A DNA stretch of 35,413 nucleotides from a virus. Shown here in pieces: positions 1 to 35,413 of the stretch; position 1 is the stretch's first letter; each line of letters opens with the position of its first letter. The notes beneath the pieces were generated by a model. It had not been told where the DNA came from. It saw only the letters and a program-made list of their open reading frames with translations, and made no database searches. The translations under genes were made by a program, and so were the position numbers. The stretch is from IMG/VR virus record IMGVR_UViG_3300048123_000034, positions 1-35,413 of that record. One strand, given 5' to 3'.

Positions 1-146
1 TTTTTTGCACTAAACATTCCCCGGCACACAGAAATTTTAAAATCATCCCCCTCCTCATACCAAAATTTAATGTGTTTTGCATGGAGTGAGAGTCCCTAGA
101 AACAAACCCCGGCAAAAAATTTTGGCAGGGGGACCCCCCATAGTCT
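1..146. other. Left-edge non-coding segment with short repeats
   Basis: No gene is visible. CCCCGGCA occurs at 19-26 and 107-114, each followed within a few bases by an AAATTTT run, so the two sites look like an imperfect direct repeat. A GGGGG-A-CCCCCC inverted repeat (128-139) lies just before the first promoter-like element and could end transcription entering from the left. Whether this is a genome end cannot be told from the window. Confidence 0.35.
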
Positions 147-161
147 AACAGTTTCTTTAGA
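147..161 (+). promoter_or_regulatory. Promoter-like element copy 1
   Basis: AACAGTTTCTTTAGA, followed by a TACTAATTAAAAC-type leader and then the start codon at 187. It is one of eight near-identical elements, each upstream of a small gene or RNA unit in the left 2.2 kb. The core does not match the usual Bacteroidota promoter (TTTG at -33, TAnnTTTG at -7), so a phage-specific polymerase, sigma factor or activator is possible. Confidence 0.7.
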
Positions 162-186
162 AAAATACTAATTAAAACAAATTGTT

Positions 187-393
187 ATGACAAAGGAACT
201 AAACTACGACACTCATGATCAAGTGTGGGAAGTGAAAGAAGCTATCAAGATGAGAGTAGCAAAGACAGAGGTAGAACTACAGAAGCTTCTGCAGGAGAAC
301 ACTGATGATGTTTGGTCAGACTTCACTGAGCGTAAGATATTCACGCTAGTTGAGAGGAAAGAACATTTGATGTTTATCCTTAAGCAGCTATAG
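187..393 (+). CDS. Small hypothetical protein, first left-end module
   Basis: A 68-residue charged, largely helical protein with no recognised domain. It has no signal peptide, membrane segment or cysteine cluster. The ATG is chosen because it sits 26 nt after promoter-like copy 1 and is preceded by the A-rich leader typical of the phage. A hairpin terminator begins 7 nt after the stop, so it is a one-gene transcription unit. By position it is probably an early host-takeover protein, but nothing in the sequence identifies a target. Confidence 0.75.
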   Translation: MTKELNYDTHDQVWEVKEAIKMRVAKTEVELQKLLQENTDDVWSDFTERKIFTLVERKEHLMFILKQL

Positions 394-399
394 GATGAC

Positions 400-430
400 A
401 AGGGAGGGTTTAGGCTCTCCCTTATTCTTT
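400..430 (+). terminator. Terminator of first module
   Basis: AGGGAG (401-406) pairs with CTCCCT (417-422), and wobble pairs can extend the stem inward. A short T-rich tail follows. The next promoter-like element starts immediately after the tail. Confidence 0.7.
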
Positions 431-444
431 AACAGTTTCTCTAG
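431..444 (+). promoter_or_regulatory. Promoter-like element copy 2
   Basis: AACAGTTTCTCTAG, followed by TACTAATCAAATT, the same layout as copy 1. It lies 29 nt upstream of the start codon at 473. Confidence 0.7.
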
Positions 445-472
445 TGATATACTAATCAAATTATAAAGCTTT

Positions 473-670
473 ATGGAAAACATTTTAAAATTCTTAGTAC
501 GCCATTTAATATTTATAATAATGGCATTTGTTGGTTTGTACTTAGTAGGACTTACTCTAGGTTCAGAACCCAACTACTTCTCTTGGTCATTAGACGCCAA
601 GTTTTGGTTTGGATTCTTTTCTAATGCCATTGCTATTGCTATGCATGCTTACTGGTGGGAGAATAGATAA
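473..670 (+). CDS. Small two-span membrane protein
   Basis: A 65-residue protein. Residues about 8-30 form a strong hydrophobic helix (FLVRHLIFIIMAFVGLYLVG). A second hydrophobic, aromatic stretch at about 44-60 is followed by a short charged end (WWENR). It is therefore probably an inner-membrane protein with two spans. It lies alone between promoter-like copy 2 and its own terminator. Early phage membrane proteins of this size often act in exclusion or envelope changes, but no homology is recognised and the role is unknown. Confidence 0.75.
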   Translation: MENILKFLVRHLIFIIMAFVGLYLVGLTLGSEPNYFSWSLDAKFWFGFFSNAIAIAMHAYWWENR

Positions 671-674
671 TAGT

Positions 675-700
675 AAGGGGGCTGCGGCTCCCTTCCTTTA
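675..700 (+). terminator. UNCG-tetraloop terminator
   Basis: AAGGGGGC (675-682), loop TGCG, GCTCCCTT (687-694): eight pairs including one G-U, followed by CCTTTA. The closing C(UGCG)G is a UNCG-type tetraloop. Confidence 0.75.
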
Positions 701-740
701 ACTTACTGGTTTGTGTTTGTATCTGTTAAGGAAGACGTGT

Positions 741-755
741 AACAGTTTCTTTAGA
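741..755 (+). promoter_or_regulatory. Promoter-like element copy 3
   Basis: AACAGTTTCTTTAGA, followed by AGATTAATCAAAAC and a start codon 29 nt downstream. The preceding GTGT context resembles that of copy 4. Confidence 0.7.
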
Positions 756-783
756 CGGATAGATTAATCAAAACTTTATTGCT

Positions 784-1029
784 ATGACAATTACTGACAA
801 ACAACTAATAATGTTAAGTGACTATCACAATGCTTCTGATCCATTCTTGGATAGGAAAGAAGCCAAGGTAGAGGACAATACCATTATGGTAGTATCTACG
901 GCTCCTGTCTATTGTCCTGATGAGAATCAGCATTATCCTGAAGAGGTCTGGCAATCACTAGAGCTCTGGCACATGAGACACAAGATCCAAGTAGATCAGT
1001 GGCTTAAAGCAGATGACTTACCATTCTAA
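784..1029 (+). CDS. Small hypothetical protein, third left-end module
   Basis: An 81-residue soluble, acidic protein rich in aromatic residues. The C-terminal half (PEEVWQSLELWHMRHKIQ) looks helical. There is one cysteine, no membrane segment and no recognised family. It is transcribed from promoter-like copy 3 and ends 3 nt before a UNCG-loop terminator. Its place in a chain of identical-promoter modules suggests an early accessory function, otherwise unknown. Confidence 0.75.
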   Translation: MTITDKQLIMLSDYHNASDPFLDRKEAKVEDNTIMVVSTAPVYCPDENQHYPEEVWQSLELWHMRHKIQVDQWLKADDLPF

Positions 1030-1032
1030 GAG

Positions 1033-1062
1033 AGAGGGGCTACGGCTCCTCTACTTACTTTA
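1033..1062 (+). terminator. UNCG-tetraloop terminator
   Basis: AGAGGGGC (1033-1040), loop TACG, GCTCCTCT (1045-1052), with one G-U pair, then a T-rich tail. The closing C(UACG)G is the same loop as in the terminators at 1392 and 2524. Confidence 0.75.
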
Positions 1063-1097
1063 ATAGTTTTTGTTAGGATCTACTAAGGGGAACCTGT

Positions 1098-1112
1098 AAC
1101 AGTTTCTTTAGA
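1098..1112 (+). promoter_or_regulatory. Promoter-like element copy 4
   Basis: AACAGTTTCTTTAGA followed by GACTAATTAAAAC; the start codon is 25 nt further on. Confidence 0.7.
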
Positions 1113-1137
1113 TGCAGACTAATTAAAACTTTTAAGC

Positions 1138-1386
1138 ATGAAAACTAAGAAAATTGCTAGAGAAACAATTGAAAGAATTCTTAACGAAAATGAGCTGCCT
1201 CAAACAGCAATGCTACTAGCTACTACAAGAGCACTTAATGGAGAGCTTCTTTACGCTATCTTTCGGAACACTTCTGCAGACTTTGGACATCCTTCTTTAC
1301 AGGAAACTTGGAAAAAACAACTGAAAGAAAAAGAACTTGAAGCTTTGACAAAAGCTTACAAGAAACTTTTACCATTCTTCTTCTAA
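1138..1386 (+). CDS. Small hypothetical protein, fourth left-end module
   Basis: An 82-residue lysine- and glutamate-rich helical protein. A long amphipathic stretch (WKKQLKEKELEALTKAYKK) runs near the C-terminus and the protein ends in an exposed LPFFF. It has no cysteine or transmembrane segment, and no family is recognised. It is alone in its unit, between promoter-like copy 4 and a UNCG terminator. Confidence 0.75.
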   Translation: MKTKKIARETIERILNENELPQTAMLLATTRALNGELLYAIFRNTSADFGHPSLQETWKKQLKEKELEALTKAYKKLLPFFF

Positions 1387-1391
1387 CTAAC

Positions 1392-1419
1392 AGGGAGGGC
1401 TACGGCTCTCCCTACCCTT
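1392..1419 (+). terminator. UNCG-tetraloop terminator
   Basis: AGGGAGGGC, loop TACG, GCTCTCCCT (nine pairs, one G-U). The following promoter-like element (copy 5) starts at the end of its tail. Confidence 0.75.
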
Positions 1420-1433
1420 ACAGTTTCTTTAGA
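1420..1433 (+). promoter_or_regulatory. Promoter-like element copy 5
   Basis: ACAGTTTCTTTAGA abuts the preceding terminator and is only 17 nt upstream of the start codon at 1451, the shortest leader of the set. This suggests the transcript starts at or just after the TAGA end of the element. Confidence 0.65.
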
Positions 1434-1450
1434 GATCTAAATTTTTTACC

Positions 1451-1624
1451 ATGGAAAACTACAAGGTCCTTATTGAGAGCGTCATGGCCAATGATGCAGA
1501 AGGTCTGACTAAAGTTCAGACAAAGATTAACCAGTGGATTACTACTGGCATCTTACGTAAGTATGAAATCCATACTGCTGGAGAATACGTTGTATTCAAC
1601 ATCTGTAAGAAGAAGGAGGCTTAG
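1451..1624 (+). CDS. Small hypothetical protein, fifth left-end module
   Basis: A 57-residue protein starting MENYKVLIESVMANDAEGL. The pattern (strand, helix with KVQTKINQWI, strand HTAGEYVVF, basic end CKKKEA) resembles a small alpha/beta fold. A 61-residue protein at 30785 also begins EKYYQVRVKV and has a central VTDAEQKI segment, so the two may be distant relatives. Its own terminator overlaps the stop codon. Confidence 0.7.
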   Translation: MENYKVLIESVMANDAEGLTKVQTKINQWITTGILRKYEIHTAGEYVVFNICKKKEA

Positions 1625-1635
1625 GCTTCCTTCTT
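1609..1635 (+). terminator. Terminator overlapping the preceding stop codon
   Basis: An AAGAAGGAGGC arm inside the last codons pairs with GCTTCCTTCTT across the TTAG loop that contains the stop codon. The downstream tail is A/T-rich rather than pure T. Confidence 0.6.
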
Positions 1636-1682
1636 ATATATATGCGGCTAACATATTGTATTCCTTTACTGCGTAAAGTTTA

Positions 1683-1696
1683 AACAGTTTCTATAG
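1683..1696 (+). promoter_or_regulatory. Promoter-like element copy 6
   Basis: AACAGTTTCTATAG. Unlike the other copies it does not lead directly to a normal small gene but to a folded, apparently non-coding transcript that ends at a strong terminator. Confidence 0.65.
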
Positions 1697-1909
1697 TCTA
1701 ATAGTAGTTAGTAGGCTGAAGCAATTAAGTGATCCTACTATTAAATGACCGTTGATAAGAGGAGTGTCAGCTACTTTACTATTAACGCGTTTCTTGGGAT
1801 CAAATTTTAATTAGTATGTGAGGTCTTAACCCAAGGCACAAGGTATTCTAGATACCGTGTAAGACAAAAGAGAGTGAGTGTAGGGTTCCGGCCCTACACC
1901 TTTTCTTTC
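1697..1909 (+). ncRNA. Candidate structured phage RNA of about 210 nt
   Basis: This segment has a promoter-like element at its start, a strong terminator at its end and no sizeable reading frame. It contains TAGTAGG/CCTACTA (1709-1715 with 1734-1740), CTTGGG/CCCAAG (1793-1798 with 1830-1835), GGTAT/ATACC (1842-1846 with 1852-1856) and the terminal hairpin. The only possible gene is a 21-codon frame (1745-1810, starting MTVDKRSVSYF), which cannot be excluded. A small regulatory RNA or RNA decoy is the simplest reading, with no known family recognised. Confidence 0.5.
1878..1909 (+). terminator. Strong intrinsic terminator
   Basis: GTGTAGGG (1878-1885), loop TTCCGG, CCCTACAC (1892-1899): eight perfect pairs followed by CTTTTCTTTCT. 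It ends the RNA unit that begins at promoter-like copy 6. Confidence 0.8.
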
Positions 1910-1961
1910 TGTTGCGTCTCTTAATGGTATACTGTGGGTATGTCTGTAAAGTATAACGCGT

Positions 1962-1976
1962 AACAGTTTCTGTAGA
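1962..1976 (+). promoter_or_regulatory. Promoter-like element copy 7
   Basis: AACAGTTTCTGTAGA, with the start codon 24 nt further on. It is preceded by a GCG triplet, as are copies 6 and 8 nearby. Confidence 0.7.
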
Positions 1977-1999
1977 ACAATAACCAAAAATTATATATC

Positions 2000-2104
2000 A
2001 TGGATGAGTTAACACAATTCTATTACCCGGAAGATAGTATGCCAATTGAAGAGCGTGTAGAATGCTTTTTGTATGAGCGTAGAGAAACTATCTATGACCT
2101 TTAA
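2000..2104 (+). CDS. 34-residue acidic peptide
   Basis: A short open frame beginning MDELTQFYYPEDSM and ending RRETIYDL. It is acidic and helical, without a membrane segment. It is accepted as a gene because it has promoter-like copy 7 immediately upstream with the usual spacing to an ATG, and a palindromic terminator immediately downstream. No family is recognised. Confidence 0.6.
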   Translation: MDELTQFYYPEDSMPIEERVECFLYERRETIYDL

Positions 2105-2110
2105 TGTATA

Positions 2111-2142
2111 ACGGCGCCTAACGGCGCCTTACTTTTTTTATA
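2111..2142 (+). terminator. Palindromic terminator
   Basis: Two self-complementary GGCGCC arms separated by TAAC form a hairpin, followed by TTACTTTTTTT. GC-rich arms are unusual for this AT-rich sequence. Confidence 0.75.
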
Positions 2143-2168
2143 TATAATATTCCCGCTTACGCGGTTTA

Positions 2169-2183
2169 AACAGTTTCTATAGA
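2169..2183 (+). promoter_or_regulatory. Promoter-like element copy 8
   Basis: AACAGTTTCTATAGA, the last copy seen in the window. A small CCGC-TTAC-GCGG inverted repeat lies just upstream. The start codon at 2217 is 33 nt further on. Confidence 0.7.
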
Positions 2184-2216
2184 TATACACTTGTAAAACT
2201 TAAACAATTAATTATT

Positions 2217-2519
2217 ATGAAAGCAAAATTTCTAAAGCGCAGAATCACTAACAAGTATGATGAAGAAACAGGTAAGCGTATTATCCAAGGCATATTTGTA
2301 GTAACCACAGACATTGAGGACTACCTTGAGAATACACCTGAAGCGCAAGTAAGATACGCTGATGAAGAGGAAACTCAACCTTTGTTCTTCAAAAGAATCC
2401 ACGGTCTTGACCACCCAACTACAATTACATTGGAGTGGAGTGAGCAATACAACCGTTACACTTCCCCTGAACTAAGTGCTCATTGGGAAGAGATTGAAAT
2501 GGCTAAAGCCTTTGCATAA
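2217..2519 (+). CDS. Small hypothetical protein, last left-end module
   Basis: A 100-residue protein with a basic N-terminus (MKAKFLKRRITNKYDEETGKR), a beta-rich middle (IIQGIFVVTTDIEDYLE) and an acidic, aromatic C-terminal half. It has no cysteine or membrane segment, and no family is recognised. It is the last of the promoter-gene-terminator units. The ATG follows the usual A/T-rich leader after promoter-like copy 8. Confidence 0.75.
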   Translation: MKAKFLKRRITNKYDEETGKRIIQGIFVVTTDIEDYLENTPEAQVRYADEEETQPLFFKRIHGLDHPTTITLEWSEQYNRYTSPELSAHWEEIEMAKAFA

Positions 2520-2523
2520 CATT

Positions 2524-2560
2524 AAGCCCATGCCTCTACGGAGGTGTGGGACTTATTTAA
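2524..2560 (+). terminator. UNCG-tetraloop terminator
   Basis: CCCATGCCTC (2527-2536), loop TACG, GAGGTGTGGG (2541-2550). The two internal TG/TG positions form U-G pairs, so the stem is ten pairs long, and AAG/CTT extends the base. The C(UACG)G closing loop again appears. Confidence 0.7.
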
Positions 2561-3019
2561 GGCCTTGGCTGATTAGTCCAATAAAGCCTGTATGTTATAG
2601 CAAATGATAAAATATAAGCAGTATTGCTTTTATTTTTTTATCTATCCCGTGGGAAACTAATACATATACTGTATAACTGCCCACATTTTAACATTATAAA
2701 AAATTATTTTATGCGTTGTGCACACACTGTGAGAGTCAACTAGACACCTATATTATAGTGTGTTAAAAAGTGTAGAATAGTGGTAATATATGTGGGATAT
2801 ATGGCTAAGTGATTGATAAGTAAGGAGATATATATACTGGGTCCTTTGGTTTTGGTTTGGTAAGTATATATGAGCCTTATGCAGCTATTCATTAGGTGAC
2901 TTTTAATTATTAATATAAGTCTATCTCTCTCTTAGTTATTCTTTATTGTAGTATGAGGCTACAGGTAACCCGGAACCTATCTGGGAATTTTTCTATCAAC
3001 CTTTTTAAAAACTATTGTT
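2561..3019. other. AT-rich non-coding region
   Basis: No open frame longer than about 10-20 codons is visible. It contains a hairpin with TTTTATTTTTTT tail (AAGCA/TGCTT near 2616-2640), the palindrome TGTGCACA (2717-2724), CACACT and AGTGTG arms about 30 nt apart, several ATATAT runs, and a CCC-GGG hairpin with a T-run just before the gene at 3020. It lies where the array of identical promoters stops. A replication origin or a complex regulatory region are both possible. No iterons or DnaA boxes were seen. Confidence 0.4.
2609..2642 (+). terminator. Hairpin with T-run inside the AT-rich region
   Basis: AAGCA-GTAT-TGCTT followed by TTATTTTTTT. It would stop read-through from the left modules. 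Confidence 0.5.
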
Positions 3020-3208
3020 ATGCTAATATATCTTGTTATGGTAAGAGATCGTCAAGAGCCTTCTTATCAATATATGAGTAATTCATTTCCAACCCTTAGA
3101 GGTGCTCAAGAGCATATGCAAACAGCTCTTCCTTCTGATATCTCTGAACATGCAGATGTTTTTATTGAGAGTGTAGAGCTTAAATCAGTTATACGAAAAA
3201 ATACATAA
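3020..3208 (+). CDS. Small hypothetical protein
   Basis: A 62-residue protein beginning MLIYLVMVRDRQEPSYQYM. The pattern (beta strand, loop, helix TLRGAQEHMQTAL, strand VFIESVEL) fits a small alpha/beta fold of the type seen in several short proteins here, such as those at 3597 and 30785. There is no membrane segment despite the hydrophobic start. It is the first gene of a closely spaced run reaching about 3.9 kb. Confidence 0.65.
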   Translation: MLIYLVMVRDRQEPSYQYMSNSFPTLRGAQEHMQTALPSDISEHADVFIESVELKSVIRKNT

Positions 3209-3210
3209 CT

Positions 3211-3327
3211 ATGTTATTTGAAGACGTACAAGACATGTGGGATTTATATCAAATCTCACCAGAATTAACTTGCACTTGTGATGAGTTTCATACTTGTCAA
3301 CAGTGTGATGAAAGTTCTAATAGCTAA
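3211..3327 (+). CDS. 38-residue cysteine-rich peptide
   Basis: The frame begins MLFEDVQDMWDLYQISPEL and continues with C-T-C and, 8 residues later, C-Q-Q-C, with a histidine between. The CxC plus CxxC arrangement could bind one zinc ion. It starts 2 nt after the preceding stop, which suggests translational coupling. Function is unknown. Confidence 0.55.
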   Translation: MLFEDVQDMWDLYQISPELTCTCDEFHTCQQCDESSNS

Positions 3328-3381
3328 GCACCTATTTAAACTGCTTTTTATTTTATATCAACTTAATACTTACTACTTATT

Positions 3382-3600
3382 ATGAAAGATTTACTTATTG
3401 ATGTTGACGTAGATGGTATCCGTAACTTGGATGAATCTACAGCACAGTCCTTATTGGACAAGACCGTTGCAGTTACTAGCTGCATTAACCATTTGTTTGA
3501 ACAGTATAACAAAGGTATGATTACTATTACCCAATACTTAGAATTGCGTAAGGAACTTGTTAGTGGTTTGCAAAAAACTCTTAACACAACCACGTCATGA
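3382..3600 (+). CDS. Small hypothetical helical protein
   Basis: A 72-residue protein starting MKDLLIDVDVDGIRNLDES. The remainder is predicted mostly helical (AQSLLDKTVAVTSCINHLF; YLELRKELVSGLQKTL). It has one cysteine and no membrane segment. Its TGA overlaps the ATG of the next gene (ATGA), so the two are probably translated together. No family is recognised. Confidence 0.7.
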   Translation: MKDLLIDVDVDGIRNLDESTAQSLLDKTVAVTSCINHLFEQYNKGMITITQYLELRKELVSGLQKTLNTTTS

Positions 3601-3761
3601 AAAAGTTTGTAGGTATCATAACTGATATCCCTAATGGGTTCACCTATAAGACACCTCTGGCTCATACCAGAGTTCGTGCTAAGAAATTAGCATATGAGTT
3701 TGTCAATCGTAAGAACATTGACTATTGTGATGTGACTGTAGTAACCGTAGACGTAATGTGA
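3597..3761 (+). CDS. 54-residue hypothetical protein
   Basis: The frame begins MKKFVGIITDIPNGFTYKT, has a basic helix (RVRAKKLAYEFVNRKN) and ends in a hydrophobic strand (CDVTVVTVDVM). The strand-helix-strand pattern is the same as in the 62-residue protein at 3020. It overlaps the previous stop by four bases (ATGA). Confidence 0.6.
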   Translation: MKKFVGIITDIPNGFTYKTPLAHTRVRAKKLAYEFVNRKNIDYCDVTVVTVDVM

Positions 3762-3763
3762 TT

Positions 3764-3883
3764 ATGTCTACGTTATTCCTTCACTCAATATATTACAGTT
3801 ACGGAGTCATTGCTGGGTTCTGTATCTGTATCCTTTTAATCATGTTGGATTATTTCTTTGATATCTTCCAAGACTTTTATTAA
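3764..3883 (+). CDS. 39-residue single-span membrane peptide
   Basis: The frame begins MSTLFLHSIYYSYGVIAGF, runs through the hydrophobic stretch CICILLIM and ends in an acidic aromatic tail (DYFFDIFQDFY). It starts 2 nt after the preceding stop. It probably sits in the inner membrane. No relative is recognised. Confidence 0.55.
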   Translation: MSTLFLHSIYYSYGVIAGFCICILLIMLDYFFDIFQDFY

Positions 3884-3920
3884 ACAAGTTAATTTTTTAA
3901 ACACGTTAAATTCTATTATT

Positions 3921-4718
3921 ATGAAAAAGTTATTCAACCAAGGCCTTGTTACTTACTATTTATTTAACCCAAGTGGTAAAGTAGAACTAAAACATTTTGA
4001 CTTTAATCGTCAGCTAAACCGTAAAGCGGTTAGAAGATTAAAAAGATCCCTTGAAAGTAAGGGTATTATATATAGTGATCCTATTATTGTACGTACTAGA
4101 AGTCAATCTATTGGCAACAAAAAGTATGAGTACTACATTCTTGATGGACAGCACAGAGTGCAAGCAGCCATAGAATGCAACGAAAAACTAGTTGTTAAGT
4201 GTATAGACATGGATAATGAAATTGAAATCGGAAATGTAATTGGTATGCTTAATTCCTCACAGTTGTCATGGGTCATTTCTCAGTTTGTTCATTTATGGAA
4301 ATCTTTGAAGATTACTACTATTGATTATACTAAGTTAGATTTCTTAACCATTAAATATGGTCTAGGGTATAATGCAGCAGCTGATCTACTAATGTATGGT
4401 CATGTAAATAACAGACAGAGTAAGCATATTAAAGAAGGTAACTTTAAAGTAAACCATGAAAACATGGGTTTTACAGCCGCTGAGATTGCTAACAACTTTG
4501 TTGATTTAGTTGCTAAAGATGATGAAGAACTATTTAAAGTAGTTAATAAGTCTGGATTTAAAACAGGCTTTATTGATTATCATATTAAGCACAACTATAA
4601 TATTAAAGAACTTGCTACATGTGTAGCTAATCATATGGTTGATATTAAGGCAATGCCTAAATACGCAAATCAATGGTATGAATTTATTTATAACGCTTGT
4701 CCTCCACAGGATAAGTAG
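3921..4718 (+). CDS. ParB/Srx-like domain protein
   Basis: A 265-residue protein. The N-terminal 90 residues have the ParB-type layout: DFNRQLNRKAVRRLKRSLE, a PIIVRT strand, then YYILDGQHRVQAA, the conserved G-Q-H-R motif. The rest is helical and has no recognised domain. ParB-like domains in phages act in CTP/nucleotide-dependent DNA binding, partition or transcription control, or as nucleases. Which applies cannot be told. The ATG is chosen because it follows an A/T-rich leader and gives a compact domain start; an upstream extension would run into the preceding gene. A strong terminator follows. Confidence 0.75.
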   Translation: MKKLFNQGLVTYYLFNPSGKVELKHFDFNRQLNRKAVRRLKRSLESKGIIYSDPIIVRTRSQSIGNKKYEYYILDGQHRVQAAIECNEKLVVKCIDMDNEIEIGNVIGMLNSSQLSWVISQFVHLWKSLKITTIDYTKLDFLTIKYGLGYNAAADLLMYGHVNNRQSKHIKEGNFKVNHENMGFTAAEIANNFVDLVAKDDEELFKVVNKSGFKTGFIDYHIKHNYNIKELATCVANHMVDIKAMPKYANQWYEFIYNACPPQDK

Positions 4719-4736
4719 GTTTGGTTGGTAGAGAAT

Positions 4737-4766
4737 GGGATAGGTGTAATGCCTATCCCTTTTTCA
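4737..4766 (+). terminator. Strong intrinsic terminator
   Basis: GGGATAGG (4737-4744) pairs perfectly with CCTATCCC (4752-4759) across a 7-nt loop, followed by TTTTTC. Confidence 0.85.
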
Positions 4767-4782
4767 TTTATGCAAATAAGAT

Positions 4783-4807
4783 GCTCAGGTCATTTTTTCA
4801 CCTGAGC
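4783..4807 (+). promoter_or_regulatory. Leader hairpin upstream of the gene at 4826
   Basis: GCTCAGGT and ACCTGAGC form a perfect 8-bp stem around CATTTTTTC. It has no T-run after it and lies between a terminator and a start codon, so it may be a leader structure or an operator for the next gene. Confidence 0.5.
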
Positions 4808-4825
4808 TAATTAAAATATTTTTAT

Positions 4826-5425
4826 ATGGGATTTGATATATACGGTATGGATCCATTGATCCGTACAGATTATGATAAACCAGAAAGACCAGCAACTGAA
4901 GTTAGTTATCATGATGATCTTTGGAAAGATTACTTTGACAAACAAAGAGAGTTTGAAAAAATTAATCCTGGTATTTACTTCCGTGCTAATGTGTGGTGGT
5001 GGCGTCCTATTGCTCTATTCTTAACTGAGACTATGCATTTTTTATCTGAAGAAGATATTAAAGGTCTTGGTTATAATGATTCTCATATCATTGATGCTGA
5101 CAAAGCCAAACGTATTGGCCAACGCATTAGAGATATGCATGAGATAGGTGCTATTGATGCTTGGGTCAGAGATAAAAAGATTGCTATTGTCATGATACCT
5201 AAAGAAACCTGTACTCTTTGTGAGGGTACTGGTGTAAGAACAGACAAACCAATGTTTGGAGAACTTGAGCCTTATACCCAGGATGGTGTAGAAGGTGTTA
5301 AGTGTAATGGCTGTGAAGGTATAGGTAAACGTGAACCATGGGAATCCAACTATCCATATGACACAAACATCATCTTAGAATTTGGAGTATTTGCAGAAGA
5401 GTCTGGTGGATTTCAGATTTCTTAA
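4826..5425 (+). CDS. Conserved phage protein with two CxxCxGxG zinc motifs
   Basis: A 199-residue protein. The N-terminal region (GFDIYGMDP, then YFRANVWWWRPI) matches a widespread hypothetical family in phages, recognised by the paired NPxxxYFRxNVWWWRP-type motif. The C-terminal part has CTLCEGTGVR and, about 40 residues later, CNGCEGIGKR. These are DnaJ-type zinc motifs that should bind one zinc ion between them. The fusion of the phage motif with a DnaJ-like zinc module suggests a role in binding a protein or nucleic acid. The biochemical activity is unknown. It begins a small-gene run that includes the tRNA. Confidence 0.75.
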   Translation: MGFDIYGMDPLIRTDYDKPERPATEVSYHDDLWKDYFDKQREFEKINPGIYFRANVWWWRPIALFLTETMHFLSEEDIKGLGYNDSHIIDADKAKRIGQRIRDMHEIGAIDAWVRDKKIAIVMIPKETCTLCEGTGVRTDKPMFGELEPYTQDGVEGVKCNGCEGIGKREPWESNYPYDTNIILEFGVFAEESGGFQIS

Positions 5426-5460
5426 CTATCTTATACACACTTTTCTAAAACCTTTTTATC

Positions 5461-5658
5461 ATGAAAAAATTTCTTACAAATGAACAGATAAACACTCTGT
5501 ACAGTGGTCTACATGAATATGTTAACGCTGACGCGGCTTGTCCAAATTGTGTAAGCACACAGTATAATGTCACACCAGGTGATAATCATACTACTTATAC
5601 ATGTTTGGATTGCGGTTATGATTATTATGCAATTGAAGGTACAACACGTTTGATATGA
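5461..5658 (+). CDS. Zinc-ribbon protein
   Basis: A 65-residue protein with CPNC and, about 18 residues later, CLDCG, the two knuckles of a zinc ribbon. The N-terminal part is helical. Zinc ribbons this small usually bind nucleic acid or act as adaptor subunits. The stop overlaps the next start codon (ATGA), so the two are likely co-translated. Confidence 0.7.
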   Translation: MKKFLTNEQINTLYSGLHEYVNADAACPNCVSTQYNVTPGDNHTTYTCLDCGYDYYAIEGTTRLI

Positions 5659-5840
5659 CAGATCGTATTATTACCAAAGCAAAACACATGACACCCGTAG
5701 AGCTTGCTGAAGATTTCTATAGAGAACATAAACACAAAAGTGTAGATGTTATGAATGAAATATGCAGTTATCTTGAGCAACGCCAAAAGGTAAACATGAA
5801 TTACTTCTATGAAGTTAGAAGTATCTTACTAAGTATGTAA
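5655..5840 (+). CDS. Small hypothetical helical protein
   Basis: A 61-residue protein with two predicted helices (TPVELAEDFYREHKHK; VMNEICSYLEQRQKVN). It has no recognised family. It overlaps the zinc-ribbon gene by four bases and ends 9 nt before the tRNA gene. Confidence 0.65.
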   Translation: MTDRIITKAKHMTPVELAEDFYREHKHKSVDVMNEICSYLEQRQKVNMNYFYEVRSILLSM

Positions 5841-5849
5841 ATGCTTACT

Positions 5850-5926
5850 GCCCTCATAGCTCAGCTGAATAGAGCAACAGACTTCTAATCTGTAGGTCCC
5901 AGGTTTGAATCCTGGTGGGGGTACCA
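5850..5926 (+). tRNA. tRNA-Arg (anticodon UCU)
   Basis: A full cloverleaf can be drawn. The acceptor stem pairs GCCCTCA (5850-5856) with TGGGGGT (5916-5922), with two G-U pairs. The D arm is GCTC/GAGC. The anticodon stem ACAGA/TCTGT holds loop CTTCTAA, giving anticodon TCT at 5884-5886. The T arm is CCAGG-TTTGAAT-CCTGG. The discriminator is A, and CCA is encoded. It reads AGA/AGG, codons used very often for Arg in the surrounding phage genes, so it probably supplements the host pool. Confidence 0.95.
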
Positions 5927-5947
5927 ATTAAACCTAAATTATTTATC

Positions 5948-6142
5948 ATGAAAAATTATTTAAGGAAACTTGCACATAAAAGGTTTATTGCAAGATATAT
6001 CTCAGATTTACACTGGGATACTATTAACACAGTTACAACAGCATCAGCTACAGAATGGAATGATGCTATCAGTGAACACTTGTATAACAACGGCATACTT
6101 ATCCGTAAGTATGAACGCCGTAGAAGATGGTTAAAATTCTAG
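5948..6142 (+). CDS. Small basic hypothetical protein
   Basis: A 64-residue basic protein (start MKNYLRKLAHKRFIARYI; end RKYERRRRWLKF) with an uncharged helical middle. The ATG is preferred over an upstream GTG because the GTG lies inside the tRNA T arm. The Arg/Lys-rich ends would suit nucleic-acid or membrane-surface binding. No family is recognised. Confidence 0.65.
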   Translation: MKNYLRKLAHKRFIARYISDLHWDTINTVTTASATEWNDAISEHLYNNGILIRKYERRRRWLKF

Positions 6143-6145
6143 CTT

Positions 6146-6403
6146 ATGTTTTTTGATACAGATTGGACAAGATTATCTGACTCTCAGCGTCAAGGTAGAA
6201 ACAAAGGCCTTAATTTTAAAAGGTTACGTCCTACAGCTTATTTACATTCTAACATAGGTCCTATGAGAATCCGTGTAAAAAATGAAGAAAGAGAAGTCAG
6301 TCTTTATGTAAGAGAAAGGGGCTACTATGAAAGAAAAGATCAAGAATGGGTTAGTTATAGCACTATAAAATTTATTAAAGTAAATGGTAAAGAAATATTT
6401 TAA
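6146..6403 (+). CDS. Small basic hypothetical protein
   Basis: An 85-residue protein with a predicted beta-rich centre (MRIRVKNEEREVSLYVRERG) and a basic charge. There are no cysteines or membrane segments and no family is recognised. It starts 3 nt after the previous stop, so the genes from 5948 to 6535 form one run. Confidence 0.65.
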   Translation: MFFDTDWTRLSDSQRQGRNKGLNFKRLRPTAYLHSNIGPMRIRVKNEEREVSLYVRERGYYERKDQEWVSYSTIKFIKVNGKEIF

Positions 6404-6406
6404 GCT

Positions 6407-6535
6407 ATGAAACACATGAAACAATTCTTACGTATTGCTAATGCTAGATTAAGAAAAGTATATAAGAACCCGCAGCAACGTAGAGCTTGGGCTGCTAAGA
6501 TGTATACTAGGTGGTTACAACGTAAACAAAGGTAA
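6407..6535 (+). CDS. 42-residue very basic peptide
   Basis: The frame begins MKHMKQFLRIANARLRKVY and ends RWLQRKQR, with about one third Arg/Lys and few acidic residues. It is probably helical and nucleic-acid binding. It starts 3 nt after the preceding stop and is followed by a long-stem inverted repeat. Confidence 0.55.
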   Translation: MKHMKQFLRIANARLRKVYKNPQQRRAWAAKMYTRWLQRKQR

Positions 6536-6539
6536 ACTG

Positions 6540-6603
6540 ATAAAGGGAGAGGTATTTATTAATTTAAACTAAACGACTATGGTTATTCGTTCTCTCCCTT
6601 TAT
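6540..6603 (+). terminator. 12-bp inverted repeat around a 40-nt loop
   Basis: ATAAAGGGAGAG (6540-6551) pairs perfectly with CTCTCCCTTTAT (6592-6603). The position right after the gene run suggests termination. However, the loop is long and contains an 8-codon frame (MVIRSLPL) whose stop lies at the end of the stem, so an attenuator-like or protein-binding role is also possible. Confidence 0.5.
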
Positions 6604-6713
6604 GAGCCAATTAAGTAAGCTAAACGGCTCAAATCCTCACAACAATGAGCCTTAAATTGTCACAAAGTAAGGGTATAAATTAAAATAAGTTGTAATAGAA
6701 TAAAGGTAAGTAT

Positions 6714-6812
6714 ATGGTATATTTTAAATGTAAGCACATCAAAAGAGAAGGTGAGAGTTGTACGCTCAATAACAACTGCACCTATCCCAGATGTAAAACC
6801 TTACGAGTGTAA
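6714..6812 (+). CDS. Possible 32-residue cysteine-rich peptide
   Basis: The frame reads MVYFKCKHIKREGESC, then an Asn-rich segment with C-T-Y-P-R-C, ending KTLRV. The pattern CxH plus Cx5C could bind zinc, and the lysine/arginine content would suit nucleic-acid binding. It has no promoter element like those at the left end and no close neighbour, so it may be chance. Confidence 0.35.
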   Translation: MVYFKCKHIKREGESCTLNNNCTYPRCKTLRV

Positions 6813-6995
6813 TCATTACCTTTGAGAATTGAACGAGGGTAATGTTTCATTAAAGAAACAACAAGGTGCTTATTTGCATCATTAATGACAATTTAAGTAT
6901 ATAATGATGGGAAATTCCATCAATTTGTACGCAGAGACATATAATTTACACTATTAACGACCATTTAAGCACGGAAAGAAAAGCTTATCCATCAA

Positions 6996-7029
6996 AAAAA
7001 TAGGCGCAAGCATATAAAAATAGGCGCAA
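6996..7029. repeat. Direct repeat, two copies 20 bp apart
   Basis: AAAAATAGGCGCAA occurs twice with start-to-start spacing of exactly 20 bp, about two helical turns. The repeat lies immediately upstream of the first gene of the array, so a dimeric regulator binding the same face of DNA is plausible. Confidence 0.55.
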
Positions 7030-7049
7030 ACCTTTAAAGCAAAATAAAA

Positions 7050-7250
7050 ATGAGAGAGATACTACTGGAGATGTATGAGCAACTTTGGAACGCTGACAAG
7101 GACAAGTGGGCTTGGAATGTGATACTGAAGGACACGCTTGAGAAATTAGAAACCAAAGATGATACAGAACGATAGGGTTTTGTGTCTTTAATAGAACATT
7201 ACGAGTCAAGTAAACTGCACAAGATAGTTGACACCTTTAACACAAAATAG
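7050..7250 (+). pseudogene. Array family member interrupted by an in-frame TAG
   Basis: The frame begins MREILLEMYEQLWNADKDKW and stops at a TAG (7173-7175) after 41 codons. Reading on in the same frame gives 24 more codons ending VDTFNTK, the exact C-terminal signature of neighbouring array genes. The intact ancestor was thus probably a 66-residue protein. TAG ends many other genes here, so it is not a sense codon genome-wide. Either this is a nonsense mutation, a sequencing error or a read-through site. A functional 41-residue form is also possible. Confidence 0.6.
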
Positions 7251-7256
7251 AAATGA
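7234..7256 (+). repeat. Junction repeat copy (consensus CCTTTAACACCAAAGAGAAA + TGA)
   Basis: This is a 23-nt element found nine times in degenerate form between 7031 and 9287: starts near 7031, 7234, 7455, 7676, 7885, 7981, 8930, 9133 and 9265. Each carries the ATG of the next gene at its 3 prime end. In most copies the same bases also encode the previous gene end (FNTKEK and stop). This copy has a TAG in place of GAG. Confidence 0.85.
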
Positions 7257-7477
7257 AAACACCAATGCAAGAGTTGATTGATATAATCAAGCAACGTATC
7301 AATGATGATGATAGTATACCTTATATGTACAACGAAAGAATACTTGAGTTAGCAGAGTCATTGCTTGAGAAAGAGAAAGAGGTGATGTGTGAGTTTGCTG
7401 ATGACTACCAACGCAACTGCTTTCAAAAATCAGCAGATGATTATTTTAAAGAAACCTTTAACACCAAAGAGAAATGA
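7253..7477 (+). CDS. Array protein, MKTPMQEL/EKEKE family (1)
   Basis: A 74-residue acidic helical protein. The N-terminus is MKTPMQELIDIIKQRI, then an ESLLEKEKEVMCEFADDY segment and a C-terminus YFKETFNTKEK. The same three blocks recur in the next two genes, so these are tandem paralogues. Small proteins of the MxTPxQEL type are common in Bacteroidota phages but have no known function. The start codon lies in a junction repeat, and the stop overlaps the next ATG (ATGA). Confidence 0.75.
   Translation: MKTPMQELIDIIKQRINDDDSIPYMYNERILELAESLLEKEKEVMCEFADDYQRNCFQKSADDYFKETFNTKEK
7455..7477 (+). repeat. Junction repeat, consensus copy
   Basis: This copy has the full consensus sequence. It encodes the TFNTKEK end of one paralogue and, in the overlapping frame, the first codon of the next. 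Confidence 0.85.
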
Positions 7478-7698
7478 AAACACCAATACAAGAATTGATT
7501 GAACAAATGTCCTACAACAGAGACAGAGCATTAGGAGCGGAGAAAGACGCTTACAACATCTGTATTTTATATGCAGAGAATATGCTTGAGAAAGAGAAGG
7601 AGCAGATGTGTGAGTTTGCTGAACAATATTTCATAAGTTTTGGGTATAAGTCAACAGAAGATTATTTTGATAGGGCATTTAACACCAAAGAGAAATGA
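7474..7698 (+). CDS. Array protein, MKTPMQEL/EKEKE family (2)
   Basis: A 74-residue paralogue of the previous gene: MKTPIQELIEQMSYNRDRAL, then ENMLEKEKEQMCEFAEQYF and YFDRAFNTKEK. The conserved single cysteine in QMCEFA and the aromatic residues before FNTK are kept. Identity is highest at both ends, that is around the junction repeats, and low in the middle. This pattern fits module exchange by recombination at the junctions. Confidence 0.75.
   Translation: MKTPIQELIEQMSYNRDRALGAEKDAYNICILYAENMLEKEKEQMCEFAEQYFISFGYKSTEDYFDRAFNTKEK
7676..7698 (+). repeat. Junction repeat copy
   Basis: Differs from consensus only at its first bases (CATTTAACACC). It encodes AFNTKEK and the next start codon. 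Confidence 0.8.
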
Positions 7699-7901
7699 AA
7701 CAGACAGCAGTAGGGTTTTTAATGGACAAACTATTTGACCCATCAACAATGATTGAAGAACAAATACAATGGTTTCATCAAGCCGCACAAATAGAAAAAG
7801 AGCAGATGTGTGAGTTTGCCGAATCTTTTGAATATTCATTTGCTTGTGGTGATGTTAAAAATATAGAAGAACATTTTGAGAAAACCTTTAACACTAAATA
7901 G
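7695..7901 (+). CDS. Array protein, EKEKE family (3)
   Basis: A 68-residue paralogue with a diverged N-terminus (MKQTAVGFLMDKLF) but the shared IEKEQMCEFAESF core and the HFEKTFNTK end. The C-terminus is two residues shorter because its junction repeat has TAG where others have GAG. It is coupled to the previous gene by ATGA. Confidence 0.7.
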   Translation: MKQTAVGFLMDKLFDPSTMIEEQIQWFHQAAQIEKEQMCEFAESFEYSFACGDVKNIEEHFEKTFNTK

Positions 7902-7908
7902 AAATATG
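7885..7908 (+). repeat. Junction repeat, variant
   Basis: CCTTTAACACTAAATAG followed by AAATATG. The start codon is shifted by one inserted base pair step relative to consensus, and it opens a different kind of gene (a membrane peptide). Confidence 0.7.
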
Positions 7909-7980
7909 GGTCACATTATAGGAATAGCCGCATTAGTATTTGCAATATGGGCTGTCTTCTTTAGAGAAGAAAAATATTAA
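7906..7980 (+). CDS. 24-residue single-span membrane peptide
   Basis: The frame begins MGHIIGIAALVFAIWAVFF and ends REEKY, one hydrophobic helix with a charged end. It starts within a junction repeat and its stop is directly followed by another repeat copy. It therefore behaves as a unit of the array, although unrelated to the EKEKE proteins. Confidence 0.5.
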   Translation: MGHIIGIAALVFAIWAVFFREEKY

Positions 7981-8003
7981 CCTTTAACACCAAAGAGAAA
8001 TGA
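7981..8003 (+). repeat. Junction repeat, consensus copy outside a coding frame
   Basis: Exact consensus, but it follows the TAA of the preceding membrane peptide, so FNTKEK is not translated here. Conservation without coding shows that selection or copying acts on the nucleotide sequence itself. Confidence 0.85.
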
Positions 8004-8653
8004 AAACACCAATGCAAGAGTTGTTGGAATGGATTAGAACAACACTACCAATGGATTTAGAGACACCACAAATGATTGAGCAGAAGATTGAATCAATGCT
8101 TGAGAAATTAGAAACCTTAAAAACAAATAATAAAATGAAAAAGACAATCGCACAACAGCTCAACATCAAAGAGTTTCCATTTGAAATCAAAGATAAGAAT
8201 GGAAATGTAATCTACTGGGAAAACTCAAATGGAGATTGGTATAGGAGAGAATATGATTCATACGGAAATGAAACACATTATGAAAACTCAAAAGGGTTTA
8301 TTGAGAATAGAGGTCCAAAGGATGGTGTTGCAGAGATTAACACAACAAAAGGAATGGAACACAAGAACCCATTAACAAATCCTTCGGAACACACGCTACA
8401 AGAATTGTTTGCTGAATTAAAGTTCGGAAGACCATCAGCAAGTCAGGAGTATCTTGACAAGTGTATCACAGAGTTAAACGAACAAGAAGCAATGAAAAGA
8501 ACACTAATTATTTACAACACAAAAGAGACAACACAAGAAGAAGCAGCACACCTTCTTGACATCCTTAACTGCGATGATTCTATGATATGGGATAATGCAG
8601 ATAGATGCGGAGTAGAGATTATTGAAGTACCAACAGATAAAGCAGAAGAGTGA
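8000..8653 (+). CDS. Composite array protein with YENSxG repeats
   Basis: A 217-residue protein that appears to be several small proteins joined. Residues 1-45 are an MKTPMQELLEWI-type array head. From Met46 (MKKTIAQQL) there are two repeats of the form DKNGNVIYWENSNGDWYRRE and DSYGNETHYENSKG. Residues about 130-163 hold an array-like helix (LQELFAELKFGRPSASQEY). From Met165 (MKRTLIIYNTKE) a small alpha/beta segment ends the protein. A-rich stretches before both internal Met codons look like start regions, so separate internal products are possible. Repeats of this NGNxxYxENSxG type occur in many Bacteroidota phage proteins of unknown role. Confidence 0.65.
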   Translation: MKTPMQELLEWIRTTLPMDLETPQMIEQKIESMLEKLETLKTNNKMKKTIAQQLNIKEFPFEIKDKNGNVIYWENSNGDWYRREYDSYGNETHYENSKGFIENRGPKDGVAEINTTKGMEHKNPLTNPSEHTLQELFAELKFGRPSASQEYLDKCITELNEQEAMKRTLIIYNTKETTQEEAAHLLDILNCDDSMIWDNADRCGVEIIEVPTDKAEE

Positions 8654-8838
8654 TGGAAGATTATATGGATAAAGTACGCTACGGCTTAATGTATATGACT
8701 GGTAGGTCAAGAGGTGAGCAAGGGAACTTTCTAAATGAGTTAGGTGCAGAAGAGTTTAAATCAAGACTTGATGACATCAAAAAAGATGTTGATTTGTACT
8801 TTGAGAACATAGACAAACAAGATTGGAGATACCTTTAA
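8653..8838 (+). CDS. Small hypothetical protein
   Basis: A 61-residue protein beginning MEDYMDKVRYGLMYM, helical and charged, ending DKQDWRYL. The ATG overlaps the previous TGA by one base (TGATG), favouring it over the GTG one codon earlier. No family is recognised. Confidence 0.65.
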   Translation: MEDYMDKVRYGLMYMTGRSRGEQGNFLNELGAEEFKSRLDDIKKDVDLYFENIDKQDWRYL

Positions 8839-8852
8839 TAAATAATTAAGAG

Positions 8853-8927
8853 ATGACCCCACCCCTTACCCATAAGAACAAGGCGCATAGGTTCTGCAAA
8901 GTACACGCAGTTAATGGGGTCTTTTGA
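8853..8927 (+). CDS. Possible 24-residue basic peptide
   Basis: The frame begins MTPPLTHKNKAHRFCKVHA and ends VNGVF. GACCCC and GGGGTC at its ends could pair, so the segment may instead be an RNA hairpin. The leader (TTTAATAAATAATTAAGAG) is a weak relative of the junction repeat. The evidence is thin. Confidence 0.3.
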   Translation: MTPPLTHKNKAHRFCKVHAVNGVF

Positions 8928-8929
8928 AA

Positions 8930-8952
8930 CCTTTAAAACAAAAGAGAAATGA
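8930..8952 (+). repeat. Junction repeat, variant
   Basis: CCTTTAAAACAAAAGAGAAA then TGA. It is not translated as FNTKEK by an upstream gene, and it carries the start codon of the gene at 8949. Confidence 0.8.
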
Positions 8953-9155
8953 AAACAAAATTTGAAGTAACAGAATCCTTAAACGGATGGAACAGATTAG
9001 AAACAACATTTGTTGTTGAATCCTCACCTCGCTGGTGGCAGTTTTGGAAACCTAAAGTAATGCACCAAGAGTTTAATGGTTCAGTTTGGGTGAAGGGTGA
9101 AGTATCCCAAAGTTTTGCTCCAGTAGTAGAAACCTTTAACACCAAAGAGAGATGA
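8949..9155 (+). CDS. Array protein with a beta-rich body and FNTKER end
   Basis: A 68-residue protein beginning MKTKFEVTESLNGWNRLE, with a tryptophan-rich centre (SPRWWQFWKPK) and a C-terminus VVETFNTKER. The body is unrelated to the EKEKE family, yet it carries the same tail because its 3 prime end lies in a junction repeat. It shows that the tail comes from the repeat, not from protein ancestry. Confidence 0.7.
   Translation: MKTKFEVTESLNGWNRLETTFVVESSPRWWQFWKPKVMHQEFNGSVWVKGEVSQSFAPVVETFNTKER
9133..9155 (+). repeat. Junction repeat copy
   Basis: One base from consensus (GAGAGATGA). It encodes ETFNTKER and the ATG of the next gene. Confidence 0.85.
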
Positions 9156-9271
9156 GTAAGGCAAAACTTGTTGGTATGATATGTAAAGAGCGGTTGCAAA
9201 CGCTTGAGGAGAACCACCCATTGTTTGGAATAAAGAAAGTCCTCACACCTTACTCTATTTTAAACCTTTAA
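9152..9271 (+). CDS. 39-residue array peptide
   Basis: The frame begins MSKAKLVGMICKERLQTLEE and ends PYSILNL. Its 3 prime end runs into the next junction repeat in a different frame, giving ILNL instead of FNTKEK. It is coupled to the previous gene by ATGA. Function unknown. Confidence 0.5.
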   Translation: MSKAKLVGMICKERLQTLEENHPLFGIKKVLTPYSILNL

Positions 9272-9287
9272 CACCAAAGAGAAATGA
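9265..9287 (+). repeat. Junction repeat, consensus copy read in another frame
   Basis: Exact consensus. The upstream gene reads it in a different frame and stops inside it at TTTAA, so the encoded peptide differs. This is the second copy whose conservation cannot be explained by protein sequence. Confidence 0.85.
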
Positions 9288-9370
9288 TAGAGTTTAAATG
9301 GATGGTAGTGATACTTACTATACTAGTGAGTGCACTATTCATCTACCTAACCGGTAAAAGAGATGCCTGA
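9284..9370 (+). CDS. 28-residue single-span membrane peptide
   Basis: The frame begins MIEFKWMVVILTILVSALF and ends YLTGKRDA: a hydrophobic helix followed by a positive tail, so N-out/C-in topology is likely. It is the first of a run of overlapping tiny membrane genes. The stop overlaps the next start (TGATG). Confidence 0.55.
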   Translation: MIEFKWMVVILTILVSALFIYLTGKRDA

Positions 9371-9483
9371 TGGAATACATTTACATTGTATTACTGAGTG
9401 TTATATGCTTTTATATAATCAGAAGAGAGTATAAGAGTACTAAAGAAGTAAAAGAAAAGTTAAAACGGTATGAAGACAAGTAA
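9370..9483 (+). CDS. 37-residue membrane-anchored peptide
   Basis: MEYIYIVLLSVICFYIIRRE is a single membrane helix, followed by a lysine/glutamate-rich tail (KSTKEVKEKLKRYEDK), probably cytoplasmic. It overlaps the previous gene by one base and the next by 14 bases. Confidence 0.55.
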   Translation: MEYIYIVLLSVICFYIIRREYKSTKEVKEKLKRYEDK

Positions 9484-9544
9484 CCAAAGCATAGTAGATT
9501 TGTGCTTACAAGATTTAAAAGATTATGGAATTGAGCAAGATTGA
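9470..9544 (+). CDS. 24-residue peptide in the overlapping run
   Basis: The frame MKTSNQSIVDLCLQDLKDYG ends IEQD. It is soluble and acidic. It overlaps its neighbours on both sides (14 and 20 bases). It is supported only by this chain of overlaps, so it may be a coupling device or chance. Confidence 0.35.
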   Translation: MKTSNQSIVDLCLQDLKDYGIEQD

Positions 9545-9650
9545 CTGGACACTGGTACTTGAAATTGGTATTGTAGGAATTATTACAGCAGGTTGGTTTG
9601 CATACTTAATATGGCAGATGGGCAAAAATCCGGACAACCATGGAAAGTAG
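9525..9650 (+). CDS. 41-residue single-span membrane peptide
   Basis: The frame begins MELSKIDWTLVLEIGIVGII and continues through TAGWFAYLIWQMG to a short polar end. One transmembrane helix with flanking aromatic residues is clear. It overlaps the gene on each side. Confidence 0.5.
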   Translation: MELSKIDWTLVLEIGIVGIITAGWFAYLIWQMGKNPDNHGK

Positions 9651-9927
9651 ATCTAAAGAACACCATTTAAAAGTAACCCGCTGTGTACTAATGGCCCAAT
9701 TGTTTTTGGAATCATTAGATGATATTAAAAGTAGCCCTTATTACAAGCAAGATGTGAGGAACTTAACTAACAACTTGGAGAAGAAGTTAGAAAAGTTTCT
9801 CTCTATGCCTAACCAATACATGTTAGATGGTGAGGCAGAGCAAGTAATGATGAAATTGGGTAGAGGATTTGAAAAGTTAACCAACCTTACATTAGATGAA
9901 ATATATGAGAATGACCCCATGGTCTAG
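9640..9927 (+). CDS. Hypothetical helical protein
   Basis: A 95-residue protein, all helical by pattern: HHLKVTRCVLMAQLFLESLD, then YYKQDVRNLTNNLEKKLEKF, then an acidic C-terminal half. It has one cysteine and no membrane segment, and no family is recognised. It links the tiny-gene array to the enzyme genes that follow. Confidence 0.7.
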   Translation: MESRSKEHHLKVTRCVLMAQLFLESLDDIKSSPYYKQDVRNLTNNLEKKLEKFLSMPNQYMLDGEAEQVMMKLGRGFEKLTNLTLDEIYENDPMV

Positions 9928-10339
9928 ATATGGTAGTGCAGAAAGAATGATTGTACTCAACCGTAATGTGTTTGCTAAATTCCATGATCATCTTAAAGAT
10001 GTTTTAGAAGATACTGTTGATATTGTATCTAGAAATAAAGAAGATGAACATGATCACGTATTTGATGTTGCTACTTTAGCAAGTGACATCACCGGTATAC
10101 AACAAGATTGTTTTACAATACCTATTAGACAGCAAGCGTTCTTAGGTGATAGACAAAGAGAGGCTATAAAATCTAAGTTTCCATTTCATATTGGCAACAT
10201 GAAGTTTGAACTATGTACTATCTTTGACTATGACTATGATGGTGAACGCAGTTGGCAACCTAAGATTGCATTTAGTATTGTAGAAACTAGTCCAGAACAA
10301 ACCCGTGATGATCAAATCTTTATTTATTGGGACGCATGA
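9911..10339 (+). CDS. Hypothetical protein
   Basis: About 142 residues, mixed alpha/beta. It has a histidine/aspartate-rich part (KEDEHDHVFD) and a C-terminal half with beta strands (MKFELCTIFDYDYDGE; PKIAFSIVE). No family is recognised. Possible starts are the in-frame ATGs at 9896, 9905, 9911 or 9948. The third is given because it follows the A/T-rich ATATATGAG stretch with the least overlap. The stop overlaps the next start (ATGA). Confidence 0.65.
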   Translation: MTPWSRYGSAERMIVLNRNVFAKFHDHLKDVLEDTVDIVSRNKEDEHDHVFDVATLASDITGIQQDCFTIPIRQQAFLGDRQREAIKSKFPFHIGNMKFELCTIFDYDYDGERSWQPKIAFSIVETSPEQTRDDQIFIYWDA

Positions 10340-10698
10340 AAAAACAAATAGAACAAATAAGAGAATTTGAAAATGCTTTTGGAATTAATCCTGAAAGCCA
10401 ATCAGAAATTACAAAGTTTAATCTTCTATTAGAAGAGCTAGAAGAGTATGTAGTAGCAGCAAAAGACAATGATACTGTTGAAATTGCTGATGCTATTACT
10501 GATATTCTATACATTGCATTTGGTTTTGTAACCAAGCATAACCTAGATGATAAAATGGAAGCTCTTTTTGATGAAGTACATTCTAGTAATATGAGTAAAC
10601 TTGGGGCTGATGGTAAACCTATATACCGTGAAGATGGTAAGGTTATGAAAGGCCCTCTTTATTTTAAGCCTGACCTTAGAAAGATTTTAGAGGCTTAG
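10336..10698 (+). CDS. MazG-like NTP pyrophosphohydrolase
   Basis: A 120-residue all-helical enzyme of the MazG/PRA-PH type, which splits NTPs or related nucleotides to monophosphate and pyrophosphate. Metal-binding acidic residues are visible as LLEELEE (about 36-42) and, one helix later, EIADAITDILYIAFG. The C-terminal part (FDEVHSSNMSKLGADGKPIY, then GPLYFKPDL) is typical of the group found in Bacteroidota phages. The ATG overlapping the previous TGA is chosen over an upstream TTG. It may clean up modified nucleotides or lower alarmone levels during infection; the substrate cannot be told from sequence. Confidence 0.8.
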   Translation: MKKQIEQIREFENAFGINPESQSEITKFNLLLEELEEYVVAAKDNDTVEIADAITDILYIAFGFVTKHNLDDKMEALFDEVHSSNMSKLGADGKPIYREDGKVMKGPLYFKPDLRKILEA

Positions 10699-10722
10699 CT
10701 ATACTCTGATGTGTAATATTTA

Positions 10723-10772
10723 ACAGGGGTTGCAAGAATAAACAATCCGTTTATTTTTGTTTAAACTCCTGT
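10723..10772 (+). promoter_or_regulatory. Nested leader hairpin before the gene at 10776
   Basis: An outer ACAGG/CCTGT pair encloses an inner AATAAAC/GTTTATT stem (10737-10743 with 10749-10755) that is followed by TTTTG. The inner part could terminate transcription, while the outer pair would bring the start codon close, so an attenuator is possible. Confidence 0.4.
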
Positions 10773-10775
10773 AAA

Positions 10776-11036
10776 ATGTTATACCAATTACCTAGTGGTA
10801 AAGTAATAGAACTTTCTGTAGAACAGTACCTTTCATTAAGTGATGAGGAACTGGGAGAGATTGTACGCTTAGACTTAGGTAATACTTTAGAGAATCCTTT
10901 TCATGGTTCTGCATTAGATGGTAAGTATATGGCATATGATGACATGGCTGATGATCCTGATGTAGAATCAGAACTACCAGACATTAATCTGGATGATAAA
11001 TTATCTGATGAGGATTTTATACGTGATGACATTTAA
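10776..11036 (+). CDS. Small acidic protein
   Basis: An 86-residue protein with a short N-terminal fold (MLYQLPSGKVIELSVEQYLS; DEELGEIVRLDLG) and a strongly acidic tail (YDDMADDPDVESELPDINLD and onward). The acidic tail suggests binding to a basic partner or DNA mimicry. The N-terminal LPSGKxIELSxEQYLSLSDEEL pattern is a familiar Bacteroidota phage hypothetical family. A clear terminator follows. Confidence 0.7.
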   Translation: MLYQLPSGKVIELSVEQYLSLSDEELGEIVRLDLGNTLENPFHGSALDGKYMAYDDMADDPDVESELPDINLDDKLSDEDFIRDDI

Positions 11037-11041
11037 CTCAT

Positions 11042-11073
11042 AACCCTGGCATAAGCCGGGGTTTCTTTTTTTA
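11042..11073 (+). terminator. Strong intrinsic terminator
   Basis: AACCCTGGC, loop ATAA, GCCGGGGTT (nine pairs, one G-U) followed by TCTTTTTTT. Confidence 0.85.
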
Positions 11074-11094
11074 ACAACAATCAATTTAATTATT

Positions 11095-11694
11095 ATGAAC
11101 AAGGTAACTGTAATTGAAAGCAACAATGGATCTGCTATTAATGTAAATCCTAACAACCCTGAATACGGATATATCCGTGTAGGACAAACACTAAGCAAGT
11201 TTAACCAAGATGGTTGGTTGCAATCTGAAAACCGTTATTTCCTTTTAAAAGGTAAACTAAATGAGTTGCAAAACTCTGGTATGAATGCAGGTCATACACT
11301 CCCTGGTAAATTGGTACGCCAAGAATCTCTTGAACCATTTGATTCTTACAGCCAACCTAAAGTAGCAGGTGATAGTGGTGTGGTATGTACCTTAAAAGGT
11401 CAACCTATTTACTCTCGTGTAGTATATGATGGGTCTGGTACAATGGAAGATACTCTTATTGCACATGACAATAAAGAAGAAATTGTAGCTGCACTAGCAG
11501 GTAATAGTGTACGTCCTGTAGTTGGACCTGCAGATTTATCTGAAGCTTTTGAAGCTGAAACAGAAACTACTAATGAAGTAGAGGAAGAAGTAGAATCAAA
11601 AGTAGATAACACTTTAACTGAGGAAGTTGAAGTAGAAGAAGTTATCAATGAAGTTGAAGAAGATCTAGACTTAGATACTGACTTTGAAATGTAA
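11095..11694 (+). CDS. Hypothetical protein with an acidic tail
   Basis: A 199-residue protein. Residues 1-145 are beta-rich (start MNKVTVIESNNGSAINVNP; later GYIRVGQTLSKFNQDGWL). The last 50 residues are almost entirely Glu/Val/Asp, ending DLDLDTDFEM. An oligonucleotide-binding core with an acidic tail is one reading, as in single-strand DNA-binding proteins, but no signature proves it. It stands alone between two terminators, so it is a single-gene unit and may be made in quantity. Confidence 0.7.
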   Translation: MNKVTVIESNNGSAINVNPNNPEYGYIRVGQTLSKFNQDGWLQSENRYFLLKGKLNELQNSGMNAGHTLPGKLVRQESLEPFDSYSQPKVAGDSGVVCTLKGQPIYSRVVYDGSGTMEDTLIAHDNKEEIVAALAGNSVRPVVGPADLSEAFEAETETTNEVEEEVESKVDNTLTEEVEVEEVINEVEEDLDLDTDFEM

Positions 11695-11699
11695 GAATA

Positions 11700-11730
11700 T
11701 AGGGGAGGGTAACACCTCCCCATATTTTTC
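11700..11730 (+). terminator. Intrinsic terminator
   Basis: GGGGAGG and CCTCCCC enclose GTAACA, followed by ATATTTTTCTT. Confidence 0.8.
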
Positions 11731-11756
11731 TTATCTTAGTCTCTTAATCTAAGCAT

Positions 11757-12083
11757 ATGAATCTTAACAACTTATCTCCAGAACAACTTGTATTCTTATA
11801 TCTAAGACACATCAGATACATAGAAGTGCATGATGAAGTATACGAGTCTATTAAGGAGCTCAACAAGGAAGGTGTAGAAACTAAACCAACCCTGCAAGAC
11901 CTAAAAAATAATAAGCATGTTGAAATGCTTAAACAAATTAATGAGGTACTAAGCCCAGTGTTTGAAATTATTACAGACACCTATCCAGATATGTTGGATG
12001 AAATCAAGAAGATAGTAGAAAACCCAATGAATCTTCCAGACTCACCTGTTGAAGAAGAGGAAGATGATGAACCGTTATTCTAA
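11757..12083 (+). CDS. Hypothetical helical protein
   Basis: A 108-residue helical protein: SPEQLVFLYLRHIRYIEVHD, then VEMLKQINEVLSPVFEIITD, ending in an acidic tail with EEEEDDEPLF. No family is recognised. It shares its last base with the next start, so it is coupled to the HNH gene. A small accessory subunit for the downstream nuclease/helicase is possible. Confidence 0.65.
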   Translation: MNLNNLSPEQLVFLYLRHIRYIEVHDEVYESIKELNKEGVETKPTLQDLKNNKHVEMLKQINEVLSPVFEIITDTYPDMLDEIKKIVENPMNLPDSPVEEEEDDEPLF

Positions 12084-12484
12084 TGCAAAAAAGAAAGAAG
12101 CTTTGTTCTGGTTGTGATACAGAACAATTCATCTGGAAAAGAGAGGGGCGTGACCTATTTTGTAGATCATGCTGGGGTAAAGTGAAAGCTAAAGACCCTG
12201 ATGCTCCTAAACTAAATCCAGTATCAGTTAAAAAAGCTTCACAGGATAGAGTATATAGTAAGTTGCGTAAAGACTTTCTATTACAGAAACCATTTTGTGA
12301 AGCCACTCTGCCAGGATGTACTAAGATAGGTACAGATATCCACCATACATACTTTGGAAATGATAGAGAGAAATATTATCTCATCACTTCTACCTGGAAA
12401 ACAGTATGTAGAAATTGCCATAACCTTATTCACGACAAGTTATCCAGTGAGGAACTACTTGAGCGTGGACTAAAAAGAAAATAA
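12083..12484 (+). CDS. HNH endonuclease
   Basis: A 133-residue zinc-containing nuclease. An N-terminal zinc finger is formed by CSGC and CRSC. The catalytic HNH module follows: FCEATLPGC, then DIHHTYF with the metal-binding/catalytic histidines, and CRNCHNLIHD with the final N and H. HNH enzymes cut DNA using one metal ion. In this setting, beside an SF2 helicase and a NinB-like protein, a role in recombination or branched-DNA processing is likelier than a homing role. Confidence 0.8.
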   Translation: MQKRKKLCSGCDTEQFIWKREGRDLFCRSCWGKVKAKDPDAPKLNPVSVKKASQDRVYSKLRKDFLLQKPFCEATLPGCTKIGTDIHHTYFGNDREKYYLITSTWKTVCRNCHNLIHDKLSSEELLERGLKRK

Positions 12485-12486
12485 AC

Positions 12487-12720
12487 ATGTTCAGAACGGA
12501 TGATAGAATTAAGTATGCTTTAAATGATAAGCTAACAATTGATGGTGAAACTAAATCAGTAATCACTTGGATCAATTTGAAACCTATTACCCTGAATAAA
12601 TTTTTGAATACTAACCCAAGTGTGACATTAAATCCACACGGTAATCTTACTTTAAAGAAAAAGCTAAATGAAAAAGACACGGGATCAAATACAAAAAGAA
12701 GCCCTAGAAGTAGCTCTTAA
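12487..12720 (+). CDS. Hypothetical protein overlapping the helicase start
   Basis: A 77-residue protein whose first 60 residues look like a small beta-rich domain (MFRTDDRIKYALNDKLTIDG; SVTLNPHGNLTLKKKL). The last 17 residues are basic and serine-rich. Its final 53 bases overlap the start of the helicase gene in another frame, so the tail may simply be read from helicase codons. It lies 2 nt after the HNH gene. Confidence 0.55.
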   Translation: MFRTDDRIKYALNDKLTIDGETKSVITWINLKPITLNKFLNTNPSVTLNPHGNLTLKKKLNEKDTGSNTKRSPRSSS

Positions 12721-13792
12721 TAATTCCCGTTGTACTCTTGCAATATCTATGGGAGTTGGTAAGACTCTCATAGGATTGAAACACATGGCTGCCGCCGCCA
12801 CCTCTAAAGAAGATAAGTTCTTAGTAGTGGCACCAAAGCTATCAATACACCAGTCATGGAAAGATGATGCTGTTAAATTCAATTTAGAGCACCTCTTAGA
12901 GCATATCACCTTTACAACCTACTTATCCCTTACAAAGCATGATAAAGAGGCTTATACGTACATCTATTTAGATGAGTGCCACAGCCTTAAATACAATCAT
13001 GATTTCTTTTTAATGTCTCATCAGGGTGGAATACTTGGTCTAACCGGTACACCACCAGTAAGAAGAGGCAGTGAAAAGTATGAACTTGTAAGTAAGTACT
13101 GTCCTGTAATGTACAAGTTTGGAGTTGATGATGCTACTGAGAATAATATTCTAAATGATTACCAGATCATCATTCACACTATGCCACTCAGTAAGGAAAG
13201 AAATTATTGGAAGGAGACTAAAGATGGTAGAAAGTTTAAAACCAGTGAGTTACAACAATATGAGTTCTGGACTCGTAGAGTTACTGATGCTCAGCCTGGT
13301 AAAGCAAAAGCCATAACCTCTGTACAGAGAATGAAAGCCATGATGGATTTTCCTACTAAAGAAAGATATGCTAAAATATTGTCTCAACAGATCAATAATA
13401 AGTGTATCATCTTTGCTAATACTCAAGCACAAGCTGATAGATTATGTCAGCATAGTTACCATTCCGGTAACTCAGATAGTGAAGACAACTTGCAACTGTT
13501 TAAGAACGGAACAATAGATAAGTTAAGCTGTGTACTACAACTTAATGAAGGAGTAAGTGTACCTCATCTAAAGTCTGGTATTATTATGCATGCATATGGT
13601 AATGAAACTAAGAGTGCTCAGCGTATTGGTAGATTATTACGTCTTAACCCTGATGATAAAGCCACCTGCCATATCTTAATGTATGAAAATACTGTAGATG
13701 AGCAGTGGGTGCGTAGTGCACTCAAGTCTTTTGACTCAGCTAAGATTAAATATTATGATCATCTAAAATTTGAATACCGGGACTATGAATAA
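12668..13792 (+). CDS. Superfamily 2 helicase
   Basis: A 374-residue SF2 DNA/RNA helicase or translocase with the motifs in order: Walker A MGVGKT (about 28-33), motif II DECH, motif III GLTGTPP, motif IV CIIFANTQAQADRL, and motif VI QRIGRLLRL with the arginine finger region. It is short for the family, with the two RecA-like domains and little else, as in many phage recombination helicases. SF2/SNF2-type helicases are part of the replication sets of several Bacteroidota phages. With HNH and NinB-like genes on either side, it probably serves recombination-linked replication. Confidence 0.85.
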   Translation: MKKTRDQIQKEALEVALNNSRCTLAISMGVGKTLIGLKHMAAAATSKEDKFLVVAPKLSIHQSWKDDAVKFNLEHLLEHITFTTYLSLTKHDKEAYTYIYLDECHSLKYNHDFFLMSHQGGILGLTGTPPVRRGSEKYELVSKYCPVMYKFGVDDATENNILNDYQIIIHTMPLSKERNYWKETKDGRKFKTSELQQYEFWTRRVTDAQPGKAKAITSVQRMKAMMDFPTKERYAKILSQQINNKCIIFANTQAQADRLCQHSYHSGNSDSEDNLQLFKNGTIDKLSCVLQLNEGVSVPHLKSGIIMHAYGNETKSAQRIGRLLRLNPDDKATCHILMYENTVDEQWVRSALKSFDSAKIKYYDHLKFEYRDYE

Positions 13793-14159
13793 TATCCAAG
13801 TAACTCTAATTAAAAAGGATGGTAAGCTATTGTTTAGAAGTGATATAGAACAAAAGAGCTATAATGATTTCATAGCAAATCTTCCTGAAGGTAGTCAAGC
13901 TGATATATTTATGAGCACAGATGCAACTGGTAAGGGTACTAATACCCAACTGGCTAAGGTTCATAAGTCTATTAGAGACATCTGCAACTTCACAGGTAAC
14001 ACCTTTGAAGAAATGAAATCAGAAGTAAAAAAGAAAGCCGGGCTCTATTCAGGACCTGGCTCTCTTAAATCTTTTGCAGATTGTAGTAAGGATGAATTAA
14101 ATCTGGCTATACAAGCATGTATAGAGATAGGAGATTTTACAGGAATTAATCTTCGTTAG
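13785..14159 (+). CDS. NinB/Orf-like recombination protein (tentative)
   Basis: A 124-residue protein. The second half (TQLAKVHKSIRDICNFTGNT, FEEMKSEVKKKAG, then SLKSFADCSKDELNLAIQAC and a final GINL) matches the helical pattern of phage NinB-like proteins, which help load recombinases onto SSB-coated DNA. The assignment is from pattern, not a strict motif. The ATG is preferred to an upstream TTG and overlaps the helicase stop region. Its 3 prime end overlaps a minus-strand gene by 14 bases. Confidence 0.5.
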   Translation: MNNIQVTLIKKDGKLLFRSDIEQKSYNDFIANLPEGSQADIFMSTDATGKGTNTQLAKVHKSIRDICNFTGNTFEEMKSEVKKKAGLYSGPGSLKSFADCSKDELNLAIQACIEIGDFTGINLR

Positions 14160-14421
14160 ATTCCTCAATATCCTTCTCAGTAATCTTATCTTGTTTCTTA
14201 GCCTGCTCTTCAATCTCACGCATTAAGACTACAACAGTCTGTAAATGAGCTACATAAGCATCATCAATAGTGTTGTTCTTAATCTTCTCAAAGACTTCAG
14301 TAATATACTGAGGTTCTTTATCTTCAAGTAGATAAAACATAAGAGCTTGAATGCGGGCATAAAAGCTACCGTTAACTCTGATATCAATGATATCTTCTTC
14401 TTTAATAGTATTAACAATCAT
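14146..14421 (-). CDS. Small hypothetical protein on the opposite strand
   Basis: A 91-residue acidic helical protein starting MIVNTIKEEDIIDIRVNGSF. Its middle is helical (YARIQALMFYLLEDKE) and its end is acidic (EKDIEESNED). It is the only minus-strand gene in this stretch. It converges on the NinB-like gene with a 14-base overlap and diverges from the UDG gene with only 5 bases between the start codons. Such a lone antisense gene may be expressed at a different time. No family is recognised. Confidence 0.65.
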   Translation of the reverse strand: MIVNTIKEEDIIDIRVNGSFYARIQALMFYLLEDKEPQYITEVFEKIKNNTIDDAYVAHLQTVVVLMREIEEQAKKQDKITEKDIEESNED

Positions 14422-14426
14422 AGCGT

Positions 14427-15143
14427 ATGAGTAATGTTACAGCTAATATAGTAAACTCACGGGAGTTTGCTGATAAAATTTACAAAAAGTTAGAACCAAC
14501 TGGTTGGAATACAGTACTTAGAATGTTTATTAAATCTAATGACTTTACAGATCTACTTGATAAACTTCAAGAAGAGGTCCATAACGGTCACAGGTTTACA
14601 CCTACATTTAAATATGTATTCAGAGCCTTTGAGGAGTGTCACTATGATAATGTAAAAGTTGTTATAGTGGGACAAGATCCCTATCCTCAAATGCATGTTG
14701 CAGATGGACTCGCATTCTCTTGTAGTAGAATGGGTAGAACAGAAAAGTCATTGCAATATATACACTCTGCTATACAAAGCACTGTAGAAAATGCACAACC
14801 CAGTGTACAAGATCTACAATACTTAGCAGACCAAGGTGTACTATTACTTAACACTGCTCTTACTACTAGAATAGGTAAACCGGGTACTCATCAGGACTAC
14901 TGGAAGTACTTTATGTCCCACTTATTTAATGAATTATCTTTAAATAAGCCTGATCTAACTTACTTATTACTAGGTAAAAAGGCTGAACAGTGGGAAGATC
15001 TAATAGATAACGGTAATGTAGTAAAAGCAAGTCACCCTGCAAGTGCTGCTTATGCAGCTAAGCATGAGTGGGATTGTAATAATTGCTTTAACAGAGTGAA
15101 TGAAATCTTGGCTTCACAGGAGTTGCCAAGTATTAATTGGTAG
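14427..15143 (+). CDS. ung: Uracil-DNA glycosylase
   Basis: A 238-residue family 1 UDG, which removes uracil from DNA. Motif A is GQDPYPQMHVADGLAFS, with the catalytic Asp of GQDPYP and the following His/Ala/Gly loop. LLLNTALT is the conserved strand with Asn. The minor-groove loop is SHPASAAY rather than the common HPSPLS, a small change at the intercalation loop. The length is standard. UDG genes recur in replication regions of Bacteroidota phages including crAss-like ones. A hairpin terminator follows the stop directly. Confidence 0.95.
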   Translation: MSNVTANIVNSREFADKIYKKLEPTGWNTVLRMFIKSNDFTDLLDKLQEEVHNGHRFTPTFKYVFRAFEECHYDNVKVVIVGQDPYPQMHVADGLAFSCSRMGRTEKSLQYIHSAIQSTVENAQPSVQDLQYLADQGVLLLNTALTTRIGKPGTHQDYWKYFMSHLFNELSLNKPDLTYLLLGKKAEQWEDLIDNGNVVKASHPASAAYAAKHEWDCNNCFNRVNEILASQELPSINW

Positions 15144-15170
15144 GAGAGGGGCAACCCTCTCTTATCTTTT
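15144..15170 (+). terminator. Intrinsic terminator after ung
   Basis: GAGAGGG (15144-15150), loop GCAA (a GNRA-type loop), CCCTCTC, then TTATCTTTT. It separates the plus-strand genes from the convergent minus-strand pair. Confidence 0.8.
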
Positions 15171-15753
15171 AAAACGGTAGGATCTTTCTTACTTTAAGGT
15201 AGGCACCTGCTGCAACCACAGCAAACAAAGCAAACAAGAATAGTTTAAACTTGCGTTCAGACTTTTCAAGTTGTTGCTGAGTCTCCTCAATTAAGATATT
15301 ACGCTCTCTTACAGTAAATTCTAAGTCTTGCTTAATACTGTCAAGTTTAGCAATGTCTTTCTTAAGGATGTTCTCAAGAGCTTTGTCACGAATTGTTTCT
15401 GTTTTTGTGACAGTCTTATATTGAACCTTAACAGGACAACCTACTGATAAGATTCCTGAAGAATCTATACGTAAGGTAGTACCATCTGTAAAGATTGTGT
15501 CAATTTCTTTATATAAAGTAATAGAATTGATAGCAGATGAGTCAGATTGATAAAGAGTATCTACTCTTGTTTCTACAACAGTATCATTGATACAATAGCC
15601 TTGACGTATAACTTCAATAGCTACAATATCTAACTTGTTTTTGTCTTTAAGAACTTGTTTTACTGGATTACACGCCGGTAGGATGATTGACAGAAGCAAG
15701 AATATTAAGATCTTCTTTGCTAGGGAGGATGGCGTATGTTTGAGGAATCTCAT
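15169..15753 (-). CDS. Lipoprotein with C-terminal membrane helix, probable spanin
   Basis: A 194-residue envelope protein. The N-terminus has a basic start, a hydrophobic core (KKILIFLLLSIILPAC) and a lipobox LPAC with the lipidated Cys at 28. A beta-rich middle is followed by a coiled-coil stretch (about 125-165, IAKLDSIKQDLEFTVRERN). A C-terminal transmembrane helix (FKLFLFALFAVVAAGAYL) and a basic end complete it. A lipid anchor in the outer membrane plus an inner-membrane helix is the layout of unimolecular spanins such as T1 gp11, which fuse the two membranes in the last lysis step. Its start lies inside the 3 prime end of the gene upstream, as in Rz/Rz1 pairs. Confidence 0.65.
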   Translation of the reverse strand: MRFLKHTPSSLAKKILIFLLLSIILPACNPVKQVLKDKNKLDIVAIEVIRQGYCINDTVVETRVDTLYQSDSSAINSITLYKEIDTIFTDGTTLRIDSSGILSVGCPVKVQYKTVTKTETIRDKALENILKKDIAKLDSIKQDLEFTVRERNILIEETQQQLEKSERKFKLFLFALFAVVAAGAYLKVRKILPF

Positions 15754-15994
15754 CGTGTTGGTCTTTTGATGGAGAATTGTGAGTTATATCTTCTAATTTC
15801 TCACGGAGCAACTGTACTTCTTGTTCAAGATACTCAATCTTAACTTGATCTCTTTCTGATTGAGCCAAGAGCTCCTTGATGTCAGCTTTCATCTCTGTGA
15901 GATTAGACTGAAACATCATAAACCCTAGACCTACTACACCAGGTAAAAGCCAAGCCTTTACTTGATCAATAACAGGAGAATCATTTGTACTCAT
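15668..15994 (-). CDS. Membrane-anchored coiled-coil protein, possible i-spanin partner
   Basis: A 108-residue protein with one N-terminal membrane helix (AWLLPGVVGLGFMMF, about 14-30). A coiled coil follows (MKADIKELLAQSERDQVKIE to LREKLED), and the C-terminus is polar. This is the shape of an Rz-type inner-membrane spanin subunit or of XhlA-like lysis proteins. Its last 86 bases overlap, in another frame, the lipoprotein gene downstream. The two are thus likely co-expressed. The lipoprotein alone could span both membranes, so this partner may be a regulator or holin-associated protein instead. Confidence 0.55.
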   Translation of the reverse strand: MSTNDSPVIDQVKAWLLPGVVGLGFMMFQSNLTEMKADIKELLAQSERDQVKIEYLEQEVQLLREKLEDITHNSPSKDQHDEIPQTYAILPSKEDLNILASVNHPTGV

Positions 15995-16114
15995 TCTCTT
16001 AATATATTATATTTACAGGCTATCCTGTACACAAAACAACATAGGTGGAGAGTAACTCTCTCATATATAATATACAACCTATCAAAGTTTATTCCAATTA
16101 AAACCAAATTTAAA
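15995..16114. promoter_or_regulatory. Divergent promoter region with two palindromes
   Basis: This 120-bp gap separates the start of the minus-strand spanin-like pair from the start of the plus-strand replication operon. It holds TACAGG-CTAT-CCTGTA (16014-16029) and GAGAG-TAA-CTCTC (16048-16060), set in AT-rich sequence with several TATAAT-like stretches. These look like operator sites for a regulator controlling both directions, perhaps the DnaA-like protein encoded next door. Confidence 0.5.
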
Positions 16115-16672
16115 ATGCGAAAAAATAATCACAAGATAAACCTGCAAATCCCCACTGAGGTTAAGGTGCTGAAAGACTTATGGTTAAATATTTACATGGA
16201 TAATAACCTCACAGATACCAGAGAAAGATCTAACGTTAGATATAGACAAGCGGCAATGACTGCTATGAGAAATCATGGAAATCTTTCTTTAGCTGCAGTA
16301 GGTAGAATATTTGGTAAGGACCACGCTACTGTATTAAACGCTATGAAAAGACATAAGCAAGATATACAGTACGACAGACTTTATAAGGTTGTGTATAACA
16401 ATATAGAAAAACTTGTAAAGGATGCCCTAGATGATTATGACCTGCGTAATTTCAATGACATTGATATTGATCCTAATGAAATGAACTATCATGCCGTAGT
16501 AAGAGTGTATCGTAAACACATTGCCAAGCTAGAGCATGAGCTTAATCATCTTAGAGATGACAATGCTGCTCTAAGAAAGAGAGTTAAGTTTCATGTAGAG
16601 CAGTTCAATATTATTAATGAAAGATATCAGAATGTAAATAAACAACTACTAATCAAAACCGGCATGATATGA
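16115..16672 (+). CDS. DnaA domain IV-like DNA-binding protein
   Basis: A 185-residue protein. Residues about 20-95 match the DNA-binding domain IV of DnaA: a YRQAAMTAMRNHG helix, then SLAAVGRIFGKDHATVLNAM, the equivalent of the DnaA signature GRxFGxRDHxTVLxA. The AAA+ ATPase domain is absent. The rest is acidic, then a coiled coil (KHIAKLEHELNHLRDDNAAL and onward). The ATG after an A-rich leader is chosen; longer forms would run into the divergent gene. As first gene of the replication operon it could mark the phage origin, recruit host DnaA or compete for its boxes. Confidence 0.8.
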   Translation: MRKNNHKINLQIPTEVKVLKDLWLNIYMDNNLTDTRERSNVRYRQAAMTAMRNHGNLSLAAVGRIFGKDHATVLNAMKRHKQDIQYDRLYKVVYNNIEKLVKDALDDYDLRNFNDIDIDPNEMNYHAVVRVYRKHIAKLEHELNHLRDDNAALRKRVKFHVEQFNIINERYQNVNKQLLIKTGMI

Positions 16673-17256
16673 GTCAAATTAAATTCCTTAGTTACCTCAA
16701 CCAAAAAGGAATTACACCTACAGAATATGCAGCACTGTATGTACTAACGCAAAACGTTAGTATTGGTGAAGGATATAATGTAGACTATGATCATCTTTAT
16801 AACCAAGGCTTTCTTAGCCGTAAAGATGGTAAGTGGATCCCTACTAACAAGACAAAGAATATGGTGAAGTTTACATCTTCACTATTTAATAATGATATAA
16901 AAGAAAAAGAGTATGATGAAAACACGTTAAACACCCTAGTAAACAAGTTACAAGAAGTATATCCTAAGAAAACACCACAGGGAAGATCTATTAGATCCAA
17001 CAAAAAAGATGTAAAGGATAGGCTTATAAGATTCTTTATGGCTTACAACTATAGTTATACAACTGTAGTAGAAGCTATAACCCGGTATCTGGATGAGCAA
17101 ATAAACAGTACTGATAATGGTAAGTACCTCAGAGAACTGAGATATTTAATATTAAAAGGTAATGAAAGTAAGCTTGCAGATTACTGTCAAGACGTTTTGG
17201 ATAACCCAGTTATTCAAACTAACAATGTAGTAGATCACAGATTTAAAGAACTCTAA
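16669..17256 (+). CDS. Hypothetical replication-operon protein, possible helicase loader
   Basis: A 195-residue protein without a recognised motif. The N-terminal part (YLNQKGITPTEYAALYVLTQ) looks like a helical DNA- or protein-binding segment. The centre has KVYPKK-type and basic (SIRSNKKDVKDRLIRFF) stretches that resemble replication-initiation proteins. It sits between the DnaA-like and DnaB-like genes, overlapping the first by ATGA and preceding the second by one base, the usual place for a helicase loader. The role is inferred from position. Confidence 0.6.
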   Translation: MSQIKFLSYLNQKGITPTEYAALYVLTQNVSIGEGYNVDYDHLYNQGFLSRKDGKWIPTNKTKNMVKFTSSLFNNDIKEKEYDENTLNTLVNKLQEVYPKKTPQGRSIRSNKKDVKDRLIRFFMAYNYSYTTVVEAITRYLDEQINSTDNGKYLRELRYLILKGNESKLADYCQDVLDNPVIQTNNVVDHRFKEL

Positions 17257-17257
17257 T

Positions 17258-18223
17258 ATGCAATTTAAAAGTTTATATCAAGCGTTACAAGAAGCTGAAG
17301 ACTACATTATAAGAAGAAAAGAGGGGAGAGCCCCATCACTTAAGACGCCTTTTTCTAAATTAAATAAGGCTGGTGTAGATGGTATACCTTGGCAACACAA
17401 CTTTGTTATTGGAGCTAGATCTGGTGTAGGTAAAACTTTGATTAAGGATCAGATACTTAAGTCTGCTTGGGAACTAAACCCAGGTCAAGACATCAGGGTA
17501 CTTGACTTTAACTTAGAGATGCCACTCAGAGCTACAGGTATTAGAAACTTTAAATCAATTCTTAAGTGTACTAAAGACCACCTGCTTAGTGCAGAGGGTA
17601 GTAGTATTGACAAAGCAACTCTAAAGAAGATTAATATCATTACTGATTCTGCAAAGAATACACCTTGGGATATCATAGACCAACAGCCTACGGTAACCCA
17701 GATGTATAAAGTCATTAATGATTATATCAAACAGTTTAACAAATCAGGTAAGACAAAATTTATTATTGCTGTTGACCACAGTATCATTATTAAAAGAGCT
17801 AAAGGACAAGATCAAAAGTCTATGCTTGAAGAATATGGTGCAATGGTTACAGACATTAGAAAGAATAATGAAGTAATATTCTTTACCCTGTCTCAGTTAA
17901 ACAGAAACATTTTAGAGAGCCACCGTATGGTAAATGGTAGAGCAGACAACTTTCCAAAGACATCAGATCTCTTTGGTGCAGATGCTTTGCTACAACATGC
18001 TGATAGTGTATTACTTCTAAACAGACCTGCAGAATATGGTATAACAGAGTATGGTGTACATAAAATACCCGTACCTCATGCTAACTATATTGGTGCACAT
18101 TTGGTAAAGAGTAGAGAAGGTCAGCAAGGTATTATACATATGGAAGCTAACTATGAAAACTTTGAGTTTGTAGAAATTGATAAACCCATAATTCAAAACC
18201 CCCCATTAAGTAATGATAATTAA
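17258..18223 (+). CDS. DnaB-type replicative helicase (ATPase domain)
   Basis: A 321-residue RecA-fold ATPase of the DnaB/gp4 type that should unwind DNA 5 to 3 at the fork. Walker A is GARSGVGKT (about 51-59). A conserved acidic LDFNLEMP follows, then the Walker B strand FIIAVDHS, FFTLSQLNRN (the Q motif region) and a C-terminal HLVKSREGQQG with the arginine-finger/loop region. The DnaB N-terminal domain is missing, so hexamer assembly may need the protein upstream. Short DnaB forms are common in phages. Confidence 0.85.
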   Translation: MQFKSLYQALQEAEDYIIRRKEGRAPSLKTPFSKLNKAGVDGIPWQHNFVIGARSGVGKTLIKDQILKSAWELNPGQDIRVLDFNLEMPLRATGIRNFKSILKCTKDHLLSAEGSSIDKATLKKINIITDSAKNTPWDIIDQQPTVTQMYKVINDYIKQFNKSGKTKFIIAVDHSIIIKRAKGQDQKSMLEEYGAMVTDIRKNNEVIFFTLSQLNRNILESHRMVNGRADNFPKTSDLFGADALLQHADSVLLLNRPAEYGITEYGVHKIPVPHANYIGAHLVKSREGQQGIIHMEANYENFEFVEIDKPIIQNPPLSNDN

Positions 18224-18229
18224 TAAGCT

Positions 18230-18892
18230 ATGACGAAAGAAGAAAGAGCAGAAAAAAGAAAAGAGCTTAGGAAGTTATTCCATCCTTACTTTGATAGTAT
18301 TGGAGAAGATAACCCCTATTACGTACCTAAATCTATTAGGCATGAAGGCACAGAAGGTAACACCTATTTAGCATGTAGCTTCTTTGAAAATGAATTAAGC
18401 ACCATTGGAAAGATAGGACATGTTTATGTAGAGAACGTTGACTGGAGAAACTATGATAGACTCTCTAAGGAAAACTATAAGCTATATAAGTGGACCTTTA
18501 ACCCATATTGGGATGATCTTTCAGAAGGTTATGAAAAGATTGTAGTCAACTCACAATCAGGTACTTTCTATAAGTACGCTGTACCTTTTGAAGAATTTAC
18601 TGTAGTAGGTGAAGGCTTAGATTTCTGGCAGAGCTTTAACAAACAAGAGGAACTTCCTTTGTTTGACATGAGCCCTATCTCAGGAGTTAAACCTAAGCAT
18701 GAACCTATTGATCAAGCAACAGCATTTGAGAAACCTCAACAAGGATTTGACTTATCTGCTATTGAGGAAGATGGTATTGACACAAGCCTGTTAAAACTAA
18801 CTGCTAGAGATCTCTATGCTATTACACATAGAAAGCCGGTAAGTAGTATCCCAGGTATCAATGAGTTTATTAACAAAGAAAACAATGGCTAA
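18230..18892 (+). CDS. Hypothetical replication-operon protein
   Basis: A 220-residue protein. It has a basic N-terminal helix (MTKEERAEKRKELRKLFHPY), an aromatic beta-rich centre (HVYVENVDWRNYDRL) and a C-terminal region with helical ARDLYAITHRKPVSSIPGIN. No family is recognised. It lies between the helicase and the Sak4-like ATPase, with a TAATG overlap to the latter, so a role in that complex is plausible. Confidence 0.65.
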   Translation: MTKEERAEKRKELRKLFHPYFDSIGEDNPYYVPKSIRHEGTEGNTYLACSFFENELSTIGKIGHVYVENVDWRNYDRLSKENYKLYKWTFNPYWDDLSEGYEKIVVNSQSGTFYKYAVPFEEFTVVGEGLDFWQSFNKQEELPLFDMSPISGVKPKHEPIDQATAFEKPQQGFDLSAIEEDGIDTSLLKLTARDLYAITHRKPVSSIPGINEFINKENNG

Positions 18893-19572
18893 TGGCACAA
18901 GCAGTTTTAGTAATTGGTGAGTCTGGTAGTGGTAAGTCTACTGCAATCAGAACTCTACCTGCAGAGGAAACATTCATTTACAATGTTGCAAACAAGCCCT
19001 TACCCTTCAGAGGCTGGAAAAAGAAATACCAGTATGAGGGTGAGAGTATGAACATGAGTAAACAGAACACTCCTCTTGGTTTAGCAAAAAGTGTAACACA
19101 ACTACTTGAAGCAAAACCTAACATCAAGAACATCATCATTGATGACTTTCAGTATCTCATGGCATTTGAGTACATGAATAACGCTGATGTAAAAGGTTAT
19201 GACAAGTTTGTAAAGCTTGCTAAACAGATCTATGACATTATTAAGTTTACAGTAACGGAACTACCAGATGATATCTTTGTAGTATTCCTATCTCATGCTG
19301 AAGAATCTGTAGACATGGATGGGCGTAGAAAAATTAAAGCTAAGACTATTGGTAAGATGATTGACAACGCCTTAACATTAGAAGGTTTGTTCTCAATGGT
19401 CTTATTCTCTAAAGTTAAGCGTACTAAAGAAGGTGTAGAGCACATATTTGAAACCCAAAACAACGGTGAAAATACGTGTAAATCCCCTGAAGGTATGTTT
19501 GATGCAGAGATCCCAAATGATCTAGCCTATGTTAAAGAATGTATCATCAGATACGAAAATGAAGAAGAATAA
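18892..19572 (+). CDS. Sak4-like recombinase ATPase (AAA_24 type)
   Basis: A 226-residue RecA-like ATPase. Walker A is GESGSGKST (about 8-16), followed by the family feature PAEETFIYNVANKPLPF and then GWKKKY. Walker B is NIIIDDFQYLM. These match the AAA_24/Sak4 group of phage single-strand annealing proteins, which anneal or exchange DNA together with an SSB. The next gene is a plausible SSB, a pairing typical of Sak4. It probably promotes phage recombination and repair. Confidence 0.8.
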   Translation: MAQAVLVIGESGSGKSTAIRTLPAEETFIYNVANKPLPFRGWKKKYQYEGESMNMSKQNTPLGLAKSVTQLLEAKPNIKNIIIDDFQYLMAFEYMNNADVKGYDKFVKLAKQIYDIIKFTVTELPDDIFVVFLSHAEESVDMDGRRKIKAKTIGKMIDNALTLEGLFSMVLFSKVKRTKEGVEHIFETQNNGENTCKSPEGMFDAEIPNDLAYVKECIIRYENEEE

Positions 19573-19589
19573 TTAAAACCAGAAAGAAA

Positions 19590-20291
19590 ATGTTAAGTAC
19601 AAAAGACATTACAGTAGGAGAAGGAAGTAACAATGTAGGACCACTAGTTAGACCTGGTGTACACAAAGTGAAGATTTATGATTTGTATTCTGAAACACCA
19701 GGATATCATGATCAAAATGCTCCTGATAAACTATCAGTTAATATCCGTGTAGAAACTGAACCTATTGAAGGACTACAAGCATGGAGACTTTACAATGATG
19801 ATCCTAATAGCCCATTGGCAAAAGGTCAAATTGGTATTGTCTCTTTGAATCCTTATGGTTTCTCTACTCGTACATTACAAGATGGTACAGTTATTCATAG
19901 AGATACATCTATCTTACGCGTGCTTAAAGCTTTGGCTAAAGCAAAGGGTGTGGAAAATGAGATTGATCTTATTGAAGCTGAGACAATTGAACAATTTGTT
20001 GCCTCTGCTAAACCAATCATTTGTGATGATGAATATATGCATATGGTTGTTGGTGGCAAGAAGTCTGCTAAGAATGGATACTATAACTATTATCTAGATT
20101 TAGCTTCACCTAAAGGTAGAAAGGGTAAGTCATTCAGTACTAACCCGGATGAGTTATTTGCATATGATGAAAGCAAAGACATATATGTAACTCAGAAAGC
20201 CAAAGATCTTGCTGCAGAGAAAGCACAAGAGTCTCAAAGTGTTTCTAACTTTGGTGGTGATAAATCTGCTGACAGTGGGTTTAATTTGTAA
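19590..20291 (+). CDS. Putative single-stranded DNA-binding protein
   Basis: A 233-residue protein. Residues 20-175 are beta-rich (GVHKVKIYDLYSE; KLSVNIRVETE; GIVSLNPYGFS; YYNYYLDLAS), consistent with an OB-type core. The C-terminal tail is Ser/Asp/Gly-rich and ends DKSADSGFNL. The hydrophobic end after a flexible acidic linker is reminiscent of SSB tails. It directly follows the Sak4-like gene and ends in a very strong terminator. The assignment rests on context and shape, not a diagnostic motif. Confidence 0.55.
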   Translation: MLSTKDITVGEGSNNVGPLVRPGVHKVKIYDLYSETPGYHDQNAPDKLSVNIRVETEPIEGLQAWRLYNDDPNSPLAKGQIGIVSLNPYGFSTRTLQDGTVIHRDTSILRVLKALAKAKGVENEIDLIEAETIEQFVASAKPIICDDEYMHMVVGGKKSAKNGYYNYYLDLASPKGRKGKSFSTNPDELFAYDESKDIYVTQKAKDLAAEKAQESQSVSNFGGDKSADSGFNL

Positions 20292-20307
20292 TTAGAGTTA
20301 TGTAATT

Positions 20308-20336
20308 AAAGGGGGCCCAAGTGGTCCCCTTTTTTT
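20308..20336 (+). terminator. Very strong intrinsic terminator
   Basis: AAAGGGGGCC and GGTCCCCTTT enclose CAAGT, followed by a T-run. It splits the replication region into two transcripts, with the SSB-like gene last in the first. Confidence 0.9.
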
Positions 20337-20370
20337 ATGTAATAATTTTTTATAAGTTTACTCATGCAAG

Positions 20371-21363
20371 ATGATAAGTACCAAGAACATAGTAGATGAC
20401 ATCAAAAAGATTCCTTCAGCTTGGATCTTTCAGTACTATTGGAGCTTACCAGAACCTTTAAATGGTCAAAGAGTTTGCGTTACATCCTTCTTTAATCCTA
20501 CGGAAAGAACTCCGTCTATGTATTTCTATTACAAGGAAGACATAAATGATTACAGATTTAAATGTTTCTCAACTAATAACCAAGGTAGTGGTATAGATCT
20601 GTTAGCTAAAGAAAAAGGTGTATCTGTTAGTGAAGCAGTAAGAACTATAATGCGTGATTATAATACCTATGTTACCAAGAATGGTAGCGCAGGGATTAAT
20701 AAAGAATACACGGAAAGCTCTTCTGTAGACATTGATAAGTATGAAACCCGGCCCTGGAATAAACTTGATGAAGAATACTGGTCAGACTTATATCACATCA
20801 GCAGCTATACTCTGAACAAGTTTAATGTTAGACCCCTCAATTCTGTAACTATTGTCACAAACATGGGGGACAATAAACGTTATTCTACAATCAGTAATTC
20901 AAACATGTATGGATACTTTAATAAAGATGGTGAACTCTATAAGATTTACCAACCTTTAAATAAGAAGTACAAGTTTATGAAGCTTGCTGATTACTTACAA
21001 GGTCTTGATCAATTGACATATCAGAAACCTTATTTAGTAATATGCTCATCTCTAAAGGATGCCATGTGTATAACAGAGCTTAAGTACAATAACATAGAAG
21101 TTGTTGCACCAGATAGTGAAAACACTATGATAAAGCCCATGTACATAGAGACATTCTTAAGTAGATACCAAGGCGTAGTTACTTTATTTGATAATGATAA
21201 TGCTGGTAAAAATTCTGCACAGAAGTATACTGATGAGTATGGCATTCCTGCAGCGTTTCTACCTATGTTTAAAGACATATCTGATAGTGTTGCTATCAAT
21301 GGTTTAGAAGAAGTTAGAAATAAGCTTACACCTATTCTAAGGAAAGCTTTATCTTTGACATAA
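20371..21363 (+). CDS. DNA primase with Toprim domain
   Basis: A 330-residue DnaG-type primase. The N-terminal 100 residues resemble the region after the DnaG zinc finger (SFFNPTERTPSMYFY, then FKCFSTNNQGSGIDLLAKEK), but the zinc cysteines are missing. The Toprim domain holds PYLVICSSLKDAM and VVTLFDNDNAGKNSA, with the metal-binding DxD present. The usual catalytic Glu of the first Toprim motif is replaced by Ser in ICSSLKDA, which is odd. It starts a new transcript after the terminator and its stop touches the next start (ATAATG). Confidence 0.75.
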   Translation: MISTKNIVDDIKKIPSAWIFQYYWSLPEPLNGQRVCVTSFFNPTERTPSMYFYYKEDINDYRFKCFSTNNQGSGIDLLAKEKGVSVSEAVRTIMRDYNTYVTKNGSAGINKEYTESSSVDIDKYETRPWNKLDEEYWSDLYHISSYTLNKFNVRPLNSVTIVTNMGDNKRYSTISNSNMYGYFNKDGELYKIYQPLNKKYKFMKLADYLQGLDQLTYQKPYLVICSSLKDAMCITELKYNNIEVVAPDSENTMIKPMYIETFLSRYQGVVTLFDNDNAGKNSAQKYTDEYGIPAAFLPMFKDISDSVAINGLEEVRNKLTPILRKALSLT

Positions 21364-21731
21364 TGAAAGAGTTCTTCATTCCATATAATGTACCTTCCTC
21401 AAAGAACAGCCGTCAATGGACTGGTAAATACTTTGTTGTAAGTAAAACGGTACAGAAATGGAAGGCTCTAACTAAACCTTTGTGGAAGAAATATAAAGAT
21501 GACTTTGTAGATGCTATAAAGGATAAAGAACTACCTCTAAAAATAGAGATGGAATTTATCCGGGGTAGCAGACACAAGTTTGATTATATCAATCCGGCAC
21601 AAACAATCCAAGATGAAATGGTACATCATGGTTGGCTAGAAGATGATAACTGTACCATTATGATTCCTTATTTTAAACCCTACAGTTATGATAAGGAAAA
21701 CCCAGGCGTATACATTCGTATACTAGACTAA
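21363..21731 (+). CDS. RusA-like Holliday junction resolvase
   Basis: A 122-residue protein. It has the RusA core: an N-terminal strand with VPSSKNSRQW, a basic KTVQKWKALTKPLWKKY helix, then FDYINPAQTIQDEMVHHGWL and EDDNC. The pattern D-x-x-N, then D, then DD places the acidic metal-binding residues. RusA enzymes are dimers that cut Holliday junctions symmetrically. It overlaps the primase stop by one base. It probably resolves branches before packaging. Confidence 0.8.
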   Translation: MKEFFIPYNVPSSKNSRQWTGKYFVVSKTVQKWKALTKPLWKKYKDDFVDAIKDKELPLKIEMEFIRGSRHKFDYINPAQTIQDEMVHHGWLEDDNCTIMIPYFKPYSYDKENPGVYIRILD

Positions 21732-21749
21732 TTACTTTAATTACATACT

Positions 21750-22904
21750 ATGGCAGACATGAAAATGCTGTCACGCGTAAGTAAGGATTTGTTATTTGAT
21801 GAGCCCTACTATGGGCATTTTATGTCAAGTCTAAACAGATCCTTCAGCAGTGACTTACCTACAGCTGGTGTTGCTAAAGATGGTATTGGAGTTAAGCTAA
21901 TGGTTAATCCAGATTTCTTTGAGAGTCTTAGTGACTTACATAGAAAAGGTTTGATTAAGCATGAGCTACTTCATATTGCTTTAGGACACTTAACAATGGC
22001 AGATTCTTTTGCAGATAAGAAGCTATTTAATATAGCCGCAGATCTAGAAATTAATCAGCACATTGCACCCTCATGGTTACCACAAGGTGGTATAACCATG
22101 GCCTCTTTCCCTGATATGAATCTACCTGCAAAGGCTGGTACTAAAGAGTACTACAAACTTTTACAGGAAGAACAAGAAAAAGGAGAAGATGGATCTCAAT
22201 CATTACAAGACATGCTTAATAATGGAGGTGATCCTGACCACAATTGGGGAGAGTTCTCTAATCTAAGTGAAGCTGAAAAAAAACTTATTGAAAAGCAAGT
22301 AGAACATCAGCTAGTATCTATTGCAGAGGAAATGGAAAAGTCTTCTGGTAATATACCAGGAGAACTATCTGGTCTTATTGAAAGACTGAGATATGTTGAA
22401 CCTGCAAAGTTTGATTGGAAAGGTTATCTCAGAAGATTTGTTGGTGCATCTATTAAATCTTATACAAGAATTCTTAGACGTAAACCTAACAAAAGATATC
22501 CTGATAACCCAGGTCTTAAGATTAAATATAGAAACAGTGTGTTAGTTGCTATTGACACATCCGGATCTGTAAGTGATGCTGAAGTTAAGGAATTCCTTAA
22601 TGAAATTCATCACATCAATAAGACTGGTAGTTATGTAGATATCATTCAGTGTGATACAAGAATTCAAAGTGTTGAACCCTTTAATCCTAAAAAGGATTTT
22701 AAAGTACATGGGAGAGGAGGTACATCCTTCCAACCTGTGATTGATTATTATAATGAGAACAGAAGAAAGTATACTACACTCATTTATCTAACAGATGGTG
22801 AAGCAGGTGCCCCAGATAACTGTCCTAAAAGGACTCTGTGGTGTCATTCATCAATATCAACAATTAATGACCGCTTACCAGGTTACAAAATCAAATTAAA
22901 TTAA
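21750..22904 (+). CDS. Metallopeptidase-like plus VWA domain protein (DUF2201 type)
   Basis: A 384-residue protein with two parts. The N-terminal metallopeptidase-like domain has the zinc motif HELLHIALGH (about 72-81), with ADLEINQHI further on. A Glu/Gly-rich linker follows. The C-terminal von Willebrand A domain (about 260-384) starts VLVAIDTSGSVSD, the MIDAS metal site DxSxS. Later GRGGTSF and YLTDGEAG complete it. This two-domain type normally works with a MoxR-family AAA+ ATPase, and exactly such a gene follows by 8 nt. The pair may act as a chaperone or metal-dependent remodelling system. Confidence 0.85.
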   Translation: MADMKMLSRVSKDLLFDEPYYGHFMSSLNRSFSSDLPTAGVAKDGIGVKLMVNPDFFESLSDLHRKGLIKHELLHIALGHLTMADSFADKKLFNIAADLEINQHIAPSWLPQGGITMASFPDMNLPAKAGTKEYYKLLQEEQEKGEDGSQSLQDMLNNGGDPDHNWGEFSNLSEAEKKLIEKQVEHQLVSIAEEMEKSSGNIPGELSGLIERLRYVEPAKFDWKGYLRRFVGASIKSYTRILRRKPNKRYPDNPGLKIKYRNSVLVAIDTSGSVSDAEVKEFLNEIHHINKTGSYVDIIQCDTRIQSVEPFNPKKDFKVHGRGGTSFQPVIDYYNENRRKYTTLIYLTDGEAGAPDNCPKRTLWCHSSISTINDRLPGYKIKLN

Positions 22905-22912
22905 AAGAAAAC

Positions 22913-24169
22913 ATGGCACAAGTAACTCTAAACACAAATGAACTGAAGTCCTTTATGGACCACATCATCACCTCTAACAGACAACTACAGGCTGAGGGCA
23001 AGAATCCTGTAGCTGTTGAAGTTATTGGTGAATCAGGTATTGGTAAAACTACCAGTATCTATCAAATTGCAGAACAACACAACTTAGATCTAGTAAAACT
23101 TAATCTTGCACAGATTGAGGAGCTAGGTGACCTTGTAGGTTTCTCTACTAAAGAATACTACATGATCAAAGAAGTTAAAGTAAAACAGGGTGAGACACTT
23201 AATTTCTCTTCAGTTAATGCTGCAGATGCTATCAGTAGTGCTTCTACAGGTTCTTCTAAAAAAGTAGGACAATGGGTAGATGCTGAGGCAGTTAAGATCT
23301 TCCTTAACAATGGTTGGCAAATGACTAAGAAAAAGCGTACTGCTTACTTACCACCAGAATGGATTGCAGGTAAGACCAATGGTGGTATTCTTTTATTAGA
23401 TGACTGGAACCGTGCAGACCCTAGATTTATTCAGGCAGTTATGGAATTGGTTGACCGTCAGACTTACATCTCTTGGTCACTACCACAAGACTGGCACATT
23501 GTTCTAACAGCTAACCCAGATGATGGTAACTACATGGTTAACTCTATTGATGCAGCACAGAAGACACGTTTCATCTCTGCTAATCTAGACTTTAATGTAG
23601 ACACATGGGCTGAGTGGGCAGAAGAAGCAGGTGTAGATTCTCGTTGTATTAACTTCATGCTGCGTTATCCAGAAATGGTAACACCAGAATGTAATGCAAG
23701 ATCTATTACTACATTCTTCAACGCTATCTCAAGCTTTGATGACTTTGCTAAGAATCTACCTATGGTACAGATGATTGGTGAAGGTTCTGTAGGAGAGGCA
23801 TTCTCTACTACGTTCACTACGTTTATACATAATAACCTGGATAAACTCATCCACCCAAAAGAGATGCTAACTGCTGAGGAGAAGACTATGAAGTCTAAAC
23901 TATCTAGCTCTGTTAAAGACAGTGATGGTGAACTATCTGCGGCAATTACATCTATTCTATCAACACGTCTTGCAAACTATGCATTGTTATACTCTAAGTC
24001 TAACACTGTAGACAAGAACTTGATTGATAGATTGACTATGCTTTTGACTTCTGAGTACTTTACTATGGATAACAAGTACATGATTGCACGTACTATTATT
24101 AATGGTAACCGTACTAAGTTCCAGAAGCTTGTGATGAATCCAGAAATTTCTAAAATGATAACTGAATAA
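22913..24169 (+). CDS. MoxR-like AAA+ ATPase
   Basis: A 418-residue AAA+ protein of the MoxR/dynein-related type. Walker A is GESGIGKTTS (about 42-51). A substrate loop follows (LAQIEELGDLVGFSTKEY). Walker B is GGILLLDDWNRADPRF, sensor 1 VLTANPDDGNY and the arginine finger region QKTRFI. The C-terminal third is helical and specific to this group. MoxR ATPases pair with VWA proteins to insert cofactors or remodel complexes, and the partner is encoded just upstream. The stop overlaps the next start by one base. Confidence 0.85.
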   Translation: MAQVTLNTNELKSFMDHIITSNRQLQAEGKNPVAVEVIGESGIGKTTSIYQIAEQHNLDLVKLNLAQIEELGDLVGFSTKEYYMIKEVKVKQGETLNFSSVNAADAISSASTGSSKKVGQWVDAEAVKIFLNNGWQMTKKKRTAYLPPEWIAGKTNGGILLLDDWNRADPRFIQAVMELVDRQTYISWSLPQDWHIVLTANPDDGNYMVNSIDAAQKTRFISANLDFNVDTWAEWAEEAGVDSRCINFMLRYPEMVTPECNARSITTFFNAISSFDDFAKNLPMVQMIGEGSVGEAFSTTFTTFIHNNLDKLIHPKEMLTAEEKTMKSKLSSSVKDSDGELSAAITSILSTRLANYALLYSKSNTVDKNLIDRLTMLLTSEYFTMDNKYMIARTIINGNRTKFQKLVMNPEISKMITE

Positions 24170-25179
24170 TGAAAACGTTTCAAGATTTATTAACTGAGGG
24201 GTTGGCAATAGCTAACCCCAAAGTTTTCAAACACTTTACAACTGAAGGAAGTTATTATAGTCCTGAAGTATCACTAAAGAGAACTAGATATGGTGTTGCA
24301 GAAATTATTAAAAGTAAGGTAGATATCCCTTCTAAAACTTTTACTTACAAAGCAAAGGATAGATACTTTATTATTAGTAATACTAAAACGCCTTACTCTA
24401 ACATCAAAGCCTATATCCAGATGGCAGGTGGTAAAATTACTAAAGATGCAGACAGAGCTGATCACATTGTAGTAGACAATAGTGTATACGATTCTAGAGT
24501 ATACTTTGAGAATGCCATTATAATTAGAGATATCAGCGGTAATGTCCTTGTAACTGGAGATTCTCCACATACTAACTGGAATAATGTACATGAGGCTTTA
24601 ATGAAAGAAGATCATGTCAGTGAAAGCTCCCATTGGAACTATGGTTCTAAAAATGTATTTGATGATAATGTATTAGTTGCAATAGCAGCAGCTACTGCTT
24701 ATCCTAACAAGCTTGTCACTCCTTATGACTTGGGTATAGCAACAGGTTCTATTACAGAATTAACTGAAGACAATATTAAATCTGTATGTAGAATGATTAG
24801 CTCAAGTAATGATGAGGATACTAAGCTTGCTAACCACATGCTTGGAACATTTGACTATAAAGCTTCAGAGTTACTTACTTGGAGGTTTTGTAGAGAGCTC
24901 CATTCTGGAGGTAGAGTGTGGTACTTAAACAGAAGAATGAAGGCTGTAAGAGAATTCATTACAGATGTGTATGAAGTATATGGTCATCTTAATGAAACAG
25001 AGTTCTTCCAACACTGTGAAAAGAAGAGTACCCTTACCCCAGAGATCTTTGCTTACACCTATAAAGATTTGCAAAGAAGAGTTTATGTAATGCATAACCC
25101 AGGTATCTGGTCTGTTAAGTTTGAAATGAAAGATAAATACAAACAACTTTTAAAAGAACACCACTATGCAAAAAATTAG
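24169..25179 (+). CDS. Tandem paralogue A, possible BRCT-like N-terminus
   Basis: A 336-residue protein. Residues about 60-110 (DRYFIISNTKTPYSNIKAYI, QMAGGKITKDADRADHIVVD) have the shape of a BRCT domain: a strand, a helix, the GGK turn and a THLV-like strand. The C-terminal part is helical, and SNDEDTKLANHMLGTFDY (about 211-229) resembles a segment of the next gene. Only the resemblance is seen and no function is known. It is coupled to the MoxR gene and to the next gene by overlaps, so it probably belongs to the same system. Confidence 0.6.
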   Translation: MKTFQDLLTEGLAIANPKVFKHFTTEGSYYSPEVSLKRTRYGVAEIIKSKVDIPSKTFTYKAKDRYFIISNTKTPYSNIKAYIQMAGGKITKDADRADHIVVDNSVYDSRVYFENAIIIRDISGNVLVTGDSPHTNWNNVHEALMKEDHVSESSHWNYGSKNVFDDNVLVAIAAATAYPNKLVTPYDLGIATGSITELTEDNIKSVCRMISSSNDEDTKLANHMLGTFDYKASELLTWRFCRELHSGGRVWYLNRRMKAVREFITDVYEVYGHLNETEFFQHCEKKSTLTPEIFAYTYKDLQRRVYVMHNPGIWSVKFEMKDKYKQLLKEHHYAKN

Positions 25180-26257
25180 AATGGTGTACTTAGACTCAGG
25201 AATATACATATACGGTAGTAATAAAGGAAGAGAAAAAGTTTTAGAGAACTTGTATTCAGGAATGAATAAAGCTAAAACAAAGCTCAACTATTTAGATAGC
25301 GTATATGTATATCCTAAGTCTTTGGTAACCAGAGATTTAGTAAATAAAGCTAAAGACCGCTTTAATATTACTCAAACCAGAAAGAAAGATACGGCGGACA
25401 AGCTTGTCTTAAGCACTAAGCACATAGAAAATCTATTTATGTTTGACCATTATGCTAGAGTATCTAAGTATAATAGAGCAAAGCTTCTTGAAATCTATGA
25501 CTATGTACTTAACAACTGGGATATCCTTAATGCAAATTCATCTTCTTATTGGAGGCCTGCAAAAGCAACCATCATGGATTGGAGAAATTCAATTGAAACA
25601 TTCAGTGATGAAAAAGATACAGTTATTGCTTTAAGCCATGGAAGTAATATAGATTATTTCTTAGATACAAATAATCCTATAGAGCATGAGTACAGACAGT
25701 TTTTAGATTCACCAGATAAGAATATTCTTTCTTATATCACTGAAGAAAATAATACTGAGCTGCAGTCTCTATGGAAAAGCCGTAACAAAGTATTTACTGA
25801 AGATGCTTTTATCAGTCTAATTAATGATGATAACAAAGCAACCTATGAAGACTTTATCCGTATCCAACAGATGCTTACATCTACTAGTGAACCGGATAGA
25901 GAAATAGGTGCAACACTGCTATCAAACTTTAGCTGGAGTGATAATGAAGATTTACTTATGTTCCTGTTATTCAAGCACATAGACTGGTTGAGATATTCTA
26001 AGGCTTACAATGGAGCGTCATTTAAAGCTATCAAGGCTCTTTATAAAGACTACAGACATAGTACTTCTTCTCATGCAACATTAATTAAAAAGCTGTTTGA
26101 AAAGAGTAAGCTTACATCTGCAGGGCTTAAAGAATTCTTAGAAGACAAAGCTAAAGACTTAAATAATACATACTATATAAGTAACCAGTTCTTTAGTTTT
26201 ACAATTGACTCCATTAATTTACCAAAAGAATACGATGAAATTAGATCTCAGCTATAG
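25166..26257 (+). CDS. Tandem paralogue B of the preceding gene
   Basis: A 363-residue protein with the same layout: an N-terminal alpha/beta part (RMVYLDSGIYIYGSNKGREK; DTADKLVLSTKHIENL) and a helical C-terminal part. TSEPDREIGATLLSNFSW followed by NEDLL (about 240-263) aligns with SNDEDTKLANHMLGTFDY followed by SELL in paralogue A. The N-termini are diverged, but both have a strand, then K-ADxxVxS/D, at the same place. They look like an ancient duplication. Function unknown. It overlaps both neighbours (14 and 23 bases). Confidence 0.6.
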   Translation: MQKIRMVYLDSGIYIYGSNKGREKVLENLYSGMNKAKTKLNYLDSVYVYPKSLVTRDLVNKAKDRFNITQTRKKDTADKLVLSTKHIENLFMFDHYARVSKYNRAKLLEIYDYVLNNWDILNANSSSYWRPAKATIMDWRNSIETFSDEKDTVIALSHGSNIDYFLDTNNPIEHEYRQFLDSPDKNILSYITEENNTELQSLWKSRNKVFTEDAFISLINDDNKATYEDFIRIQQMLTSTSEPDREIGATLLSNFSWSDNEDLLMFLLFKHIDWLRYSKAYNGASFKAIKALYKDYRHSTSSHATLIKKLFEKSKLTSAGLKEFLEDKAKDLNNTYYISNQFFSFTIDSINLPKEYDEIRSQL

Positions 26258-27170
26258 CTCTATAAACAAGATGTTGTTCAGTCCTAAACTGTTTTACTCT
26301 CACTACATATTAAATGAGAGAGAAGAGAAGATTGAATCCTATCTTGTAGAAGGTAAGTTGGTACACTGCTTCATACTACAACCAGAAGAGTTTGAAAATC
26401 TCTTTACTGTAGCACCCGGTAAGGTACCAACAAGTAACGTACTGAAGATTTTACACTCGCTACACGCTCAAGTTAATGGTGGTTCTTCTAACCTAGAAGA
26501 CCATCATGACTTGATACTCAGTGAGTTACAATCTCAGAACTTGTATCAATCATTTAAAGAAGATGAGAAACGTCTTGAAAAAATCTGCACAGAAGATAAC
26601 CAGAACTATTTTACATTCCTGTTTAATAGACAAGGTAAAGATCTTGTAGATGAAGACATGGTGGAAAGATGTAAAGCATATGCTCAGGTTATGAGAGATG
26701 AACCTACTATTGCAGCACATCTTGAACTTACATCTTCTGATGGATACAAGGTAATGAATGAGATTCCTGTGGAACTTAAAGAATACCAAGGAATGTTTGG
26801 GCTTAAAGGTATTATAGATAGACTTGTTATAGATGAGTTTGGTAATGCTGAGGTAATTGATGTAAAGACAACTGGTAAAACTATCAGTGACTTTCCAGAT
26901 ACAATAGAGTTTTATAACTACTGGTTGCAGTCTGCAATTTATATTACCTTAGTAAGCAGAATCCATAACATATCTATAGATAAAATATCTTACAGCTTCT
27001 GGGTCATAGACAAGTATGAACAGGTTTACAACTTTGGAGTTTCAAAAGATACTATAGCTGAATGGTTAAAGAGATTTGATGAAGCTTACAGTAAAGCCAC
27101 ATATCACATAGAAAATGTAAGATATGATGTGCCTTATGATTTTTGTAAACCTGATCGTATAATGCTATGA
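26235..27170 (+). CDS. PD-(D/E)XK exonuclease
   Basis: A 311-residue nuclease of the PD-(D/E)XK type, close to the putative exodeoxyribonuclease VIII domain. It opens KLDLSYSSINKMLFSPKLFY, the typical start of these enzymes, with YLVEGKLVHCFILQPEEF next. The active site is GIIDRLVID, then AEVIDVKTTG (D and DxK), and QSAIYITLVS is the conserved Q-x-x-x-Y helix. It should degrade one strand of double-stranded ends to give the substrate for the Sak4-like annealing protein. The ATG is chosen because the N-terminal motif starts there; it lies 23 bases inside the previous gene. Confidence 0.8.
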   Translation: MKLDLSYSSINKMLFSPKLFYSHYILNEREEKIESYLVEGKLVHCFILQPEEFENLFTVAPGKVPTSNVLKILHSLHAQVNGGSSNLEDHHDLILSELQSQNLYQSFKEDEKRLEKICTEDNQNYFTFLFNRQGKDLVDEDMVERCKAYAQVMRDEPTIAAHLELTSSDGYKVMNEIPVELKEYQGMFGLKGIIDRLVIDEFGNAEVIDVKTTGKTISDFPDTIEFYNYWLQSAIYITLVSRIHNISIDKISYSFWVIDKYEQVYNFGVSKDTIAEWLKRFDEAYSKATYHIENVRYDVPYDFCKPDRIML

Positions 27171-27706
27171 TAGATAAAATATTTCCTAAGTATGTACAAA
27201 AGAGTAGTTTCTTTTTATATCCTCAATTAGGATTTAAAAGAGGTATAAGGTATAGGCCTACAGAAACCTATATATCTATTAAGAATTACATTCATCCTGC
27301 TACTTGCGCACTAGTGTGTGAGTATGCCAGGTTTGATAGTAGTGCATTTGAAAAACATATTATGAAACTTAGAGATCATGATCTATACTTTGATGAGTTA
27401 GAAAATGATGACTATATCTACATAGTGTTTTCATTTGCAAAGATGGAAAGAAACTTCCTGCACTTTCTAGATGGTAGATATTCTAGGTTCTCAGAAGACT
27501 TTAAACAGAAAATCCTTGACTTCTTTTCTCAAGGAGATACTGTGACAGAGTACATAGAGAGCTACTTATATCCTGAAATATACTATGATGAGTACTCTAA
27601 GATACTGGGTGTTAGTGAAAGGGCTTTAGAACAAGCAATAGAACTATGTGATAAACCAGATCTTAAAAAAGAAACGCTAACTTTACAACTTAACTCTAAA
27701 ATTTAA
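27167..27706 (+). CDS. Hypothetical replication-operon protein
   Basis: A 179-residue protein rich in aromatic residues (YVQKSSFFLYPQLGFKRGIR; YIYIVFSFAKMERNFLHFL). The alternating strands and helices suggest a globular alpha/beta domain. There is no signature. It overlaps the exonuclease gene by ATGA, so it may be an accessory subunit of it. Confidence 0.65.
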   Translation: MIDKIFPKYVQKSSFFLYPQLGFKRGIRYRPTETYISIKNYIHPATCALVCEYARFDSSAFEKHIMKLRDHDLYFDELENDDYIYIVFSFAKMERNFLHFLDGRYSRFSEDFKQKILDFFSQGDTVTEYIESYLYPEIYYDEYSKILGVSERALEQAIELCDKPDLKKETLTLQLNSKI

Positions 27707-27711
27707 AATCA

Positions 27712-28191
27712 ATGTCAGAAGAAACACCAAAGTATGAGCTACCAGGAAACTGGACAGCTCCACAAAACATGATGTTAGTAGACTCATATATGGGTCCTTA
27801 CAAAACTTTTGCTCTTGTACCACTATACAGTGAGTGCCCATGGGTAGAAGTAATCTTTGAACCAACAGGTGGTACTTTGATTGCTATCTCTAAAGAAAAG
27901 AAGCAAACTTATAAGATGCTACCTAAGCTTGATGATAATGGAGATCCTCAAGAATTAAAACTTATGAAGCGTAATAGTGGTCAAGCTTACAAAGAAGAAA
28001 GACGTCTAGTAGAAACATTCCATGAGATTGTTATTACCGGTCTTGATTCAACTAAAGAGTTTGTAAAACAATTTGCAGTAAATGCAGATACTTACGACTT
28101 TGAAAAGTACATGAAGCCTGCAGAAGATAATATTAATCAGAAAACAGGTGGTTTAACTTCTTTACCTGGTAGTAGTCTAATCGTAGAATAA
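27712..28191 (+). CDS. Conserved hypothetical protein before the polymerase
   Basis: A 159-residue protein with the beta-rich core MLVDSYMGPYKTFALVPL, CPWVEVIFEPTGGTLIAIS and a helical C-terminal half, ending LPGSSLIVE. The stop overlaps the polymerase start (TAATG), so translation of the two is coupled. A similar layout is common ahead of phage polymerase genes, and a polymerase accessory role is possible. No activity can be stated. Confidence 0.65.
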   Translation: MSEETPKYELPGNWTAPQNMMLVDSYMGPYKTFALVPLYSECPWVEVIFEPTGGTLIAISKEKKQTYKMLPKLDDNGDPQELKLMKRNSGQAYKEERRLVETFHEIVITGLDSTKEFVKQFAVNADTYDFEKYMKPAEDNINQKTGGLTSLPGSSLIVE

Positions 28192-30197
28192 TGGATAGAC
28201 ACTGGGTAATGGATTATGAAACATTGTCCGACTGTTTTGTAGCTGTATTTGAACATTATAAGGAGAGTGAAATCAAAGTATTTGCTGTCTGCAGTATGAG
28301 AAATGATTTCTCTGCTCTTCTTAAATTCCTTCAAACTAATGCTGCTAAACAAGAATGGCATATTTCATATAATGGTTTAGCCTTTGATGCCCAGGTCACA
28401 GAATTTATTCTTGATAAGCAAGAACAACTTAAACTTCTAGATGGTGATCAGATAGCTGCTGCTATATATCAGTTTGCTCAGGAGACAATTGATCTCATGA
28501 GAAACAAACTGTTCCCTAAGTACAGCCCTTATAGAATGCGTATTAAACAAATAGACGTATTCAAACTGAATCACTGGGATAACCCCGCTAAGTCTTCCTC
28601 TCTAAAGTGGATACAGTATAGTATGGACTGGTGGAATGTGTTGGATATGCCAATACATCACACAGAACCGATAACTAATACTAAGGACTTAGACATGGTT
28701 ATTGAGTACTGTATTAATGATGTATCCAGTACTAAGAAGATAATGCATCTAAGCACGGAACAAATCCGTCTAAGAGGTACACTAACAGAACAGTATGGCA
28801 TAGATCTATACAGTGCTAGTGAACCGCGTATTAGTAAAGAGTTATTTGCTTACTACTTAAGTAAAGAACTGGGCATTAATAAAAAGGAACTAAAACAACT
28901 GAGAACTCCTAGACCGTTCATTAAAATCAAGAACTTAATCTTACCCTATATCAAGTTTCAAACTAAAGAGTTTCAAGACCTGCTTAAATTCTTTCAGGGT
29001 AAAATATTAATCACTGATTCTAATAATCCTAAGTCTGGTACAAAGGGTGCACTTAGTTATTCTGTCAAGTACAAAGATGTAAAAACAGACTATGGACTTG
29101 GTGGTGTACATGGTGCAAACACTAGAGGTATATACAAGAGTGATGAAGATATGGTAATCATGTCTTCAGATGTTACATCTTATTACCCAAACCTAGCAAT
29201 TAGAAATGAGTGGGCACCAGCCCATCTTGACAGAGACAAATTCTGCCAACTCTATGAGTGGTTCTTTGATGAAAGAAAGAAGATCCCTAAGAGTAACCCA
29301 ATGAATTATGTCTACAAGATTATCCTTAATTCAACTTACGGTTTGAGTAATGATGCTAATAGTTTCTTGTATGACCCAGAGTTTACTATGCGTATTACTA
29401 TCAACGGACAGCTTAGTCTAACCATGCTTTATGAGATGATATGTGAAGAGATCCCTGACTGCATTCCTATTATGCAGAATACAGATGGTCTTGAAACAAT
29501 GATCCCTAGAAAGTATGAAGACAAGTACATGGAGATATGTAAACGCTGGGAAGACATGACTCAGTTAAACCTGGAGCACGATAAGTATCAGAAGATTGTA
29601 TTTGCAGATGTAAACAACTACATAGCAGTATATGATTGGAAAGAGATGGATCCTGCTGACTGGAAAGCTTTAAAGAAAAAAAGACCTGATGATCTCTACA
29701 AGATTCTTAATGGTAAATTTCTACATGCAAGTGCTAAGTGTAAAGGTAGATTTGAGTACAACGGTTTGGCCCTACATAAAAATAAGTCCAAACTCATAGT
29801 ACCAAAAGCTATATACCAGTACTTCATCAATGGAAAATTGCCAGAAGAATATCTTGCTGAGAACAGAAACATCCTTGATTACTGCATAGGCACTAAAGCT
29901 AAGGGTAACTGGAAACTAGAAATACGTTCTGTACAGGACGGAGAGTTAGTTACAGACCCTTTGCAGAAGACTATAAGATATTATGTAAGTAAGAAGGGAG
30001 GTAAAATCTTTAAAACTAATCCAGATGGAAGAGAACAACAGCTAGTGGCCGGTAAATATTTACAGTCCATGCATAATGTTCTTGATGATAATAAAAGTTG
30101 GGAAGAGTATGATGTTGATACTCAATACTATAAGACTCTTATAGATAAAGAAATCAATTCAATCATACAAAAGGCTAGGCAGCTAAATCTTTTTTGA
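28191..30197 (+). CDS. Family B DNA polymerase
   Basis: A 668-residue PolB. The 3 to 5 exonuclease has Exo I MDYETL (D8, E10), Exo II YNGLAFDAQ and Exo III YCINDVSSTKK. The polymerase domain has motif A SSDVTSYYP (about 325-333), motif B KIILNSTYGLSND (about 376-388) and motif C QNTDGLE (about 428). Motif C usually reads YGDTDS; here the first Asp is Asn, leaving one carboxylate, which is notable and shared with few polymerases. It is shorter than most PolBs (750-900). It is the last gene before a strong terminator and should copy the phage genome. Confidence 0.9.
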   Translation: MDRHWVMDYETLSDCFVAVFEHYKESEIKVFAVCSMRNDFSALLKFLQTNAAKQEWHISYNGLAFDAQVTEFILDKQEQLKLLDGDQIAAAIYQFAQETIDLMRNKLFPKYSPYRMRIKQIDVFKLNHWDNPAKSSSLKWIQYSMDWWNVLDMPIHHTEPITNTKDLDMVIEYCINDVSSTKKIMHLSTEQIRLRGTLTEQYGIDLYSASEPRISKELFAYYLSKELGINKKELKQLRTPRPFIKIKNLILPYIKFQTKEFQDLLKFFQGKILITDSNNPKSGTKGALSYSVKYKDVKTDYGLGGVHGANTRGIYKSDEDMVIMSSDVTSYYPNLAIRNEWAPAHLDRDKFCQLYEWFFDERKKIPKSNPMNYVYKIILNSTYGLSNDANSFLYDPEFTMRITINGQLSLTMLYEMICEEIPDCIPIMQNTDGLETMIPRKYEDKYMEICKRWEDMTQLNLEHDKYQKIVFADVNNYIAVYDWKEMDPADWKALKKKRPDDLYKILNGKFLHASAKCKGRFEYNGLALHKNKSKLIVPKAIYQYFINGKLPEEYLAENRNILDYCIGTKAKGNWKLEIRSVQDGELVTDPLQKTIRYYVSKKGGKIFKTNPDGREQQLVAGKYLQSMHNVLDDNKSWEEYDVDTQYYKTLIDKEINSIIQKARQLNLF

Positions 30198-30238
30198 TTA
30201 TGTTTGCTATAGAGTTACTATAATTCGTGCCCAAAGTA

Positions 30239-30280
30239 AGGGGGAGTTAGGCTGCCAGTCTACTCCCTCTTTTTTTATAA
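30239..30280 (+). terminator. Terminator of the replication operon
   Basis: AGGGGGAGT (30239-30247) pairs with ACTCCCTCT (30262-30270), one G-U, around a 14-nt loop, then a run of seven T. Confidence 0.85.
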
Positions 30281-30285
30281 CTTTA

Positions 30286-30350
30286 GAGCTCGTGAAACTA
30301 CGTCAGGATCAGTTGCTCCAGCAACTGCAGACTGACTAGTTGAGCAGCTC
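30286..30350 (+). promoter_or_regulatory. Long nested leader hairpin
   Basis: Four nested stems are visible: GAGCT/AGCTC (30286-30290 with 30346-30350), AACTA/TAGTT (30296-30300 with 30337-30341), GTCAG/CTGAC (30302-30306 with 30332-30336) and AGTTGC/GCAACT (30311-30316 with 30321-30326), capped by TCCA. That is 21 pairs in 65 nt, separated by small internal loops (GATC, GCAGA). It is the 5 prime leader of the gene at 30365. It has no T-run, so it may be a regulatory or stabilising element and not a terminator. Confidence 0.6.
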
Positions 30351-30364
30351 TTAAATAATCTATT

Positions 30365-30694
30365 ATGACAACAGAAGAACTTAACAAACTGCTTACTGAA
30401 CGGTACTACAAGAGCAAGGAAGTACTTGTATCTAAAGGTAAAGAGTACGGTGTAGAATCAGACACCTTAAAAAGCTTTAAAGAACAAGCTGAATTCAGCA
30501 TGCATAATACACCAATGAGTGTAGGATGGGAGCTTATGGTTAAACACCTTTATAGCGTCCGTAGAATTATACGTGAGTATGAACTAGAGGATAAGAAGCC
30601 AGATCAGGCTATGATTGATGAGAAGTTTGGTGATGCAATAAACTATCTCATTTTAATAGAAGCGTTGTTTAAGGAATGCTCTATGGAACCATAA
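30365..30694 (+). CDS. DUF1599/Nmad-like protein
   Basis: A 109-residue helical protein. SKEVLVSKGKEYGVESDTLK, then FKEQAEFSMHNTPMSVGWEL, then VKHLYSVRRI and DKFGDAINYLIL-type ending match the DUF1599 (nucleotide-modification-associated) pattern, in which a K-EYG motif, a K-H helix and a final D-INY helix form a nucleotide-binding core. Such proteins occur in phages near nucleotide enzymes. The exact reaction is unknown. The assignment is from pattern only. Confidence 0.55.
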   Translation: MTTEELNKLLTERYYKSKEVLVSKGKEYGVESDTLKSFKEQAEFSMHNTPMSVGWELMVKHLYSVRRIIREYELEDKKPDQAMIDEKFGDAINYLILIEALFKECSMEP

Positions 30695-30784
30695 GTTACG
30701 ACAAACAAAATTAACCTTCAATATTTGATTTTTAGATAGTTATGCATATGATTGCACCCTATTAACAATTAAATATTCTTAAAC

Positions 30785-30970
30785 ATGGAGAAGTACTATC
30801 AAGTGCGTGTGAAGGTTCAACACCAAGATGAAAAAGCAACCAGTGAACTGTATCTAGTAATGGCCGTATCTGTAACAGATGCTGAGCAAAAGATTACGGC
30901 TCACTTGATGCCTTCTGATTTCCAAGTAACTGCTGTTACGGAAACAAAAATTTTAGAGGTGATTGGATAA
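30785..30970 (+). CDS. DUF4494-like small protein
   Basis: A 61-residue protein: EKYYQVRVKVQHQDEKATSE, then LYLVMAVSVTDAEQKITAHL, then a last strand ETKILEVIG. The order of strand, strand with VxAxSxTDAExxI, and final strand resembles the DUF4494 family of Bacteroidota proteins and phages, of unknown function. It has an A/T-rich leader and no visible terminator before the next tiny gene. Confidence 0.55.
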   Translation: MEKYYQVRVKVQHQDEKATSELYLVMAVSVTDAEQKITAHLMPSDFQVTAVTETKILEVIG

Positions 30971-31011
30971 ACTTAAAAAGTTTATTTATCTTTGAGTTAA
31001 ACCTCAGAGAT

Positions 31012-31065
31012 ATGGCATTCATACTTACAGCATTACTATTCTTTATAATAGCACGTAAATCATAA
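31012..31065 (+). CDS. 17-residue membrane peptide (tentative)
   Basis: MAFILTALLFFIIARKS is one short hydrophobic helix with a positive end. It could be a real tiny membrane protein like those at 7906 and 9284. The support is only its shape and its position just ahead of the structured RNA region. Confidence 0.35.
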   Translation: MAFILTALLFFIIARKS

Positions 31066-31074
31066 CAACGGGTT

Positions 31075-31184
31075 GTGTGTGATAATAACTTCTCTGCTGC
31101 TTACAGAGAATGAAGGCTAACCAGTCATCCTAAGAAGTATCCCGCTTGATTTGTCTTCTTAGAGATGGTTAAACTGGCCACACG
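31075..31184 (+). ncRNA. Candidate three-way-junction RNA
   Basis: Complementary segments fit a closed three-way junction. P1 is GTGTG/CACAC (31075-31079 with 31179-31183). P2 is TTCTCTG/CAGAGAA (31090-31096 with 31104-31110). P3 is CCAGT, CATC and CTAAGAAG (31121-31137) pairing with CTTCTTAG, GATG and ACTGG (31155-31177), with only an A bulge and a GTTAA side loop. There is no open frame. This could be a regulatory RNA, a riboswitch-like element of the upstream tiny gene or the 3 prime end of its transcript. No known RNA family is recognised. Confidence 0.55.
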
Positions 31185-31216
31185 TAATATTCATACCATT
31201 ATGGTTAGCAACAAGC

Positions 31217-31263
31217 CGGTAAGGGATAAGAGAGAGGGAGATTAAGTTCTCCCTCACTTACCG
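31217..31263. terminator. Two-stem hairpin between convergent transcripts
   Basis: CGGTAAG (31217-31223) pairs with CTTACCG (31257-31263), and inside it GAGGGAG (31234-31240) pairs with CTCCCTC (31249-31255). It begins right at the stop codon of the minus-strand gene and ends the plus-strand RNA region, so it may end both transcripts. Neither side has a long T-run. Confidence 0.55.
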
Positions 31264-31419
31264 TTATTCCTCACGCCACATGTCTAAACGGACAGTAAAC
31301 ATCAGTAAGAACAACTGAATAGTATGAAAGGGTACCTCCTCAGTAGAAGGCAATGATTCAAAGCCTAATGCAAATCTATCATGAGGCCAGTGAGCAACTA
31401 AGGTAAGGGTCCAGTTCAT
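31264..31419 (-). CDS. 51-residue hypothetical protein, end of the minus-strand operon
   Basis: The frame begins MNWTLTLVAHWPHDRFALGF and ends MFTVRLDMWREE. It is aromatic, with a short hydrophobic stretch (IQLFLLMFTV) that may contact the membrane. The ATG overlaps the PhoH stop by one base (TAATG), so it is translated as part of the operon. No family is recognised. Confidence 0.6.
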   Translation of the reverse strand: MNWTLTLVAHWPHDRFALGFESLPSTEEVPFHTIQLFLLMFTVRLDMWREE

Positions 31420-32105
31420 TATCTATAATCTTCGTATACTTTAAGTATAGGTTCTACAATTTCATGTCTGTGATTTGTTTTAAGGGTAATCACTTTAAAC
31501 CCTTTAACCTGTGCTTCTAATGTATACAAGAAACCAAAGCCTGAATCTTTCTTATTACGTAAGTCAATCTGAGCTTTATCACCACAGATGATCATTGTAC
31601 TTCCTTTACCAAGACGTCCAAGCATCATTTCCATTTGGTTCATGGTAACATTCTGAGCTTCATCTAAAATGATTACAGCATCAGTAAAGGTTCTACCACG
31701 CATAAATGCAAACGGTACAATCTCTATTTGCCCTTCTTCAACACACTTGTCAATCTTAACTTTGTCGTATAGTAAGTACAAGTTATGGTATATAGGAGCA
31801 AGCCACGGATCCATCTTTTCTTTGATATCTCCAGGAAGGAAACCAATGTCTTCTTTGGCAACGGTTGGTCTGGTGATAATAATCTTTTCAATCTGCTTTG
31901 TAAATAAGAGATCCAACCCAGTTTGAACTGCCACCAAAGTTTTCCCACTTCCTGCCATACCCTGTAAGACAGTGACTGGGTTTTCAAGTATCTCTGCTTT
32001 TGCATGTTTCTGCTCTTCATTTAGAGTAACGTTAAACTTAATAGGTCTTTTAGGTCTTCTCTTTGCTTTAAATACCTCATCTTCATGAGATCTAGCTGCA
32101 GCCAT
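31419..32105 (-). CDS. phoH: PhoH-like ATPase
   Basis: A 228-residue PhoH-family P-loop ATPase/helicase-like protein. Walker A is GMAGSGKT (about 49-56), followed by RPTVAKEDIGFLPGD, a family hallmark. Walker B is AVIILDEAQN, with a later sensor strand MIICGDKAQ. A final KTNHRHEIVEPIL completes the domain. PhoH is widespread in marine and other phages; it probably acts in RNA metabolism, but its role in infection is unsettled. It starts 2 nt after the coiled-coil membrane gene. Confidence 0.9.
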   Translation of the reverse strand: MAAARSHEDEVFKAKRRPKRPIKFNVTLNEEQKHAKAEILENPVTVLQGMAGSGKTLVAVQTGLDLLFTKQIEKIIITRPTVAKEDIGFLPGDIKEKMDPWLAPIYHNLYLLYDKVKIDKCVEEGQIEIVPFAFMRGRTFTDAVIILDEAQNVTMNQMEMMLGRLGKGSTMIICGDKAQIDLRNKKDSGFGFLYTLEAQVKGFKVITLKTNHRHEIVEPILKVYEDYR

Positions 32106-32107
32106 AA

Positions 32108-32674
32108 TTAGTCTTTTTCTGTAGCATACTTGACACCCATGATGGTACCAACTATACTGAATGAATTAGTTAACAATATACCAAATAAATTGGACCAGGT
32201 AGTTTCAATTATCTTAGAATCTAAACCACTACTTAAAATATATAAATACAACACTGTAGTGAGTATACCAACACCCGCAATAACGCCCAAAGCAAGTTTA
32301 ACTATAATGCTAATCAACTCAAACTGAGTCTTTTTTTGCATTACTTCTAGATCATTTAAGGCTTCATCCCGTAAACCCTCAGCTTCTCTCTTAGAAGCTT
32401 CAAGCTCCTCCATCTTATTTTCAAGATCACTCAGTAGATCCTTGTTTATTACGGCAGCCTCCTCAAGTTCTTTATTTTGTTTCTGAATCTGTTTAGTTAC
32501 AGCAAGACGCTTCTTTCTATTCTCCTGATCTTTACGTTTACATTCGTCAAGGTATTCCCTGACGTTTTTATCAGAAGTGTCAGCCAATAGCTTGACAAAG
32601 TTACCCTCTATATAAACCCTTTTAGACTTGGCTTTTAATAGTGCGTCCTTTACTGTATCCTTAGAACTTATCAT
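32108..32674 (-). CDS. Coiled-coil two-span membrane protein of the sensor operon
   Basis: A 188-residue protein. Residues 45-115 are a long Lys/Glu-rich coiled coil (RKKRLAVTKQIQKQNKELEE; LENKMEELEASKREAEGL). Two membrane helices follow: IISIIVKLALGVIAGVGILT-like at about 120-145 and GILLTNSFSIVGTIMGV at about 162-180. The protein is thus membrane-bound with a cytoplasmic or periplasmic coiled coil. It overlaps the receiver gene (ATGA) and comes directly after it, so it may be the output or scaffold of the sensor pair. No family is recognised. Confidence 0.65.
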   Translation of the reverse strand: MISSKDTVKDALLKAKSKRVYIEGNFVKLLADTSDKNVREYLDECKRKDQENRKKRLAVTKQIQKQNKELEEAAVINKDLLSDLENKMEELEASKREAEGLRDEALNDLEVMQKKTQFELISIIVKLALGVIAGVGILTTVLYLYILSSGLDSKIIETTWSNLFGILLTNSFSIVGTIMGVKYATEKD

Positions 32675-33105
32675 CTATATACTTTAAACGGGTTAGTCTT
32701 ATCAACATACCCCTCATAGTCTTTATGAAACTCTTCCAGCCTTGGTTCAATGTCATCGGACTTAATAATCCAAAACTGTGCACCTACTTTCTTTGCTTTC
32801 TCAATCTCTGCCTGATCACTGCTACTAGAAATAATACCAATAACACATCCATTACCATAATCCTCATTTATTTTACGGATCATCTCAATGCCGTCATATG
32901 AAGATCCAATTATATTTAAGTCTACAAATACACATTGTGGTCTATCTTCACCATTATCCGGAAACCAAGATTTAAATTTCTTATCAGCCTCATCACTACT
33001 ATCTAGTGACTCAATAGATAAAGCTATATCCAACATACTACAAGCATCCTCAAACACCAAGTGGAATAGGTTCTCATCATCTATAAGCATCAACGTATCA
33101 ATCAT
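32671..33105 (-). CDS. Stand-alone receiver (response regulator) protein
   Basis: A 144-residue single-domain receiver. The metal-binding acidic pair is in LIDDE (D9, D10). The phosphoacceptor is D62 in VFVDLNI, the conserved Ser is at 93 in IISSSSD and the Lys is K115 in WIIKSDD. All key residues are present, so it should be phosphorylated. There is no DNA-binding output domain, so it acts by protein contact, like CheY. It overlaps the kinase stop (ATGA) and the downstream start (ATGA), tightly coupling kinase, receiver and coiled-coil protein. Confidence 0.85.
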   Translation of the reverse strand: MIDTLMLIDDENLFHLVFEDACSMLDIALSIESLDSSDEADKKFKSWFPDNGEDRPQCVFVDLNIIGSSYDGIEMIRKINEDYGNGCVIGIISSSSDQAEIEKAKKVGAQFWIIKSDDIEPRLEEFHKDYEGYVDKTNPFKVYR

Positions 33106-34004
33106 ATCTCAATAATTATTTTAGTACCTCCTGATTCTTTTTTCTCAGCCCGCACTATATATCCATGTTCTTTTAAAATAGAAATTGAGATGTTAAGTCC
33201 CAATCCTGTACCAGTTTCTTTCTGTCCTTCTTTACGCACATACGGTTTACTAAGCTCAATAAATTCCTCAGCAGTTATACCGCGTCCGTTATCTTCTATG
33301 ATCAATTGTAATGCCTTATTGTAATTATTCTGGAAATATATTTTTACATATTTAGTACCAGAGTCATTATACTTTAAACCGTTTCTTATAAAGTTATCTA
33401 CCGCTGTACAAAACAGGGCCTCATTTAATTCTAATATGGTGTCTAGACTATCATCTAATACAACCTGATTCTTATATGCAGTGAGCTTGAGGTAATCCTC
33501 CAAGATTTCTTTTACATTCTTTGTATCAACATTCAGGCGTGCGCCCTCCTTAACAAGATTAGTGAACTCATATACCCCACTGTATACTTTCTGCGCGTGA
33601 TGTAACCCATCCTGTATCAATTTCAAGGGGCTTCCAATCTTTAGCTCATTAATTGACTCATCAGTCAACCTGCGCTTCAATGATTTAATACCCCTGGGTA
33701 AGTAAGTGTTAATACCACTATGCATGTCATGCCTAATAATCTTAGCAGCATGCTCTAGATATATATTCTTCTGGTCCAGATCACCTTTGATTCTCTCTTT
33801 GTTCTGAAGGAATTCTCTAACAACTACAAAGAAGGGGGGCATAAACGCTATTACACTCAGCCACTCAAAGTAATGGGTAAACGTACTATGATGTATAAAA
33901 CGGAACACCACTAATGTTTTGAAGACAAAGAACGTCAACATAATAATAGTGGCGCACAGTAGGCAGATCCTACTCCTTATTGATATTCCATCAAGTACAG
34001 ACAT
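33102..34004 (-). CDS. Transmembrane histidine kinase
   Basis: A 300-residue sensor kinase. Two membrane helices (about 12-34 and 47-63) flank a short loop, leaving almost no external sensing domain. The H-box is KIIRHDMHSGIN, with the phosphoaccepting His at about 92. The catalytic domain follows: N-box DNFIRNGLKYN, G1 EDNGRGI and G2 ETGTGLGLNIS. All are intact. The ATG overlapping the previous stop (TAATG) is preferred to an upstream TTG. Kinases with such a small external loop often sense through the membrane itself. A phage-encoded full kinase/receiver pair is unusual. It is cotranscribed with the lysis genes. Confidence 0.88.
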   Translation of the reverse strand: MSVLDGISIRSRICLLCATIIMLTFFVFKTLVVFRFIHHSTFTHYFEWLSVIAFMPPFFVVVREFLQNKERIKGDLDQKNIYLEHAAKIIRHDMHSGINTYLPRGIKSLKRRLTDESINELKIGSPLKLIQDGLHHAQKVYSGVYEFTNLVKEGARLNVDTKNVKEILEDYLKLTAYKNQVVLDDSLDTILELNEALFCTAVDNFIRNGLKYNDSGTKYVKIYFQNNYNKALQLIIEDNGRGITAEEFIELSKPYVRKEGQKETGTGLGLNISISILKEHGYIVRAEKKESGGTKIIIEI

Positions 34005-34246
34005 TATAGCTCTGTCTTTTTCCAACCTAACTTTTCAAATACCCACTTGCTTGGACAGAACTTCGTCCATACACCAACCTGTAGCATTACAATAACAAAA
34101 CCTACAATGTCCCAGTTACGTGTCACCCACCCAATGAATAACACCAAAGACATCAGTAAGTATACCATGCGTACACTCGTCCAACTTACAGCATTTGTAA
34201 GAACGTTAGCAATGCTACTCTTAATCTTAGATAAAACCTTTTCCAT
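34004..34246 (-). CDS. Small two-span membrane protein
   Basis: An 80-residue protein with two hydrophobic helices: VRMVYLLMSLVLFIGWV (about 25-42) and IVGFVIVMLQVGVWTKF (about 47-63), with a basic C-terminus. Its start lies 61 bases inside the preceding gene, and its stop overlaps the kinase start. Coupled to the kinase gene, it could be a partner sensor subunit or a second holin/antiholin. No family is recognised. Confidence 0.65.
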   Translation of the reverse strand: MEKVLSKIKSSIANVLTNAVSWTSVRMVYLLMSLVLFIGWVTRNWDIVGFVIVMLQVGVWTKFCPSKWVFEKLGWKKTEL

Positions 34247-34401
34247 AGTGAAAGCTTTTTAAATTGTTCAGTTCTAAACAAGTCTTCTGCTTCGGTGATT
34301 GTCTCATCCCAAGCCAGTACTTCTGCAATCTCAGCTTCCTCTTCCGGAGTTAAGATCCACAACTCAATGTTGTCCCTGTCAAGTAAACTCTTCTTTGTCA
34401 T
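34186..34401 (-). CDS. Small hypothetical protein of the lysis/sensor operon
   Basis: A 71-residue protein with an acidic helical centre (LTPEEEAEIAEVLAWDETIT) and a basic amphipathic C-terminus (KKLSLWKRFYLRLRVALLTF). The C-terminal helix could lie on the membrane. The ATG overlaps the previous stop (ATGA), supporting the start. The last 61 bases overlap the next gene. Confidence 0.65.
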   Translation of the reverse strand: MTKKSLLDRDNIELWILTPEEEAEIAEVLAWDETITEAEDLFRTEQFKKLSLWKRFYLRLRVALLTFLQML

Positions 34402-34532
34402 CTTCCTTGTCCTCTGTACTTTTTCTTGTAGTTTACTGATGACTTGTTCTTGCTCGTTCCATTCTTTGAATGAACCCCCGGTCTACTCTTCTTTGTAACT
34501 ACCCGGTGAGCACTGTTGATGTGTTTTGCCAT
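34398..34532 (-). CDS. Conserved 44-residue basic phage peptide
   Basis: The frame begins MAKHINSAHRVVTKKSRPGV and ends NYKKKYRGQGR. The pattern MAKHINSAHR, KKSRPGVHSK, KSS-NY-K-YRGQG is a familiar very small protein in Bacteroidota tailed phages. It is highly basic and probably binds RNA or DNA. Its function is unknown. It lies 17 nt after the DUF5675 gene and overlaps the next gene (ATGA). Confidence 0.75.
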   Translation of the reverse strand: MAKHINSAHRVVTKKSRPGVHSKNGTSKNKSSVNYKKKYRGQGR

Positions 34533-34549
34533 GTTGATTTAATTGATTG

Positions 34550-35020
34550 TTATACCGTATCGTAGTCTATGTAAGTAATTGTTACTTCTTCCCCTGCTTC
34601 CAACGCTGCAGCAATTGGAGGATAGATTCTTTTATACGCTTGAGTGCTTGAACCTGTGAAACCATCACTCTTGATAAGATTGCTTTGTTGACTATCACCA
34701 ACAAGGAGGCACCCAGCAGTGTGTTCATCAGTATTACCAGTATGAATAAGGATCCACTTAAAATTAGGCACATCACGTACCCATAGCATGCCTTTGTGCA
34801 TTTCACCATATTTCTTAGTATATCTTTCATGGTGACCGCCTACCGTTCTAAGAGTGATCTTATATGTGCCAGCAGGAATTCGTGTTTCAGACATAACTTT
34901 TGTCTCCCTATACTCATCTTCAAGAGTGTAGCATAAAAACTTTCTTCCTTCTGTAACATCAAATAATACTCCGTTTGTGCTGTCGCTTTGACTGCTAAAT
35001 CTTAATACTTCTAACTTCAT
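34550..35020 (-). CDS. DUF5675 family protein, putative lysis enzyme
   Basis: A 156-residue protein. Signature stretches are YTLEDEYRETKVMSETRIPA, GTYKITLRT, GMLWVRDVPNFKWILIHTGN and AGCLLVGDS. His, Asn and Cys in IHTGN and AGCLL are the likely active-site residues, in an arrangement resembling L,D-transpeptidase/peptidoglycan enzymes. The family occurs widely in phage lysis cassettes and is thought to act on the cell wall, though this is not shown for this protein. It overlaps the holin-like gene (ATGA), supporting a lysis role. Confidence 0.75.
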   Translation of the reverse strand: MKLEVLRFSSQSDSTNGVLFDVTEGRKFLCYTLEDEYRETKVMSETRIPAGTYKITLRTVGGHHERYTKKYGEMHKGMLWVRDVPNFKWILIHTGNTDEHTAGCLLVGDSQQSNLIKSDGFTGSSTQAYKRIYPPIAAALEAGEEVTITYIDYDTV

Positions 35021-35268
35021 TTCTTTGCAAATTTTTCAAGACCTGCAATTCCAAAACTACCTAAAGTGATAAATACAAAAGAGTTGTAGATCCCTTCGTT
35101 AATAACTAAGTCCTTACCAACATATCCGGTAACCAAATCTGCTACAGCAAAAATTACCATAACAGCAAATGACATAAATCCAATGATAGTTTTCTCATTG
35201 TAATCATTCTCATCTTTAAAGATATCAGCAAACGCCATGACCTTGTTTTTTAATTTATTAAACATCAT
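35017..35268 (-). CDS. Holin-like membrane protein
   Basis: An 83-residue protein with two membrane helices: TIIGFMSFAVMVIFAVADLV (about 27-47) and SFVFITLGSFGIAGLEKF (about 62-79). A charged N-terminus and a lysine end (EKFAKK) complete the common small-holin layout. It is the first gene after an upstream terminator, and its stop overlaps the DUF5675 start. Two adjacent ATGs exist; either may be used. Assignment as holin rests on size, topology and the neighbour. Confidence 0.65.
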   Translation of the reverse strand: MMFNKLKNKVMAFADIFKDENDYNEKTIIGFMSFAVMVIFAVADLVTGYVGKDLVINEGIYNSFVFITLGSFGIAGLEKFAKK

Positions 35269-35300
35269 ATGAATTGTTGGTTCTTACATATATAAAATAC

Positions 35301-35331
35301 AAAAAAAGAGGGGCTTATAAAAACCCCTCTT
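35301..35331 (-). terminator. Minus-strand terminator before the lysis operon
   Basis: AAGAGGGG (35306-35313) pairs with CCCCTCTT (35324-35331) around a 10-nt loop. Read on the minus strand it is followed by seven T. It separates the upstream gene from the holin-led operon, which thus needs its own promoter in 35269-35300. Confidence 0.85.
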
Positions 35332-35348
35332 CAATTTATTGTCAGGAA

Positions 35349-35413
35349 TTAACTCCGTGACTTCATGTATTTGGCCTGCATCGTAGACTCTAAGCGTTTT
35401 ACAGCGTCTAAGT
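35349..35413 (-). CDS. C-terminal end of a gene continuing past the right edge
   Basis: Only the last 20 codons are visible, reading LDAVKRLESTMQAKYMKSRS before TAA. This is a basic helical end. A stop 17 nt before a terminator supports it as a true gene end. It lies upstream of the lysis genes on the same strand and could be the end of a structural gene, but that cannot be judged here. Confidence 0.5.
   Translation of the reverse strand, partial: LDAVKRLESTMQAKYMKSRS

Follow-up and report, generated by a model that had tools for sequence, protein, structure and literature searches.

Lysis timing in phages is usually pictured as an intrinsic clock, to which the lysis inhibition of T4 is a classic sensory exception. 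A locus in a 35,413-nucleotide stretch of viral DNA (the window, which is the whole stretch analysed; IMG/VR record IMGVR_UViG_3300048123_000034) raises the question of whether phages also carry a phosphorylation pathway by which the moment of lysis could follow the state of the infected cell. At positions 32108-34004 of the minus strand it encodes a sensor histidine kinase (HK), a single-domain response regulator (RR), and a membrane protein with a coiled coil and two spans (CC).

The gene set and its operon

The three genes are intact, and the coordinates, the gene overlaps, and the catalytic residues of the first-pass annotation were all verified (Table 1). The operon extends from position 35268 to 31419 and comprises, in this order, the genes for a holin-like protein, a DUF5675 protein, a 45-aa basic open reading frame (ORF), a 71-aa ORF, an 80-aa membrane protein (M80), HK, RR, CC, and a PhoH-like ATPase. 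The M80 stop and the HK start form TAATG, HK/RR and RR/CC are both joined by ATGA, and PhoH comes next. The holin-like and DUF5675 genes are present upstream in the operon, as had been claimed. PhoH lies outside the conserved module, being 3' of CC in 11/81 loci and confined to the phage clade of the window.

Table 1. Positions of the genes and domains discussed, with the related bacterial locus in the last line
Feature	Position	Strand	Remarks
Holin-like two-span protein	35017..35268	-	83 aa; putative holin; without Pfam match
DUF5675 protein	34550..35020	-	Pfam PF18925 E=5e-26; phrog_1501; motif IHTGNTDEHTAGC
M80 small membrane protein	34004..34246	-	80 aa; TxFCPSKWxxEKLG motif
HK sensor histidine kinase	33102..34004	-	300 aa; ATG start
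RR single-domain response regulator	32671..33105	-	144 aa
CC coiled-coil two-span membrane protein	32108..32674	-	188 aa
CC N-domain and coiled-coil start, aa 1-75	32450..32674	-	Part common with the bacterial kinase
CC C-terminal two-span domain, aa 120-181	32132..32317	-	TWSNxFGILLTNxFSIxGTIMGxK (alignment A2); KD spans
PhoH-like ATPase	31419..32105	-	Pfam PhoH E=6e-64
Bacterial locus	L179:5784-9090		Triple-PAS kinase, RR, 349-aa N-domain-coil-kinase protein; only bacterial copy found

The concern that the window might be host DNA or a prophage edge is ruled out by the phage replication genes that make up the remainder of the 35-kb fragment and by the terminase on a near-identical relative, the 104-kb contig G001, which has the same operon with 90-99% protein identity. 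This terminase is related to those of crAss-like phages of Bacteroides, Flavobacterium, and Cellulophaga, and the host is therefore probably a species of Bacteroidota.

The kinase (Pfam HATPase_c, E=2.2e-14) has the phospho-acceptor histidine and the ATP-binding boxes by which histidine kinases are recognised, i.e., H92 in the DHp region (codon 33729-33731), N204/N208, D238-G-R-G, and a GTGLGL G2 box. Among its relatives, R91, H92, D93, N208, and D238 are conserved in 194/194 and N204 in 193/194 sequences, and in the G2 box G267 and G269 in 194/194 and G265 in 172/194; part of this set was chosen by the HDMHSGIN motif, so that the invariance of H92 is partly by construction there, whereas the RR and CC scans were independent of it. 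RR (Pfam Response_reg, E=6.6e-8; phospho-acceptor D62, codon 32920-32922) shows the residues of a receiver without exception, with D9, D10, D62, S93, and K115 present in 156/156 sequences. According to Pfam the receiver domain alone makes up its 144 aa, and the earlier statement that it has no DNA-binding output domain was borne out. By its predicted chemistry, HK-RR-CC is a two-component system.

Intramembrane-sensing histidine kinases are built from two spans that a very short outside loop connects, and they lack a sensor domain. The window HK resembles them in all three respects (the KD spans at aa 15-33 and 48-66 form a hairpin whose outside loop is very short, and there is no extra sensor domain), but differs in its kinase core, which belongs to a distinct clade with a RHDMHSGIN H-box, and in that no transporter partner was seen.

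With regard to the remaining genes of the operon, DUF5675 is a candidate for a peptidoglycan-acting enzyme in the lysis cassette and may serve as the endolysin of the window's clade; it has IHTGNTDEHTAGCLL (34550-35020), which resembles an L,D-transpeptidase-type His/Cys motif. M80 lies upstream in 39/119 lineages and is the usual fourth gene, 5' of kinases with short sensors; the family (window 34004-34246 and the A4 homologues) has an invariant CPS within its TxFCPSKWxxEKLG motif, and its family assignment yielded just a sub-threshold DUF4395 hint for a relative. A very basic protein of 45-48 aa (RPGVHxKxxTSKNKxSxNYKKxYRGQGR) is conserved in unrelated phages with the module, e.g., at ~34394-34531 of the window and at L160:6840-6986.

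Recurrence, sensor variation, and spread among phages

The claim that complete kinase-receiver pairs are rare in phages holds for isolated phages but not for uncultured ones. Relatives of RR or CC were absent from all 50,697 records of INPHARED, whose isolated phages show generic kinases only, whereas a scan with the single RR retrieved at least 530 IMG/VR stretches and the HDMHSGIN scan at least 120 matches. Hot-spring phages with a hybrid kinase have been described, but no complete phage kinase-receiver pair was found in the literature searched, which left most subscription journals outside its scope. Relative to the searches made, two features are new: a membrane output whose N-terminus is of the kinase type, and the spread in uncultured phages.

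The set recurs as a unit: CC is located 3' of RR in 115/115 and HK 5' of RR in 123/124 distinct loci with enough flanking sequence, and a single RR is present on each of 50/50 contigs of up to 321 kb. Median Ka/Ks values of 0.069 (RR), 0.084 (CC), and 0.094 (HK) document purifying selection on all three genes. The module is common to phages with a crAss-like terminase (G001-G003 and, distantly, G326) and to phages with a T4 gp23-type capsid (13 contigs), i.e., two groups with unrelated virion genes; the window RR is nevertheless 83% identical to that of the gp23-type contig G004, which implies transfer between phage lineages.

The sensors vary across the loci, whereas the RR-CC core stays constant. 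Kinase lengths range from ~280 to 750 aa and the architectures include the bare transmembrane hairpin, PAS, double PAS, GAF-PAS, and tandem kinases. Since PAS or GAF domains are present in many sensors, the original proposal that the kinase senses envelope state cannot serve as a general rule, although the window HK itself is a bare membrane hairpin. Tandem histidine kinases 5' of one RR-CC were observed in six loci (L244:6107-9129, L208:7886-10892, L283:9692-13445, L301, L303, and L257); in the two tandem pairs that were scanned (L244 and L283), the first kinase has PAS domains and the second has none.

The coiled-coil protein and its bacterial counterpart

CC begins with an N-domain, continues as a long coiled coil, and ends in a two-span membrane hairpin (KD spans at aa 120-138 and 163-181). 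In its AlphaFold model, one helix (residues 36-149) continues from the coil into the first span and is followed by a second one (154-186), with a mean pLDDT of 82.6 and a pTM of 0.41, at which the overall arrangement is unreliable. The long helix offers a plausible mechanical path from the coil to the membrane in this model. Neither CC nor its C-terminal part matched a holin family in Pfam or PHROG, and a solved-structure search with CC gave no significant match; a Foldseek search of viral proteins retrieved one uncharacterised phage protein with 44% identity. A kinship of the membrane end with the neighbouring holin-like protein, suggested by visual similarity, was rejected, because the hhalign match (P=0.09) was no better than for unrelated small membrane families.

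CC also has a bacterial relative. Searching ~85,000 bacterial and archaeal genomes with the RR profile returned two loci, one of which is phage DNA in a metagenome-assembled genome (MAG), while the other (L179) is surrounded by ordinary chromosomal genes in a Bacteroidetes MAG. A widespread bacterial origin was rejected on the basis of these two matches and of the sampled genomes, in which the same one genome was positive in 1/291 and 1/395. Identity to the window amounts to 54% for the kinase core and 63% for the receiver of L179, and the third protein (P0001) shares its N-terminus with CC (hhalign E=5.8e-19 over 90 columns; BLASTP 47% identity over 53 aa). Beyond the shared ~90 residues, however, it continues into HisKA and HATPase_c domains. 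The bacterial locus is thus like the phage module in the homologous kinase core, receiver, and N-domain plus coiled coil, but unlike it in this ending of the third protein, in a sensor with three PAS domains, and in its location away from lysis genes.

The same N-domain and coil, always beside the same receiver, accordingly lead into a kinase core in the bacterial protein but into a hairpin in the phage proteins. Most simply, the N-domain would be the docking site of the receiver and the output would have been swapped; since the bacterial homologue is one MAG, the direction of the swap between kinase core and hairpin is not readable from it. The homology lends indirect support to the earlier idea that RR may act by protein contact with CC. 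The mean pairwise identity of RR (0.76) is higher than that of HK (0.60) and CC (0.57), and the mirror-tree correlations of RR-CC (0.53) and RR-HK (0.54) cannot separate the two contacts. It is conceivable, though somewhat short of probable in our estimation, that in phages the RR-input end of a histidine kinase became a phospho-gated membrane switch when a two-span hairpin took over the position of the kinase core, and that the resulting mobile, sensor-swappable lysis timer reached crAss-like, T4-like, and very large uncultured phages.

Lysis-gene neighbourhood and the proposed role of the module

The neighbour genes were clustered for 119 CC lineages, which represent 48 superlineages. Beyond HK, RR, CC, and M80, the commonest neighbour is an 82-aa holin-like family, to which the 83-aa protein of the window belongs (13 superlineages), followed by GH19 endolysins (11), an endolysin-matching family of phrog_3000/33083 and Amidase_2 endolysins (8 each), Phage_holin_4_1 (7), M15_3 endolysins (5), and Phage_holin_10 (4). 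Varied holins and chemically different endolysins recur near the module, and different phages therefore pair the same module with different lysis genes. On 50 long contigs, 16/18 GH19 endolysins were encoded no more than 5 kb away from RR (2.1 expected, P about 1e-14), as were 7/11 members of the holin-like family (1.3 expected, P 4e-5), while 4/15 for Amidase_2 was not significant (1.7 expected, P 0.07); these P values count related contigs as independent, and two of them, G337 and G347, look near-identical.

The placement of the module beside lysis genes, a central element of the first-pass annotation, is accordingly a recurrent feature of unrelated phages, as the neighbour survey and the GH19 count show, but not a universal one. 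A lysis gene was recognised within 5 kb in 18/34 lineages with full flanks, and in 12 it belongs to a Pfam-supported family; some modules adjoin genes for ribonucleotide reductase, structural proteins, or replication. The association with lysis is thus strong without being general, and since just 18/34 lineages show it, a role outside lysis is possible.

Overall, the presence of the module in hundreds of uncultured phages, often next to lysis genes, suggests that these phages monitor the condition of the dying cell and time their lysis accordingly. We regard it as somewhat more probable than not that the phages encode a two-component pathway whose output is a membrane effector and by which lysis time follows cell state. 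HK would sense a condition of the infected cell, by the bare membrane hairpin in the window phage and by PAS/GAF domains in others, and would autophosphorylate on H92, from which the phosphate would pass to D62 of RR. Once phosphorylated, RR would bind CC at the N-domain; from there the signal would travel along the continuous coiled coil into the two-span hairpin, and the state of the hairpin would promote or restrain hole formation, with either direction of the effect being compatible with this scheme.

The main rival, which we consider unlikely but deserving of serious weight, is superinfection exclusion or membrane protection, where HK would sense membrane damage or a second phage and RR would switch CC so that the membrane is sealed or depolarised, the lysis genes being adjacent merely as fellow late membrane-acting genes. 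The membrane location of both sensor and effector would suit this function, and so would the non-lysis contexts and the horizontal mobility of the module between unrelated phages, which is a frequent property of exclusion genes; the proximity of GH19 in genomes of up to 304 kb is, however, far above the chance level. The PADLOC models did not match CC, RR, HK, or M80 either, though that library comprises host defence and would not include exclusion genes.

Two other explanations fare worse. Single-domain receivers can serve as sinks or shuttles, and RR might be a decoy, a phospho-sink, or a phosphate donor to host proteins that reprograms the host, with CC anchoring it at the membrane. The bacterial version of the pathway, which ends in a second kinase, indicates that the N-domain can couple to a phosphorelay, but the near-absence of the pathway from the bacteria sampled (two matches in ~85,000 genomes, of which one is phage DNA; 1/291 and 1/395 in the samples) and the two-span membrane end that CC always retains make such a host-signalling tap improbable. 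Accidental bacterial cargo without a role in the lytic cycle, i.e., a moron, was already disfavoured and is hardly credible despite the chromosomal homologue in L179, given Ka/Ks values of <0.1 for HK, RR, and CC, essentially invariant active sites, and an order that is fixed in more than 100 lineages.

The proposed lysis-timing pathway has partial precedents, of which LytSR-LrgAB and T4 lysis inhibition are comparable in their general scheme but belong to other families. In staphylococci, the two-component system LytSR has been reported to sense the collapse of the membrane potential and is linked to the adjacent holin-like LrgAB/CidAB (PMC2996381); it resembles the module in being tied to membrane proteins encoded alongside, but it is bacterial and LytR is a transcription factor, whereas the phage RR lacks a DNA-binding domain and its putative partner sits in the membrane and has a kinase-like N-terminus. 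In T4, the antiholins RI and RIII act on the holin T, so that sensing of the infection state delays lysis (PMC6832632). This is likewise phage-encoded sensing at the membrane, but RI is a periplasmic antiholin that operates without a phosphorelay, and no homologues of RI, RIII, or T were recognised among the annotated neighbour families of the module. The Clostridioides difficile phage phiCDHM1 carries agrBDC with the histidine kinase gene agrC and an endolysin gene nearby, but no response regulator (PMC3901668); the kinase gene close to an endolysin gene is reminiscent of the module, but agrC belongs to peptide quorum sensing, and the case concerns a single phage and no conserved module. If the lysis-timing reading is true, many aquatic phages gauge the state of their host via regulated phosphorylation, and RR would be a rare receiver whose output is a membrane protein, not DNA or the flagellar motor. 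The module moreover predicts a portable, signal-controlled membrane switch.

Several further genes were observed around the module. In one crAss-like clade (L153:10604-13214, L158, L162, and L172), genes that look like ribonucleotide reductase from their sequence are located directly 5' of the module, and a 193-aa one-span protein of spanin-like appearance directly 3' of CC (L153:15525-16106). Non-lysis contexts may contain spanins or holins of an unrecognised type, for which this protein and a 51-aa one-span protein (L169:11288-11443) are candidates. A coiled-coil membrane protein of ~385 aa without a clear family is present near the module in 18 lineages (e.g., L013:5250-6404), and a YceI-like protein (L278:10618-11142) and a DnaK-like chaperone (L316:4212-6077) recur beside it in several lineages.
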